Below are positions 1-64,000 of a stretch of 64,000 nucleotides of DNA, one piece after another (positions within the stretch are counted from its first letter, which is position 1; every line of letters starts with the position of its first letter). The stretch is from Prodigiosinella confusarubida. GTDB lineage: Bacteria; Pseudomonadota; Gammaproteobacteria; Enterobacterales; Enterobacteriaceae. The translations under genes and the position numbers were made by a program. The stretch covers positions 3,224,001 to 3,288,000 of the forward strand of contig NZ_CP025085.1 in the NCBI RefSeq assembly GCF_002847015.1, given 5' to 3'. Below the pieces are notes generated by a model. That model did not search any database and was not told the DNA's origin. It saw only the letters and a list, made by a program, of their open reading frames with translations.

Positions 1-1396
1 CGACTTCTTCCACCAGGTCCTCTTCGATTTCCATATCGAAACGCCAACTTGGTGCTACCGCCTGCCATCCAGCATTGGTTTTCGTTACCTGACAGCCCAG
101 ATGGCTCAGGATAGTGCTGACTTTTTCATCGACAATATGATGACCAATCAACCGATCCAGCTTTTCTCGGCGCAGTTCAATGGTGGCTCGAACAGGTAAG
201 TCTTTTTCGCTAGTAACATCAATGACCGGCCCGGCATTGCCGCCACAGATATCCAAAAGTAAACGGGTAGCACGCTCGATAGCCTTATGTTGCAAGGCCG
301 GGTCAACACCACGCTCATAGCGATGGGACGCATCCGTGTGCAGACCATAACGACGGGCACGACCAGTGATAGACAGCGGGTTGAAGTAAGCACACTCCAG
401 CAACACATCCTGTGTGTCCTCATTTACACCCGAGTGTTCCCCACCGAAAATTCCACCTATAGCCAGAGCCTTTTGGTGGTCCGCAATCACCAGTGTGTCA
501 CTGTTCAATGTGGCATCACTACCATCCAGCAGGCGCAGAACTTCGCCGTCTTTGGCCATACGCACGACAATACCTCCGTCCAGACGGCTCAGATCGAAGG
601 CATGCATGGGTTGTCCCAGTTCCAACAAAACATAGTTGGTAACATCCACCACCGGATCGATAGAACGAATACCGCAGCGTCGCAGTTTTTCACTCATCCA
701 CAGCGGTGTTGTCGCCTTAATATTAATGCCCTTCACTACCCGGCCCAGATAACGCGGACAAGCTTGAGTCGCCTCAACGCTAATCGGAAACGTATCCTGA
801 ATAACGACATCAACCGGTACAATTTCCGGTTCAGTCAACGCCAACGCATTCAATACGGCCACATCACGTGCAACCCCCAGGATGCCCAGGCAATCCGCAC
901 GGTTCGGTGTCACACTGATTTCGATAGTGTGGTCATTGAGCGCTAAATAGTCACGGATATCGCTACCTACTGGGGCATCCAGTGGTAACTCAATGATACC
1001 ACTGTGATCATCGGTAATAGCCAACTCCGAAAATGAACACAACATCCCTTCCGAAGGTTCACCACGCAATTTTGCCGCTTTGATTTTAAAATCGCCGGGA
1101 AGAACAGCCCCCACGGTTGCGACTGCAACTTTCAAGCCCTGACGACAATTCGGTGCGCCACAAACGATATTCAGCAGGCGCTCACCTCCAACATTAACCT
1201 TTGTTACACGCAACTTATCCGCATTAGGGTGCTGTGCGCACTCCATCACTTCCCCTACAACAACACCATGGAAGGCACCAGCAACAGCTTCAACGCCATC
1301 GACTTCAAGACCCGCCATAGTAATTTGTTCAGATAAGGCATCGCTGCTGATTGCTGGATTAACCCATTCGCGTAACCAGAGTTCACTGAATTTCAT
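1..1396 (-). CDS. pheT: Phenylalanine--tRNA ligase beta subunit, N-terminal part (cut by window edge)
   Basis: Beta subunit of the alpha2-beta2 phenylalanyl-tRNA synthetase, which charges tRNA-Phe and edits mischarged tyrosine. Reading the minus strand from the ATG at 1396 gives [20 protein letters not shown] and continues through a tRNA-binding (EMAP/OB-fold) domain with the [12 protein letters not shown] and IVCGAPN motifs of the family. About 465 codons lie in the window against roughly 795 expected, so the C-terminal part lies beyond base 1. It starts 15 nt after the pheS stop codon, so the two are one operon. The start follows a GGCGG purine stretch. Identification is by recognised family sequence. 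Confidence 0.96.
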
Positions 1397-1411
1397 GATG
1401 ATGTATCCGCC

Positions 1412-2410
<999 letters not shown>

Positions 2411-2507
2411 CTACCTGTATGTCCAATGATCATAATTGGAAAAGTATGGTTATCAGTGCGCATGTAACAACGATGATCCTGCCATTAAATACATTTCCGG
2501 GATCAAA

Positions 2508-2533
2508 TAAAAAAGCCTCCACAGAGGAGGCTT
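2508..2533 (-). terminator. pheST attenuator (intrinsic terminator)
   Basis: On the minus strand an 8-bp perfect stem (2526-2533 paired with 2513-2520, loop of 5) is followed by a U-rich tract. It lies between the pheM leader peptide and pheS, where the attenuator of the E. coli pheST operon sits. Confidence 0.9.
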
Positions 2534-2579
2534 AAGCGCTACTTTTTGTTTCTTTTCTTACGCGCAAAGCCCCTGGGAT

Positions 2580-2624
2580 TCAGGCGCTAAAGAAAAAAAA
2601 GAAACGGAAAATAGCAGTTTGCAT
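2580..2624 (-). CDS. pheM: pheST operon leader peptide
   Basis: A 14-codon reading frame on the minus strand encodes MQTAIFRFFFFFSA followed by TGA. Six of the fourteen residues are phenylalanine, five of them consecutive. The E. coli PheM peptide is also 14 residues and Phe-rich. Ribosome stalling at the Phe codons when charged tRNA-Phe is low favours an antiterminator, while free translation allows the hairpin at 2508-2533 to form. The frame is too short for ordinary gene finders. Length, position before the terminator and composition all agree. Confidence 0.93.
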   Translation of the reverse strand: MQTAIFRFFFFFSA

Positions 2625-2736
2625 ACTTGCGTTACCTTGTCATCGTCTAACTTGTTGAGAATATAAACACATTTTCTTCGTTTTCGAAAGACGGAAAATA
2701 TAAATTCATTCATCAATACGATTTATCATAAAACGG

Positions 2737-2763
2737 AAAAGAGGGAGACAAGCTCCCTCTTTT
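2737..2763 (-). terminator. Intrinsic terminator after rplT
   Basis: Minus-strand hairpin with stem GAGGGA/TCCCTC (2754-2759 with 2741-2746), extended by A/T pairs and ending in a T tract, starting 8 nt past the rplT stop codon. It separates the infC-rpmI-rplT transcript from the pheM-pheST unit. Confidence 0.8.
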
Positions 2764-2770
2764 AGCTGGC

Positions 2771-3145
<375 letters not shown>

Positions 3146-3169
3146 TTATTCTGAATTAAAAAAAGTTAC

Positions 3170-3388
<219 letters not shown>

Positions 3389-3463
3389 TTAATTAACAAC
3401 GAACCAGATAAGGCGAACAGAACGCGCCACATAAAAGTAGCGCGGATATGTTACTTGAATGCC

Positions 3464-4009
<546 letters not shown>

Positions 4010-5938
4010 TTATTCCTCCAATTGATGAAGACTACGGCTGCGAATCTCTTCCTGCAGCTTACTGATCACTTCACGGACATCCAGGCTCCCCAAATCCTTA
4101 CCACGACGAGTACGGACTGCAACTTTACCTGCTTCAACTTCTTTGTCGCCGCAGACAAGCATATAAGGAACACGCCGCAAAGTGTGCTCGCGGATTTTAA
4201 AGCCTATCTTCTCATTTCTCAAGTCTGCTTTGACGCGAATTCCTGCTTCCTGCAGTTTTCTGGTTAATTCGCTGACATAATCAGACTGATTGTCGGTGAT
4301 ATTCATAATCACCACCTGTACCGGAGCTAACCATGTTGGGAAAAAGCCTGCGTATTCTTCTGTAAGAATACCAATAAATCGCTCCATAGATCCCAGTATA
4401 GCCCGGTGAATCATTACTGGTACCTGACGTTCATTACTTTCTCCGACATAAGAAGCATTCAAACGTCCAGGTAATGAAAAGTCGAGCTGCACCGTACCAC
4501 ACTGCCAGGCACGATCCAAACAATCATGCAGAGTGAATTCGATCTTTGGACCGTAAAACGCCCCCTCTCCCGGCTGGAACTCAAACGGAATGCTATTTTC
4601 CGCCAACGCTGCGGCTAAATCATCTTCAGCACGGGTCCACATCTCATCAGTACCAATACGTTTCTCAGGACGAGTAGAAAGTTTCACTACAATCTTTTCA
4701 AAACCAAAAGTGCTGTACATGTCATAAACCATTTTTATACAGCTATTTACTTCACTACGAACCTGATCTTCAGTACAGAAAATATGCGCGTCATCCTGCG
4801 TGAAACCGCGAACCCGCATTAAACCATGCAGCGAACCTGATGGTTCATTACGGTGACAACTACCAAATTCGGCCATACGCAACGGCAAATCACGATAAGA
4901 TTTGAGACCCTGATTAAAAATTTGCACATGTCCTGGGCAGTTCATCGGTTTAATGCAATATTCACGGTTCTCAGAAGACGTCGTAAACATGTGTTCTGCA
5001 TAATTTTCCCAATGCCCCGTTTTTTCCCACAGGACACGATCCATCATAAATGGGCCTTTTACTTCCTGATACTGGTACTCTTTGAGCTTCATACGAACAA
5101 AGGCTTCAAGCTCACGGAAAATTGTCCAGCCATCGTTATGCCAGAATACCATGCCTGGCGCTTCTTCCTGCATGTGGTACAAATCAAGCTGTTTACCGAT
5201 TTTACGGTGATCACGCTTGGCGGCTTCTTCCATACGTTGCAAATAAGCACTTAACTGCTTTTTATCCGCCCATGCGGTGCCATAAATGCGTTGCAACATT
5301 TTATTTTTGCTGTCACCCCGCCAGTAAGCACCTGACGTTTTCTGTAATTTGAAATGGTGACAAAACCGCATATTCGGTACATGCGGACCACGGCACATAT
5401 CGATATATTCTTCATGATGATACAGACCAGGATGGTCGTCATGGCTGATATTTTCATCAAGGATAGCGACCTTATAGACTTCTCCGCGGGTCATAAATGT
5501 ATCGCGCGCTTCCTGCCAGCTCACTTTTTTCTTGATGACATCGTAATCTTTGCTGGCCAGCTCGTGCATACGCTTTTCAAGCAGGTCAATATCTTCCTGA
5601 GTCAGCATGTGATCCAAATCGATATCATAGTAAAAACCATGATCAATCACCGGACCGATCGCCATTTTGGTGTCTGACCATAATTGTTTAATAGCATGGC
5701 CTAACAAATGCGCACAGGAGTGACGGATAATCTCTAGACCGGCGTCATCTTTAGCGGTGATGATCGCCAGTTCGACATCCGATTCAATCGGATCGGTTGC
5801 ATCGATCAATTCGCCATTTACTCGGCCAGCAATACAAGCTTTCGCCAGACCTGGACCAATATCCATGGCAACATCAAGAGGAGAAACTGTGCGGTCGTAA
5901 TGGCGTTGACTACCATCAGGAAGTGTAATAACAGGCAT
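4010..5938 (-). CDS. thrS: Threonine--tRNA ligase
   Basis: Charges tRNA-Thr and edits Ser-tRNA-Thr. The start at 5938 gives [20 protein letters not shown] and 642 residues, the standard size; a longer frame from 5971 adds 11 atypical residues. Domains in order are TGS (about 1-61), editing domain with [10 protein letters not shown] and DMCRGPH, the class II catalytic core with the zinc-cysteine motif [10 protein letters not shown], and the C-terminal anticodon-binding domain. In E. coli the mRNA leader mimics tRNA-Thr for autoregulation. The leader here (5939 to about 6130) was not resolved into those arms. Confidence 0.98.
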
Positions 5939-6424
5939 GATAATTCCCTTATTTGCAGTGGTGACCCACACGTAAGATCACATACAAAAGATAATTGTGT
6001 TTTATTTCAGTGAGTGAGAACTTTATTTAACCCACAATTGTTAAATATGTCCCAAACGGTTAATCCAAGAGATTACTATGGCTCGTCTAATTGGTTTGAA
6101 ACAACCAGTAAACTTACCCCGTAACTCGACGGCGTAGAGTAGCATCATGCAGAGACGCATTCCACCTACTATGGGCAAATATACTGCCATAACAGGCAAT
6201 TATTCATGCTTATCTCTAACAGACTCCATTTCATTCATCATCAGATACAAGAGCACCCCATAAGATACATTCTCTAATCAATCAGGTCAGAATGCCAGTT
6301 CTCGGGATTCTACTTAAGAAAGCGCCTGTATGTTTTAACTGACATGTCATCGTTCTACTTTGCGCTGGGTTTGTATGAAAATTAGGGATAGTAATGCTCT
6401 ATAACCCACCCTCAGCGTCCCATA
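5939..6424. other. Intergenic region upstream of thrS; no gene seen
   Basis: This stretch of nearly 490 bases between the divergent-ended thrS (start at 5938) and yebO (stop at 6425) holds the thrS promoter and leader by position. No convincing reading frame, RNA gene or repeat was recognised. Confidence 0.6.
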
Positions 6425-6700
6425 TCAACGTTCCGGGATCACATCTTTGAAATAAATATCTTCATCAGCGTTATATTCTGAATCCGACGGAGTATTACCT
6501 TGATCTCTGCCCACAGCCGTCACCAATGTCTGCAACAGATCAGATTGCAGCTTCTGTTGTTCCACGATTTCCTGTAGCAGTCTGATTTGTTCATTAGCTC
6601 GAACACTGATCCGATTAATAAAAAACCAGATGAACATAATCAACAACATGACCAAAACAACAAAAATACCCCCTAACGAGCTTGAAGCTACTTCACTCAT
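6425..6700 (-). CDS. yebO: YebO family small inner-membrane protein
   Basis: The start at 6700 gives MSEVASSSLGGIFVVLVMLL and 91 residues. A hydrophobic segment at about 8-29 ends in WFFINRISVRANEQIRLLQE, which matches the WFFINR-NEQI-LLE signature of E. coli YebO. It is followed by a Gln/Leu-rich coiled-coil stretch (EQQKLQSDLLQTL) and an acidic tail. The function is unknown. A frame extending to 6790 lacks family support, and an AGGG ribosome-binding site precedes 6700. In E. coli mgrB sits beside yebO and kdgR, but no mgrB-like frame was seen here. Confidence 0.85.
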   Translation of the reverse strand: MSEVASSSLGGIFVVLVMLLIMFIWFFINRISVRANEQIRLLQEIVEQQKLQSDLLQTLVTAVGRDQGNTPSDSEYNADEDIYFKDVIPER

Positions 6701-6833
6701 GTCGAACCCTATTAACATTGGCTGATTAAAGCGAATACTGTAGCACCGAGTCTCGGGTAAATTCGACCCCGAATTATGCTGTCCATACAATTACAGATAG
6801 ATATGCTGCGATATATGATCGTTTTTTAATGGC

Positions 6834-6861
6834 AGTAAAAAGCCTGTCACCAAGACAGGCT
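6834..6861 (-). terminator. Intrinsic terminator of kdgR
   Basis: Minus-strand hairpin AGCCTGTC/GACAGGCT (8-bp stem, 5-nt loop) followed by a T tract, 20 nt beyond the kdgR stop codon. Confidence 0.88.
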
Positions 6862-6881
6862 AATCTAAGTCAAACCCAGAT

Positions 6882-7673
6882 TCAGAATGGGTAATCGTGA
6901 TATCCCATCTGTTCAGAAATATTGCGAGCGGCGGTATGCAGCATCGCTACATACTCCTGCTTATTGTCTTCAGAAAAGCGGATAGTGGGAAACGATACGC
7001 TCAAACCCGCGATAACCACGCCAAAACGGTCAAAGACAGGAACAGCAATACAACGCAACCCTTCTTCCTGCTCTTCATTATCCTCGCCATACCCTTGGCT
7101 GTGGACCAGGTCAAGCTGAGGTAACAGCTCCTCAGCACTGCAAAGTGTACGCGGTGTACTGCGTTTGAACTCTACCAGTTTCAGGATTTCTTTTACTTCC
7201 TCACGGTCACGCCAAGCCAGTAAAACCTTACCAATTGCAGTACTGTGTAATGGATTACGGCGGCCAATACGCGAATACATCCGCAAGTTATACATAGAGT
7301 CGATTTTATGGATATAGACGATACTGTCTTCATCCAACGCCCCCAAATGAATAGTTTCCCGCGTGAGTGCAGAAAGTTCCCTCATCTGAATATCAGCGCT
7401 GCGGATCAAATCGACGTTTTGTAGTGCCTTCGCTCCTAGTTCAAACAATTTTAGCGTAAGCGAGTATTTTTCCGACTCACCTTCCTGAGCAACATAGCCT
7501 AAAGACTTCATCGTTTGTAGGAAACGATAAACTGTACTTTTAGACATCATGACACGCTGTGAAAGCTCAGTGATACCAATTTCACGTTCTTCGCCTAACG
7601 CCTGCAAGATACCAAAAACCTTCAAGACAGACGACACGGAATCGGGTTGTTTATCTAAATCTGCAATAGCCAT
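6882..7673 (-). CDS. kdgR: IclR-family repressor of pectinolysis KdgR
   Basis: KdgR represses pectate lyase, oligogalacturonate transport and catabolism genes in soft-rot bacteria and is released by 2-keto-3-deoxygluconate. The protein has 263 residues. An N-terminal winged helix (about 15-77, with the recognition-helix segment MMSKSTVYRFLQTMKSLGYV) precedes an IclR effector-binding domain (about 90-255, with RIGRRNPLHSTAIGKVLLAW). It lies beside ogl, one of its known targets, which is the Dickeya arrangement. The terminator at 6834-6861 ends the gene. Confidence 0.97.
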   Translation of the reverse strand: MAIADLDKQPDSVSSVLKVFGILQALGEEREIGITELSQRVMMSKSTVYRFLQTMKSLGYVAQEGESEKYSLTLKLFELGAKALQNVDLIRSADIQMRELSALTRETIHLGALDEDSIVYIHKIDSMYNLRMYSRIGRRNPLHSTAIGKVLLAWRDREEVKEILKLVEFKRSTPRTLCSAEELLPQLDLVHSQGYGEDNEEQEEGLRCIAVPVFDRFGVVIAGLSVSFPTIRFSEDNKQEYVAMLHTAARNISEQMGYHDYPF

Positions 7674-7711
7674 TTTGGTGGTTACCCTACTCAGTTTTTT
7701 TGTTTTAAAAA

Positions 7712-7732
7712 AAATAGAACAATGGTTTTAGT
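7712..7732. promoter_or_regulatory. Weak KdgR-box-like site upstream of kdgR
   Basis: About 40 bases upstream of the kdgR start, AATAGAACAATGGTTTTAG resembles the KdgR consensus (GAAACA-x-TGTTTC core with A/T flanks) with several mismatches. It could be a low-affinity autoregulatory site. This is by eye only. Confidence 0.3.
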
Positions 7733-7841
7733 ATAAAGGGAACACTTTGAGTATGGCAATGGAACAATCATCTATAATCGACACTCTCAATAAGTTGTTG
7801 GTTATAAGCGTTGCCTCCCTGATATTTACCTAACATCAAAA

Positions 7842-7874
7842 AGCTAGAAACCACGCCTGATTGCACGTGGTTTC
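7842..7874 (-). terminator. Intrinsic terminator of ogl
   Basis: Perfect 9-bp stem GAAACCACG/CGTGGTTTC (7847-7855 with 7866-7874), followed on the minus strand by CTTTTTG, 9 nt after the ogl stop codon. Confidence 0.88.
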
Positions 7875-7882
7875 TTGAAGCA

Positions 7883-9049
7883 TTATTGCCAGACAGAGTC
7901 CGGCACTTTCGCCAGATATAATGCTGGCATACCATCCATATCAGATGTAAACAAAATTTGTTTATTATCCGGTGTAAAAGATGGGTGCGGATGGGTTACT
8001 TGGCGGTCTCCCTCCAGAACGTCCCAAGAGGTGTTATGTTGAGCGACCCGATGTTGTTTACCCGTTTTCATATTAAATACATACAAGAAAGGATCATTTT
8101 CAATCTTATAACCACCATCGTCCTTCACATCTACTGGCGCATTGGAACCATCACCCACCATTAACGTACCGTCATAGTTACTCATCAAATGTGAGCAGGC
8201 TGGCATTTCCATCAATTGCCGGTTTTCTAATGTTACGGGGTCAATACTACAGATAAAACGATTCGTACTGCCTTTCATATAAGAGACATAAACAAGGGCG
8301 GAACCATCTGGAACCCAGAATTCATGAGTACAACTTTCACCCGGCGCATGCTCTTTCACCTTCCGCATGTTGCTGCCGTCCTCATTAATGAACCACATAC
8401 GGGCATCGACCAGATCATGCGGTCCCTCATGGCAGAAGGCAACAGTATTATCATCGCCAGGGCGATAGATTGGATGTCCAAGCCATTGGTTTTCTTTAAG
8501 AATAGTTTTTGCCTTACCCGTCTGTAGGTCTACACAAATCAAGCGGCAACATGGATTAGTGAAATAGAACTCCTGAAACTTTTTCCAATCAGTAAGCGGT
8601 TTCCAGTCCTCTTTTTTAATTTCAATCCCCACCATCTTGCTACAATCAGAATTAGCCACCCAAGTACCGTATCCAACCCAATCATCCGGAACCTGATAAA
8701 TGGTCGATTCTTCCAGTGTTTCCAGATCCACGCGCATCAAGTTACGTGTCTTTTTTACGTAATAGAGTGCATCATCTTTCGGTGATAGAAATCCTCCAAA
8801 CGTATTATCACCCGTCCCTTCTGTTAGCTGTGTTGCCTGTTGTTTTTTAAGATCCAGTAAATAATAGTTCCACGAACCGTCAAAAGCGCCACCAAATAAC
8901 AAGTTACTTCCATCATTACTGAAACATTTCTGATAAAAATAATTGCGGTGACAGATGACATCGGGAGGAGTGAGACGTACAACGTCAGTACCAGTTACTG
9001 GATCCTGGTAGGTATGAAACGTGAAAGGAAGCTTATTACCTTTAGCCAT
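7883..9049 (-). CDS. ogl: Oligogalacturonate lyase (polysaccharide lyase family 22)
   Basis: Cytoplasmic enzyme that splits di-galacturonates and unsaturated di-galacturonates to keto-sugar monomers feeding the 2-keto-3-deoxygluconate pathway. The start at 9049 gives MAKGNKLPFTFHTYQDPVTG and 388 residues, the known length. It follows a clear AAGGA site; an in-frame ATG at 9073 is less likely. The beta-propeller signature is complete. Gln350, His353 and His355 (QVTHPHP) align with manganese ligands known in the Yersinia enzyme. Two KdgR-like palindromes lie upstream and kdgR follows downstream, so pectin-dependent induction is expected. Confidence 0.97.
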   Translation of the reverse strand: MAKGNKLPFTFHTYQDPVTGTDVVRLTPPDVICHRNYFYQKCFSNDGSNLLFGGAFDGSWNYYLLDLKKQQATQLTEGTGDNTFGGFLSPKDDALYYVKKTRNLMRVDLETLEESTIYQVPDDWVGYGTWVANSDCSKMVGIEIKKEDWKPLTDWKKFQEFYFTNPCCRLICVDLQTGKAKTILKENQWLGHPIYRPGDDNTVAFCHEGPHDLVDARMWFINEDGSNMRKVKEHAPGESCTHEFWVPDGSALVYVSYMKGSTNRFICSIDPVTLENRQLMEMPACSHLMSNYDGTLMVGDGSNAPVDVKDDGGYKIENDPFLYVFNMKTGKQHRVAQHNTSWDVLEGDRQVTHPHPSFTPDNKQILFTSDMDGMPALYLAKVPDSVWQ

Positions 9050-9143
9050 CTGTAAATCCTTAGAGCTTATCATGAAGAATCTGATGTCGTCTGAGAACTA
9101 TGTTGCAACGTAGCTCAAACAGTTCACCTGTAATATTGATATT

Positions 9144-9166
9144 TTAGAAACATCGTTTCACTTTTC
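9144..9166. promoter_or_regulatory. KdgR operator in the ogl promoter
   Basis: GAAACATCGTTTC at 9147-9159, flanked by A/T-rich DNA, matches the palindromic KdgR consensus core with one or two differences. It sits about 100 bases upstream of the ogl start. Confidence 0.7.
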
Positions 9167-9185
9167 CGTGATCGTGGTTTTATTT

Positions 9186-9201
9186 TATGAAATATTTCAG
9201 A
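9186..9201. promoter_or_regulatory. Second KdgR-like palindrome upstream of ogl
   Basis: TGAAATATTTCA at 9188-9199 is a perfect 12-bp palindrome keeping the outer TGAAA/TTTCA of the KdgR box, 28 bases beyond the first site. A pair of sites would allow cooperative repression, but the core is shorter than the consensus. Confidence 0.4.
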
Positions 9202-9284
9202 TGTTTTCACTCACTGTTTGATTTGAGGCAAGATTATTTTATCCAGTACTGGAAAATAGATAGTGTTGTCATTATCCCTGTTTT

Positions 9285-9314
9285 CCAAAAAAAAAGGCCC
9301 CATTCGGAGCCTTT
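9285..9314 (-). terminator. Intrinsic terminator of htpX
   Basis: Minus-strand hairpin (AAAGGC/GCCTTT with additional G-C pairs) followed by a run of nine T residues, starting 22 nt after the htpX stop codon. Confidence 0.85.
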
Positions 9315-9336
9315 ATCGACAAACTAGAGACGCTAG

Positions 9337-10221
9337 TTATTTCAGGTATGAGCCATTACGAAGTGCTTCGATGCGCTTATCCAGTGGCGGATGAGACATA
9401 AACAGTTCACTAAATGATTTAGACTTACCATTAATACAAAACGCCATCATACTGCTATCTTCTTGTGGCTCGTAACTGGTTTTCAGACGCTGTAAAGCAG
9501 CAATCATTTTTTCCCGACCTACTAACGTGGCTGAACCGGCATCGGCATGAAATTCACGATAACGGGAAAACCACATCGTGATAATACTGGCCAAAATGCC
9601 AAATAGCAGTTCCAAGACCGTCGCGACCGCAAAATAAACCAGTGGATTTCCACCACTGCCTTCCTCACCATCATCTCTGTTACCTGAAAGGAAACCAGAA
9701 ACCACTTGGGCAAGAAGCCGTGAGATAAAGATAACAAAGGTGTTAACTACTCCCTGAATCAACGTCATGGTAACCATATCCCCATTGGCAACATGACTGA
9801 TTTCATGGGCGATAACTGCTTGAGCCTCATCACGGTTCATATTCTGCAACAGGCCACTGCTGACAGCGACCAAAGAAGCATCACGGCGAGCACCCGTTGC
9901 AAAAGCATTGATATCAGGAGAATGGTAAACAGCAACCTGCGGCATAGTAATGCCTACTTGCTGTGATAGTTCTCTAACGGTGGTAAGCAGCCAGCGTTCT
10001 GTTTCATTACGTGGTTGTTCAATCAATTCACCGCCGACTGAACGCAATGCCATCCATTTCGACATCAACAGTGAAACAAAAGCGCCGCCAAAACCAAACA
10101 GTCCGGACATGATCACTAATCCTTGTACACTGCTGGACTGAATTCCTGTCAGGCTGAGCACTAACCCGAATACCAACATCACCGCCAGGTTGGTGATAAG
10201 GAAAAGCGCAATACGCATCAT
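9337..10221 (-). CDS. htpX: Protease HtpX (membrane M48 metalloprotease)
   Basis: Inner-membrane zinc protease that degrades misfolded membrane proteins together with FtsH. The protein has 294 residues against 293 in E. coli and begins [16 protein letters not shown]. Two N-terminal transmembrane segments lie at about 4-26 and 33-55, then the zinc motif [14 protein letters not shown] (HExxH), two more membrane segments, and the third zinc ligand Glu in [10 protein letters not shown]. The C terminus [12 protein letters not shown] is the family signature. In enterobacteria it is typically part of the CpxR stress regulon; no site was verified here. Confidence 0.97.
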
Positions 10222-10671
10222 ATGGATCTGATTCCCTCACTCAATGAAAACAACACCAGAATGGTGTCTGAAACATTGATATCGTATGGTCTGCCGTAAT
10301 GTTTTCAAGCATTCTTAACGTTTCAGTTACTAAATACACATAACTTTACATTCTCCTCTGCCACATCAGGCAAAAAGGAGGAATTTTTTAGGCACAAATA
10401 CATTTATCTTTCCCATGCAATACACTTACTGCCACTTTGTACAAAACCATATGGAAGCCAAAAAAGAATCAATAAATGCCGGGATAGTAGTAAGGAGCGA
10501 TATGATTTTTAATGCGGATATAAACATTATTTGCAAGTACGTTCTGGTTATTTTTTAATTGGGTTGCTCAAAAAACGCCCCTTCATTAAGCAAAAAGGCA
10601 ACTGATTAAAAATCATCACTCTACCAAAAATGGTTGATTTTAAGACAGTGCCTTTCCGCTGTGGTCATCAA
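10222..10671. other. Intergenic region between htpX and the GGDEF-EAL gene
   Basis: About 450 bases that by position hold the htpX promoter and the 3' end of the GGDEF-EAL transcript. A weak inverted repeat (about 10609-10640) could be a terminator of the latter. No gene was recognised. Confidence 0.5.
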
Positions 10672-12843
10672 TTACACTGTGTTAGATTCCTTACCTAATC
10701 CAAGTAATTTCTCAAACTCAACAGCAGGTACAGGACGCCCAAACAGATATCCCTGAGCCTGTTCACACCCTTTATTTCTTAATCGCTCATACTGTTCCTG
10801 CGTTTCAACGCCTTCAGCAATAACATTCAGACCAAAACTTTTGCCAAGGTAAAGAATAGCGCGAACGATTGCCGCATCAGGGGGAGAATCACACATGGCA
10901 AAAACAAAAGTCTGGTCAATTTTGAGCCGAGTTACCGGATAATTTTTCAACATACTTAACGAGGCATATCCGGTACCATAATCATCAAATGCGATACCAA
11001 CGCCTTCGTCACGAAGCTCGTTTAAAAGCTGCAACATATTTTCATCATGTCGAAGAATGATATTTTCGGTGATTTCAAGCTCCAAAGCGTCCGGGGGCAA
11101 TCCAGTGAGGGATAGTACCGACTTTATATTTTGTGCCAGCATTCCAGAACGGAACTGAGCAGCAAACAGATTAACACTGATACGAAAATCTTTGGCACCG
11201 GCATTGCGCCAATCCGCAGCCTGCCAGCAAGCTGTTTGTAAAACCCAGTCACCAACACGCTCGGCCCATGGACCTCGTTCCAATGCTGCAATGAAAGCAG
11301 CAGGACTCAGTAATCCTTTATAAGGATGTCGCCAGCGTAGCAGCGCCTCAGCGCCAACAATCCGATTATCAATCAGGCTGACCTGCGGTTGATAAAATAC
11401 CTCAAATTCACTCTGTTCATACGCACGAATAAATTCCAGTTGGAAAGCATGCTTGGCTTGAAAAACTTCCCTTAACTCACGAGTGAAGAAACGGTAACAG
11501 TTACGCCCCTCTGCCTTAGCCTGGTATAATGCCAAATCAGCACTGGTTAACAGATCCTGCACCGATACTCCGTTGGACGGGTGCATGACCAAGCCAATGC
11601 TGGCACTGGTATTGATCTGCTTATCCTCGATAATAATAGCCTGAGAAATATCATAGATAATCCGTTCAGCAATATTTGCTGCCAGTCGGGGATCATCAAG
11701 TCGAGGCAGCAGCAAAGCAAATTCATCTCCGCCCATACGCGCCACAAGATCATCGCTACGGACACTGGCCTGCAACTTTTTTGCTACACTGATAAGAATT
11801 TCATCCCCGCTGGGGTGGCCCAAACTATCGTTAATATATTTAAAACCATCCAGATCGATTATCATCACGCACACGGAGGAACCGACCTTCACTACTTGCT
11901 CTAAAGTCGATGTCAGTAACGTCCGGTTGGCAAGCCCTGTGAGCGGATCACGATGAGCTTGAAGAAATAACCGTTCTTCATAACGCCGACGCTCCATCGC
12001 ATCTCGCAAAATGGCGCAGTAACTGGCAGTATTATTCTCTTTCCACATAGACACGGAAATTTCGATCGGAAGTAGCGCACCACTCATGGTCCGGGCTTCA
12101 CGTTTAATGCTACCGCCTTTGAGCTGCGCCGTGCTGTCCATAGAAAGATGATGAAGCTGAACCACAAACATATCAGGTACCACTGTGCTGATGTGCTGGC
12201 CAACTATCTGTTCTCTGGTATATTCCAGCATTTTTTCAGCCGATTCATTCCAGAAGGTGATAATCCCTTTCTCATCAACACATAAAACGGTGTCTGGTGA
12301 TGTTTTTGCGATATGTTCAAAACGTATCTGACTATCCATCCTAGCCAATTGAAGCCGCCGCATTTCCAACTTATCCATAACTAATGCAGCCAAATCCTGC
12401 AAGTTATGAGCATCTCTTGCACTGAACGATGTTCGCGGTTTCTGGTCGATAATGCTAAGCGCACCAATAGCATAACCAGTGGACGTTCGCAGCGGAATCC
12501 CAGCATAGAACCTGATGTGGGGTTTTCCGATCACTAGAGGACTATTTTTAAAACGGGAATCTTTGCGAGCATCAGAAATAACCATAATCCTTTTTCTGAG
12601 GATCGTATGGGTACAAAATGAAATTTCACGTGGCGTCTCACAAGTTGAAACCCCTGTGCCGACCGCAATGAGCTGACGCTCTCCTTCCAGAAGAGAAACT
12701 AATACGATAGGAACATTAAAAACATTTGCCGCCAGGTTAGTCAGATTATTAAAACCAGAATCAGACAATGGGCAATTGATACCATACTCACTCAACGCCG
12801 CAAGCCGGTTTTGTTCATCTTTATTTACTGGGGCTCGACTCAT
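10672..12843 (-). CDS. GAF-PAS-GGDEF-EAL cyclic-di-GMP enzyme
   Basis: Soluble composite signalling protein of 723 residues that could make and degrade cyclic di-GMP. Domains are GAF (about 25-165), PAS (175-285), diguanylate cyclase (290-455) and phosphodiesterase EAL (475-715). The cyclase signature is intact (GGDEF at 371-375), and an RSDD inhibitory I-site lies exactly five residues before it (362-365). The EAL domain keeps Glu499 (AEALLRW), ELEITEN, FDDYGTGY, LKIDQTF and AEGVET, so both activities look possible. No membrane segment is seen, so the signal is probably cytoplasmic. It stands alone. I do not recognise a specific gene name. Confidence 0.93.
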   Translation of the reverse strand: MSRAPVNKDEQNRLAALSEYGINCPLSDSGFNNLTNLAANVFNVPIVLVSLLEGERQLIAVGTGVSTCETPREISFCTHTILRKRIMVISDARKDSRFKNSPLVIGKPHIRFYAGIPLRTSTGYAIGALSIIDQKPRTSFSARDAHNLQDLAALVMDKLEMRRLQLARMDSQIRFEHIAKTSPDTVLCVDEKGIITFWNESAEKMLEYTREQIVGQHISTVVPDMFVVQLHHLSMDSTAQLKGGSIKREARTMSGALLPIEISVSMWKENNTASYCAILRDAMERRRYEERLFLQAHRDPLTGLANRTLLTSTLEQVVKVGSSVCVMIIDLDGFKYINDSLGHPSGDEILISVAKKLQASVRSDDLVARMGGDEFALLLPRLDDPRLAANIAERIIYDISQAIIIEDKQINTSASIGLVMHPSNGVSVQDLLTSADLALYQAKAEGRNCYRFFTRELREVFQAKHAFQLEFIRAYEQSEFEVFYQPQVSLIDNRIVGAEALLRWRHPYKGLLSPAAFIAALERGPWAERVGDWVLQTACWQAADWRNAGAKDFRISVNLFAAQFRSGMLAQNIKSVLSLTGLPPDALELEITENIILRHDENMLQLLNELRDEGVGIAFDDYGTGYASLSMLKNYPVTRLKIDQTFVFAMCDSPPDAAIVRAILYLGKSFGLNVIAEGVETQEQYERLRNKGCEQAQGYLFGRPVPAVEFEKLLGLGKESNTV

Positions 12844-13533
12844 GGGGTTCCCCTTACATTATCCATTGTTTTAGCTGTCAAAATTTGTAGCTGGTTGCCA
12901 TAGAACTCAGTGCCGTTTCTTTTTGATCACACAAAAACAGGTTATCGATGGAGAAAACCACCGACCTGTTGATTAGTGATAATACGATAACTGTCTACTA
13001 TCCTTTTTTGCCTGTTTACCTTGTTGAAATGGTTACATCACTCAATACAATTGCCAAGCAGTGTTTGACACAATAGCAAAATGCAGGCATTGAGAAAGCA
13101 TTATGATAAAAAATTTTGCGCTGTTCTTACACCCTTGAGATCAGTAATCAAGGAATAAATACATTAAGTTACCTAAGTAAATTACTTTATGTTACAACGG
13201 AAAATGCCAAGATTTGCAAAAAATAAAGGATTAAAAATTATCATCTCTGTGCATAGATAATAGTACATCTAATACTCATCAGCGAAATAGCAGACTCACC
13301 ACGACAGCTAAATTAAGAACATTGTGGTGAAAAAACCACTCTTTGTCATTAATCTTCACGCTACTGGTGAAAGTGGGCACTATTCAATATTAATTGGGGA
13401 AAAACACGGCGTTACATACTCAGAGAGAGCACTTCCTCACATGAGAAACATGGACTCGATCAGCACAAATAAGAGGGAAAAATCCCATTAGATGGACGTA
13501 AATGCTGATTCAAAACTTACAAGTTGTAATAAC
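12844..13533. other. Intergenic region upstream of the GGDEF-EAL gene
   Basis: About 690 A/T-rich bases without a convincing coding frame. They contain the minus-strand hairpin at 12936-12970 described separately, which might end an unrecognised RNA. The promoter of the GGDEF-EAL gene must lie in the part next to 12843. Confidence 0.5.
12931..12970 (-). terminator. Orphan intrinsic-terminator-like hairpin
   Basis: On the minus strand ACAGGT and its complement (12964-12970 with 12936-12942) enclose a second stem CGGTGG/CCATCG around TTTTCT, and the hairpin is followed by TTTTTG. The icd transcript already ends at 13534-13565, so this hairpin has no known upstream gene. Confidence 0.45.
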
Positions 13534-13565
13534 GAACCCCACGAAACTCAAGTGTCGTGAGGTTC
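13534..13565 (-). terminator. Intrinsic terminator of icd
   Basis: Eleven-base stem GAACCTCACGA/TCGTGGGGTTC with one mismatch and a 10-nt loop, 14 nt after the icd stop codon on the minus strand. The T tract is weak. Confidence 0.7.
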
Positions 13566-13579
13566 AAAATTATAATATC

Positions 13580-14833
13580 TTACATATTGTCAATAATATC
13601 TTGCGCAAACTCACTGCATTTACGCAATGTCGCACCATCCATCAGACGTTCAAAATCGTAAGTTACAGTCTTATTTTTAATCGCCCCTTCCATGCCTTGA
13701 ACAATCAGGTCAGCGGCTTCAAACCATTCCATATGGCGTAACATCATCTCTGCAGACAAGATAATAGAACCAGGGTTGACCTTATCCTGACCCGCATATT
13801 TTGGTGCAGTGCCATGAGTAGCTTCAAATAGCGCACACTCGTCACCAATGTTGGCTCCCGGGGCAATACCGATACCACCGACCTGCGCGGCCAAAGCATC
13901 TGAAATGTAGTCACCATTCAGGTTCATGCAAGCGATCACATCATATTCAGCCGGACGCAGTAAAATTTGTTGCAGGAACGCATCGGCAATAACATCTTTA
14001 ACAACAATATCTTTACCCGTTTTCGGATTCTTGATTTTTACCCATGGTCCGCCATCAATCAGTTCACCGCCAAACTCTTCGCGAGCAAGCTGATATCCCC
14101 AATCTTTAAAGGCCCCTTCAGTAAACTTCATGATATTGCCTTTATGCACCAGCGTGAGGGAATCACGGTCATTCGTGATGGCATATTCAATCGCTGCGCG
14201 TACCAGGCGTTTGGTCCCTTCTTCAGAGCACGGCTTCACACCAATACCACACTGCTGTGGGAAGCGGATTTTAGTAACGCCCATCTCTTCACGCAGGAAT
14301 GCAATCACTTTATCTGCTTCAGCAGTACCTGCTTTCCACTCAATGCCTGCATAGATGTCTTCTGCGTTTTCACGAAAGATCACCATGTCAGTCAGTTCCG
14401 GATGTTTTACCGGGCTTGGCGTCCCTTCATAATAACGAACCGGACGCAGACAAATATAAAGATCCAGTTGCTGGCGTAGCGCTACGTTTAAAGAGCGAAT
14501 ACCGCCACCGACTGGTGTTGTCAGAGGGCCTTTAATCGCCACACGATATTCACGAATCAAATCCAGCGTCTCTTCTGGCAACCAGACATCTTTACCGTAA
14601 ACTTGTGTTGATTTTTCACCGGTATAGATTTCCATCCAGGAAATAGCACGTTTTCCCTGATAAGCTTTTTTTACTGCAGCATTAACAACATGAATCATGG
14701 CAGGAGTAACATCGACACCAATACCGTCCCCTTCAATGAACGGAATAACCGGGTTATCAGGAACCACCAATTTACCCTGACTATCAACTGTGATTTTCTG
14801 ACCTTCCGCCGGTACAACTACTTTGCTTTCCAT
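13580..14833 (-). CDS. icd: NADP-dependent isocitrate dehydrogenase
   Basis: Oxidatively decarboxylates isocitrate to 2-oxoglutarate in the citric acid cycle. The start at 14833 gives [20 protein letters not shown] and 417 residues, as in E. coli; seven extra codons upstream are not supported. The phosphorylation and substrate loop [15 protein letters not shown] carries the serine modified by AceK (Ser113 in E. coli). The metal-binding aspartates lie in [14 protein letters not shown]. The NADP-binding [14 protein letters not shown] segment is present. The gene is divergent from rluE, the arrangement seen in enterobacteria. Confidence 0.98.
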
Positions 14834-14964
14834 TAACCTCTCCTTCGAGCGCAATTTTGTTAATGAGTTGTAAGATGTATGCCGATACTACTTGAATATT
14901 CAGCTCACGCCAATCGCAAACCATTTCGAGTATAATGTTTTTGTCATTCGCAACCAGTAAGAAG

Positions 14965-15591
14965 ATGAATAAATTCTCTGTTAGAAATCACAAGCTTAAA
15001 CGTTTCAGCTCACGGTCGTTCAAAAAAAGCACACCTGCTTCTCAGCTGCGTCGTATTGTGCTGTTTAATAAGCCTTTCGATGTACTATCACAGTTCACAG
15101 ATGAGGCCGGACGAACAACACTGAAGGACTATATACCATTCAGTGACATCTATGCGGCAGGGCGTTTGGACCGCGATAGCGAAGGGCTGATGATCCTGAC
15201 CAACGATGGTGTTCTTCAGGCCCGTCTGACACAGCCCGGCAAACGAACACCTAAAATCTATTATGCGCAGGTTGAAGGTATCCCTGATAACACGGCACTC
15301 GCGCAGTTTAAAGCTGGTCTGGCATTAAAAGACGGACGCACGCTGCCAGCAGACGTCGAGATAGTTCCTGAACCAGAATGGTTATGGCCCAGAATCCCCC
15401 CTATTCGCGATCGGAAATCTATCCCGGTGTGTTGGCTAAAAGTTACTCTGTATGAAGGCCGTAATAGACAAGTACGCCGGATGACGGCTCACATAGGTTT
15501 TCCTACACTGCGGCTGATACGTTACAGTATGTCGAATCATACCCTGGAGGGATTACTCCCTGGGGCATGGAAAGAGGTAGATAATGTTTAG
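14965..15591 (+). CDS. rluE: 23S rRNA pseudouridine(2457) synthase
   Basis: RsuA-family enzyme that converts U2457 of 23S rRNA to pseudouridine. The chosen start at 14965 gives [20 protein letters not shown] and 208 residues. A frame from 14935 adds ten atypical residues. The family motif [17 protein letters not shown] contains the catalytic aspartate, and KIYYAQVEG and [20 protein letters not shown] complete the fold. There is no S4 domain, as in E. coli RluE. Its last 8 bases overlap nudJ, so the two are translationally coupled. Confidence 0.95.
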
Positions 15592-16030
15592 ACCCCACGT
15601 CACTGTCGCCTGCGTTGTCCAGGCGGAGAGTCATTTTTTGATAGTGGAAGAAATTATTAACCATAAACGGCTCTGGAATCAGCCAGCCGGGCACCTTGAA
15701 GCCGATGAGACATTGATTCAGGCAGCCAGTCGTGAGTTGTGTGAAGAAACAGGCATACGAGCCATGCCACAGGCTTTTCTGCAACTGCACCAATGGATCG
15801 CCCCAGACCATACATCTTTTTTGCGGTTCTGCTTTACTATCGATCTGCCTGAACGTGTTGCGACCATGCCACAAGATAGTGATATTGACTGTTGCCACTG
15901 GCTGACCGCAGAAGAAATCATTCATTCAGATCAGTTACGCTCCCCGCTAGTCGCCGAAAGCATCCGTTGTTATCAACGTGGTCTGCGTTATCCACTCGCA
16001 TTGCTGGAAGCCTTTAACTGGCCATACTAA
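15584..16030 (+). CDS. nudJ: Phosphatase NudJ (Nudix hydrolase)
   Basis: Nudix hydrolase that in E. coli removes phosphate from nucleoside di- and triphosphates and from HMP-PP, the thiamine precursor. The protein has 148 residues. The Nudix box [23 protein letters not shown] keeps the glycine, all glutamates and the arginine of G-x5-E-x7-R-E-U-x-E-E-x-G. It overlaps the end of rluE and is followed about 100 bases later by mnmA, the same order as in E. coli. Confidence 0.95.
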
Positions 16031-16132
16031 AGCAGCAGCAGAAGGCGGTGCAGCCCAATAGTCAACATGCTAAAATGCACCACCCGTTTTTTGCCTTAAC
16101 GCATTATATATTTTTCAGTTTGTGAGACTCTC

Positions 16133-17245
16133 ATGTCAGATAACAGCCAGAAAAAAGTAATTGTCGGTATGTCCGGCGGTGTCGATTCTTCCGTTTCCGC
16201 TTACCTGCTTCAACAACAGGGATATCAGGTCGAGGGCCTGTTCATGAAGAACTGGGAGGAGGATGACGACACAGAATACTGTTCTGCCGCTACTGATCTG
16301 GCCGATGCACAAGCCGTTTGCGACAAGCTGGGTGTCGAGTTGCACACAGTAAATTTCGCCGCAGAATACTGGGATAACGTTTTTGAACACTTCTTGGCGG
16401 AATATAAAGCGGGACGCACGCCGAACCCCGATATTCTGTGCAACAAGGAGATCAAGTTTAAAGCCTTCCTTGAATTTGCCGCCGAAGATCTGGGTGCCGA
16501 TTTTATTGCCACTGGGCACTATGTCCGGCGTCAGGATATTAATGGAAAAAGCCACCTGTTGCGTGGTCTGGATGGCAATAAAGACCAAAGCTATTTTCTT
16601 TATACACTCAGTCATCAACAATTGTCACAAAGCCTGTTTCCGGTCGGTGAACTGGAAAAACCGCAGGTCAGAAAAATTGCCGAACAATTGGATTTAGCGA
16701 CGGCTAAAAAGAAAGATTCCACTGGCATCTGTTTTATTGGCGAGCGTAAATTCCGCGAATTTCTGGCTCGCTATCTACCGGCTCAACCAGGCGCCATTAT
16801 CTCGGTTGATGATGGGAAAACGAGGGGTGAACATCAAGGGTTGATGTATCACACATTGGGACAGCGCAAAGGCTTGGGTATTGGTGGCGTGAAAGAAGGC
16901 GGTGACGATCCGTGGTATGTCGTAGATAAAGACGTCGTGAATAATATTCTGTACGTCGCTCAGGGTCATGAACATCCAAGATTGATGTCTGATGGTCTTA
17001 TCGCCCAACAATTGCATTGGGTTGACCGCAATCCACTCACCCATGAACTGCATTGTGTGGTCAAAACCCGTTATCGACAGGCTGATATTCCATGCACGGT
17101 TATCCCCATCGACGGTGACCGGATTCAGGTTCGCTTTGGCAAGCCAGTCGCTGCCGTCACACCAGGACAATCTGCCGTTTTCTATCAGGATGAAATCTGT
17201 CTTGGTGGAGGCATTATCGAAGAGCGTCAGCCCGCTTACAATTAA
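16133..17245 (+). CDS. mnmA: tRNA-uridine 2-sulfurtransferase MnmA
   Basis: Installs the 2-thio group on wobble uridine 34 of tRNA-Lys, -Glu and -Gln, receiving sulfur from the TusE relay. The protein has 370 residues. The ATP pyrophosphatase P-loop [16 protein letters not shown] is at the N terminus. The two catalytic cysteines are Cys103 ([12 protein letters not shown]) and the later one in [13 protein letters not shown]. The C-terminal beta domain is complete. In E. coli hflD follows directly; here a chemoreceptor gene and about 2.7 kb separate the two. Confidence 0.98.
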
Positions 17246-17457
17246 CCGTGTTACTCTTTTCGCATGGTAAAGGATGCCAGGTGGTGTCCTTGAGCTTGAT
17301 AACAAAGTGCACATCGCGGCGATAATCGGAAGATTGTAAAGACACTGCAAGTACCTATATGTAAGCTCAAGCCGCGCCATCCTTGACGCGGATGCTTTAC
17401 TCTTCTCTCCCATTATCACTGTTCTGACACCGCACATAAGTTTGCCAATGATCTGCA

Positions 17458-17478
17458 GGTGCCAGATGGCGCCTTTTT
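17458..17478 (+). terminator. Intrinsic terminator downstream of mnmA
   Basis: Plus-strand hairpin GGTGCC-AGAT-GGCGCC (one G-U pair) followed by five T residues. It is 213 nt beyond the mnmA stop and just before the converging chemoreceptor gene. Confidence 0.65.
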
Positions 17479-17507
17479 ACTTATTGCATTAACGTATTCG
17501 GCAACAA

Positions 17508-19175
17508 TCAGAATTTTTCCCAGTTGTTATCATTAGATACCATTTTTTTCGCTGACGTTGCGCCAGGGAGCGCTATTGGTTGTGATCTGCTGCTTTCTCT
17601 CTCTGGTGAACGTTCATCTGACTCCGACATCTGAAAAATAGAAACGATTTCCGTCAAACGTCGTGCCTGTTCTTCAAGCGATGCTGAAGCAGCCGTTGAC
17701 TGTTCAACCAATGAGGCGTTCTGCTGAGTGACACTATCCATCTCTACAATCGCCTGGCCTACCTGGGAAATACCCTTACTTTGCTCATTGGAGGCGGATG
17801 CAATCTCACCCATAATATCGGTCACGCTGGTTACAGCTTTAACAATGTTATCCATTGCATCACCCGCACGAGTGACTTGCGTTGACCCCATGTTCACATT
17901 ATTGACAGATTCCCCGATAAGTCCTTCTATCTCTTTGGCCGCCTGCGCACTACGCTGTGCCAGACTCCGCACCTCACTGGCAACTACAGCAAATCCCCGC
18001 CCCTGCTCTCCGGCTCGCGCAGCCTCCACTGCTGCATTCAACGCCAGAATATTGGTCTGGAAAGCGATACTGTTGATAACGTTAATGATATCGGCAATTT
18101 TCTGAGAACTGCTACTAATTGCCCCCATAGTTTTAATCACTTCGCCAACGATATCACCCCCTTCGTGTGCCGTTTTCGACGCATTCTGTGCCAGCACGCT
18201 TGCCTGGCTGGCATTGTCAGCGTTTTGTTTCACCGCAGCACTAAGCTGCTCCATGCTGCTCGCAGTTTCTTCAAGCGCAGAAGCCTGTTCCTCGGTGCGT
18301 GAAGACAAGTCGGTATTACCGGAAGAAATTTCACTGGTTCCACGATAAATAGCTTCAGAGCTGCCACGGATTTCCGAAACAGTTTTTACCCAGTTATCCT
18401 GCATTTGCTGCACATAAGGAACGAGCTGACCTACACAGTTTCTTCCGGTATTTACCATTCTGGTATACAAATTACCGACAGCCAGAACTTGCAGATGCTT
18501 TTTGATTAGCTCAAGTGGTTTGATAACATAGGTTGCCAGATAACGGTCGGTGAGCAGTACAATGATAAAACCGACGATCAGCGCAGCAATCAACATTTGC
18601 TGGCATCGGTTCACCCATACAGAAATGCGGTCCTGAGCTTCAGCTTTTAACTGGAATATAGCCTTGTTGTATTGCTCGATGGCTACCGTAAAATTGTTAC
18701 GCAGCGAAGGGAAAATTTGAGTCAGTTTTTTGGCATCATCAATCCGATTCGCTTTGATGGCATCCGCTAACGGCGTGACACCTTCGGTGAAAAGTTTATA
18801 GGAGCTGTTGTAGATTAAACCAATAATCTTAGGATCAATGTTGACATGATCAATAGATTTAAATTGATCAAGTCCTTCTTTTAATTTATCCATCTCTTTC
18901 CCAGCCATCATAAGCTGGATATCCGCTAGTGAAGAATTGTCCTTGATTCTTGCGTCTAACGCACTGTAAAGCTGGTTTTGAACACGATAATAATGTGCAT
19001 TAGCATCATTTATAATATCGCCATTTCCTTGCTGAACATTCGTCAACTGTAACTCTTCAGTCAATTGATCCAGTGAGTAAAGCGCAAATGCTGACACCCC
19101 TCCCCATAAAATACAAAATAGGATAAGAATCAAAACCATCATAGTTCTTATTTTTATATCTCGAAGAAATCTCAT
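17508..19175 (-). CDS. Methyl-accepting chemotaxis protein
   Basis: Transmembrane chemoreceptor of 555 residues. TM1 lies at about 11-33, the periplasmic four-helix ligand domain at 34-190, TM2 at 192-213, HAMP at about 215-267, and the cytoplasmic coiled coil at 280-520. It carries methylation regions ([20 protein letters not shown]) and the CheA/CheW-binding tip ([20 protein letters not shown]). It ends in NWEKF, close to the NWETF pentapeptide that tethers CheR and CheB in E. coli, so it is a high-abundance-type receptor. The ligand is unknown. A sigma-28 promoter lies upstream. It interrupts the usual mnmA-hflD junction. Confidence 0.96.
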
Positions 19176-19300
19176 AATTCTACCCCTGATAAAACGCGTT
19201 ACGTATTGACCTCAATGAAATGAGGTAATTATTGGCTTTTCCGCTGGAACTCGTCCTATGGAGAGTCTTGCCTCCGGCTAAGAAATAAAGTTCTATTCTA

Positions 19301-19327
19301 TTATCGGCACGCTGAGGAAAATCTTTG
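19301..19327 (-). promoter_or_regulatory. Sigma-28 (FliA) promoter of the chemoreceptor gene
   Basis: Minus-strand CAAAGATT, an 11-base spacer, then GCCGATAA, against the FliA consensus TAAAGTTT-N11-GCCGATAA. The -10 element is a perfect match. It lies about 125 bases upstream of the ATG, so the receptor should be co-expressed with flagella. Confidence 0.85.
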
Positions 19328-19946
19328 ATCATTAATTTGAATCTGCTCAAACTTTTGATATTGATTTCACATGCATCATAACGTCTATTTAAATAACCAC
19401 TCATATGGAAAAAATGAATAACAACGGTTAAAAATCAAGAACGCAAATAAAAAAACAAAATACAGTTTTACTTATAATTATTACTGATAGATACCAACAA
19501 TAATCATTTACTCCATATAACACTTCATGCAGAAAATGAATCTTCATTAAATGACAACCCATCATACTTTCTGCATAAAAAGAGATAATAACGTAGAAAA
19601 CCAATCCCATTCAGACTGTCTATAGACAGTTAATCGATTACAAAGTAGTCAAACGAAACAAAGATATGCACATTATCTTCTCGTATTGCCATACGTAACC
19701 AACGATTGGAGAAACTGCATCTGTATATTTCTCTCTATCTGGCCCTACCAGAGGCTGTGTTCAACCAGCGTTTTATGGCATGATCTACTGAATTCAGCAT
19801 TGCACTCCAGTACAAATGTGGAAGTCCAGCATCAATTCAACTATCACTACTGATAAAAGGATTGCTCAACACTTTCTCCAGGTGCCATCCAGCAAGGCAC
19901 TCATGCAGGCTATTATCTATTATAAAGAACAATGACAGGAGCAACT
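19328..19946. other. Intergenic region between the chemoreceptor gene and hflD
   Basis: About 620 A/T-rich bases. Short frames on both strands lack ribosome-binding sites and family resemblance. It probably carries the hflD-purB promoter near the right end. Confidence 0.5.
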
Positions 19947-20579
19947 GTGGCTAAAAATTATCACGACATTACGCTGGCATTAGGCGGTATCTGCCAATCT
20001 GCCTGTCTGGTTCAACAACTGGCACATCAGGGCAACTGTAGTAGCGACGCTCTGAGAATCTCGCTTAACAGCATATTGATCGTGAACCCTGCCACTACAC
20101 TGGACGTTTTCGGCAATGAAGAAAGTAACCTGACAACAGGGTTGAAAACCTTGCTAAGTATACTGAATAGCACCCGTGGAGCTCTTAATACTGAGCTATC
20201 CCGCTATACATTCAGCCTCATAGCACTTGAACGACGCCTCGATAAAAATCGTTCAGCATTCAATGAACTGGGTAGTCGTATCAATCAGTTGGGCCGACAG
20301 ACAGAACACTATGATTTGCTTTCCGATACTATCATCAATGTCCTGGCTGGTATTTATGTGGACGTTATCAGCAAATTAGGTCCGCGTATTCAGGTTACAG
20401 GTTCAGTTGATATATTAAAAAACAATCAGATTCAAGCTAAAGTCAGAGCCATCTTGCTGGCTGGTATCCGCTCAGCAGTCCTGTGGCAGCAGGTCGGTGG
20501 TGGGCGTCTACAATTAATGTTTGCTCGCAACGCACTGGTAAAACACGCCCAACAGATACTGTCACACTCTTATGCCTGA
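19947..20579 (+). CDS. hflD: High frequency lysogenization protein HflD
   Basis: Peripheral inner-membrane protein; in E. coli it binds lambda CII and affects lysogenization. The chosen GTG start at 19947 gives (M)[20 protein letters not shown] and 210 residues, against 213 in E. coli. It has an AGGAG site at 19937-19941; an upstream in-frame ATG at 19932 would overlap that site. The conserved blocks GPRIQVTG and [21 protein letters not shown] residues ([20 protein letters not shown]) identify the family. It is 133 nt upstream of purB, its usual partner. Confidence 0.95.
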
Positions 20580-20688
20580 TGATCTCCTCGGAATGATGGA
20601 GATTACACCATAAGAGTGGTGGTCGCTTATTCCGGTTCGGCCACCAGCATGCGATACTATTACAACAATACATTTTATTTTTTGTTAA

Positions 20689-22083
<1,395 letters not shown>

Positions 22084-22095
22084 GTTATTCCCTAC

Positions 22096-22122
22096 TTGGC
22101 AGGCGAAACTCTGTCTGCCATC
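22096..22122 (+). terminator. Possible terminator after purB
   Basis: Inverted repeat TGGCAG/CTGCCA with a 12-nt loop, just after the purB stop codon and followed by a short T-rich stretch. It is weak. Confidence 0.4.
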
Positions 22123-22137
22123 ATTTCTACTTCCGTT

Positions 22138-22171
22138 TGTTTACCTGCCGTTTATGGCAGTTATGGATAAT
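22138..22171 (+). promoter_or_regulatory. PhoP box and -10 element of phoPQ
   Basis: Direct repeat TGTTTA-N5-CGTTTA (22138-22143 and 22149-22154) matches the PhoP box (T/G)GTTTA-N5-(T/G)GTTTA with one difference. A GATAAT -10 element begins 11 nt later (22166-22171), the class I PhoP spacing. It predicts autoregulated phoPQ transcription about 100 bases upstream of the phoP start. Confidence 0.8.
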
Positions 22172-22259
22172 CTTATCCGTCATTATTGCCAACCGTGTGA
22201 TATTGGCTCACCGCTATAGTCAAAACACCTTCCTTCAGGATCCACTCAGAGAAAAAACC

Positions 22260-22943
22260 ATGCGTATTCTTATTGTTGAAGATAATGTTCTGTTACGCCA
22301 TCACCTGAGTGTTCAGATGAATGAGATGGGACATCAGGTGGATGCGGCCTCTGATGCCAAAGAAGCCGATTATTTTCTCCATGAGCACGCACCAGACATT
22401 GCCGTTATCGATCTAGGGTTACCGGTTGAAGATGGCACCAGTTTGATCCGACGTTGGCGGGCACAGCAGATCAAACTGCCAATTCTGGTATTAACCGCCC
22501 GAGAAAGCTGGCAGGAGAAGGTCGCCGTTCTGGAAGCCGGGGCCGACGATTATGTCACCAAGCCATTTCACATGGAGGAAGTAGTCGCTCGCATGCAGGC
22601 GTTAATGCGTCGTAACTGTGGCCTGGCATCACAAATTATCAGCATTCCCCCGTTTGAGATCGATCTGTCTCGCCGGGAATTACTGGTCCGTGGCATCAAC
22701 GTAAAATTAACAGCTTTTGAATACACCATTATCGAAACGTTAATTCGTAACTGTGGAAAAGTCGTCAGCAAAGAATCACTAATGTTACAACTCTATCCCG
22801 ACGCCGAACTGCGTGAAAGCCACACCATTGATGTACTCATGGGTCGACTGCGCAAAAAATTACAGGCCATAGACTCCCATGAAGTCATCACGACGGTCAG
22901 AAGTCAGGGCTATCGCTTCGATATCAGTATGCACCAGGACTGA
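22260..22943 (+). CDS. phoP: Response regulator PhoP
   Basis: OmpR-family transcription factor activated by PhoQ in low magnesium, acid or with cationic peptides; in Dickeya it affects virulence and peptide resistance. The start at 22260 gives [20 protein letters not shown] and 227 residues. The receiver domain has the acidic pocket (EDN), phospho-acceptor Asp in [12 protein letters not shown], and Lys in [12 protein letters not shown]. The winged helix spans about 125-222 with LMGRLRKKL and [10 protein letters not shown] longer frame from 22137 is unlikely because it covers the PhoP box. phoQ follows with a 1-nt gap. Confidence 0.97.
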
Positions 22944-22944
22944 T

Positions 22945-24396
22945 ATGAGCAAAAAAAAACCACTCTCACTACGCTTTCGCTTCTTGATCGCCACTGCAGC
23001 GGTCGTACTGGCGCTCACCCTTTCTTACGGCGGTGTCGCTATCGTGGGGTACAGCATCAGCTTTGATCAAACGTCTTTTCGCCTATTGCGTGGTGAAAGC
23101 AACCTGTTTTATAGCCTGGCGCAATGGCGGGATCACCAACTTACTATCACTATCCCCGCAGAACTGGATATTAACTATCCAACATTGGTATTTATCTACG
23201 ATAAACAAGGAAAATTATTGTGGCGAGAACATGCTGTACCAGCGCTGGAGGCGCTGATTAAACCCGAGTGGTTACAACGGACCGGCTATCATGAGTTAGA
23301 TACAGACCCCCGTACCAGCAGCGCCGTACTGTCCGGCAACGCACAGATCATGAACAAGTTACAGGCGTACAATTCCGAGGATGATGCGCCACTGACACAC
23401 TCTGTCGCCGTTAACATTTACCCGGCATCTGAACGCCTACCGTCACTCACCATTGTCGTTGTTGACAAAATTCCACAAGAGTTGCAACAGACTGATGTCG
23501 TATGGGAATGGTTCCGCTACGTTCTTATCGCCCACCTCTTGCTAGTGCTACCGTTGTTATGGCTAGCCGCACACTGGAGTCTGCGCCCCATCAAACATCT
23601 GGTTCACCAAATTGGCGAGTTAGAAAACGGCACCCGAGATCAGTTAGATGAGAGCTCACCTCGAGAACTGCATAGTCTGGTACGTAACCTCAATACATTG
23701 CTGAATAATGAGCGTCGGCGCTATCACAAATACCGCACCACGTTAACCGATTTGACTCACAGTCTGAAAACCCCGCTGGCGGTATTACAGACCACATTAA
23801 GGACATTACGCACCGGCAAGGATATTACTATTGAGCAGGCAGAACCGATTATGCTGGCGCAAATCAGCCGCATCTCACAACAGATTGGCTATTATCTGCA
23901 CCGCGCCAGTATGCGTACTGAGCATCTGGTGATGGGCCGGGAAGTTCATTCCGTCCCCGCCCTGCTGGATAGCTTGTGCTCCGCGCTCAATAAAGTTTAT
24001 CAACGTAAAGGTGTTGTACTCACGCTGGATATTTCCCCGGAACTGACGTTTATCGGAGAAAAAAATGATTTCATGGAAATAATGGGCAATATTCTGGATA
24101 ACGCCTGTAAATACTGCCTGGAATTTGTGGAGATCAGCGCACAATATTCCGAACAGAAATTACATCTGATTGTTGAAGATGATGGCCCCGGTGTTCTTCA
24201 TAGCAAACGGGAATTGATTTTCCAACGCGGACAACGAGCCGATACACTTCGTCCTGGTCAAGGTATCGGTTTGGCGGTGGCAATAGAGATTATTGAGCAA
24301 TATCAGGGTGAGATTCTCATCAGCGACAGCACGTTGGGTGGAGCACGCATAGAAGCCATTTTTGGCCACCAGCACCTTAATCAGAATGAGGGATAA
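22945..24396 (+). CDS. phoQ: Sensor histidine kinase PhoQ
   Basis: Inner-membrane sensor of magnesium, acidity and cationic peptides. The start at 22945 gives [20 protein letters not shown] and 483 residues. TM1 lies at about 13-36, and the periplasmic sensor carries a patch equivalent to the divalent-ion site ([19 protein letters not shown]). TM2 lies at about 195-215, then HAMP. The phosphorylated His sits in [19 protein letters not shown]-binding N, G1 and G2 boxes are [16 protein letters not shown] and GQGIGLAV. The ATG comes directly after the phoP stop, so the two are coupled. Confidence 0.97.
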
Positions 24397-24456
24397 AAGA
24401 CAGTACATCCGGCTTCCGCTATAATTGTTGCCAGCTCCCATTACTGGAAATATGTC

Positions 24457-25578
24457 ATGGACTATCAACTTAATCTCGACTGGCAAGATTTTTTAGCACG
24501 CTACTGGCAAAAGTGTCCAGTCATTATCAAAGGCGGATTCTCTCCTTTCCTGGATCCGATTACCCCCGACGAACTGGCTGGTTTGGCACTCGAAAATGAA
24601 ATAGACAGTCGCCTGGTCAGTCATCAAGACGGCCGTTGGGATGTGAACCACGGCCCGTTTGAAAGCTATGACCATCTGGGGGAAACCAATTGGTCTTTGC
24701 TGGTTCAGGCCGTCGATCACTGGCATGAACCGTCCTCTGCGTTAATGTCCCCATTCCGTAAACTGCCTGACTGGCGTATTGACGATTTAATGATATCTTT
24801 TGCCGTGCCCGGCGGCGGTGTTGGTCCGCATATCGATCAATATGATGTGTTTATCATTCAAGGCACTGGTCGTCGCCGCTGGCGGGTCGGAGACAAAATG
24901 CCAATGAAACAGCATTGTCCTCATCCTGATCTGCTTCAGGTTGGACCGTTTGACGCCATTATTGATGAAGAAACCTTGCCAGGCGACATTCTGTACATTC
25001 CACCCGGCTTCCCACATGAGGGCTATTCACTCGAAAACTCGCTAAACTATTCGGTGGGTTTTCGCGCACCCAATGCTCGCGAGCTGATGAGCGGTTTTGC
25101 CGATTACGTATTGGCTCATGAATTAGGCAACTATCGTTATAGCGACCCTGACATCCAAACGCGTGAACACCCTGCAACTATCCTGCCACAGGAATTGGAT
25201 GTTCTGCAGCAGATGATGCTGGATCTGGTGCAACAAAAAGACTCGTTTCAGCAATGGTTTGGTGAATTCATTTCCCAATCCCGTCATGAACTGGATCTGG
25301 CACCACCTGAGCCGCCTTATCAGGCCGGAGAGATTTATGATCTCATGCAGCAAGGAGATTCACTGCGTCGTTTGGGAGGGTTACGGGTCTTGTGGCTGGG
25401 AGAAAGCTGCTTTGTGAACGGAGAAGAGTTTCGAAGTCCATATCAGGATGCGCTTTCAGCCCTTGCCCAGCATTCTGTCATCGACATGACTATGCTCAAC
25501 GGTGCATTAGACGATCCGTCATTTCTCGCTCAGCTTACCGTACTGATAAACAATGGTTATTGGTACTTTGCTGATTAA
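24457..25578 (+). CDS. roxA: 50S ribosomal protein L16 3-hydroxylase (JmjC)
   Basis: 2-oxoglutarate/iron(II) oxygenase that hydroxylates an arginine of ribosomal protein L16. The protein has 373 residues, as in E. coli YcfD. The iron triad is visible: HxD in GPHIDQYDVFIIQG and the distal His in IPPGFPHEGYS. The double-stranded beta-helix core is followed by a dimerisation and winged-helix region. It lies immediately downstream of phoPQ, as in E. coli. Confidence 0.95.
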   Translation: MDYQLNLDWQDFLARYWQKCPVIIKGGFSPFLDPITPDELAGLALENEIDSRLVSHQDGRWDVNHGPFESYDHLGETNWSLLVQAVDHWHEPSSALMSPFRKLPDWRIDDLMISFAVPGGGVGPHIDQYDVFIIQGTGRRRWRVGDKMPMKQHCPHPDLLQVGPFDAIIDEETLPGDILYIPPGFPHEGYSLENSLNYSVGFRAPNARELMSGFADYVLAHELGNYRYSDPDIQTREHPATILPQELDVLQQMMLDLVQQKDSFQQWFGEFISQSRHELDLAPPEPPYQAGEIYDLMQQGDSLRRLGGLRVLWLGESCFVNGEEFRSPYQDALSALAQHSVIDMTMLNGALDDPSFLAQLTVLINNGYWYFAD

Positions 25579-25588
25579 CACGAAAAAT

Positions 25589-25612
25589 GGGCAGAGAAAT
25601 ACTGCCCTCTTA
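25589..25612 (+). terminator. Terminator-like hairpin after roxA
   Basis: GGGCAG/CTGCCC stem with a 7-nt loop 11 nt past the roxA stop codon, followed by TCTTATT. The T tract is imperfect. Confidence 0.55.
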
Positions 25613-25737
25613 TTGACACAGAGTACGGTCAGTTCGTTCGATATCTACAGCCGAAGAGATCCTTGCGCTTTCCAGGGATAACAGGATTAACGCCGCACAC
25701 TTATCAACCGGGGATGATGTTTCGACAACATTCCCTT

Positions 25738-27006
25738 TTATACTTTTGCAGAAACTGGATTACCGGCAGTGTGTAAGGTACGAGCCTGCAACGCGGTTAA
25801 TTCTGCAATACGCATAATGACAGATACTGCGCTTTCCATCCCTTCTAATGTGATGAATTCATGCTTACCGTGATAGTTATATCCGCCAGTAAATAGATTC
25901 GGACAAGGCACCCCTTGAAATGACAACTGAGCCCCATCGGTACCACCACGGATTGGATTCAATATCGGCTCAATATTACAATCCCGCATAGCTTGTTGTG
26001 CCAGCGCAACGACATGTGGATGTTGTTCAATTTGCTCACGCATGTTGTAGTAACTATCAGTAATAGTCACTTCAATATAACACTCTGGATGTAGACCTTT
26101 TCCGACCTTTTCTGCAATCTCGATCATTGTCTTTTTGCGTTTTTCAAAACCGTCACGCTCAAAATCGCGAATGATGTAATGCAGTTCTGCACGCTCAACC
26201 GTTCCTTTAGCACTATGAAGATGATAGAACCCCTGATAACCGTCAGTATGCTCTGGAACCTCCGTTGCAGGGACTTCCTGATGATAGCGTGTCGCCAACG
26301 TTAGCGCGTTAACCATGACACCTTTGGCACTACCAGGATGAACATTGTTACCAACAATTTTTACCATCACGGATGCGCCATTGAAGTTTTCGCACTCTAG
26401 CTCACCGACACCACCACCATCTACGGTATAGGCCCACTGGGCATTGAACGCATCGACATCAAAAAAATGCGGGCCTTTCCCTACTTCCTCATCTGGCGTG
26501 AATGCAATACGAATTTCACCATGAGGTACCTGCCGCTTCTGAAGCCGAACCATTGATGTCACAATTTCTGCAATCCCGGCTTTATCATCTGCCCCCAACA
26601 GGGTTTTACCATCGGTGGTGATCAGCGTATGTCCAAGCAAATGGTGCAGAACCGGAAACATCACCGGTGATAACACCTCATCACCGATACCCAGTGCGAT
26701 ATCACCCCCACGATAGCTTTCGACAATCTGCGGATTGACGTTTTTCCCGCTGTAATCCGGCGATGTATCCATGTGGGCAATAAAGCCGATGTTCGGCACG
26801 TCCCAGGCCACATTGGTAGGTAGTGTCGCCATGACACACCCATGCTTACTTAATGAGACCTGTTCAAATCCCAGTTCAAGCAGTTCCTGCCGTAGTGCGT
26901 GAGCAAGCTTAAGCTGGCCTTCAGTACTCGGAACCTGCCGGACACCGGCTTTGGATTGCGTGTCGAAAGAAACGTAATTTAGAAAACGATCGAGTAATTT
27001 ATCCAT
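25738..27006 (-). CDS. pepT: Peptidase T (tripeptidase)
   Basis: Zinc aminotripeptidase of the M20 family. The start at 27006 gives [20 protein letters not shown] and 422 residues, slightly longer than the 408 of E. coli because of a C-terminal extension ([14 protein letters not shown]). Metal-site motifs are [35 protein letters not shown] and the final His in [10 protein letters not shown]. An in-frame ATG at 27033 is not supported. In enterobacteria it is induced anaerobically through FNR; no site was checked. Confidence 0.96.
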
Positions 27007-27227
27007 CTTTGCCCCCCGGAGCCTGAATTTCATTATGAAGAGGGCAATAGGAGCAGATATTGCGTCAGGTCAGTTTTTGTTTTGTTTCACGACTTAACTA
27101 TCACTAACCGAGTCGCGCCAGTATGCTGGCATGCCATGACGAAGACATAAAGCACATAAAAAACTTCGCTCGGAAACGCAACGCTTCGGCAACAAACTGG
27201 AAAAATATGAAAGGTGTGTATTCAGAT

Positions 27228-27251
27228 AAAAAAAGGCAGGCGTTGCCTGCC
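27228..27251 (-). terminator. Terminator of the feo operon
   Basis: GGCAGGC/GCCTGCC stem with a 3-nt loop followed on the minus strand by a run of seven T residues, about 30 nt after the feoC stop codon. Confidence 0.9.
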
Positions 27252-27280
27252 CATAATAATAGTCAAAGGTGGGAATGGAT

Positions 27281-27511
27281 CTATACAGATCCCAGCCATT
27301 CATAATATTGGCTAATACCTTTATCACAAGAACAGCAACTACCACATTTACCGTTATCCACTGTGCGATGACAACGTATTTTGCCCTTCTGAACCCATAC
27401 ATCCAGCATCCCTTCGACAACACCCGGTTCGGCGTGAAATGTCATGCTGATGTCACGTAGAGAAACCTTTTGTTTTTCACGCACAAAGTCACGCAATTCA
27501 ATTAAGGTCAT
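27281..27511 (-). CDS. feoC: Ferrous iron transport protein FeoC
   Basis: Small winged-helix protein that in enterobacteria protects FeoB from proteolysis and may carry an iron-sulfur centre. The start at 27511 gives MTLIELRDFVREKQKVSLRD and 76 residues, preceded by AAGGAGAAAAG. The cysteine cluster CGSCCSCDKG follows the winged helix, as in family members. Upstream in-frame starts at 27559 would be family-atypical. It is 55 nt after feoB. Confidence 0.92.
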   Translation of the reverse strand: MTLIELRDFVREKQKVSLRDISMTFHAEPGVVEGMLDVWVQKGKIRCHRTVDNGKCGSCCSCDKGISQYYEWLGSV

Positions 27512-27566
27512 TCTTTTCTCCTTGACGTTCCCGGCGGGAACAATATTTCCCGCGGTCACAAAACTT

Positions 27567-29891
27567 TTATTTCAATTCGTCTACCATTACACGCTGTCTC
27601 GGAACACCTTTACGACGTAGCAGCATAATTGTGGTAGTAAATACCACCAGCACTCCCGCTATGGCCAACATGGAATATTGCGGATGCTGGGCAAACCGGC
27701 CAATTTGGTAAACAATGACAGCCGTGCCATACCCCAGTTGAATCGTCCAGGCTATGCAAAATAACGTCCATGCGGTGCCGACTTCACGCCAGACGGCAGA
27801 AACGGCGGCAACACAAGGCACATACAACAACACCATCAATAGGTAACTGAATGCGCCCAATTTGCCATCAAACAGTTGCGAAATTACGGTCAGTGAAGTA
27901 ACCGAAAATTCATTCTTCGCCGCCACTGTCGCGGTATCACTTAAATCCCCGATCTCAATACCCAAAGGATTAAGCAGCGCATTGCCAAGCTTGCTGAAGT
28001 TCTCGGGAATAGTCGCCAGCGCTTCTGATACACCATCCACTAAACTGAATGGTTTTTTTTCTTCTTGCGTTCCGCCTTCCTGATGAGCCGCCATAGCACC
28101 ATAAAGCGAGTCCAGTGTCCCTACCACCGCCTCTTTAGCAAAGATGCCCGTAAATACGCCGACAGCAGCCGGCCAGTTATCATCTTTGATACCCATGGGT
28201 TTAAACACCGGTACAATCTTCTGCCCAATGGCCGAGAGCACAGATTTTTGTGTATTCTGATTGCCAAATGATCCATCAACCCCCATAGAATTGAAGAAGC
28301 TCAGGATCATGACAACCATTACAATTAGCTTCCCGGCTCGCAATATAAACCCTTTAAGCCGCTCCCAGGTCCGAATCAACACACTGTGCAATCCCGGTAA
28401 ATGATAAGGAGGAATCTCCATCACAAATGCGGCTGCATCCCCTTTTAACGCCGTATTTTTTAGTATGAACCCCGTTGCTATAGCGGCGACAATACCAATC
28501 AGGTACAAGCCAAACACCAGATTTTGACCACCACGGGTAAATAAGGCCGTCGCAAATAACACATAAACCGGCAATCTCGCGCCACAGGACATAAAAGGCG
28601 ACATCATTACCGTAACCAAACGGTCACTGTGTCTCTCCATCGTTCTGGTTGCCATTATCGCCGGCACATTGCACCCGAATCCCACAATCAGCGGGACAAA
28701 TGCCTTACCTGGCAACCCCATGCTGCGCATGAAGCGATCCATCACAAACGCTGCACGCGCCATGTAACCAGAATCTTCCAGATAAGAAAGGAACAGATAC
28801 AGACAACCAATAACCGGGATAAAAGTGGAAACCGTTTGAATACCACCGCCAATGCCATCAGCCAACAATGTTTTCAGCCACTCAGGCACATGCATATTCA
28901 GCAACAGCTCACCAAACCCATCGACAAAAATCGTACCAAACAGCTTATCGAAGAAATCAATGAATGCGCTGCCAACATTGATGGTGAAGACAAACATCAG
29001 ATACATCACAGCCAGAAAGATCGGGATCCCGAAAAAACGGTGGAGAACAATGCGATCAATTTTATCCGTCATCGTTGCTGAAACTTCACCACCCCGAGTA
29101 ATAGCAGCATTCGCTATAGTGGCGACAAACCGATAACGTGCGTCGGCCAAGAAAATGTCCAGTTCATCCTCATAATCCGCAACCAATGCAGCAATCGTCT
29201 CATCAGCCTTAGTCAACAACGGTTCAGGTACGCGACTGCGTACTGTCACGTCTCCCTCCATCAACTGGATAGCCAACCAATAGGCATTAGGAATATCAGC
29301 AACACCACGCAGCGTTAGTGCAATTTCCTGCGCAGCTAGTCGTAACGGTTCATCATACGGGATGGTTATCTGCGGTGTGGCGGGGTTTTCCAATGCAGTT
29401 TGACACATCAATCGTAGGTCATTAATTCCCTTCTTCTGACTGGCAGTCACAGGAATGACCGGACATCCTAATTGCCGTTGCAATTCTGCGATATCAATGT
29501 CCAACTTGCGGGAAGCTGCGATATCCATCATGTTCACCGCCACCACCATGGGAACATTCATGTCCAGTAATTGAGCGGTCAGATAAAGATTACGTTCCAG
29601 ATTAGACGCATCAATGATATTAAGTACCAGATTCGCTTCACCGGAGAGGATGTAGTCACGTGCCACACGCTCGTCTTCTGAACTTTCGGATGACGGATTC
29701 AGAGAGTAAACGCCAGGGAGATCCACCAGCGTCGTCAGTTTATTTTGATAACGGTAATAGCCGACTTTCTTTTCTACCGTCACACCCGGCCAGTTACCTA
29801 CTGTCTGCTTACCGCCGGTAAGGACATTAAATAAAGTTGTCTTGCCACAGTTGGGGTTGCCTACTACGCAAATAACAGGTTGCACATCCAT
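27567..29891 (-). CDS. feoB: Ferrous iron permease FeoB
   Basis: Inner-membrane Fe(II) transporter with a cytosolic G domain. The protein has 774 residues. G1 GNPNCGKTTLFN, G3 DLPGVYSL and G4 VNMMD are intact, followed by the GDI helical domain (about 170-265) and two Gate motifs among about eight membrane segments (ARLPVYVLF, AAVSAVWREVG). It belongs to the feoA-feoA-feoB-feoC operon controlled by a Fur box upstream. Confidence 0.97.
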   Translation of the reverse strand: MDVQPVICVVGNPNCGKTTLFNVLTGGKQTVGNWPGVTVEKKVGYYRYQNKLTTLVDLPGVYSLNPSSESSEDERVARDYILSGEANLVLNIIDASNLERNLYLTAQLLDMNVPMVVAVNMMDIAASRKLDIDIAELQRQLGCPVIPVTASQKKGINDLRLMCQTALENPATPQITIPYDEPLRLAAQEIALTLRGVADIPNAYWLAIQLMEGDVTVRSRVPEPLLTKADETIAALVADYEDELDIFLADARYRFVATIANAAITRGGEVSATMTDKIDRIVLHRFFGIPIFLAVMYLMFVFTINVGSAFIDFFDKLFGTIFVDGFGELLLNMHVPEWLKTLLADGIGGGIQTVSTFIPVIGCLYLFLSYLEDSGYMARAAFVMDRFMRSMGLPGKAFVPLIVGFGCNVPAIMATRTMERHSDRLVTVMMSPFMSCGARLPVYVLFATALFTRGGQNLVFGLYLIGIVAAIATGFILKNTALKGDAAAFVMEIPPYHLPGLHSVLIRTWERLKGFILRAGKLIVMVVMILSFFNSMGVDGSFGNQNTQKSVLSAIGQKIVPVFKPMGIKDDNWPAAVGVFTGIFAKEAVVGTLDSLYGAMAAHQEGGTQEEKKPFSLVDGVSEALATIPENFSKLGNALLNPLGIEIGDLSDTATVAAKNEFSVTSLTVISQLFDGKLGAFSYLLMVLLYVPCVAAVSAVWREVGTAWTLFCIAWTIQLGYGTAVIVYQIGRFAQHPQYSMLAIAGVLVVFTTTIMLLRRKGVPRQRVMVDELK

Positions 29892-29918
29892 AAAAAATTC
29901 CTTACCTACCGCGCACTT

Positions 29919-30146
29919 TTAACATTTTTCCAGAATCAGAATCTGGACTTCGTCTTTGCGAACACTGATTGCTGCACCGCGCAGGCGTAATTCAATAGGG
30001 TCACCCAGCGGCGCTACCCGAGAAACTGTAAATTCCACCCCCGGCGTAACCCCCAATGCCAACAGACGTTTACGATAATCAGCCGATCCCTTTTGAAACC
30101 CGACCACCCGCCATTTAGTCGCGACGGACAATACTTCCTGTGCCAT
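29919..30146 (-). CDS. feoA: Ferrous iron transport protein A (second copy)
   Basis: SH3-like cytosolic protein needed for FeoB transport. The start at 30146 gives MAQEVLSVATKWRVVGFQKG and 75 residues, the normal FeoA size, with LLALGVTPGVEFTVSRVAPL and the closing EVQILI strand. It is the copy closest to classical enterobacterial FeoA. It lies 11 nt after another FeoA-type gene and 27 nt before feoB. Confidence 0.92.
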   Translation of the reverse strand: MAQEVLSVATKWRVVGFQKGSADYRKRLLALGVTPGVEFTVSRVAPLGDPIELRLRGAAISVRKDEVQILILEKC

Positions 30147-30157
30147 GGTTTTCCCCT

Positions 30158-30406
30158 TTATAAGCCTGAACCCTGTGGAGAAACCCAAACCTGTTTCCCC
30201 ATATCCCAATTGATTGCCACACGGCCATCACCGGCAGCCAACATCAATGGTTGATTAGCTTCACGTTGAATCACTCGAACATTGCCACCCACACGTATGC
30301 CCAGTTCAGTCAGGCGTTGCTGACTTTCTCCCGTCAAGCGGATTCGGGCAACAATGGCATTGGCATTAAGGGGAATATCGAGCAGAGTTTGAAGACTTAA
30401 GGCCAT
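30158..30406 (-). CDS. FeoA-domain protein, first gene of the feo operon
   Basis: FeoA-like SH3 protein of 82 residues (MALSLQTLLDIPLNANAIVA). It shares the core pattern RLTELGIRVGGNVRVIQRE with the second copy, but little identity is visible outside it, so this looks like an old paralogue rather than a recent duplication. It is the first gene after the Fur box. Two separate FeoA proteins suggest a heteromeric partner for FeoB, which is inference. Confidence 0.88.
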   Translation of the reverse strand: MALSLQTLLDIPLNANAIVARIRLTGESQQRLTELGIRVGGNVRVIQREANQPLMLAAGDGRVAINWDMGKQVWVSPQGSGL

Positions 30407-30483
30407 ACATCATTCCTTCACTAAAACATCAATAAGTTCGCATTTACTGAAAGGGATTTTATCTCTCAATCACTTTGTGAAAA

Positions 30484-30505
30484 TGATAAGTGATAACTAT
30501 TATCA
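30484..30505. promoter_or_regulatory. Fur box of the feo operon
   Basis: TGATAACTATTATCA (30491-30505) matches the 7-1-7 Fur consensus TGATAAT-N-ATTATCA at 13 of the 14 defined bases, with an overlapping half-site TGATAAG just upstream. It lies about 80 bases before the first feo start codon, so repression by Fe-Fur is expected. Confidence 0.85.
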
Positions 30506-30680
30506 ATAATATTCCTATCAATAGCTATTCTTTTGACGCACATCAAACTAAGAAGAAATAATCCTGGCCACAACTTTTCATTCGTGGCGATACATAGTCG
30601 ATAGTGCTTTCACAAGCGGAGCTGAAAGGAAATTGCTAATCATCCCGGTAAGGCAGGAAGCGTGGGTATTCAGTAAGAAG

Positions 30681-30719
30681 TAAAAAAAAAAGCCCCGTCC
30701 AGATTACTGGTCGGGGCTT
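30681..30719 (-). terminator. Intrinsic terminator of prc
   Basis: Strong minus-strand hairpin AGCCCCG/CGGGGCT with additional pairs inside, followed by ten T residues, 19 nt beyond the prc stop codon. Confidence 0.93.
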
Positions 30720-30737
30720 GATAGCCATCAGAAAAAA

Positions 30738-32753
30738 CTATTTCTTCTGCTGCTGAGCCAAATCCTCAGCAATCTGTACAGTTTCATCCAGATACGGATC
30801 AGGGCCTTGATAATCCTTCGGTAGCGCATCCAGCGATTTCAACAATGGTTTGCCTTGACGTTTAAAACGCTCATTAATGCGCTGTAAACGCAACGCTTCA
30901 TCTTCATTATTCTCTTTTTCGCGTTGTGCCAAATTGAGAGAAACATGATTAAGCTTATCTTTCATTTCATTATAACGGGCGACATCCTGCTCGATAAACT
31001 GGAATTCAGGATCCTTCGCAATCCGTTCCTGGTGCCGTTTAATCAGCTCTGGCAGTATTGATGAGAAATCACCGACTTTGCTGTAATTAGCCGCTTTAAT
31101 GCTATCCCATGGCAAAGCGTTATCCTCAAACTTCTCTCCGGTGTCCACGGTCTCCGTACCGGTTGGCATCATGATATCTGGCGTGACACCCTTTCGCTGA
31201 GTGCTGCCACCATTAATACGGTAGAACTTCTGAATCGTGTATTGCACCGACCCCAACGCTGGCCATTCCGGACGCAACATCTGGTCATAGATCCGGTTCA
31301 GAGAGCGATACTGCTGTACAGTCCCTTTCCCGAATGTCGGCTCACCGACGATTAATGCACGTCCGTAATCCTGCATCGCCGCAGCAAAAATTTCCGACGC
31401 CGATGCACTGAAACGGTCGACCAAAACAACTAGCGGTCCCTTATAATAAACGATGCCGTCAGTATCGCTATCCTCACGTATCTTACCGTTATTATCACGT
31501 ACCTGAACCACTGGCCCACTTGGAATAAACAGACCGGAAAGGCTTACAGCTTCAGTCAACGCGCCACCACCATTGGCACGCAGGTCGATGACGATACTGC
31601 TGACATGATCTTTTTCCAGCTTCTGTAACTGAACCTTCACATCATCCGTCAAACCAACGTAAAAACCGGGAATATCCAGTACGCCGACTTTATCTTTCCC
31701 TACCTTTTTCAACGTCATTTTGACAGCACGGTCCTCCAGGCGGATACGCTCACGCGTCAGTGTCACCACCCGTGTCTTGGCACCTTTACCTGCTGGCAGA
31801 ATTTCCAGACGAACCTTACTGCCTTTCGGGCCCTTAATCAGCGCAACGACATCATCCAGACGCCAACCGATAACATCCACCGTCGCTTTGCCAGCCTGTC
31901 CAACCCCTACGATGCGATCGCCGACATTAATATGTTTACTTTTTGCTGCCGGGCCACCAGGTACCATAGAGTTGATGACCGTGTAATCATCATCCATCTG
32001 TAATACGGCGCCGATGCCCTCCAGAGACAGACTCATTTCCGTATTAAACTGTTCAGTATTGCGGGGGGACAAATAGCTGGTATGCGGATCTATTTCCCGA
32101 GCAAAAGCATTCATGATCAATTGAAAAACATCTTCACTATTACTCTGCACCAAACGTCGAATTGCGTACTGATAACGTTTGGTCAATGTGTTTTTAATTT
32201 CCTGATCACTTTTGCCAGTCAGTTTCAGATTCAGCCAATCATATTTAACCTTGGCATCCCACAAGTGGTTCAGCTCGTCGACACTCTTAGGCCACGGAGC
32301 CTTGCTACGATCAAGATCGATAGTGTCATTACCATTGAGGTTTATCGGCTTGTTCAATAACGACAACGCATATTGATAACGTTCGAAACGTCGCTTCTGC
32401 GTCAAGTTATACAATGCGTAGGGCAAATCCAGTTTACCCGCTTCCAGATCCTCACCCAGTTCACCTTTTTTACTGGAGAATTGAGCTATGTCAGACGCCA
32501 GTAACACGTTATGACTGTAATCCAGCATATTGAGATAGCGGGCAAAAATTTTACCGGAGAATTGTGCATCCAGCGTAAATCGTCGGTAATGAGAACGCAG
32601 GAAACGCAAAGTAACACGATTACTCACTGTTGCATGCTGGGGTTCCGGATGCAGTTGAGGGATCTGATCGACGCGTGTAATGGTTTCACTGGCGAAACTG
32701 CCGCCCGCCAGCAGAAAGCAGGCTAATACGGTTGCTTTTACTAATTTGTTCAT
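30738..32753 (-). CDS. prc: Tail-specific (carboxy-terminal processing) periplasmic protease
   Basis: Periplasmic S41 protease that trims FtsI and degrades proteins with nonpolar C termini. The protein has 671 residues. The signal peptide is MNKLVKATVLACFLLAGGSF, cleaved near ASE. The PDZ domain (about 235-325) contains SLEGIGAVLQMDDD. The Ser/Lys dyad sits in DRFSASASEIFAAA and GEPTFGKGTVQQ. proQ is 19 nt upstream on the same strand, as in E. coli. Confidence 0.97.
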   Translation of the reverse strand: MNKLVKATVLACFLLAGGSFASETITRVDQIPQLHPEPQHATVSNRVTLRFLRSHYRRFTLDAQFSGKIFARYLNMLDYSHNVLLASDIAQFSSKKGELGEDLEAGKLDLPYALYNLTQKRRFERYQYALSLLNKPINLNGNDTIDLDRSKAPWPKSVDELNHLWDAKVKYDWLNLKLTGKSDQEIKNTLTKRYQYAIRRLVQSNSEDVFQLIMNAFAREIDPHTSYLSPRNTEQFNTEMSLSLEGIGAVLQMDDDYTVINSMVPGGPAAKSKHINVGDRIVGVGQAGKATVDVIGWRLDDVVALIKGPKGSKVRLEILPAGKGAKTRVVTLTRERIRLEDRAVKMTLKKVGKDKVGVLDIPGFYVGLTDDVKVQLQKLEKDHVSSIVIDLRANGGGALTEAVSLSGLFIPSGPVVQVRDNNGKIREDSDTDGIVYYKGPLVVLVDRFSASASEIFAAAMQDYGRALIVGEPTFGKGTVQQYRSLNRIYDQMLRPEWPALGSVQYTIQKFYRINGGSTQRKGVTPDIMMPTGTETVDTGEKFEDNALPWDSIKAANYSKVGDFSSILPELIKRHQERIAKDPEFQFIEQDVARYNEMKDKLNHVSLNLAQREKENNEDEALRLQRINERFKRQGKPLLKSLDALPKDYQGPDPYLDETVQIAEDLAQQQKK

Positions 32754-32772
32754 GCCCAGGTTGGCCTCCGTA

Positions 32773-33501
32773 TCAGAACTGCAAATGTTCTGCGCGTACG
32801 ATCATTGCCAAACCTGAAGTGAGTTGAACCCTGACTTCACCTTTAGCAATCTCAAGCACAGTGGCATCCATGGCATTTTTGCCAGCTCTGACTTTAATTT
32901 CCTGACCGATTTGCAGTTTAGATATATCTGTAACCACATCTCGCTGAGTCTGTTTTTCCTCACGGACAGGTTTGGACTGGCGTGATTGAGATTTGTCTGT
33001 CGACGAAGACGGAGGGGGAATCTGCGTTGGGCGAGAAACAGTCTGACGCGGTCGGCGAGCAGCAGCACCGGAGTCATCCCGATCACGACGAGGAGCAGAA
33101 CGCTTGCGGACGGGTTCAGTCACTTCTCCCGCTTCACGTTTCTTCGCTTGTTGTTCCGCTCGCTGGGCCTGAACACGGGCTTTTGCCTCTTCCAGTTGTT
33201 TACGTGCATGTTCCACATGTTGCTGTTCAAGCTCTCCGCAAGGATTACCATCTAAATCAACACGCTGAGCACCTAGTTTGATGCCATACAAATAACGCCA
33301 ACTGGAAGTGTAAAGCCTCAGAGCAGACCGCAATTGTGTTTTGCTGACATGATCTGATTCAGGCACATGTGCGACCAGATCCTGAAAGATTCCGATCTTC
33401 AACGGACGGGCTTCACCTTCACTGGTGAAGCAAAGCGGGAACCGCTCCGCCAAATAAGCAATAACTTCTTTACTACTGTTCAACTTAGGTTGATTTTCCA
33501 T
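32773..33501 (-). CDS. proQ: RNA chaperone ProQ
   Basis: FinO-domain RNA-binding protein that stabilises many small RNAs and mRNA 3' ends. The protein has 242 residues. The N-terminal ProQ/FinO domain (about 1-120, [11 protein letters not shown] and [13 protein letters not shown]) is joined by a charged Gln/Arg/Pro-rich linker (about 125-185) to a C-terminal Tudor-like domain ([20 protein letters not shown]). It overlaps no neighbour and precedes prc. Confidence 0.97.
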
Positions 33502-33585
33502 GAAATTTCCTGATTACAACGGGTTTGCCAACCAGCGCGGGCATGAACAGGCGCCATTATAATGACGCCATCGGCAATTGCTACG

Positions 33586-34092
33586 TTATCCGTGTCCCAA
33601 CATGAGAGAATTAATAAAATTCGATATATCACTCTGTTCAAGCTGAGTGCAAAGTACCGCAACCAACGCCTTAAGCCCTTCTTCATCAGCGGCGTCAAAC
33701 CGTTGATAAATAATGCTATCAATATCCAGTACACCAACAAGCTGCCCACCAACCTGCAACGGCAGCACAATTTCAGCATTGCTTGCCGCATCACAAGCAA
33801 TATGGCCGGGAAATGCATGAACGTCCCCTACACGCTGTACCCGATTTTCCGACACAGCGTGGCCACAAACGCCTTTACCCGCAGGAATACGAACACAGGC
33901 GACATGGCCCTGGAACGGCCCAAGAAACAAGGTATCTCCTTCTAACAAATAAAACCCTGCCCAGTTCACGCCTTCAAGCCGCTCGAACAGCAAAGCGCTG
34001 CTGTTTGATAATATAGTGATAAACCGATTTTCACCTGCAATTAATGAGGATAAGTCACGCACTAACTCATCATAGAATTGTTGTTTTTTCAT
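33586..34092 (-). CDS. msrC: Free methionine-(R)-sulfoxide reductase
   Basis: GAF-fold enzyme that reduces free methionine-R-sulfoxide. The chosen start at 34092 gives MKKQQFYDELVRDLSSLIAG and 168 residues. The three cysteines of the family are present with the expected spacing (VACVRIPAGKGVCGHAV, then HIACDAASNAEIVLPL), including the catalytic distal one. It lies 84 nt upstream of proQ, the enterobacterial order. In E. coli yebS-yebT-rsmF follow upstream of this gene; here they are absent. Confidence 0.94.
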   Translation of the reverse strand: MKKQQFYDELVRDLSSLIAGENRFITILSNSSALLFERLEGVNWAGFYLLEGDTLFLGPFQGHVACVRIPAGKGVCGHAVSENRVQRVGDVHAFPGHIACDAASNAEIVLPLQVGGQLVGVLDIDSIIYQRFDAADEEGLKALVAVLCTQLEQSDISNFINSLMLGHG

Positions 34093-35056
34093 AAAAATAC
34101 GTTTTTCTTTGTAGATCATTCAGCTACTGGTATCAAATTTATATTAAATAAGTATTCAGGTCAGGATGCTACAAGATTTATCTGTCTGCACAAAATATCT
34201 CTGTTGAATATCGACATAATACAGGAATGCCATTGTGCGCTCAGGTACTGATTATTGCGCGACAATAATCACATGATATAAATCATTCAAGTTACAATCA
34301 TTAATACTAATAATACCCATTATGAACAATAAGATAACGTTAAAGTATCAACCCTTCTCATTATGTGGCTGCTATCCTGAGGAACACACAAGTGAGTAGT
34401 TTAACCGCATTTTTCGCCAGCCATCATTCAGTTAAGCTATGATAATCGCGGACCAGTTAACCCGTTGGCAAGAAATGTAAAAAATTCGCAGGATAATACA
34501 TCCTGTTCTGTTAAGTTATTTTTACAGATCCGTCATGGCCGCGCCTCAGTAAGAACACGTTCCACATTACAGCTATCATACTAATCCACAGATGAAGACC
34601 CACGCTCTCTTATCCTGGTGGCCGGTCTCGCTACTATAGGCCATTTATCTGCAATAGCAGCGATAATTCCCGCTCCGACATTCAGCACCCATCGCAATCC
34701 TGACTTAGGATAAAATCCGTGGTTTCCTAAAGGTTACCGTTGGCAACATGAGGCCATCGTGGCGTAGCCGATCCATTTGCCGAACCGACATTCTCTCCCA
34801 ATCGTGAACAAATGTGTGACTGGTTCAAAGATAAAGATGCCCTCTCCAGATGATTCGCCGGCTCCCACACGAATCAGTCCGCGATGGTGCCTGCGTGGGC
34901 GCCAAACATCGTTGATGGATTATTCAACGCTGATGACGGTTATCTCGTTCAGCACCGATATCACCACATTATGTATTTTCATCTACAATCTTTTTATGAA
35001 CCAAGAAATAAAAAACAGTTATACCTATACCGGTCGATAAAAATATTGAGGAAAAC
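34093..35056. other. Intergenic region between msrC and yebW, possibly with a decayed gene
   Basis: About 960 bases where E. coli has yebS, yebT, rsmF and yebV. No intact gene was seen. Between about 34750 and 35030 short plus-strand stretches (for example PNREQMCDWFKDKDALSR, then VPAWAPNIVDGLFNADDGY in another frame) have a protein-like composition separated by stops and frame changes, suggesting a degraded coding sequence. I could not identify it. Confidence 0.35.
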
Positions 35057-35248
35057 ATGTTCGTACTGGTGATTTTTGTTTGTTATCTGGGTAACGGCTG
35101 TGACGAACTTGTGATCGATGCTTATTTCACCGAATCGCAATGTCTCAGAGCCATGAGCGAACAACGTATTCGTAATGGAGGTTGTTTGCCTATTGAAGAC
35201 ATCATTGATGGTTTCTGGATCCCCGCACAAACGTACGGCAATTTATGA
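35057..35248 (+). CDS. yebW: YebW family protein (DUF1482)
   Basis: The 63-residue protein MFVLVIFVCYLGNGCDELVI continues with TEQCL-like and SEQRIRNGGCLPIEDIIDG segments and ends WIPAQTYGNL. This is very close to E. coli YebW, also 63 residues. The four cysteines are conserved. The function is unknown. A GAGGAAA ribosome-binding site lies just upstream. It is the last chromosomal-type gene before the tailocin locus. Confidence 0.9.
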   Translation: MFVLVIFVCYLGNGCDELVIDAYFTESQCLRAMSEQRIRNGGCLPIEDIIDGFWIPAQTYGNL

Positions 35249-35317
35249 ATCTGATTGCCAAAGCTCACGGTTCTCAGAGTTATAGTTTTGAAATACGCAC
35301 ATCTCAGTAAAAATACA

Positions 35318-35360
35318 CAAAAAGTGGCAGCGACGCAGATATACATTCACGACGCTGCCA
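35318..35360 (-). terminator. Probable terminator of the repressor transcript
   Basis: GGCAGCG/CGCTGCC inverted repeat (35326-35332 with 35353-35359) followed on the minus strand by CACTTTTTG. It lies 300 bases beyond the repressor stop. The 20-nt loop is long. Confidence 0.55.
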
Positions 35361-35659
35361 AACGGGATGGTTACTACTCTATTTTTATTATAATTTTTTA
35401 TATTCATTAGAATTCATACGATTGCCGCCGTTCTGTATTTCAAAATCTATCGGGATTAGACAACCATCATGTTGGTAATGATATTCACTTTATTTTCATA
35501 TCGATACTGAACGCAATAATCGAAAGTAGAATGTTAAATATCATTAGCTAAAGCGCACTCCCATTAAAGTAGTGACAAGAAACAGGTTCACCACTCTATT
35601 TATATACAGTATTACACAATTTTAATATTGGGCAACAAAGTGCAGTTTGCAATAAACGA

Positions 35660-36529
35660 TCAGATATTCATGGTAAGCGTCAATATTACAAAACCCAGTG
35701 GAGTCACCTCATCCACACCACATTGGAAGTGAGAAGAACTCCCCACCACATTAATCTTGCGACCCGGTAACAGCGCAACGTCATAAATATCGCTTTTACC
35801 ATCAATATCCAGCAACCAACGCCCATTACTGACGCTCGTCACCCCAGTATCCACCAACCATGATGCGGAACTACTTTCGATCCGCAAAGGATTAAGCAAT
35901 CCTTTGGGTAAAAACTGTGGGTCAGCCTTCCAGTGTGCAGCATCGTACAATTTGCCGACCTTGAGCATTTTGCAAGGGATCGGAATAATATCCGTTTCCT
36001 TATCCTCATCGCTGCGACTTTCCGCCTGAACAGCCCGTCCCTTACCAATAGCTAACCATTCCAGCGAAACCCCAGTATCAAGTGCGCAAGCTATCACAAC
36101 ATCACCAGGGAAAAAGTCTCGACGAATCCAGGTACTGATAGTACCAGGCGCGATTCCCAGTAAGTCACCTAACTCTTTTTGCGTACTAAAACCGTAGGCA
36201 TCCAACATTCGACGGAGTACCGCTTTACCACCGGAAGATAAAATCTGTTCATAAAGCACCTTACCTTTCAACGGTGTTCTGCCAAGCACATTATTTGAAT
36301 TTGCAAAATTCCCCGTAACTAACCACCCAGCATCTGCGCCAGTATCAAGTGCGCACTTAAGGATGATATTACCAGGAACATTTTCACGCTGAATCCAGTT
36401 ACTGATTGTGTTTGTAGGAATTTCAGTAACTTCGCTCAATTCCTTTTGAGTTTTTACCCCATAGCTCGACATGATACGTTCAAGTACAGAGGCTGCTACT
36501 GCGGTACTACTATTTATATTCAAAAACAC
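35660..36529 (-). CDS. Phage CI-type repressor with two tandem HTH domains
   Basis: Repressor of the P2/186 class of 289 residues, against about 190 for 186 CI. The N-terminal DNA-binding domain occurs twice: residues 15-73 (VLERIMSSYGVKTQKELSEV onward) and 104-163 (VLRRMLDAYGFSTQKELGDL onward). Shared positions include YG-x-x-TQKEL, TIS-x-WI-x-R, PG and CALDTG-x4-WL. The C-terminal part (180-289) resembles the 186 CI oligomerisation domain (SNGRWLLDIDG, FQCGVDEVTPLGFVILTL). It is transcribed away from the replication and tail genes and presumably holds the locus silent. No LexA-type self-cleavage dyad was identified, so induction needs another factor. Confidence 0.88.
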   Translation of the reverse strand: MFLNINSSTAVAASVLERIMSSYGVKTQKELSEVTEIPTNTISNWIQRENVPGNIILKCALDTGADAGWLVTGNFANSNNVLGRTPLKGKVLYEQILSSGGKAVLRRMLDAYGFSTQKELGDLLGIAPGTISTWIRRDFFPGDVVIACALDTGVSLEWLAIGKGRAVQAESRSDEDKETDIIPIPCKMLKVGKLYDAAHWKADPQFLPKGLLNPLRIESSSASWLVDTGVTSVSNGRWLLDIDGKSDIYDVALLPGRKINVVGSSSHFQCGVDEVTPLGFVILTLTMNI

Positions 36530-36626
36530 CTCGAGAGTATTTACATATACACGTAATGTGTTCTATAGTGTCTCCACGCCACATGTATCACCATACAACA
36601 CCATAACCTGCAGGAGATATTGCTTT
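36530..36626. promoter_or_regulatory. Divergent control region between repressor and early genes
   Basis: A/T-rich interval between the repressor start and the first rightward frame, the position of the lysis-lysogeny switch in P2-like phages. Short dyads (such as ACAC-GTGT elements around 36555-36585) are visible, but I could not define operator repeats or promoters with confidence. Confidence 0.4.
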
Positions 36627-36779
36627 ATGTCTGATGACATTGCAATCCAATCACACCTTTCTAAGGGAAATCTTACTGTCGAATACCCAACGCCAGTGAT
36701 ACGAATACCCAAGCCATCCCATCGCCACGGTGGCGTAATCAAGTGCACCATCACTCATCACGTTTCATTTACTAAATGA
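36627..36779 (+). CDS. Small hypothetical early phage protein
   Basis: A 50-residue frame, MSDDIAIQSHLSKGNLTVEY onward, with an AGGAG site upstream of its ATG (GCAGGAGATATTGCTTT spacing). The position matches cox, apl or cII of P2-like phages, but no HTH or other motif was recognised. It may be a genuine early gene or a chance frame. Confidence 0.4.
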   Translation: MSDDIAIQSHLSKGNLTVEYPTPVIRIPKPSHRHGGVIKCTITHHVSFTK

Positions 36780-37110
36780 GGTAAATAGAGTGGTCCGGTG
36801 AACAGTTCAGATGTCTTTACATCCCAAAAATGGGGTATCAACAAGACTATATTACTGCTCAACTTCCTAACCAAAACTTTTATATTCATTCGCAAATGCA
36901 AAAGTATGGAAAAGAAACACGTTTTAGTGACAAGAAATCACAACAGATACTTGATAAACAGAAACTATTTGTGTCGAGAGGCCATCATAGAACAACTGGC
37001 TGTCACTATGCAAAACCATAATTCGACAAATCGAATTCCATGATAATAGCATCAATCGTTTCATCAAAATTGTTTCGTTCATCATGCAATTTATGACGGA
37101 GACATCTGTT
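36780..37110. other. Early region without a confident gene
   Basis: Two overlapping plus-strand frames occupy this 330-base stretch (36798-37043 with a GTG start, and 36830-37021 starting MGYQQDYITAQLPNQNFYIH). Neither has family resemblance that I recognise. One may be a small early phage gene. Confidence 0.35.
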
Positions 37111-37620
37111 ATGACATCACATTATGCGGTTACAGCCACACATCTACAGGAAATGCCGGCAAAATTGCGAGCACTGATCGGAAAATATTTTGCAGAACCA
37201 CGCTGGCGGCACACTTGCTATTTTTACAACCGGATGTCAGAGCGCTATCGGCGAACAATCTGCTTCCATGCTGGATTGAGCAATAGCAATACGGTGTATC
37301 AACTGGAAGAGATGGATGAAACCACCCGCGAACGGGTAATTAGCGCACTCGATGAACTACGCCAGGCCTTCAATCATTCACCGCGGCTGTCAACACCGGT
37401 TCTTGGTTTTATTCATCGGCTTTCTATCAGTGAACGCCGAACACTGTTTTTCCATGCCGGATTATCAGCCACTGAATTTAACCAACCGATCCAAAGAATA
37501 GAGGACCAAAGTTGTACCTGGAGTACGTCATTGCTGGTGGCACTGGATGAGCTGAAAACACTGTTTGATGACACCCCGGCCATTCTCACCAGTGTAAAAC
37601 CTGAAAATTATACCCGGTAA
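37111..37620 (+). CDS. Phage replication protein B-like, with an internal repeat
   Basis: The start at 37111 gives MTSHYAVTATHLQEMPAKLR and 169 residues, close to the 166 of P2 gpB. P2 gpB loads DnaB helicase and is encoded upstream of gene A, the same position as here. The protein contains a repeated unit: RMSERYRRTICFHAGLSNSN with ALDELRQAF (about 45-95), and RLSISERRTLFFHAGLSATE with ALDELKTLF (about 102-155). A GGAGA site precedes the chosen start. The gpB assignment rests on size, position and remembered family pattern. Confidence 0.55.
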   Translation: MTSHYAVTATHLQEMPAKLRALIGKYFAEPRWRHTCYFYNRMSERYRRTICFHAGLSNSNTVYQLEEMDETTRERVISALDELRQAFNHSPRLSTPVLGFIHRLSISERRTLFFHAGLSATEFNQPIQRIEDQSCTWSTSLLVALDELKTLFDDTPAILTSVKPENYTR

Positions 37621-37699
37621 CTCAAGCTAGATCAGATTAAAGCATTAAGCACGGTCGCAATAGCGACAGGCTTCCTACCGTCTGAAAAGGATAAATATC

Positions 37700-37927
37700 T
37701 TGAAAAATCAATCATTATCACACCATTACCAGCCACAGGCTGCTTTCGACCGAGCGCTCATAACACGACGCGAAGAGCTGCTGTCAGAAGCGGCCCGTTT
37801 TTACGCAGGTTATCTAAAACAACTGGCCGCTCACGCCCAACATGAACACCTTTCCGCACCTGACATCGTCGAACTACTTTGTCTGGAAGCAGAAAAAATT
37901 CAGCATCAGGTAGGGGAACGGTGCTAA
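37700..37927 (+). CDS. Small P2-like phage protein (DUF2732-like)
   Basis: A 75-residue frame with a TTG start (37700) after AAAAGGATAAA. The C-terminal helix LSAPDIVELLCLEAEKIQHQ resembles the small uncharacterised proteins encoded before gene A in P2-like phages. Its stop overlaps the next start in a TAATG. The function is unknown. Confidence 0.65.
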   Translation: MKNQSLSHHYQPQAAFDRALITRREELLSEAARFYAGYLKQLAAHAQHEHLSAPDIVELLCLEAEKIQHQVGERC

Positions 37928-38151
37928 TGGCAGACAGTATGGATATCTCCCAAGAACAACAAGCGTTAATACTATCAGCCCAGATTGCCAGTGCCCGCAA
38001 ATTGCCGACGCAGATATCAGCACATACCTGTGAAGACTGTGATGCAATAATCCCGGAAGCACGCCGGCTGGCCATTCCTGGTGTCACTTGCTGTGTGTCA
38101 TGTCAGGAAATTCGGGAACAGAAAAAACGCCGCGTTCAGGGGTCATCATGA
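37927..38151 (+). CDS. TraR/DksA-type zinc-finger phage protein
   Basis: A 74-residue protein (MADSMDISQEQQALILSAQI onward). It has a four-cysteine zinc finger of the TraR/DksA type, CEDCDAIIPEARRLAIPGVT followed by CCVSCQE, and a basic tail. P2-like phages encode such a protein just before gene A. The family binds RNA polymerase through the secondary channel. The start overlaps the previous stop by one base, so the two genes are coupled. Confidence 0.88.
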   Translation: MADSMDISQEQQALILSAQIASARKLPTQISAHTCEDCDAIIPEARRLAIPGVTCCVSCQEIREQKKRRVQGSS

Positions 38152-38171
38152 CAATTTCCCGACCCGTTGCT

Positions 38172-38208
38172 GTCCTGATTGACTGGTCGTCCGTCAGGAC
38201 CATCTTTT
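38172..38208 (+). terminator. Intrinsic terminator or attenuator before gene A
   Basis: GTCCTGA/TCAGGAC stem with a 15-nt loop followed by CATCTTTTTC, between the zinc-finger gene and gene A. It would limit read-through into A. Confidence 0.7.
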
Positions 38209-38247
38209 TCTTTTGTATCAATTAATTGTCTTTCAGAGTGACTGCAC

Positions 38248-40512
38248 ATGACACGATCAGTCCGGGGGCGGTTCCCCCCGACACTGCCACCTCCGTTCCC
38301 CGGTAGACACGACACTACGTTTGTTGGGCCTTATCCATGGAATGCACCGCGTCCGGCAATTGGTCAAGAAATATCGTCGCTGTCTTGTGAAGAGATGCAT
38401 CAAGGACAGGCTGTGCTATTACGCCTGAATATATTGCCACGTTTTCTTGCCACTCATTTCCAACGGCGTTTTGAGTTTCTCAAACAAAATCAAGGATTAC
38501 AGACTGCATTTCGTTATCTACGGATGGTTGATGAACGGCTTTGGTCACGTATTGAAGCTATTAACGCGCGACATCAGATGAATATCAGCATATCGCCCCG
38601 TTTTCTCAACAACGAGGATAATTATCAATGCTTACCGGATATGTCTGATAAAACCTTACGCACATTTGCCAGTCATATCGCCAGACAAATGCATGACGCT
38701 TATAACGATCTCAGTGATGAATATCTTGTTATGCACCAGGGTGACAGACAGCAACTATTCACTGATGCGGCACAACAATGGCTATACGGAAAAGTTGCCG
38801 GAATGGCTCGGGCCTTTAACATTGCGCCCCTGCATTGGCATAAATATCAAAAAAAACGCCTCACGCAACGTAACGCCTTCGCAGCACTCATCCGTCTGGT
38901 TACAGAACGTTGGTGGGAGCGCCAGTTAAAAAGCCAACGTGCACGTTGGCGTGAAGCGTTATTAATCGCCATTGGCCAGGTTACCAGAGCGACCTCACCC
39001 TATGCCAGCCAGCAGGCGATACAGGACATCCATGCACGCCGGATATCTAACCTCGATTTTTTGAAAAGTTGTGAATTGGAAAATATCCACACTGGAGAAC
39101 GCATTGAGCTCATTGACAAAGTTATGTCCAGTATTGCCAATCCAGAAATCCGACGAATGGAACTGATGAGCACCATTGCCGGTATTGAGCGCTATGCCTG
39201 CGAGCGGGGTGACATCGGTATGTTTATTACGCTGACGACCCCATCCAAGTATCACGCTACCCGTGTCGTGGGCCAGGAAAAACGAGTTCTGCTTAATCGG
39301 CATTGGAATCATTCATGCTATACCCCAAAAGACGCTCAGCATTACCTGGTCAGAATATGGGGTAACATTCGCACTGCACTGAAAGATCGCAAATTGCCGG
39401 TTTATGGACTGAGAGTCGTAGAGCCTCATCATGATGGCACCCCACACTGGCACATGATGCTGTATTGCACCCGAGAACAACGGCAAGCCATCGTTGATAT
39501 CCTACGCCACTACGCGCTGAAAGAAGATGGAAACGAAGCGGGTGCCCAACAAAACCGTGTCGATTGCAAACATTTGAATAAAGGCGGAGCAGCGGGATAC
39601 CTTGCCAAGTACATCGCCAAAAATATTGATGGCTATGCTCTGGATGACGAGCTGGACAACGAAACCAACAGACCATTAAAAGAAACCGCAGCCGCAGTCA
39701 CTGCCTGGGCTTCAACCTGGCGCATTCCACAATTCCATTTTATCGGATTACCCACTATCGGCGCCTATCGAGAGTGCCGGCGTATCCGCACTATGTCACT
39801 GGAAAAGCACTTTGATAAACAAATCGAAGCCGTAAGGCAAGCAGCCGATATCGGCGACTTCGCCGCTTACATCCAAGCTCAGGGCGGAGCCAACACTCCC
39901 CGGATCCGACAATCTGTGCGCGTCGCCCGAACACTGAGTGATTCTCTTAATGTTTATGATGAAAAAATCGCAAAAGTCACCGGCATTTTTTCTCCCCGCT
40001 ATGGTACGGAGCACATCTTCACAACGCGTCCAAATGAGTGGCGTATCGTTAGCAAATCTACTGAATCAGAGACATCCCATTTAACCCGCGATGTTGCAAC
40101 GCCTTGGAGTTCTGTCAATAACTGTGGGTCGAATGCGAGACGTCCTCTTCTGCGGCAAGCGAATGTACAGTATCAACCTTACAATGATTGGAACTCATCC
40201 ACACAATCAGCTTCTATTGACTGGCAGGATGAGAACGTAATGCGGACGCTGGCCATTTCAGTTCTCCGACAAACCCCTCCGCGTCGTTTCCTGCAACAAC
40301 CAGTGGATCCCACAAAGGATCTCCCACGAACGCCATCATCTCGGTTGACTCAAACGCAACGCCAACAGTTGGTTTATCTGAAAACAGCACTCCGGCAACA
40401 AGGTGTCGCAACATCACGTTGGGAACGGGAGGCACTGGCCCGTGGCGCTACCATAATTGTAGAAGGCCAGAGAATTCATAATCTTCAGAACGGGAATTCG
40501 ATTAAAAAATGA
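38248..40512 (+). CDS. A: P2-type replication initiation protein gpA
   Basis: Rolling-circle initiator that nicks the phage origin. The protein has 754 residues against 761 in P2. The HUH metal motif is at 398-402 (TPHWHMM). The two active tyrosines are Tyr451 and Tyr455 in YLAKYIAKNIDGY, equivalent to Tyr450 and Tyr454 of P2. In P2 the origin lies within gene A; no nick site was located here. The frame is complete although no capsid or packaging gene is present, so the protein should have nothing to package. The start follows only a weak purine stretch. Confidence 0.95.
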   Translation: MTRSVRGRFPPTLPPPFPGRHDTTFVGPYPWNAPRPAIGQEISSLSCEEMHQGQAVLLRLNILPRFLATHFQRRFEFLKQNQGLQTAFRYLRMVDERLWSRIEAINARHQMNISISPRFLNNEDNYQCLPDMSDKTLRTFASHIARQMHDAYNDLSDEYLVMHQGDRQQLFTDAAQQWLYGKVAGMARAFNIAPLHWHKYQKKRLTQRNAFAALIRLVTERWWERQLKSQRARWREALLIAIGQVTRATSPYASQQAIQDIHARRISNLDFLKSCELENIHTGERIELIDKVMSSIANPEIRRMELMSTIAGIERYACERGDIGMFITLTTPSKYHATRVVGQEKRVLLNRHWNHSCYTPKDAQHYLVRIWGNIRTALKDRKLPVYGLRVVEPHHDGTPHWHMMLYCTREQRQAIVDILRHYALKEDGNEAGAQQNRVDCKHLNKGGAAGYLAKYIAKNIDGYALDDELDNETNRPLKETAAAVTAWASTWRIPQFHFIGLPTIGAYRECRRIRTMSLEKHFDKQIEAVRQAADIGDFAAYIQAQGGANTPRIRQSVRVARTLSDSLNVYDEKIAKVTGIFSPRYGTEHIFTTRPNEWRIVSKSTESETSHLTRDVATPWSSVNNCGSNARRPLLRQANVQYQPYNDWNSSTQSASIDWQDENVMRTLAISVLRQTPPRRFLQQPVDPTKDLPRTPSSRLTQTQRQQLVYLKTALRQQGVATSRWEREALARGATIIVEGQRIHNLQNGNSIKK

Positions 40513-40553
40513 TTAAAGACACATTATATAGTCACATCTTATGAACTTATGTA

Positions 40554-40598
40554 TTGACGAACATTTCAATATATAAAATACTGTATATAAATACAGTC
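40554..40598 (+). promoter_or_regulatory. SOS promoter with a near-consensus LexA box
   Basis: TACTGTATATAAATACAGTC (40579-40598) differs from the ideal E. coli LexA box at two positions and has the obligatory CTGT-N8-ACAG. A TTGACG -35 element lies at 40554-40559, with an AATACT -10 element 17 bases later overlapping the box. The next gene starts 20 bases downstream with GTG. LexA should repress it until DNA damage. Confidence 0.9.
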
Positions 40599-40617
40599 TA
40601 CCAATGGAAAAGGTATC

Positions 40618-40839
40618 GTGGAACAAACTGAGAACACAGGGTTATCCCTATCACGGATTAGATTAATTGCTGATATGTCACTGATATCACAATGTAATCC
40701 TGAAGAAATGAAAATCGCCATGTCATTGATTGCGGATCTGTCTCACAACGCCATATCCACCGATGATTATCAAAAAATTATTAAGAGTTATGGCAATTTT
40801 CAACTACTGGATACGTGGTTAGCACAGCATGGACAGTAA
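40618..40839 (+). CDS. LexA-controlled small protein, candidate antirepressor
   Basis: A 73-residue protein with a GTG start (first residues MEQTENTGLSLSRIRLIADM). It is predicted helical and has no motif I recognise. An AAGG site precedes it. It lies immediately downstream of a LexA box and of gene A, the position of tum, the SOS-controlled antirepressor of phage 186, although Tum is longer (about 146 residues). The inferred role is to inactivate the double-HTH repressor after DNA damage and so switch on the tailocin. Confidence 0.65.
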   Translation: MEQTENTGLSLSRIRLIADMSLISQCNPEEMKIAMSLIADLSHNAISTDDYQKIIKSYGNFQLLDTWLAQHGQ

Positions 40840-41577
40840 GACATTATGATCGATAATATTCAGCAGGAGTTCCACTGGCTAGAATTAAAAACGTCATATC
40901 TCCTTTTCCCTTTATGTCCGCCAGATATAAAATTTTCTCCTCATTTCAGCTTTTTTGCTGAAGCCATGACCATGGGGCTGCCTTAACGCGTAGGCCGGTT
41001 TGATTATTACGTATCATCGCCCATGACTTTTTTTAGGTGTCATTTGGTAAACCACCGACCACACGTTTCTGCCTTTGCCGATGACACCTCCGGTGTGTGA
41101 ATATCTCTCTGTAACAGTGAGTATATCCAACACAAAGATTGTATTGATCTTCCCCGTCTCTGAACTATCAACTCGTCGTTGAAGATAGTGTCTTTACACG
41201 CCGAACCCCGCTGATGTCAAAGGTATTTCGGTTTGACTTTCCATTTACATCGTCTTCATCGGTTAACCACTGAGCATCACGACACATAGGTGGTTGTATG
41301 TAATAAGGAACAACCCCCCTTCGTTGCGATATGTCCCCTGGCCCAGGAGGATAGCAGGCCTGACATCCACTGTTTTTATTCATTCTGAGGTTTCATGTCC
41401 ACACGATTACCTAACGCTCAATCAGAGCGTGATCCGTTGATAAAAAGCCTATTTTTCTGGCTTGGCGTTCAACCAAAAATCATGTTCGTCAGACAAAGCA
41501 TTAAAACGCCATGTCGTCATGCCGCAAACATCGAACAACTGTGCAATACCCGTTCTTCTCTGAGTGGAGATTGTTAA
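40840..41577. other. Deletion scar where P2 head and packaging genes would be
   Basis: In a P2 prophage this position holds cos and genes Q, P, O, N, M and L. Here 738 bases remain with no terminase, portal, scaffold or capsid frame. Visible structures include AGGTGTCAT/ATGACACCT (41035-41043 and 41081-41089) and a dyad GGTTGT-N12-ACAACC (41292-41297 and 41310-41315). The latter may mark the promoter of the lysis and tail operon. A 60-residue frame at 41395-41577 ends next to gene X but resembles nothing known to me. Confidence 0.6.
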
Positions 41578-41781
41578 ATGAAAATTTATGCCCACCAAGA
41601 CGATACCCTTGATGCCCTATGCTATCGCTACTACGGCCGCACACAAGGCGTTGTGGAAACCGTACTGCAATCGAATCCTGGCCTTGCCGATTTGGGCCCA
41701 ATCCTTCCCCACGGTACGGCAGTTGAGCTTCCTATTATCCAGTCCTCATCGACACGTGAAACTATCAATATCTGGGAATAA
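41578..41781 (+). CDS. X: Tail protein X (LysM-like)
   Basis: The 67-residue protein MKIYAHQDDTLDALCYRYYG continues GRTQGVVETVLQSNPGLADL and ends ETINIWE, the same length and pattern as P2 gpX. The LysM-like fold is typical of small tail proteins that seat the baseplate hub. It is the first recognisable gene of the late region and is closely followed by the holin. Confidence 0.95.
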   Translation: MKIYAHQDDTLDALCYRYYGRTQGVVETVLQSNPGLADLGPILPHGTAVELPIIQSSSTRETINIWE

Positions 41782-41783
41782 CC

Positions 41784-41993
41784 ATGGAAAAAGCCACCTC
41801 TACTATATCTTATGCTGTCGCCGTTTTTCTGGCCTGGTTTGGTGGATTGTCATCACAAGATATTGCTTTTTTCGTCGGTGCCGCTGTCGGCGTAGGAACC
41901 TTTCTGGTGAATTGGTATTACCGGCGAAAAAGTTATCAATTACTGCGGCGCACGAACTTGCGTCCCGAGGTATTCGATGAACTCAACCGCTAA
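41784..41993 (+). CDS. Holin (two-span)
   Basis: A 69-residue membrane protein with two hydrophobic segments (about 8-22 and 28-46) and a basic C-terminal tail (YYRRKSYQLLRR). This is the layout of class II holins. It is encoded between X and the endolysin, where P2 has holin Y, but the sequence is not like P2 Y, so the holin has probably been exchanged. Its last 17 bases overlap the endolysin gene. Confidence 0.8.
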   Translation: MEKATSTISYAVAVFLAWFGGLSSQDIAFFVGAAVGVGTFLVNWYYRRKSYQLLRRTNLRPEVFDELNR

Positions 41994-42486
41994 GCGCTGT
42001 ATTGCCGCTACGGTATTGATGCTAGCGGCCCTGCTACCCGACTATTCCCGGCTACATACCTCCAGAAATGGATTGGCACTCATTGCCAATCTGGAAGGTT
42101 GCCAACTGTCACCTTATAAATGCAGTGCACATGTATGGACTAACGGTATTGGCCACACGGCCGGTGTATCCCCCCATCACACGATTACGGAACAGGAAGC
42201 GGCGGCCAATCTCGTGTCAGATGTGATTAATGTAGAACATGCGTTGTCCCGCTGCATGCCGGTAAAGATGCCGCAGCCGATCTATGACGCAGTTGTAAGC
42301 TTTACCTTTAATGTCGGCTCCCGCGCTGCATGTCAATCCACGTTAGCCTTTTTCATTAACAAACAACGCTGGCTCGACGCCTGTAATCAATTACCACGCT
42401 GGATTTACATCAACGGAGTAATTTCTCCCGGCCTGGAACAACGTCGCAAACGGGAACGGACGCTCTGCCTAACGGGGGTGATGTGA
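41977..42486 (+). CDS. Endolysin, lysozyme family GH24 with SAR-type N terminus
   Basis: Muramidase that degrades peptidoglycan at lysis. The protein has 169 residues. The N-terminal hydrophobic stretch (about 7-22) has the weak hydrophobicity of a signal-anchor-release domain. The catalytic layout is Glu40-8 residues-Cys49-5 residues-Thr55, with cysteine replacing the usual aspartate, an accepted variant in phage lysozymes. Further features are TNGIGHTAGV and YDAVVSFTFNVGSRA. It replaces P2 gene K by position. Release of the particle needs this cassette. Confidence 0.93.
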   Translation: MNSTAKRCIAATVLMLAALLPDYSRLHTSRNGLALIANLEGCQLSPYKCSAHVWTNGIGHTAGVSPHHTITEQEAAANLVSDVINVEHALSRCMPVKMPQPIYDAVVSFTFNVGSRAACQSTLAFFINKQRWLDACNQLPRWIYINGVISPGLEQRRKRERTLCLTGVM

Positions 42487-42914
42487 AAACATTACTGATA
42501 CTACTGGTGTTATCTGCTGGTCTCATCGCCGGATTGATATGGCAAACCCACCATCTGAGTCAGGAACTGGCTTCTGCTAACCAGACGCTGGGACAGCAAA
42601 AAAACACACTGATAGCCCAGGAGGTCACTATCAATACGCTACAGGAAACATCGCAACACAATACTCAGGCACAGGCAGAACTTCAGGCTAAGACAGAGCA
42701 GGCCGGGCAGTTAGCTACTACCCGTAGCCGAGAAATAACGAGGTTGCTCAATGAAAACAAAAATCTGCGGCGTTGGTATCAGTCTGTTTTACCTGACGAT
42801 ATTGTCAGGCTGCACACACGCCCAGCCTTCAACCAGCCCAACGATTATTTACGCTGGCTGTCCGACCGTGCACAGTTGCCCGATTCCGGGAAGCCAGCCC
42901 AAAAGCAACGGTGA
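42483..42914 (+). CDS. lysB: Inner-membrane spanin (LysB/Rz-like)
   Basis: A 143-residue protein with an N-terminal membrane anchor (about 4-20, TLLILLVLSAGLIAGLIW) and a long Gln-rich periplasmic coiled coil (about 25-95). It overlaps the endolysin stop by 4 bases. P2 LysB has 141 residues. It works with the nested outer-membrane lipoprotein LysC to fuse inner and outer membranes at the last lysis step. Confidence 0.92.
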   Translation: MKTLLILLVLSAGLIAGLIWQTHHLSQELASANQTLGQQKNTLIAQEVTINTLQETSQHNTQAQAELQAKTEQAGQLATTRSREITRLLNENKNLRRWYQSVLPDDIVRLHTRPAFNQPNDYLRWLSDRAQLPDSGKPAQKQR

Positions 42915-43038
42915 CTTAAGTGCCGATATCCGTCAGTTGGAAAGTGCGCTGATCAATTGCGCACTACAGGTGGAAACCATTAAACAATGTCAGGAAAACT
43001 ATAATGCAAAAACCACAAAGTCTGCGCCTCGCGCTTAA
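42751..43038 (+). CDS. lysC: Outer-membrane spanin lipoprotein (LysC/Rz1-like)
   Basis: A 95-residue frame that starts inside lysB in another frame and extends past its end. The lipoprotein signal peptide MKTKICGVGISLFYLTILSG is followed by the lipobox cysteine (LSGC). The mature part is rich in Pro and Cys at the start. The nested arrangement with lysB is the same as P2 lysB/lysC, and it overlaps the start of R. Confidence 0.92.
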   Translation: MKTKICGVGISLFYLTILSGCTHAQPSTSPTIIYAGCPTVHSCPIPGSQPKSNGDLSADIRQLESALINCALQVETIKQCQENYNAKTTKSAPRA

Positions 43039-43471
43039 TGCCATGTTCCCCAGTTTGCAGGCGAACCCTGAGCTACTGCAATCTACAATAAAAAAAGGCG
43101 TTATTGCTTCAACATTGGCTACATCACTATCATTTGAATATCAGTACAAACTGGTATTATCACTGAATAACTTCAGCGACAATCTGGATACATTATTTGT
43201 GACGATTCTTTCCTGGTTGCGTACCCATCAGCCGGATTTGATGACACGGGAAGCAATGCGTAACCGCGGATTCAGGTTCAATATCAGCCAGAATACGGAT
43301 GGCACAACAGCAGTACGCATTACGTTAAAGCTCACTGAACGTAACTGGGTTCGGGAAGAAAATGAATCGCTCTACCTCACCTATGAACCTGAGCCCACAC
43401 CACCAGAACCCGTCACGCGTCCAATGTCGTTATACATTAATGGTAATTTGATAAGCCAGTGGAGTAAGTAA
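43004..43471 (+). CDS. R: Tail completion protein R
   Basis: The 155-residue protein MQKPQSLRLALNAMFPSLQA onward has the same length as P2 gpR. P2 gpR helps complete the head-proximal end of the tail. Recognised segments are SWLRTHQPDLM, GFRFNISQNTDGTT and the C terminus PMSLYINGNLISQW. In P2 gene S follows; here it is missing. Confidence 0.92.
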   Translation: MQKPQSLRLALNAMFPSLQANPELLQSTIKKGVIASTLATSLSFEYQYKLVLSLNNFSDNLDTLFVTILSWLRTHQPDLMTREAMRNRGFRFNISQNTDGTTAVRITLKLTERNWVREENESLYLTYEPEPTPPEPVTRPMSLYINGNLISQWSK

Positions 43472-43748
43472 TTTACCTGTCATAGCGGGTCACTGAATTA
43501 AAGTGGCCCGTTGATTACCCCAACGCCTTCCTATTTCATCTCAATTACGCTTGTCCGTTTCCATCCACTTTATTCCCACCCTCCTCCTTAATGCCTGTTG
43601 GAAGCCAATTCCGGTGCGGAGTGTACGTCTATCAACAATGCCAGTACCGGTATCATGACCGACCGCGTTTATCAGTAGTCATTGTGTCAGGCACCGGCGG
43701 ACCACCTCGCATTGCGCCAAGACATTGGAAACTTCATGCTTTCCTCCC
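43472..43748. other. Gap where P2 tail-completion gene S is missing
   Basis: P2 has gene S (about 150 codons) between R and V. Here only about 277 bases remain, with no open frame resembling gpS. A promoter for V-W-J-I may lie here, but no element was certain. Confidence 0.6.
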
Positions 43749-44390
43749 ATGAATACATATGAATATCTCTCCGAAATCCAGCGCGCATTACGCAACCTGA
43801 TCCGTGTCGGCGTTGTTACTGAAGTCGATACTCAACAGGCCCTCTGTCGCGTGCAAACCGGTGACATGGTTACCGGATGGCTCCACTGGTTGTCTCGCCG
43901 CGCCGGACGTTCCCGCGCATGGTGGGCACCCTCAGTGGGTGAACAGGTTGTACTGCTCTCAATGGGAGGTGAGCTCAATACTGCATTTGTTCTACCTGGC
44001 ATATTCAGTGATAACCATCCGGCACCTTCGGTATCCGCTGATGCCTGCCACATCCGCTTTCCCGATGGGGCCGTCATGGAATATGAACCGGCAAACGGCG
44101 CACTCTCCGTTACGGGAATAAAAACCGCCAACATCGTAGCGACAGAATCTGTGGTCGTTACCACTAAAAACGTCACCATTAACGCCAGCGAAAAAATCAC
44201 GCTGGATACACCCGAAGTCGTTTGTACCCACAAGTTGACCACCCAGACAATCGACATTCAGCAAGGCGGCACTATAACCGGTGATGTAACCCACTCGGGT
44301 GGTAGCCTGACGTCAAACGGCGTGGTGGTACACACCCATCAACATAGCGGCGTACAAAGCGGTGGCGCCACCACGGGAGGACCATTATGA
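43749..44390 (+). CDS. V: Baseplate spike protein V
   Basis: Trimeric spike that pierces the outer membrane. The start at 43749 gives MNTYEYLSEIQRALRNLIRV and 213 residues, against 211 in P2. The OB-fold region shows GRSRAWWAPSVGEQVVLLSM and RFPDGAVMEYEP. The triple beta-helix is followed by a C-terminal tip with HTHQHSG, whose HxH motif binds iron in P2 V. It overlaps W by 4 bases. A TTG frame start at 43725 is less likely. Confidence 0.96.
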   Translation: MNTYEYLSEIQRALRNLIRVGVVTEVDTQQALCRVQTGDMVTGWLHWLSRRAGRSRAWWAPSVGEQVVLLSMGGELNTAFVLPGIFSDNHPAPSVSADACHIRFPDGAVMEYEPANGALSVTGIKTANIVATESVVVTTKNVTINASEKITLDTPEVVCTHKLTTQTIDIQQGGTITGDVTHSGGSLTSNGVVVHTHQHSGVQSGGATTGGPL

Positions 44391-44734
44391 CCACCAGTTA
44401 TACCGGTATGAATCGAAACAACGGAGAGAGTCTGAGTGATATCAGCCATCTACGTCAGAGCGTACGTGACATTCTGATCACGCCTCAGGGCAGCCGGGTG
44501 ATGCGTCGCCAATACGGTTCACTGTTGTCAACATTGATTGACCAGCCACAAAGCCCGGCGGTCAAACTCCAGGTGCAGGCTGCTTGCTATATGGCATTAT
44601 TGCAGTGGGAGCCTCGCTTAAAACTCACTGCCATTACGCTAGAAAGCTATTACGACGGCCAGTTAGTTGTCGATATTACTGGCGCCTACACCGATACCGG
44701 CGACACCCTTTCGTTAACCGTTCCTGTGAGTTGA
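44387..44734 (+). CDS. W: Baseplate wedge protein W
   Basis: The 115-residue protein matches P2 gpW in length and pattern (ILITPQGSRVMRRQYGSLLS, then YMALLQWEPRLKL and DTLSLTVPVS). It is a gp25-like baseplate subunit that seeds sheath polymerisation. Its ATG overlaps the V stop codon (ATGA), and J starts 4 bases after its own stop. Confidence 0.97.
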   Translation: MTTSYTGMNRNNGESLSDISHLRQSVRDILITPQGSRVMRRQYGSLLSTLIDQPQSPAVKLQVQAACYMALLQWEPRLKLTAITLESYYDGQLVVDITGAYTDTGDTLSLTVPVS

Positions 44735-44738
44735 TACC

Positions 44739-45647
44739 ATGCCCATCATTGATCTGAGCCAGTTACCTGCCCCCAGCGTGGTCGAAACGCTGGATTTTGA
44801 AACACTATATGAAGAACGCAAAGCAACACTGCTCTCGCTTTACCCATCGGACCAGCTTGATGCCATCTCTCGCACACTGGCGTTGGAATCAGAGCCGCTG
44901 GTGAAGTTGTTGCAGGAAAATACCTATCGGGAAATACTGCTGCGCCAACGCATCAACGAAGCCGCACTGGCAGGCATGCTGGCCTTTGCTCAAGGAAATG
45001 ATCTCGACCAGTTGGGTGCCAATGTCAACGTTTCCCGCCTGGTAGTCACCCCGGCGGATGATACAGCCATTCCTCCGACATCAGCTGTCATGGAATCAGA
45101 CTCCGATTTCCGGGTTCGTATTCAGCAGGCCTATGAGGGGCTGAGTGTCGCTGGCTCTGTCGGTGCCTATCAGTTCCATGGACGCAGTGCCGATGGTCGT
45201 ATCGCTGATGTTTCTGTTATTAGCCCCAGTCCGGCGAGCGTTATCGTTTCAGTCCTATCCCAGGAGAATAATGGCAGCGCCAGCGATGAACTGATAGCTA
45301 TTGTTAACACCGCACTGAATGCCGAAGACGTTCGACCGGTGGCCGACCGAGTAACGGTACAATCGGCGGTGATCGTTCCTTATCAAATTGAAGCGACGCT
45401 CTATCTCTATCCCGGCCCCGAAGCAGAACCGGTTCGTGCAGCGGCCGAACAAAAACTGATCAGCTACATCAGTGCCCAACATCGGTTGGGTCGTGACATC
45501 CGTCGCTCAGCCATCTATGCCGCGTTACACGCAGAAGGGGTTCAGCGAGTAGAGTTGGCACAGCCCGCCGCCGACATCGTTCTCGACGAGACTCAGGCAT
45601 CATTTTGTTCTCATTACCAGTTAACCCTGGGAGGTACTGATGAGTAA
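44739..45647 (+). CDS. J: Baseplate wedge protein J
   Basis: The 302-residue protein has the P2 length and order of motifs: MPIIDLSQLPAPSVVETLDF, RTLALESEPLVKLLQEN, ADDTAIPP and HRLGRDIRRSAIYAALHAEG. It is a wedge component that opens on contraction. It overlaps gene I by 8 bases. Confidence 0.97.
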   Translation: MPIIDLSQLPAPSVVETLDFETLYEERKATLLSLYPSDQLDAISRTLALESEPLVKLLQENTYREILLRQRINEAALAGMLAFAQGNDLDQLGANVNVSRLVVTPADDTAIPPTSAVMESDSDFRVRIQQAYEGLSVAGSVGAYQFHGRSADGRIADVSVISPSPASVIVSVLSQENNGSASDELIAIVNTALNAEDVRPVADRVTVQSAVIVPYQIEATLYLYPGPEAEPVRAAAEQKLISYISAQHRLGRDIRRSAIYAALHAEGVQRVELAQPAADIVLDETQASFCSHYQLTLGGTDE

Positions 45648-46251
45648 CAACTGCTTGTTACCACCCGGTTCTTCCACCCTGGAACAAGCTGCCGCTCAAA
45701 CGGGTGCCGAGTTGGAAAAAACGCCGATCCCGCTGCGTCAGCTCTGGAACCCTGATACCTGCCCGGTCAGCTTGCTTCCCTACCTGGCCTGGAGTTTATC
45801 TGTCGACCGCTGGGATGAAAACTGGCCAGAAGCCACCAAACGTAAAGTCATCAAAGACTCGTTTTTTATTCATAGACACAAGGGAACCATTGGCGCATTA
45901 AAGCGAGTCGTTGAGCCACAAGGTTATCTGATTCGCATCAAGGAATGGTGGCAGACCGGTGGTGAACCAGGTACCTTCCAACTGGATATCGGTGTGCAGG
46001 AGAACGGCATTACTGAAGAGACATTTCAGGAACTGGAGCGATTGATTGCCGATGCTAAACCGGTCAGCCGCCACCTGCTGGGATTAAACATCAATCTGGA
46101 CAGTCGGGGCACGACCTATCTGGGGGCCAGCCTCTACAGTGGTGATGAGCTCACCATCTATCCGTATTTCCCGGAAACCATTTCCGTGTCGGGCAATGAC
46201 GTGAACGGCGCAGCCGTTCATCTCATCGACAGCATGAGCATCAGCGTCTGA
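45640..46251 (+). CDS. I: Baseplate protein I
   Basis: A 203-residue wedge/fibre-attachment protein (MSNNCLLPPGSSTLEQAAAQ; PVSLLPYLAWSLSVDRWDEN; HKGTIGALKRVVEPQGYLI) of the P2 gpI family. P2 I has about 176 residues, so the C-terminal extension that packs against the fibre is somewhat longer here. It is followed by a strong terminator before the first fibre gene, unlike the continuous P2 arrangement. Confidence 0.95.
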   Translation: MSNNCLLPPGSSTLEQAAAQTGAELEKTPIPLRQLWNPDTCPVSLLPYLAWSLSVDRWDENWPEATKRKVIKDSFFIHRHKGTIGALKRVVEPQGYLIRIKEWWQTGGEPGTFQLDIGVQENGITEETFQELERLIADAKPVSRHLLGLNINLDSRGTTYLGASLYSGDELTIYPYFPETISVSGNDVNGAAVHLIDSMSISV

Positions 46252-46283
46252 CTTACCATTCCTGATTTCCAACCTTCTCCCAC

Positions 46284-46308
46284 AGCCAGCTTCTGCTGGC
46301 TTTTTTTT
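46284..46308 (+). terminator. Intrinsic terminator after gene I
   Basis: AGCCAGC-TTCT-GCTGGCT hairpin followed by eight T residues, 33 nt past the I stop codon. It separates the baseplate operon from the fibre cassettes, so the fibre genes need read-through or their own promoter. Confidence 0.92.
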
Positions 46309-46363
46309 CTATGGGCTGTTGTGCCATCGGCATGACTACGCTCACGGCGTGTCCTGGCAGCCG

Positions 46364-46394
46364 CCAACAGGCATTATTGATTTGTTCGATTAGC
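46364..46394 (+). repeat. Fibre-cassette leader repeat, copy 1
   Basis: CCAACAGGCATTATTGATTT and the following bases up to 46394 resemble the stretch at 53293-53322 upstream of the last fibre gene with few differences. More similarity is visible upstream of each. These are duplicated 5' leaders of fibre cassettes. Confidence 0.6.
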
Positions 46395-46477
46395 CAAACA
46401 TAAACAACTTATTCAGATGTTTTTCATCGATGTCGCACCACACATCATGTTCAATTACGGCGATATGAGAGGACTAC

Positions 46478-47497
46478 ATGAGTACGAAATATTTTACCCT
46501 GCTGACCAATATCGGTGCAGCGAAACTGGCAAACGCCACCGCGCTGGGTGAGCGTCTTGCTCTCACTCAGATGGCGGTGGGCGACGGTGGCGGCACACTG
46601 CCCGCTCCCGACCCAACGCAAACCCAACTGGTTAATGAACAACACCGGGCCGCGATCAACACGTTGAGCATTGACCCGGAAAATACCAACCAGATCATCG
46701 CTGAGCAAATTATCCCGGAAAACGAAGGCGGTTTTTGGATCCGGGAAATCGGGCTGTATGACGCAGATGGCGACTTGATCGCTGTTGCCAACTGCCCGGA
46801 AACCTATAAGCCACAGTTGCAGGAGGGCTCCGGACGTATTCAAACTATCCGCATGATCCTGATAGTCAACAGCACCGATGCCATTACGTTGAAACTAGAT
46901 CAATCGGTGGCATTAGCAACACGTTCATACGTGAATGACAAATTTTCCGATGCAACGCTAACTGGTACACCGACCGCGCCCACCGCCGTCAGCGGCAACA
47001 GTTCAGACCAGATTGCGACCACTGCGTTTGTCACGGCGGCGACCGACGAGGTGGATGCTGTTCTGGCGAAAAAGCTAGATATTGCCGAACTGGTTGGCAT
47101 CCCGCTACCCTGGCCGCAGGCCACCGCGCCAACTGGCTGGCTAAAATGCAACGGTCAGACATTCAATACAGCGTTATATCCAATGCTGGCCATGACGTAT
47201 CCGTCCGGCACCTTGCCCGACCTGCGCGGCGAGTTTATTCGCGGTTGGGATGATGGGCGCGGGGTAGATTCAGCGCGTGCGCTTCTATCTGCGCAGGCCG
47301 CAACGTGGATTCAGCCGAACATCGAAAACAACACCGCCGCGACAACAATCAAAATCGATAATGTGGATAGCACATTTAATACAGGTGAATATTCAGCGGT
47401 CAGCAATCTGACAGAATACGGGCACGACGGATCGCGGGCGCGTTCGTATATACGCCCCCGCAACGTGGCATTTAACTACATTGTGAGGGCTGCATAA
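46478..47497 (+). CDS. H: Tail fibre protein H, cassette 1
   Basis: A 339-residue fibre. The N-terminal baseplate-attachment domain (about 1-150, MSTKYFTLLTNIGAAKLANA) is nearly shared with cassettes 3 and 4. It is followed by a short shaft with the [14 protein letters not shown] repeat and a collar domain ([37 protein letters not shown]). The tip (about 275-330) is unique: AATWIQPNIENNTAATTIKI. It is much shorter than P2 H (669 residues). AGAGGA precedes the start. The stop overlaps the next ATG (TAATG). Confidence 0.94.
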   Translation: MSTKYFTLLTNIGAAKLANATALGERLALTQMAVGDGGGTLPAPDPTQTQLVNEQHRAAINTLSIDPENTNQIIAEQIIPENEGGFWIREIGLYDADGDLIAVANCPETYKPQLQEGSGRIQTIRMILIVNSTDAITLKLDQSVALATRSYVNDKFSDATLTGTPTAPTAVSGNSSDQIATTAFVTAATDEVDAVLAKKLDIAELVGIPLPWPQATAPTGWLKCNGQTFNTALYPMLAMTYPSGTLPDLRGEFIRGWDDGRGVDSARALLSAQAATWIQPNIENNTAATTIKIDNVDSTFNTGEYSAVSNLTEYGHDGSRARSYIRPRNVAFNYIVRAA

Positions 47498-48111
47498 TGA
47501 GTGATTCAATTCAGGCACAAACACACCTTAATAATACCGGGCTGGCCGTAAACGCGGGCTGGATAACTGTTTACCATGTTGACCCACAGACCCGCGAATA
47601 TTGCGGGGCCAGTGATGAATACCTGATGCAGGGCGTCGGTATTCCCGCCGACAGCTACGCCGATGAACCCACATCACCCGAAGCCGGTCAGGCGCTACGC
47701 CGCACGGCAGACGGTAGCGCATGGGAACAGGTGCCCGATTATCGTGGCCAGACGGTATACGGCACGCAAACTGGCCAGGAGCAAACAGTCACCGCCCTCG
47801 GTAATTTACCAGATGATGTGACACTGATGGCACCAGCAACGTCGTATGATAAATGGGATGGCAGCGCGTGGGTAACCGACACTGACGCCCAACACGCCGC
47901 CGCTGTCACTGTTGCACAGCAGCAACTGGCAACACGCCGCGCAACTGCTAACGCCCGTATCGCGGAGCTCACCTACGCGGTGGATCTCGCCATGGCAACC
48001 GACGAGGAAAAAACCGCATTACTGGCGTGGAAAAAATACGTGGTATTACTGAGTCGCATTGACACGTCTACAGCGCCGGATATTGACTGGCCGACGGTGC
48101 CAACGTTGTGA
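47497..48111 (+). CDS. Tail fibre assembly protein, cassette 1
   Basis: A 204-residue chaperone (MSDSIQAQTHLNNTGLAVNA onward) of the phage tail-fibre-assembly family. It has the conserved ending EEKTALLAWKKYVVLLSRID and DIDWPTVPTL. It should fold the tip of the fibre encoded just before it and is translationally coupled to that gene. It is close to the products of cassettes 2 (broken) and 3. Confidence 0.93.
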   Translation: MSDSIQAQTHLNNTGLAVNAGWITVYHVDPQTREYCGASDEYLMQGVGIPADSYADEPTSPEAGQALRRTADGSAWEQVPDYRGQTVYGTQTGQEQTVTALGNLPDDVTLMAPATSYDKWDGSAWVTDTDAQHAAAVTVAQQQLATRRATANARIAELTYAVDLAMATDEEKTALLAWKKYVVLLSRIDTSTAPDIDWPTVPTL

Positions 48112-48287
48112 GACTGAATACCGCAACAACGTTCCTCCGCAGCTAGACCAACGTTCTTATTACAGAGGGACAACACCGCTCGTTGTTGTCCCCTTTCTCA
48201 TCCAACGCCTGTAACGTGCTTCGGCAAAAAACGCTCCCCATAATACCGTCACCCAATCACAGCGAAACATATCTGCCAAATAACATC
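48085..48287 (+). repeat. Direct repeat of about 200 bp, copy 1
   Basis: It covers the last codons of the assembly gene and the following non-coding DNA, ending in AAATAACATC at 48287. The same sequence with scattered differences occurs at 51016-51219. The two copies bracket the methyltransferase, acyltransferase and insertion-sequence block plus the broken assembly gene. Confidence 0.85.
48167..48198 (+). terminator. Terminator after fibre cassette 1
   Basis: GGGACAAC/GTTGTCCC stem with a 10-nt loop, followed by CCTTTCTC. A cognate hairpin is at 51101-51122 in the second repeat copy. Confidence 0.6.
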
Positions 48288-48680
48288 AGTTTTGTCAGAC
48301 AGAGCCATTGGGAAATGGGAAACGTTACTTTCAAATCCATTCTCTGCCAAACTTAACAGTATCATTCGACAGTTTTCAGAATTAGGTTCAAATGCAAGCA
48401 CTCTGCCATTTTCACCAACGAGTGATGCAGCCGGCATCGTATGGGCACCGATATTCACGCCAATATCAAGTACTGTCATTCCAGGACGAATCTTCTCTCG
48501 CATGAAATTAGTAAGGTGCGGCTTGTGTTGATCTTCAGCAATCATGCCGGAAAAAACAGCAAAGTCGAGGTGACCCAGCCATAACTGAAAGCCATCAAAT
48601 TGCTTGAGTAGTAATTCTCCTTTGTCAAATCGCAGGCTCATTCGTGTCGGGTGAGTCTGCCGATCAAAAGCACCGATCAT
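48288..48680 (-). pseudogene. FkbM-type methyltransferase, C-terminally truncated
   Basis: The minus-strand frame from 48680 encodes an S-adenosylmethionine-binding fold (TVLDIGVNIGAHTMPAASLV and RVLAFEPNSENC), typical of FkbM-family methyltransferases of polysaccharide or small-molecule modification. The frame loses family likeness exactly at the border with the direct repeat (48287) and ends in unrelated sequence at 48249. About half of the catalytic domain is gone, so it is probably non-functional. It lies 8 nt after the acyltransferase gene and formed an operon with it. Confidence 0.8.
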
Positions 48681-48688
48681 AGTTCTTA

Positions 48689-49768
48689 TTATTTAGGGGT
48701 AATTTCAGTAGCGTACTCTCCCCCCTTGGGAAACATCGCGCTACGTGATTTTAAAAAATAACGCTCAACATAAACCCATGAAAACGATGCCAGCATAGTT
48801 GTAATTAGCATGGATGCTATCAAACTCCACCAAAAATTAAAATTAAGCTCATTTACAACTATCTGTTGTATGGGGTATGCGTATATATAAATCCCATAAG
48901 ATATATCAAATCTACCTTTAATGATGCAATCGCTGAATGAAAGACATATTGGTAATATTATCACAGGGACAGACAAGTAAAAAATCACATCATTTTCATT
49001 TTTTTTGCTTAGAATTATTATTGCAAGTGCACCAAGGAACACCATCAACGCCTTGTATTTTCTTGTGTCCCAATACTTTTGTGTACAGGCAAGAAACGCC
49101 CCAACGGCAAACGGAGTCAGGAAAAGGCTACCCCTAACCAAGGATTGATGAAAAGATATGTGGTTTACGACAAACTCTTTTATGATTCCTGGCATTGGAT
49201 TGTCTTGAGTAAAGTAAGCTAAAGAGAAACAAAAAAACAATGCCATTGAGGATTTTATAATCAAATGCCTTTTCGTAAAAATAACAATCATTACCAAAAT
49301 ATAAGCGGTAAACTCATACCCAAGAGACCAAAGACTTCCATTTAATCTATTTTCATGGATATACCCTGATGCAAACCCATTAATATCAATAGGCACCCAG
49401 TTCAGAGTAATATAACCAACAAATGTCGCAAAGGCGGTTTTTGATGTCATATACTCTACTGCATCCCCATTTCCAAATAATGGACAAATTATATATGTCA
49501 TTATTGCCGAGCAAATTATTAATGCCGGAAATATTCTCTTGCACCGATTTTCAATATATACAATGGGGCTTTTTGTTTTTATGTAACTTTTTGTTATTAG
49601 AAATCCTGATATTGAGAAAAATACAATAACAGAAAATGTTCCTAGTTTTGTAATTTCAAAAACTTTAGGCTCAGCAAGTCCATTAAACGCATAATGATGG
49701 CTGAACATTACAGCAAAGGCTGCAATCAGCCGCACGATATCAAAGAGGTTGGAACGGGTTGTTTGCAA
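48689..49768 (-). CDS. Membrane acyltransferase (acyltransferase 3 / OafA family)
   Basis: A 359-residue inner-membrane protein with about ten hydrophobic segments. The N-terminal signature RLIAAFAVMFSHHYAF contains the histidine pair of the family. The central NGSLWSLGYEFTAY motif and the C-terminal SWVYVERYF complete it. Such enzymes O-acetylate lipopolysaccharide or other surface glycans. The gene is markedly A/T-richer than the tail genes and is on the opposite strand, so it is a transferred cargo gene. By context it may modify the receptor the fibres bind. Confidence 0.92.
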   Translation of the reverse strand: MQTTRSNLFDIVRLIAAFAVMFSHHYAFNGLAEPKVFEITKLGTFSVIVFFSISGFLITKSYIKTKSPIVYIENRCKRIFPALIICSAIMTYIICPLFGNGDAVEYMTSKTAFATFVGYITLNWVPIDINGFASGYIHENRLNGSLWSLGYEFTAYILVMIVIFTKRHLIIKSSMALFFCFSLAYFTQDNPMPGIIKEFVVNHISFHQSLVRGSLFLTPFAVGAFLACTQKYWDTRKYKALMVFLGALAIIILSKKNENDVIFYLSVPVIILPICLSFSDCIIKGRFDISYGIYIYAYPIQQIVVNELNFNFWWSLIASMLITTMLASFSWVYVERYFLKSRSAMFPKGGEYATEITPK

Positions 49769-50038
49769 CTTGAAAGGCCTGTTCGTAAAATTATTAGTAA
49801 TTATATCATTATTTTATAACCAGGAACCATTCGATCACAACCCATTGAAGTAATAAAATCCTAACTAATCCATAAAAATTATATGGATAATGGTGTCTGC
49901 ACAACTGGCCATTTGTTTATCGACACAAAAATGTCCATGCGTTCTTCCAACTTTATTTCCAGCCAGATCAGTCCGTTGGCCCTCCCTCCTCAAGACTTCC
50001 TTGATCTGCGACAATGTCAAATAATGCTGTATATATAA
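49769..50038. other. Region between acyltransferase gene and insertion-sequence remnants
   Basis: About 270 bases with the acyltransferase promoter near 49770-49830 (A/T-rich). A minus-strand frame of 80 residues (49865-50107) crosses into the ISL3 remnant and has no family resemblance, so I do not call it a gene. Confidence 0.45.
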
Positions 50039-50203
50039 GGGTCTTCCCCTGTTGTGGTGGCTAAGGGCATTATAATGGCAGTTTTGATTTTCTGAGGAGC
50101 CTGCCATGGACGAAAAGTCCCTCTATGCCCATATCCTTAACCTGTCAGCCCCGTGGCAGGAGAAATCCCTTTTTCTTGATGAAAAATCTGGTTTAAGCTG
50201 TGA
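50039..50203 (+). mobile_element. ISL3-family insertion sequence remnant (left end)
   Basis: It begins with GGGTCTTCCCCTGTTGTGG, similar to terminal repeats of the ISL3 family. At 50106 a frame MDEKSLYAHILNLSAPWQEK matches, from memory, the N terminus of ISL3-type transposases. It breaks off after about 28 codons where other sequence begins. The right end is missing. The exact right border is uncertain. Confidence 0.7.
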
Positions 50204-50206
50204 CCC

Positions 50207-50461
50207 TTAACTTAACAACCGCTTCAAAAATAACCTGATCGCCCCCAGTTTTAGCATACTCAGGTAGTTTCTGGCTGTTTTTTCCGAGCGTGTAGCGATA
50301 CGACGATTTTCTTTGAGTATCGCAAAGCAGCGCTCCACGACATTGCGTTTTTTGTACAGGCGCGTGTCGAGGGGCCGACGTCCGTCCTGACTGGCCTTCT
50401 CGTTCGATTTAAACGGAATAACCGCTTTTATTCCTTTTATTCTCAAATGAATGCAAAGGTT
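50207..50461 (-). pseudogene. IS5-family transposase, C-terminal fragment
   Basis: The last 84 or so residues of an IS5-family transposase on the minus strand: IKAVIPFKSNEKASQDGRRP, then YKKRNVVERCFAILKENRRI, which contains the catalytic glutamate region (the E of the DDE triad, ERCF). The N-terminal part is replaced at about 50461 by the end of a fibre gene. It is a broken element that cannot transpose. Confidence 0.82.
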
Positions 50462-50478
50462 GTGAGGGCTGCATAATG
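50462..50478 (+). pseudogene. Residual 3' end of the cassette 2 fibre gene
   Basis: TTGTGAGGGCTGCATAATGA is identical to the last codons of the cassette 1 fibre gene (ending VRAA and TAATG). All sequence upstream has been replaced by insertion-sequence remnants, so the second fibre gene is lost. Confidence 0.8.
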
Positions 50479-51043
50479 AGCGATTCAATTCAGGCACAAA
50501 CACACCTCAATAATACCGGGCTGGCCGTAAACGCGGGCTGGATAACGGTCTATCATGTCGACCCTCAAACCCGTGAATACCGCGGGTCCAGTGATGAATA
50601 CCTGATGCAGGGCGTCGGTATTCCCGCCAACAGCTACGCCGATGAACCCACGCCACCCGAAGCTGGTCAGGCGCTACGGCAGACGGTAGTGCGTGGGAAC
50701 AGGTGCCCGATTATCGCGGCCAGACGGTATACCGTACCCAGACCGGCCAGGCGCAAACCGTCACCGACCTCGGTGATTTACCGGAGGATGTGACACTGAT
50801 GGTACCCGTTACGCCATTCGATAAGTGGGACGGTGCGGCCTGGGTAACCGACACCGACGCCCAACACGCCGCCGCACCGCCAATGACCGTATCAATGAAC
50901 TCACCTATGCGGTGGATCTGGCTCTGGCAACCGACGAGGAAAAAAACGCATTACTGGCGTGGAAAAAATATGTAGTGCTGCTGAGTCGCATCAATACCGC
51001 TACCGCGCCGGATATTGACTGGCCGACGGTGCCAACGTTGTGA
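50476..51043 (+). pseudogene. Tail fibre assembly gene, cassette 2, with two frameshifts
   Basis: Homologous along its whole length to the cassette 1 assembly gene. Two deletions break it: 7 bases near 50678, and roughly 40 bases near 50875. The start frame (MSDSIQAQTHLNNTGLAVNA), the middle (YRGQTVYRTQTGQAQTVTDL) and the end (LTYAVDLALATDEEKNALLA) therefore lie in three different frames. It has lost its partner fibre gene. Confidence 0.9.
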
Positions 51044-51219
51044 GACTGAATACCGCAACAACGTTCCTCCGCTGCTAAATCAGCGTTCTTATTACAGAGG
51101 GACAACACCGCTCGGTGTTGTCTCCCTTCTTATCCAACGCCGGTAACGTGCTTCGGCAAAAAACGCTCCCCATAATACCGTCACCCAATCACAGCGAAAC
51201 ATATCTGCCAAATAACATC
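51016..51219 (+). repeat. Direct repeat of about 200 bp, copy 2
   Basis: Second copy of the sequence at 48085-48287. It includes the assembly-gene 3' end, a terminator-like hairpin (GACAACACC/GGTGTTGTC at 51101-51109 and 51114-51122), and the shared end AAATAACATC at 51219. Confidence 0.85.
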
Positions 51220-51274
51220 CTTTTTCTTCTGCGATGTGCTTCGAAACTTCGTTGATGTCGCACTGCGGCATCAT
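51092..51274 (-). CDS. Small hypothetical protein opposite the fibre cassettes
   Basis: A 60-residue minus-strand frame (MMPQCDINEVSKHIAEEKGC, then DWVTVLWGAFFAEARYRRWI). The part within the direct repeat is also open and similar in copy 1 (ending RRWMRKGTTTSGVVPL against RRWIRRETTPSGVVPL), where the N terminus has been cut off by the methyltransferase fragment. P2 has minus-strand cargo genes between G and FI, so it may be a real moron. It is not recognised. Confidence 0.4.
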   Translation of the reverse strand: MMPQCDINEVSKHIAEEKGCYLADMFRCDWVTVLWGAFFAEARYRRWIRRETTPSGVVPL

Positions 51275-51301
51275 TCCATTCCAACCGTATGAGTAACCTG
51301 C

Positions 51302-52459
51302 ATGAGTACAAAATACTTTGCTCTATTGACAACTATCGGTGCGGCAAAACTGGCAAACGCCACCGCGCTGGGTAAGCGTCTTGCTATCACCCAGATGGCG
51401 GTGGGTGACGGTGGTGGCACACTACCCACTCCCGATCCAGCACAAACCAAACTGATTAATGAACAGCGAAGGGCCGCTCTCAACACTTTGAATGTTGACT
51501 CGCAAAACCCCAACCAGATTATTGCCGAACAGGTGATACCAGAAAATGAAGGCGGTTGGTGGATACGTGAAATAGGTCTGTATGATACTGACGGTGATCT
51601 GGTCGCTATTGCCAACTGCCCGGAAACCTACAAGCCGCAGTTACAGGAAGGTTCTGGGCGTATCCAGACCGTGCGCATGATTTTGATTGTCAGCAACACG
51701 GAGGCGGTGACGCTGAAAATTGACCCGGCTGTGGTGTTGGCCACACGTCAATATGTTGATAACGCGATTATTGAAGTCAAGGCCTATGCCGACAGCCAAC
51801 TTGCCGCGCATGTTGCCGCTGATAATCCGCATTCTCAATACGCCCCGATTAACAGCCCGGCATTGACCGGCACACCGACCGCGCCGACCCCGGTACAAGC
51901 GACAAACAGCACACGGATTGCCACCACGGCCTTTGTTACCGCTGCAACAACCAGTCTATCGGCTAGCGTCACATCGGAACTGGCGTTAAAACTGGGTATC
52001 AGCGAACTGGTGGGCATCCCGCTCCCCTGGCCGCAGGCCACCGCACCAACCGGCTGGCTAAAATGCAACGGTCAGACATTCGATACAGCGTTATATCCAA
52101 TACTGGCCACGGCGTATCCGTCCGGCACTTTGCCCGACCTGCGTGGTGAATTTATTCGTGGTTGGGATGACGGGCGTGGGGTTGATAGTGGTCGCACACT
52201 ATTATCGCAGCAATCCCACGCGATGCAGCAAATGACAGGCAGTGTACCCGGGGTGCACGCACAAACATTGGGGGCCCAATTCGGGGGGTTAGGAGTATTA
52301 AAAATGTACCATACTGACAGCACAATAGCCCCAGCAGCTGGGGGGGGCGACTATGGTGGGTTTGTTTTGGAATTCGATAACAATGTCACCGGTATAAACG
52401 TATCGACAGAGAATAGGCCACGCAACCTGGCATTTAACTACATTGTAAGGGCCGCATAA
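51302..52459 (+). CDS. Tail fibre protein H, cassette 3
   Basis: A 385-residue fibre with the same attachment domain as cassettes 1 and 4 (MSTKYFALLTTIGAAKLANA). The shaft segment contains [20 protein letters not shown] and [13 protein letters not shown]-type repeats, and the collar is LPDLRGEFIRGWDDGRG. A distinct tip (about 290-375, QMTGSVPGVHAQTLGAQFGG) is rich in Gly, Gln and Ala. The frame is intact. Its TAATG end is coupled to the next gene. Confidence 0.93.
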   Translation: MSTKYFALLTTIGAAKLANATALGKRLAITQMAVGDGGGTLPTPDPAQTKLINEQRRAALNTLNVDSQNPNQIIAEQVIPENEGGWWIREIGLYDTDGDLVAIANCPETYKPQLQEGSGRIQTVRMILIVSNTEAVTLKIDPAVVLATRQYVDNAIIEVKAYADSQLAAHVAADNPHSQYAPINSPALTGTPTAPTPVQATNSTRIATTAFVTAATTSLSASVTSELALKLGISELVGIPLPWPQATAPTGWLKCNGQTFDTALYPILATAYPSGTLPDLRGEFIRGWDDGRGVDSGRTLLSQQSHAMQQMTGSVPGVHAQTLGAQFGGLGVLKMYHTDSTIAPAAGGGDYGGFVLEFDNNVTGINVSTENRPRNLAFNYIVRAA

Positions 52460-53073
52460 TGAGTGATTCAATTCAGGCACAAACACACCTCAATAAAAAC
52501 GGGCTAGCCGAAAATGCCGGCTGGATAACGGTTTACCATGCTGACCCACAGACCCGTGAATACCACGGGGCCAGTGATGAATACCTGATGCAGGGCGTCG
52601 GTATTCCCGCCAACAGCTACGCCGATGAACCCACATCACCCGAAGTCGGTCAGGCGGTACGCCGCAATGATGACGGTAGCGCGTGGGAACAGGTGTCCGA
52701 TTATCGCGGCCAGACGGTATACCATACCCAGACCGGCCAGGCGCAAACCGTTACCGCCCTCGGTAATTTACCGGATGATGTGACACTGATGGCACCAGCA
52801 ACACCGTATGATAAATGGGATGGCAGCGCGTGGGTAACCAATACCGACGCCCAGCACGCCGCCGCTGTCACCATCGCACAACAGGAACTGACCACACGCC
52901 GCGCAACTGCTAACGCCCGTATCACGGAACTCACCTACGCGGTGGAACTCGCCATGGCAACCGACGAGGAAAAAAACGCATTACTGGCGTGGAAAAAATA
53001 CGTGGTATTCCTAAGTCGCGTTGATACCGCTACCGCGCCGAATATCGACTGGCCGACGGTGCCGGAGAACTAA
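52459..53073 (+). CDS. Tail fibre assembly protein, cassette 3
   Basis: 204 residues (MSDSIQAQTHLNKNGLAENA onward), closely similar to the cassette 1 chaperone, with differences spread along the length. It ends DWPTVPEN rather than PTL. It is presumably paired with the cassette 3 fibre. Confidence 0.93.
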   Translation: MSDSIQAQTHLNKNGLAENAGWITVYHADPQTREYHGASDEYLMQGVGIPANSYADEPTSPEVGQAVRRNDDGSAWEQVSDYRGQTVYHTQTGQAQTVTALGNLPDDVTLMAPATPYDKWDGSAWVTNTDAQHAAAVTIAQQELTTRRATANARITELTYAVELAMATDEEKNALLAWKKYVVFLSRVDTATAPNIDWPTVPEN

Positions 53074-53402
53074 CTTCGCCACAATCTTTTCCACTCGCTC
53101 CAACTTTACGTGGTGTGATATATCGCTCAGGCAAACGTGCGTTTATCACACCCGTATAAGCTGGTCTTTTGTTTTAAAAGCACTGACAACATTTCGTGTT
53201 TTTTATCGTCATCATCCACATAACAGTTTATCTGCTGAATATTCTTGTCGTGCCATGCAGCTATAAACGCGCATTACGTGTCCTCACTCCAACCAACAGG
53301 CATCATTATTTTGTTCGCTTAGTGACAACTCCCGATTCTGATTTCCGTCACCGGTGTTGTACACCAACATCATTTTCAACCACAGTTGTATAAGTAGGTT
53401 AT
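53074..53402. other. Leader region of fibre cassette 4
   Basis: 330 non-coding bases. They hold a hairpin GTGTGATA/TATCACAC (about 53115-53152), the leader repeat at 53293-53322 and, near the fibre start, a GTAGGTTAT ribosome-binding region. A promoter may be present, but none is certain. Confidence 0.5.
53293..53322 (+). repeat. Fibre-cassette leader repeat, copy 2
   Basis: CCAACAGGCATCATTATTTT and following bases match the copy at 46364-46394 with few differences. Confidence 0.6.
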
Positions 53403-54671
53403 ATGAGTACAAAATACCTTGCTCTATTGACGAACGTCGGCACGACGAAACTGGCAAATGCCACCGTGCTGGGTAATCGTCTTGCCATCTCGCAGATGGC
53501 GGTGGGTGACGGTGGTGGCACACTACCCACTCCCGATCCAGCACAAACCAAACTGATTAATGAACAACGACGGGCCGCTCTCAACACTTTGAGTGTTGAC
53601 CCTCAAAACGCCAACCAAATCATCGCTGAACAAGTTATTCCTGAAAAAGAAGGCGGTTGGTGGATCCGTGAAATTGGCCTGTACGATACTGACGGCGATC
53701 TGGTCGCTGTGGCTAATTGCGCCGAAACGTACAAACCGCAGTTACAGGAGGGTTCCGGGCGTATTCAGACTGTACGCGTAATTTTGGCTGTCAGCAGTAC
53801 CGAGGCAGTGACGCTGAAGATTGATCCCGCCGTAGTGTTGGCGACACGTCAATATGTTGATAACGCAGTTATTGAAGTCAAGGCCTATGCGGATAATGTG
53901 TTGTCCGAGCATGTTGCCGCCGCTAATCCCCATAAACAATATGCCCCGATTAACAGCCCGGCTTTGACTGGCACACCGACGGCACCGACACCGGTTACTG
54001 GTACCAATAACACGGAACTGGCAACCACGGAGTTTGTTCAATCCGAACTCAATAACGCGTTAGTGGGCATTCCACTCCCCTGGCCTTCCGATACTCCCCC
54101 TTCTGGTTATGCGCTTATGCAGGGGCAATCTTTTGATAAAGCTGCCTATCCATTGCTTGCAACTGCATATCCTTCAGGTGTCATCCCGGATATGCGCGGC
54201 TGGATGATTAAAGGTAAATCAGTAAGCGGTCGTGCATTGCTATCACAAGAGCAGGATGGAATTAAGTCACACATCCATAGTGCCAGTGCATCCAATACGG
54301 ATCTAGGTACGAAAAATGTTTCTTCCTTTGACTACGGCACCAAAACGGCCAGCACTTTTGACTATGGAACCAAATCAACCAATACGACGGGTGAACATAC
54401 TCATACCATTTACAGAGGTAATTCCAACACCAACAGTCAAACAGATAAAACCGGTTTTGATAACCCGTCTTTTAACGGTACATCAGGTGCAGCGGGTAAT
54501 CATGCCCACACGGTAACTATTGGCTCTCACAATCATACCGTAGGAATTGGTCCCCATTCTCATACAGTCACTATTGGTGCACACAGTCACACAATCACTG
54601 TTGCTGCATCGGGTAATTCAGAAAACACCGTTAAAAACGTCGCATTTAATTATATAGTAAGGCTTGCATAA
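53403..54671 (+). CDS. Tail fibre protein H, cassette 4
   Basis: A 422-residue fibre, the longest of the set. The attachment domain ([20 protein letters not shown]) is shared with cassettes 1 and 3. The collar differs ([40 protein letters not shown]). The tip has a repeated FDYGTK element at about 305-325. It also has a run of His-containing repeats ([31 protein letters not shown]), as in long tail fibres whose HxH pairs bind iron in the needle. The ending is VRLA. It probably recognises a different receptor from cassettes 1 and 3. Confidence 0.94.
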
Positions 54672-55252
54672 TGACTTTTAAAATGAGTGACGCAGAGCAA
54701 ACCGTTACCGTTTACAGCCTGCGGTCAGATACCAATGAATTTATTGGTAAAGGTGGCATATTTATTCCCGCATTTACCGGGCTTCCTGCAAATTGCACGA
54801 CGGTAAAACCACCGGAAACAAAAGACGGTTTCATCACCATTTTTGACACAGAAAATCAAAAGTGGCTTGTCAGTGAAGATCACCGCGGCGAGGTTGTGTT
54901 TGGTACTGAGGCTGGTAATGAAATTGTAATAACAGAGCCGGGACCCTATCCGGCAGGAACGACGCTCATCGCTCCTGCAAATTCCTGGCAAAAATGGGAT
55001 GGTACTACCTGGGTGGATAATGTCGAAGCTGAACGTGATGCATTAACTGGAGAAGCCCATGCAAAAAAAAACACACTGCTTAAGCAAGCCAATGATGCAA
55101 TTGCAACTTTGCAGGATGCTGTTAGTTTCGACATAGCAAGAGAAGAAGAAAAAACACTGCTTGTTGCATGGAAAAAATATCGGGTGTTACTCAGTCGCGT
55201 TCAGCCAGAAGATGCGCCGAGTATCGACTGGCCAGTGATACCGACGTTGTAA
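54671..55252 (+). CDS. G: Tail fibre assembly protein G-like, cassette 4
   Basis: 193 residues ([20 protein letters not shown] onward, TNEFIGKGGIFIPAFTGLPA). It is closer to P2 gpG than to the assembly proteins of cassettes 1 and 3, with DHRGEVVFGTEAG and the ending EEEKTLLVAWKKYRVLLSRV. Cassette 4 may therefore be the ancestral P2-type pair, with the others added later. Confidence 0.93.
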   Translation: MTFKMSDAEQTVTVYSLRSDTNEFIGKGGIFIPAFTGLPANCTTVKPPETKDGFITIFDTENQKWLVSEDHRGEVVFGTEAGNEIVITEPGPYPAGTTLIAPANSWQKWDGTTWVDNVEAERDALTGEAHAKKNTLLKQANDAIATLQDAVSFDIAREEEKTLLVAWKKYRVLLSRVQPEDAPSIDWPVIPTL

Positions 55253-55410
55253 TTAATTTCGCCCACACATCAATTGCGGTGGGATATCTCACCGCATCTT
55301 ATCCAGCGTTGTTATCATTCATTACGCTACCGCTTTATCCCTCGTCATAAAACTGTCGCATTCCAGATTTAGTGTATTTCAGCCAATTCGATAATTATCG
55401 GGATACTACT
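55253..55410. other. Spacer after cassette 4
   Basis: An inverted repeat GCGGTG/CACCGC (55276-55295) just after the assembly gene could help end the fibre transcript, but it lacks a T tract. The promoter of the following gene is expected here. Confidence 0.4.
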
Positions 55411-56763
55411 ATGCGCGTTTGCCTTTCTGCACTGGCTGTTGCCTTATTACTCCAAACCGCTCAAGCGGCGGATATTCATACTGAACATTACCAAATCACA
55501 TTCCCTGCCAACGACCATGTTGCCTACAACGGTGCATGGAAGGCTAATTTCCCCGCTGGTTTCCCCATGGGGGTCGGTTCCGGGCTGGTATTTACCGGAC
55601 GCAATGGCGATAAATTGACGTTTACAACCGTCACTGATCGTGGGCCGAACGCCGATGCGCCGAAATACCAGTGTCATGACGCTAAAATTTTCGCCACACC
55701 GGATTTCACCCCGTCATTAATGACGATTACCGTTGATGGCAAAACAGCGCAGGCAACGGCACTGCGTAAAATTCACGATGATCAGGGCCCCATCAGTGGC
55801 TTGCCGTTACCCAGTTCTCTAGTGGGAACTACCAATGAAATCGCCCTGAATGATGTTTTAAAACAACAACCTGATGATAGCCGTGGACTGGATACGGAAG
55901 GGATTACGCCTGATGGCAAAGGCGGCTTCTGGCTGGCGGATGAATATGGTCCATTTCTGATTCATATTGATGCCCAGGGAAAAATTCTGCAAAAATTCGG
56001 CCCGACGCCGGAGAAAAATGAACAGGGTATTGCGAGTGGATTACCCAATATCATCAAATGGCGCCAACCAAACCGCGGTTTTGAAGGGATAACCCGGATG
56101 CCAGATGGCCGCATTCTGGCCGCTGTGCAAAGTACGCTGAACATTGACGGGAAAACCAAAAATCGAGCGATATTTACCCGTCTGGTCAGTTTCGATCCGG
56201 CAACCGGTAAAACGGCGATGTATGGTTATCCGCTTGATGTTAATCACTGGAAAAAAATGGCAGATGCCAAGATCGGTGATATGGTCGCGCTGGATAACCA
56301 TCAGGTGCTGGTTATTGAGCAAGGTGCGGATAAAGAGAAGGTAATGCACAATATTATCTATCGTGTTGACCTCGACAAAGCAACGGATCTGACACCTTTC
56401 GACCAGCAACCGGCCGAGTGGGATAATGCAGCAACACTCGCCAAACGCGGTATCAGCCTGGCGAAAAAACAGGAGATTGTCGATCTGCGCAAACTCGGCT
56501 GGCAGCCGGAGAAAGCCGAAGGACTGGCGCTTATTGATGCTAAAACGCTGGCCGTCACCAATGATAATGATTTTGGTGTGCAGGCCGTGCTGATTAATCC
56601 AGTAGATGGGGTGAAAAAAATCGGTAACTATCAGGCCGATGAAAGCGGAAAATTGTCGTTAGATGGCAAACCCACAGCAACGAGCATCGAATTAAAACCC
56701 TTACCTGCCAATGAATCGTCCAGCCAGATTTGGATCATCCATCTGCCAAAAGCGCTGAAATAA
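55411..56763 (+). CDS. Secreted esterase-like phytase-domain protein
   Basis: The start at 55411 gives the signal peptide MRVCLSALAVALLLQTAQAA, with cleavage after AQA, and a periplasmic protein of about 430 residues. It belongs to the family described as 'esterase-like activity of phytase', a beta-propeller with acidic blocks such as TVTDRGPNADAPK, DTEGITPDGKGGFWLADEYG and FEGITRMPDGRILAA. The substrate is unknown. It has its own terminator, a chromosomal style of organisation, and no link to tail assembly. A frame from 55372 would hide the signal peptide and is less likely. Confidence 0.9.
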   Translation: MRVCLSALAVALLLQTAQAADIHTEHYQITFPANDHVAYNGAWKANFPAGFPMGVGSGLVFTGRNGDKLTFTTVTDRGPNADAPKYQCHDAKIFATPDFTPSLMTITVDGKTAQATALRKIHDDQGPISGLPLPSSLVGTTNEIALNDVLKQQPDDSRGLDTEGITPDGKGGFWLADEYGPFLIHIDAQGKILQKFGPTPEKNEQGIASGLPNIIKWRQPNRGFEGITRMPDGRILAAVQSTLNIDGKTKNRAIFTRLVSFDPATGKTAMYGYPLDVNHWKKMADAKIGDMVALDNHQVLVIEQGADKEKVMHNIIYRVDLDKATDLTPFDQQPAEWDNAATLAKRGISLAKKQEIVDLRKLGWQPEKAEGLALIDAKTLAVTNDNDFGVQAVLINPVDGVKKIGNYQADESGKLSLDGKPTATSIELKPLPANESSSQIWIIHLPKALK

Positions 56764-56796
56764 TTACCGTATTAACCGCATTTTCCTGTCCATCCC

Positions 56797-56833
56797 GGAG
56801 ACTATTCCAGGATGGATAGTCTCCCGATTTTTC
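56797..56833 (+). terminator. Intrinsic terminator of the phytase-like gene
   Basis: Perfect 9-bp stem GGAGACTAT/ATAGTCTCC (56797-56805 with 56816-56824), 10-nt loop, then CGATTTTTCTC. Confidence 0.88.
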
Positions 56834-56931
56834 TCGCTGAGTCGCATTGCGTTGCCAAATAAGCGATTAACGGGTTGCAACGGCTACGGCCGATCTTTCC
56901 AGGTACAGAACGTTATCATGGGGAATACCAC

Positions 56932-57495
56932 TCACCGGCTGCGCTTGGCATGGCGTTCACGATTATCCAGACGGGACTGCTCAGATTTTCTCAGTGCCAC
57001 ATAACAGGCACCGGTCCCACCATGAAAAGGCTGTGCAACGCAAAAAGCCTGTACCGCATCAAACTGTGGCAACCAGCGCGACAGGTAGTTACGGATTACA
57101 TTTGCATGTGATTTATCATGTCTGCTTTTACCATGAATAATCAATAAATTACGCAGATGATGTTTTTGCGATTGTTGCATGAAAGCAAATAAGTTCTGCC
57201 GGCAGGTTTCCACCGGCTGGCGTAGTAAATTCAGACTGGCATCCAGTTGATATTTTCCTTGATGCAATTTGTCCAGAACACCTTGCTGAATGCCATCACG
57301 CTTGAACTCAATCGGTTCGGAACACGGGAAAAGATCAATAAACCCGGTAATCAGAAAATTATCCGGCTCAGACGCTTCACACGGCCTGACAGTCGTGTTG
57401 AGAGGCGAAGGCTTCAGATAAACGATGGATGAAGGTTCCAGCGGTTTGACATCATCCATAGCATGTTGAAACAGCATTTTCTCGTCGGCGTTCAT
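56932..57495 (-). CDS. smrA: DNA endonuclease SmrA (Smr domain)
   Basis: The start at 57495 gives MNADEKMLFQHAMDDVKPLE and 187 residues, as in E. coli SmrA (YdaL). The Smr domain (about 85-175) contains DLRQPVE-like LNLLRQPVETCRQNL, LIIHGKSRHDKSHANVIRNY and the GGTGACYVALRK end. The C terminus ERHAKRSR is identical to E. coli. The E. coli protein nicks DNA in vitro. It is an ordinary chromosomal gene placed on the opposite strand in the middle of the tail genes. A frame from 57510 adds five residues. Confidence 0.95.
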   Translation of the reverse strand: MNADEKMLFQHAMDDVKPLEPSSIVYLKPSPLNTTVRPCEASEPDNFLITGFIDLFPCSEPIEFKRDGIQQGVLDKLHQGKYQLDASLNLLRQPVETCRQNLFAFMQQSQKHHLRNLLIIHGKSRHDKSHANVIRNYLSRWLPQFDAVQAFCVAQPFHGGTGACYVALRKSEQSRLDNRERHAKRSR

Positions 57496-57859
57496 ATTGA
57501 TGCCCCCCACGCTTGCGCAGACAACCCCCCTACTATAACGGGAGTGATAGAAAATATCACACCCGTACTGCGCTGGGTTTTATACACCGATTTATTTACT
57601 GATGTCATAAGCAGTGATAAACAACCATCGTCTTCCGCTTTTGATTCCCATTCTTTAATAATTTAATAATTTAATAATTTAATAATTTAATAATTTAATA
57701 ATTTCAAGTAGTTAAATAAATTCAGGAACAAATGACCTCACTATTTCGCACCAGATTAGCTCGGCATTGTTGTGTCATCCCGTGCTAAACCTGGTTTTGA
57801 TGCTCCTGCTTCACAAACGCGGCACCATTAGCTGCACCCCACAACAGGAGACATTCTGG
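57496..57859. promoter_or_regulatory. Upstream region of the sheath-tube-tape operon
   Basis: 365 bases between the divergent smrA and FI genes. This must hold the promoter for FI to D unless read-through occurs, because smrA faces the other way and the phytase-like gene has a terminator. It contains the 8-bp tandem repeat at 57654-57704. No P2 Ogr-type site was confirmed. Confidence 0.6.
57654..57704 (+). repeat. Six tandem copies of an 8-bp repeat
   Basis: TTTAATAA is repeated six times without error (57654-57701), followed by TTT. It lies about 155 bases before the sheath start. Perfect short tandem repeats of this length can change copy number by slippage. Confidence 0.95.
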
Positions 57860-59029
57860 ATGAGTGATTTTCATCACGGCACGCAGGTCGTCGAAATCAA
57901 CGACGGAACCCGCGTAATTTCCACCGTATCAACCGCGATTGTCGGCATGGTCTGTACCGGACCAGATGCTGATGTCACAACCTTTCCACTCGACACTCCG
58001 GTATTAATTACCGATGTCATCACTGCCGCAGGCAAAGCAGGTAAAACCGGGACACTGGCCGCTGCACTACAGGCGATTGGTGACCAGACCAAACCAGTTA
58101 CCATCGTTGTCCGTGTTGCTGAAGGCGCCGATGAAGCCGGAACGGTATCCAATATCATTGGCGGTTCCACTGCCGATGGAAAATATACCGGGATGAAAGC
58201 CTTGCTGGATGCGCAGGCTGTCACTGGCGTGAAACCACGCATTCTTGGCGTTCCTGGACTGGATTCTCTGCCGGTCGCCACAGCACTGGCGTCAATATGC
58301 CAGTCACTGCGTGCTTTCGGCTACATCAGCGCGTATGGCTGTAAAACGCTGTCAGAAGCGATCAAGTATCGCGACAACTTTAGTCAGCGTGAACTGATGT
58401 TGATTTGGCCGGATTTCATCGCCTGGGATACCACGGCGAATGCCAGCGCCAATGCCTATGCCACCGCTCGTGCTCTGGGTCTGCGCGCCAAAATTGACCA
58501 GGATACCGGCTGGCACAAAACACTGTCTAACGTTGGCGTTAACGGCGTCACTGGTATTTCCGCCAGTGTGTACTGGGATCTGCAAACCATTGGTACCGAT
58601 GCCGATCTGCTCAACGACGCTGGCGTTACTACGTTGGTGCGTAAAGACGGGTTCCGCTTCTGGGGCAACCGTACCTGTGCAGATGATCCATTGTTCTTGT
58701 TTGAAAACTACACCCGCACGGCGCAGGTTCTGGCTGACACCATGGGTGATGCGCATATGTGGGCCGTTGACAAACCGGTAACCGCTACGCTTATCCGCGA
58801 CATTATTGAAGGTATCAAAGCCAAGTTCCGCGAACTGAAATCCAACGGTTACATCATTGACGCCGACTGCTGGTTTGATGACAGCGCCAATGACGAAGCC
58901 ACCCTGAAGGCGGGAAAACTGTACATCGACTACGAGTACACCCCGGTTCCGCCATTGGAAAACCTCACACTGCGCCAACGCATCACCGATAAATATCTGG
59001 TGAATCTGGCCGCATCCGTTAACAGCTAA
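57860..59029 (+). CDS. FI: Contractile tail sheath protein FI
   Basis: The start at 57860 gives MSDFHHGTQVVEINDGTRVI and 389 residues, against about 396 in P2, with strong likeness throughout (WPDFIAWDT; GWHKTLSNVGVNGVTGISAS; FRFWGNRTCADDPLFLFENY; PVPPLENLTLRQRITDKYL). The AGGAG site at 57846-57850 is well placed. The sheath contracts to drive the tube through the envelope. Tube gene FII follows 14 nt later. Confidence 0.97.
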   Translation: MSDFHHGTQVVEINDGTRVISTVSTAIVGMVCTGPDADVTTFPLDTPVLITDVITAAGKAGKTGTLAAALQAIGDQTKPVTIVVRVAEGADEAGTVSNIIGGSTADGKYTGMKALLDAQAVTGVKPRILGVPGLDSLPVATALASICQSLRAFGYISAYGCKTLSEAIKYRDNFSQRELMLIWPDFIAWDTTANASANAYATARALGLRAKIDQDTGWHKTLSNVGVNGVTGISASVYWDLQTIGTDADLLNDAGVTTLVRKDGFRFWGNRTCADDPLFLFENYTRTAQVLADTMGDAHMWAVDKPVTATLIRDIIEGIKAKFRELKSNGYIIDADCWFDDSANDEATLKAGKLYIDYEYTPVPPLENLTLRQRITDKYLVNLAASVNS

Positions 59030-59043
59030 GGAGCCACAGACAC

Positions 59044-59565
59044 ATGGCAATGCCACGTAAACTGAAATACCTCAACCTGTTTAATGACGGTTTGAGCTAC
59101 ATGGGACAGGTCAATTCCATCACCCTGCCGAAGCTGACTCGCAAACTGGAAAACTACCGCGGAGGCGGTATGCACGGCGCAGCATCAGTGGATTTTGGTC
59201 TGGATGATGACGCACTGGTACTGGAATGGTCTATGGGCGGTCTGCCCGACGAAACCTTCTGGAGCCAATATGCTCTGCCGGGCGCCGATGCGGTGCCGCT
59301 ACGTTTCGCCGGCTCTTATCAGCGCGACGACACTGGCGACGTCACGGCTGTTGAAATCGTTATGCGCGGTCGTCATAAAGAGATCGATAGCGGCGCAAGT
59401 AAGCAAGGTGAAGAAACCGAGGTAAAAATCTCCACCCAGTGCACGTATTACAAACTGACCATCGACGGCAAAGAGATGATCGAAATTGACACCATCAACA
59501 TGATTGAACGTGTCAATAGTGAGGATCGTCTGGAGCAACACCGTCGCGGTATCGGCCTGGCCTGA
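59044..59565 (+). CDS. FII: Tail tube protein FII
   Basis: 173 residues against 172 in P2 (MAMPRKLKYLNLFNDGLSYM; KLTRKLENYRGGGMHGAASV; RFAGSYQRDDTGDVTAVEIV; MIERVNSEDRLEQHRRGIGL). It forms the inner tube of stacked hexamers. It is followed by a hairpin before gene E, which may set sheath and tube expression above tape-measure expression. Confidence 0.97.
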   Translation: MAMPRKLKYLNLFNDGLSYMGQVNSITLPKLTRKLENYRGGGMHGAASVDFGLDDDALVLEWSMGGLPDETFWSQYALPGADAVPLRFAGSYQRDDTGDVTAVEIVMRGRHKEIDSGASKQGEETEVKISTQCTYYKLTIDGKEMIEIDTINMIERVNSEDRLEQHRRGIGLA

Positions 59566-59581
59566 TACGTCACCCTAATCT

Positions 59582-59599
59582 GACCAGCTTCGGCTGGTC
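59582..59599 (+). terminator. TTCG hairpin between FII and E (partial terminator)
   Basis: GACCAGC-TTCG-GCTGGTC with an extra-stable tetraloop, 17 nt after FII, followed by ATCCTTTTG. The T tract is moderate, so partial termination or mRNA 3'-end protection is likely. Confidence 0.65.
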
Positions 59600-59629
59600 A
59601 TCCTTTTGACCTTTTTTGAGATACTTATC

Positions 59630-59920
59630 ATGACGGCTGAAACAATAGTACAAGACAATGTAGTTATCCTGAACACGCCTATCAAACGCGGCGAGATACT
59701 GATTGAATCCATCACACTGATTAAGCCTACCGCTGGCACGCTGCGCGGCATCGGCCTGGCTGCGCTAGCCAATGCCGATGTGGAGGCGTTAATTAAAGTA
59801 CTACCCCGTATGACCTACCCTTCTTTGACGGAAGCTGACGTGATCGCACTGGAACTGCCAGATCTGATCGTACTGGCGGGCAAGGTGATCGGTTTTTTGT
59901 CACCGAGCTTGGCACACTAA
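59630..59920 (+). CDS. E: Tail assembly chaperone E
   Basis: 96 residues from the ATG at 59630 (MTAETIVQDNVVILNTPIKR onward). P2 E is about 91 residues. It assists tape-measure folding. Near its end, codons GGT TTT TTG at 59891-59899 form the slippery heptamer T-TTT-TTG, so a share of ribosomes moves to the -1 frame and makes E-E'. The zero-frame product ends SPSLAH. Confidence 0.92.
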   Translation: MTAETIVQDNVVILNTPIKRGEILIESITLIKPTAGTLRGIGLAALANADVEALIKVLPRMTYPSLTEADVIALELPDLIVLAGKVIGFLSPSLAH

Positions 59921-60072
59921 CGCTGCCTTCCAGCCTGACGGTTGACGATTTGATGGCCGACATTGCAGTCGTTTTTCATTGGCCGCCATCAGAGCTTTAC
60001 CCCATGAGCCTGGCTGAGCTTGTTCACTGGCGTGCCAAGGCGTTACAACGAAATGGACAACCCAATGAATAG
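59899..60072 (+). CDS. E': Frameshift extension E' (E-E' fusion)
   Basis: The -1 frame after the slippery site (59893-59899) is open for 57 codons to TAG at 60070-60072 and encodes DLMADIAVVFHWPPSELYPM and SLAELVHWRAKALQ, the typical GpE' domain. It overlaps the start of T. P2 makes the same fusion from the same heptamer. Confidence 0.92.
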   Translation, partial: VTELGTLTLPSSLTVDDLMADIAVVFHWPPSELYPMSLAELVHWRAKALQRNGQPNE

Positions 60073-62380
60073 TTCCCCTCAGCTGCGAGCATTCGCACTT
60101 GCCACTACTCAGGCGTCATATCGCCTTTATGACGCCGAGCAAGGTATTAAGTCGGTCAATGATAGTCTGGACACTATCCAGGCGAATTTTAGAAAACTGA
60201 CCGAACTGGCCGATTTAGTCTCTCAGGGCAGCACGCATGTTATTGATCTCATCAATGATGGTAAAAAACTCGCCAAAACGGCAAGCAGCCTGAAAGATCG
60301 GGTAAAGGCGCTTAAAGCGCCTTTTATTCCCACGGTTGCACAACGTAAAACGCAAAACACCGCCACTAACAGCACTGAACCATTAAAAAATGTAAATAAT
60401 TCAGAGTCATCTAACAAAAACAGAAGCATTGAACAGAAAAACCGCCCCCAAAAAGTCAATGCAAAATCAAAACCGCGTCGCAATAAAAAACAGAAGCTGA
60501 AAACGGGCAATCGTCCGCAAGGTAACATCGCCCGTCATCCTCAGACACAACCCGAAAATACGACTGGCAGCACTCCCCACATGGAAAAAAACAGCGTGGG
60601 AAAAGGACAGAAACTGATTGCCAGGGTCAGGAAAGGGGCAGGAACCGCCAAGGTATTTGCGCAGAAAAGCGCCGCTCTGGCACAAGCATTCGGTGAAAAA
60701 AGTGCGGAATTTCTTAAACCAGGCTATGACTTCTCCCAGAAAAACGCTGAATTACAGGCTAGCCTGGGCCTGAATTCAAACTCGACCGATGCCAGCAGAC
60801 TTAAAGATCAAGCACGCCACATTGCTGACACCACCCCGCTTTCGCCTGCTGAGGCAACAGATGCACAGCTGACCATCAAAAAACTGGGCGGCAATAAAGA
60901 TACCATCCTGGCAGCAGCGCCAACGACAGTTGCCATGTCTCAGACTAATGGCGGAAGTATTGAAGATAATGCGGCGATGTTGCTTAAAACACGTGATGCA
61001 TTTGGACTCGCCAGCAGTGCATTACCTCACTTGGGCGATGTCATTACCACCACACTTCAACAAAGCGAAACGACTTTCGACGGATTCAAAACCGCAATAG
61101 ACACAGTCGCGCCGGTCGCCAAATCGGCCGGTATGAGTGTAGAAGAAACCAGTGTAATGCTCGGTGCTCTGGCACATGCAGGCATTACAGGAAGCGAGGC
61201 GGGAAATGGCAGTCTGGCAGTACTGGAGAGTTTAAAAAATCCGACAGAGGTGGCTCAACAAGCGCTGGGACAATTAGGTGTAACTACCGTTGATGCTAGC
61301 GGACAGGCCAAATCTTTATTTGCCGTACTGGATGAATTGCATTCCAGTTTTAAACGCCAAAACATCGATGCTTCACAGCGTGACCAATACATGAATACCC
61401 TATTCGGTCCGCAGGGAGCCACTTCCGCTAACGCCTTAATGACCCAGTCGCAAAACGGCACGGTTTCACAGCTGACCGATAATATCAGCAACGCAGACGG
61501 CAGTGTTAACACAGCGTTATCCGTACGACAGAACAGCCTGTCCGGCGATATCAGTGCGCTTCAGTCAAGCTGGGAAGGACTCAGAACCGACATTTTCACC
61601 CAGCAAGATGGAGCAATTCGTGATTTGACTCAATCAGCAACTCACTATCTGTCACTACTCGACCAGTGGATTCAAAAGAACCCCGCCGTTGCCAGCACAA
61701 TAGGCAATATTCTGGCTGCCGCAGAAACATTCGCTTCTGTCGTCGCAACCATTGGTTCGGTAGCGCAGACAGTGATTAGTGCCATCGATGGCATTATGTC
61801 AGCAGGCAAATTAATCGGGCCGCTGTTTATCACAGTTTTTCGTCTGGTTGGATCACTACTGAGCCTATTGATGACACCAGTAGGACTTATCGCCCTCGGT
61901 GTCGCTGCTGTTGTTGGTGGAGGATATGCCTTATGGAAATTCTTTAGTGGCAACGATGATGCGAAGAAGAAGCTAAATGAAGCCCAGGATCGCATGAGTA
62001 GCAACAGTGAAAATCCGCTTTTAGCGGAGTCCGCAAATAAATATCTCAGTGAACACAACAAAGCCAAAGAAACGCTGAATCTGCCACAAAGCAACCCCAT
62101 TACCGATGCGCAATCCGCTGTATCGTCCGGGAATGTGAGTGCCGACGCCGGGAATACGCTGGGCAACGCGACAGAAAACCGCAATTACACCGCGCTGGCA
62201 CCCGTGAATAACAGAAGCTATACCGACAGCAGTGTCATCAATAACAACGTACAGGTAACCGTGCCGGAAGGTTCCTATCGCGAGCAGATAAAACAGTACA
62301 TCGACGACGCGCTGAATAAACAAGCTCAGGAACATCAGAATCGCCAGTTGAATTATATGACCGCCGACGCCCTTAATTAA
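60065..62380 (+). CDS. T: Tail tape measure protein T
   Basis: 771 residues from ATG 60065 (MNSSPQLRAFALATTQASYR), against 815 in P2. An alternative ATG at 60053 adds four residues. The order is an N-terminal coiled coil (1-85), an unusual Lys/Asn/Gln-rich tract (about 90-183), and the TP901-type core domain (about 220-530, ADTTPLSPAEATDAQLTIKK; TSVMLGALAHAGITGSEAGN). A hydrophobic stretch (about 560-640) and a C-terminal helical tail follow. The length sets the tail length, so the particle should be slightly shorter than a P2 tail. Confidence 0.94.
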   Translation: MNSSPQLRAFALATTQASYRLYDAEQGIKSVNDSLDTIQANFRKLTELADLVSQGSTHVIDLINDGKKLAKTASSLKDRVKALKAPFIPTVAQRKTQNTATNSTEPLKNVNNSESSNKNRSIEQKNRPQKVNAKSKPRRNKKQKLKTGNRPQGNIARHPQTQPENTTGSTPHMEKNSVGKGQKLIARVRKGAGTAKVFAQKSAALAQAFGEKSAEFLKPGYDFSQKNAELQASLGLNSNSTDASRLKDQARHIADTTPLSPAEATDAQLTIKKLGGNKDTILAAAPTTVAMSQTNGGSIEDNAAMLLKTRDAFGLASSALPHLGDVITTTLQQSETTFDGFKTAIDTVAPVAKSAGMSVEETSVMLGALAHAGITGSEAGNGSLAVLESLKNPTEVAQQALGQLGVTTVDASGQAKSLFAVLDELHSSFKRQNIDASQRDQYMNTLFGPQGATSANALMTQSQNGTVSQLTDNISNADGSVNTALSVRQNSLSGDISALQSSWEGLRTDIFTQQDGAIRDLTQSATHYLSLLDQWIQKNPAVASTIGNILAAAETFASVVATIGSVAQTVISAIDGIMSAGKLIGPLFITVFRLVGSLLSLLMTPVGLIALGVAAVVGGGYALWKFFSGNDDAKKKLNEAQDRMSSNSENPLLAESANKYLSEHNKAKETLNLPQSNPITDAQSAVSSGNVSADAGNTLGNATENRNYTALAPVNNRSYTDSSVINNNVQVTVPEGSYREQIKQYIDDALNKQAQEHQNRQLNYMTADALN

Positions 62381-62393
62381 GGAATTATTGCTC

Positions 62394-62888
62394 ATGATGT
62401 TAACCCTAGGACTATTTGTTTTTCACCTCCGGACCCTGCCCTATTCGACCTTGAAGCGAGATGTGAGTTATCGCTGGAAAGGAAACGAACGAATTGGATT
62501 ACGTAATGCTTATCAATATCTTGGGAAAGGAGATGAATCGATAACTCTTGCCGGCACGTTAATGCCCGAGGTTTCTGGCATTACCAGCAGATTATCGATG
62601 GCAGCCTTGGAATATATGGCAGCGTCAGGTCGGTCCTGGCCGCTGATTGAAGGTAGCGGCACCATTTACGGCATGTTTGTCGTCGAAAGCTTTAACTATA
62701 CCGGCTCTCAACTCTTTTCAGACGGCAGTGCCCGCAGCATCGCATTCACCCTGACGCTCAAGCGTATTGATGAATCACTCATTTCAACATTTGGCGATCT
62801 TTACGACCAGGCAACGCAGTTATACAACGACAAGGTCGCCCCCGCATTGTCTGAGGCGACGAGTGCTATTGGAGGATTGCTGTCGTGA
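62394..62888 (+). CDS. U: Baseplate/tail protein U
   Basis: 164 residues from ATG 62394 (MMLTLGLFVFHLRTLPYSTL; YRWKGNERIGLRNAYQYLGK; ASGRSWPLIEGSGTIYGMFV). It matches P2 gpU in pattern, with a few extra C-terminal residues. It belongs to the late tail proteins of the FI-D operon. A TTG start at 62388 is possible. The stop overlaps the next GTG. Confidence 0.95.
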   Translation: MMLTLGLFVFHLRTLPYSTLKRDVSYRWKGNERIGLRNAYQYLGKGDESITLAGTLMPEVSGITSRLSMAALEYMAASGRSWPLIEGSGTIYGMFVVESFNYTGSQLFSDGSARSIAFTLTLKRIDESLISTFGDLYDQATQLYNDKVAPALSEATSAIGGLLS

Positions 62889-64000
62889 TTACCAATAATC
62901 GCATTGATATTGGCGCCCAAATGGCGCCAGATTTTCTGATCACGTTAATAAAAAACGAGACTGCCGCTTCATCGAGTACAACCAAGTTGCAACAGAACAG
63001 TGTCAACATCAGCCAGCGTCTAATCTCAATGAGTCTTGAAGATAATATTGGTTTTACGTCAGATAGCCTGACAATAACCCTGGATGACAGCGACGGGCAG
63101 TTACAGATGCCGCAGCGTGGAGAAAAGATAGCCGTCAGTATTGGCTGGAAAGGTCAATGGCTAACGCGGAAAGGGAGTTATATCGTCGATCAAATCACTT
63201 ATACCGGTGCCACAGATAAGATCACAGTGATGGCCCGCAGCGTGGATTTTCGTGGCACGTTTAATAGCCCGCGTAGTGATTCCTATCACGCGACGACACT
63301 TGGCGATATTGCCAAAACCATTGCTGAACGCAATGAACTGAGCGTTGCGATCGACACGTCATTGTCCCTGAAAACCATCGAGCATGTTGACCAATCAAAC
63401 GAATCGGATGTGAAATTCATCAGCCGGATAGCCCGTCAATATGGTGCCACGGTGACCCTTAAAAACGATGTGCTGATCCTATTTATCGCTGGTTACGGGA
63501 AATCGATTAGCGGTAAGTCACTGGCCACCGGGTTGATTGAACGCCGTGATGGCGATTCGCATAAACTCTCTATTGTGGACCGGAAATCGAAACCGGTGGT
63601 GATAGCAAAATGGCACGATTACAGAGACGCAAAAACACATTTCGTGAAGATTTCAACCAGGGAAGTTCAAACGACTGACCCCACCATTACACATCCCAAG
63701 GCACAATCAACGACCACCGCGCAACAAACGTCGGGGAACTTGCTATCCGGCGATCAACAAAACACCACCACACTGTCAAAAAGTTATGCAAATAAAGACG
63801 ACGCCACGCAGTCAGCTGTTAGCCAGTGGGCACAGCTTCAGCGCGAAGGCGTTCAATTCACACTTAGGCTTGCCAAAGGGATGGAAAAACTGATCCCCGG
63901 CATGTTAGTGAATATCAAGGGTTTCAAGCAGATCATTGATGATAGGCTCTGGAATATCAAAAAGTTGACGCACACCATTTCCAGCACGGGTTTTGTCACC
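62885..64000 (+). CDS. D: Tail hub protein D (C terminus beyond the window)
   Basis: It begins with GTG overlapping the U stop (GTGA) and reads ITNNRIDIGAQMAPDFLITL. The frame is open to the window end, 372 codons of about 387 in P2. The hub fold shows GFTSDSLTITLDDSDGQLQM, DQITYTGATDKITVMARSVD and SDVKFISRIARQYGATVTLK. It connects spike V and the tube. Activator gene ogr would be expected just beyond the window. Confidence 0.95.
   Translation, partial: MITNNRIDIGAQMAPDFLITLIKNETAASSSTTKLQQNSVNISQRLISMSLEDNIGFTSDSLTITLDDSDGQLQMPQRGEKIAVSIGWKGQWLTRKGSYIVDQITYTGATDKITVMARSVDFRGTFNSPRSDSYHATTLGDIAKTIAERNELSVAIDTSLSLKTIEHVDQSNESDVKFISRIARQYGATVTLKNDVLILFIAGYGKSISGKSLATGLIERRDGDSHKLSIVDRKSKPVVIAKWHDYRDAKTHFVKISTREVQTTDPTITHPKAQSTTTAQQTSGNLLSGDQQNTTTLSKSYANKDDATQSAVSQWAQLQREGVQFTLRLAKGMEKLIPGMLVNIKGFKQIIDDRLWNIKKLTHTISSTGFVT

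Follow-up and report, generated by a model that had tools for sequence, protein, structure and literature searches.

A LexA-boxed tumA gene without a detected DinI partner as the probable SOS trigger of a P2/186-type element without detected head genes in Prodigiosinella confusarubida

The window, i.e., the whole stretch of 64,000 nucleotides that was analysed, carries a P2/186-type element in which a repressor gene, an early gene block, gene A, a small gene here called tumA, and the first tail and lysis genes lie in this order (Table 1). No head genes were detected before X, and positions 33001–64000 gave no match to six head and packaging proteins (Q, P, O, N, M, L) of one Yersinia phage or to three integrase queries, searches that a very divergent gene could escape; R of the Yersinia phage was also matched there (45%). 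The element has tail and lysis genes without a detected head, terminase, portal or integrase gene, which is the gene content of a P2-type tailocin. Gene A is apparently an intact replication nickase in an element without detected head or integrase genes. The single Ogr_Delta gene (ogr) of the whole genome is located some 180 bp beyond the end of the window. Positions 47497–55252 hold repeated tail-fibre-like and fibre-assembly-like copies with acyltransferase-, methyltransferase- and transposase-like ORFs between them; with gene names assigned by eye, the region resembles a series of alternative fibre cassettes. The host genome also contains gas vesicle genes, with PF00741 found at three places. 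The one enterobacterium in which natural gas vesicle production is known is reported to be Serratia sp. ATCC 39006 (PMC11778176), and three prophage clusters are reported in that strain, with no mention of a tumA-type gene in the sections consulted (PMC4046660, PMC7725324).

Table 1. Features of the element around tumA, in window coordinates.
Feature	Position	Strand	Description
cI	35660–36529	−	186/PSP3-family repressor: PF07022 in two HTH stretches plus CI C-terminal domain PF16452; putative TumA target
cI/early intergenic region	36530–36626	+	TTTACA-18-TATAGT promoter-like pair and imperfect palindrome ACACGTAATGTGT; candidate CI operator
Early gene, phrog_235	37084–37620	+	Partial similarity to annotated Yersinia phage gpB
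Early gene, DUF2732	37700–37927	+	DUF2732 gene also in 186 early operon
Early gene, DksA-like zinc finger	37879–38151	+	Profile matches
Gene A, P2-type replication protein	38248–40512	+	754 aa; PF05840 (1.5e-103); YLAKY tyrosine pair
Putative SOS promoter of tumA	40554–40582	+	TTGACG, 17 nt spacer, AATACT; 9/12; -10 overlaps LexA box
LexA box	40579–40598	+	TACTGTATATAAATACAGTC; 18/20 to consensus; 19 bases 5' of the GTG start at 40618
tumA	40618–40839	+	GTG start, 73 codons; homologue of the N-terminal antirepressor half of 186 Tum and of PSP3 TumA
Ogr-type site	41295–41312	+	TGT-N12-ACA; between tumA and X, 283 bp before X
Tail gene X	41578–41781	+	First conserved tail gene; 57% to Yersinia phage gpX over 67 aa
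Holin-like and lysozyme genes	41784–42486	+	58% and 64% to Yersinia phage holin and lysozyme

The LexA box in front of tumA is the best match in the genome to the 20-mer consensus that was scored (TACTGTATATATATACAGTA). It is the sole site with two mismatches in 4,971,756 bp (4.97 Mb), and there is none with fewer. When up to three mismatches were allowed the genome held six sites against none for the reversed control, and the window two against 0.00 in 100 shuffles, while none of 20,000 random sequences drawn from a first-order Markov model of the surrounding 200 bp contained a perfect-core box with at least 18 of 20 matches. The CTGT-N8-ACAG core of the box is perfect and is the only such core in the window (0.67 expected per window); the bare core was rejected as evidence, since it is at chance level, with 77 occurrences in the genome and 78 in the reversed control. 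The box is also better kept than its surroundings. Compared with the three closest relatives its identity is 0.95–1.00, against 0.68–0.79 for the 19 bases downstream and 0.30–0.72 for the 80 bases upstream, the last figure coming from an ungapped comparison, in which a 2-base shift in Dickeya takes away some of the identity. A TTGAC hexamer 5' of the box is shared by those Dickeya, Rahnella, Serratia, Yersinia-phage and G014 relatives that were aligned, and is absent from PSP3 and 186 in the same alignment. The host LexA has a canonical sequence and its own gene is preceded by two boxes. With a consensus box in its promoter and a canonical LexA in its host, tumA has the sequence features of an SOS-regulon gene, and its control by LexA, as predicted from the box and the promoter layout, is well supported. 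The first-pass annotation had described a LexA box that overlaps a good promoter and stands 20 bases before a 73-codon gene directly after gene A, at the position of tum in phage 186. The box, the gene and the position (to the right of gene A on the same strand, as in 186 and PSP3) were borne out, as were the closeness of the box and its overlap with the promoter pair; the gap proved to be one base shorter, and the promoter pattern scan alone was not significant (4 observed vs 3.8 expected). A second LexA-like site, at 35592–35611 directly 3' of cI, has 17 of 20 matches and a broken core (CTCT). Two Dickeya loci hold no site of at least 16/20 besides the tumA box.

The 73-residue protein has no family in Pfam or NCBIfam and no relative in a sequence search of the PDB, and its predicted structure is of low confidence (mean pLDDT 66.9). 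It is however matched by the PHROG profile phrog_1993 (5e-24), which also matches residues 1–61 of phage 186 Tum (1e-22) and PSP3 TumA (2.7e-32), and for which PHROG lists the function as unknown. A comparison by hhalign of a profile of 12 window-type sequences with one of 6 Tum-type sequences agrees with this (probability 94.9, E 4.4e-8, 51 columns). Direct comparison gives less: BLASTP against 186 Tum found no match and against PSP3 TumA 18 of 39 identical residues, and in a phage collection 12 of 50,697 records matched at E ≤0.1, none of them covering more than 80% of the query, with PSP3 TumA matched weakly (E 0.04). Since the direct BLASTP to 186 Tum is empty and the match to PSP3 TumA weak, the homology rests on profiles, by which the link to Tum is remote but firm. 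Against its three closest homologues tumA has a pN of 0.18–0.19 and a pS of 0.65–0.74, indicating purifying selection, and from this difference the ORF looks real; the mean values for pairs within Rahnella (n = 45) are 0.056 and 0.363. No tblastn match to PSP3 TumB or to the C-terminal half of 186 Tum was found in positions 33001–64000. Because no DinI domain or partner was detected the gene is filed as TumA and not as Tum, the absence of the DinI half also accounting for a protein half of Tum's size, and it is best read as a TumA without DinI. N-terminal homology, a LexA box over the promoter, a position to the right of gene A on the same strand and a 186-family CI partner, the sequence-level marks of the Tum/TumA family, are all found here, and at the level of sequence an antirepressor role against the nearby repressor CI is well supported.

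A scan of genome contigs gave 27 related loci in Dickeya, Rahnella, Serratia, Yersinia, Chimaeribacter, Ewingella, Pantoea and other Enterobacterales. A perfect-core LexA box is located 11–23 nt before the first tumA start codon in 25 of these and is found at neither L046 nor L047. When 25 loci were scanned for LexA sites of at least 16/20, exactly one, the tumA box, was present in 24 and none in L046. A CI of the window's family is encoded at 25 of the 27 loci, being missing in L033 (contig edge) and L047. Integrase genes were found at three loci (L041, L042, and L044) and head genes at L041, L042, and L047, of which L047 has gene Q; the available DNA of the other 24 showed no head genes. The two Yersinia loci L041 and L042 look like complete prophages, and given the head genes at these two and at L047, TumA is not confined to tailocins. 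Gene A was undetected in L024, L032, L039, L040, and L033 (contig edge) and is reduced to a 53-aa fragment in L037. Both cI and tumA are kept at the first four of these loci and at L037, and L033 keeps tumA without detected gene A or cI. A profile search of 99 genomes, the window's own included, gave matches in 13; among the 15 places listed, 13 have a perfect-core box, L016 has a core with one mismatch and L012 has no box. At L032 (G032 contig C10) a stretch of about 2.4 kb holds cI, tumA, a holin gene and ogr, and X, lysozyme and R gave no match; this is a control module separate from tail genes. At the Dickeya loci L021 and L022 X and R are present and the available DNA has no match to the Yersinia-phage holin or lysozyme; the lysis genes of these two may be of another kind or sit at another place. 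A second genome of the window's species (G099) has four phrog_1993 genes (L074–L077), and each tumA-like locus fetched from it carries a perfect-core LexA-like box, so that cross-talk between elements is possible.

The CI of the window, encoded about 4 kb from tumA, aligns with PSP3 CI over the full length (49% identity over 287 aligned positions) and with 186 CI over 179 positions (35%), and matches PDB entry 2fjr, which is named repressor protein CI. Among the 25 related loci with a CI, the ORF has at least 289 residues in 10 and 196–238 in 15, the shorter proteins apparently having a single HTH. TumA is not specific to a double-HTH CI, because 15 of 25 loci pair it with a shorter one. The first-pass annotation had seen in the small protein a product half the size of Tum, unlike anything recognised, and perhaps a new antirepressor acting on the double-HTH repressor. 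Its estimate of size was right, the half-size form being Tum without the DinI half, and the antirepressor role agrees with the sequence. The phrog_1993 and hhalign matches, on the other hand, reveal clear homologues, and with this Tum/TumA homology a wholly new antirepressor family was rejected: the kind is already known, in Tum and TumA. The double HTH as a reason for a special antirepressor was likewise dropped, given the full-length alignment to PSP3 CI and the 15 of 25 loci with shorter CI. The cI/early intergenic region is kept in two Dickeya loci, and its candidate roles as promoter and operator were assigned by eye. Upstream of ogr (L073) a long palindrome, GAATTTGCAAACTTTTAAGTTTGCAAATTC, lies over the promoter region together with TTTGCAAA/GCAAACTT elements. 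These elements resemble the region before PSP3 pag and also occur before ogr in some, not all, relatives; the palindrome is a candidate CI operator.

Taken together, it is very probable that tumA serves as the trigger by which the SOS response switches on this headless P2/186-type element, an R-type tailocin, via LexA, TumA, CI, and Ogr, and likely that LexA, TumA, and CI make up the SOS switch of P2-type tailocins. The components are read from the sequence, i.e., the homology of TumA, the family of CI, the LexA box and its conservation, the lack of detected DinI and head genes, the recurring Ogr-type site, and ogr itself, and their interplay is predicted as follows. LexA bound to 40579–40598 would keep tumA silent, and CI would repress the early promoter and ogr. 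Following DNA damage LexA would be cleaved and the 73-aa TumA made, which would bind CI and take it off its operators. The early genes and ogr would then be expressed, and Ogr would activate a late promoter between tumA and X to give tail and lysis proteins and, presumably, release of the tailocin, a killing particle of the phage-tail type.

It is conceivable, although unlikely, that the SOS transcript acts mainly in cis by reading through into the tail and lysis genes, TumA being a minor or vestigial leader protein. The tumA gene and the tail genes are on the same strand, and a crude pattern scan of 40400–41600 found no terminator (0 found vs 0.8 expected). Against such read-through stands the TGT-N12-ACA site, which fits the Ogr consensus, between tumA and X. 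The pattern has 17 matches in the whole 64-kb window, but all 23 related loci that have X, which are not independent of one another, carry a site at 101–154 bp upstream of that gene; the window's own lies farther away. An ogr gene is moreover present in the window's genome and was found in all 7 other tumA genomes that were searched, and purifying selection on the TumA protein also speaks against a mere leader. It is very unlikely that TumA instead modulates RecA or the SOS response, a role ascribed to the DinI half of Tum, with the tailocin induced via RecA-stimulated cleavage of CI. The annotation of 186 tum products as DinI, and of the shorter ones as modulating SOS induction, points that way, but the window protein matches only the part of Tum that precedes DinI, a DinI partner was found at 0 of 27 related loci, and the 20 Pfam families listed for the CI of the window include no peptidase, its C-terminal match being PF16452. 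That box and gene are functionless, decayed leftovers of a degenerate prophage, as the undetected head and integrase genes might suggest, is just as improbable in view of the low pN relative to pS of tumA, a box identity above that of both flanks in the three closest relatives, and the persistence of cI and tumA where gene A has been lost.

The LexA-controlled TumA thus remains the preferred trigger, and it is tempting to speculate further, if only tentatively and with some doubt, that CI, a DinI-free TumA, and Ogr are the control unit that P2-type tailocins of several Enterobacterales genera have retained, even those that lost gene A, and that TumA may also disable the CIs of co-resident prophages so that one SOS signal fires several elements (compare the four boxed tumA-like genes of G099). 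No earlier description of a DinI-free TumA as a tailocin trigger was found in the literature searched, which is not proof of absence. A function as TumA-type antirepressor is proposed for phrog_1993, and the 'DinI' annotation of 186 tum can hide an antirepressor.

One of the closest known counterparts is found in Salmonella phage PSP3, where tumA, annotated as "similar to 5' end 186 tum; UV induction of prophage", encodes a stand-alone N-terminal Tum protein after gene A with a perfect-core LexA box directly upstream, and where CI aligns full length to the double-HTH CI of the window. The two TumA proteins are 33% identical. PSP3 differs in being a complete phage and in having a dinI-like tumB, annotated as similar to dinI and to the 3' end of tum, adjoining tumA, whereas the window has no detected DinI or head gene. 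Of the two genes in PSP3, the upstream one is reported to be that with the antirepressor activity (personal communication within PMC3121763). In phage 186 tum is annotated as LexA-repressed, with a product that inhibits DNA binding of CI and a LexA site overlapping the -10 of p95. Its Tum shares the domain of residues 1–61, the position, and the promoter/LexA layout with TumA of the window, but has 146 aa including a DinI half and 18% aligned identity, and 186 CI has 192 aa and a single HTH. Tum is described as binding its repressor and as DinI-like in its second half (Lemire et al., 2011, PMC3121763), and when a p95-tum module was placed beside a 186 switch reporter, pR was reported to be derepressed after UV via inhibition of CI by Tum (PMC7708051). 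GfoA and GftA of the Gifsy prophages, compared here by their description, resemble TumA in being small LexA-controlled proteins that disable an uncleaved repressor; there, however, the antirepressor gene comes after dinI, and the repressors resemble DicA/RacR (PMC3121763). In phage P2, with repressor C, no LexA box above 13/20 was found in the 8.6 kb read, and a crude motif scan of this stretch gave no match. At xenorhabdicin loci CI, OgrK, and DinI are reported (PMC13280938), and this DinI may be a fused Tum. P2D1 of Dickeya dadantii is, like the window's element, a P2-type headless tail cluster, and is induced by mitomycin C (PMC12297226, PMC10719855). The comparison is drawn via loci of D. 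oryzae and D. undicola, where tumA is 68 and 64% identical to that of the window, and 10% of the P2D1 cluster is reported to find a match in one region of Serratia sp. ATCC 39006 (PMC10719855). The regulators and mechanisms of P2D1 tailocin production are described as still to be elucidated (PMC12297226), and for these P2-type tailocins LexA, TumA, CI, and Ogr are now proposed as regulators with exact sites.
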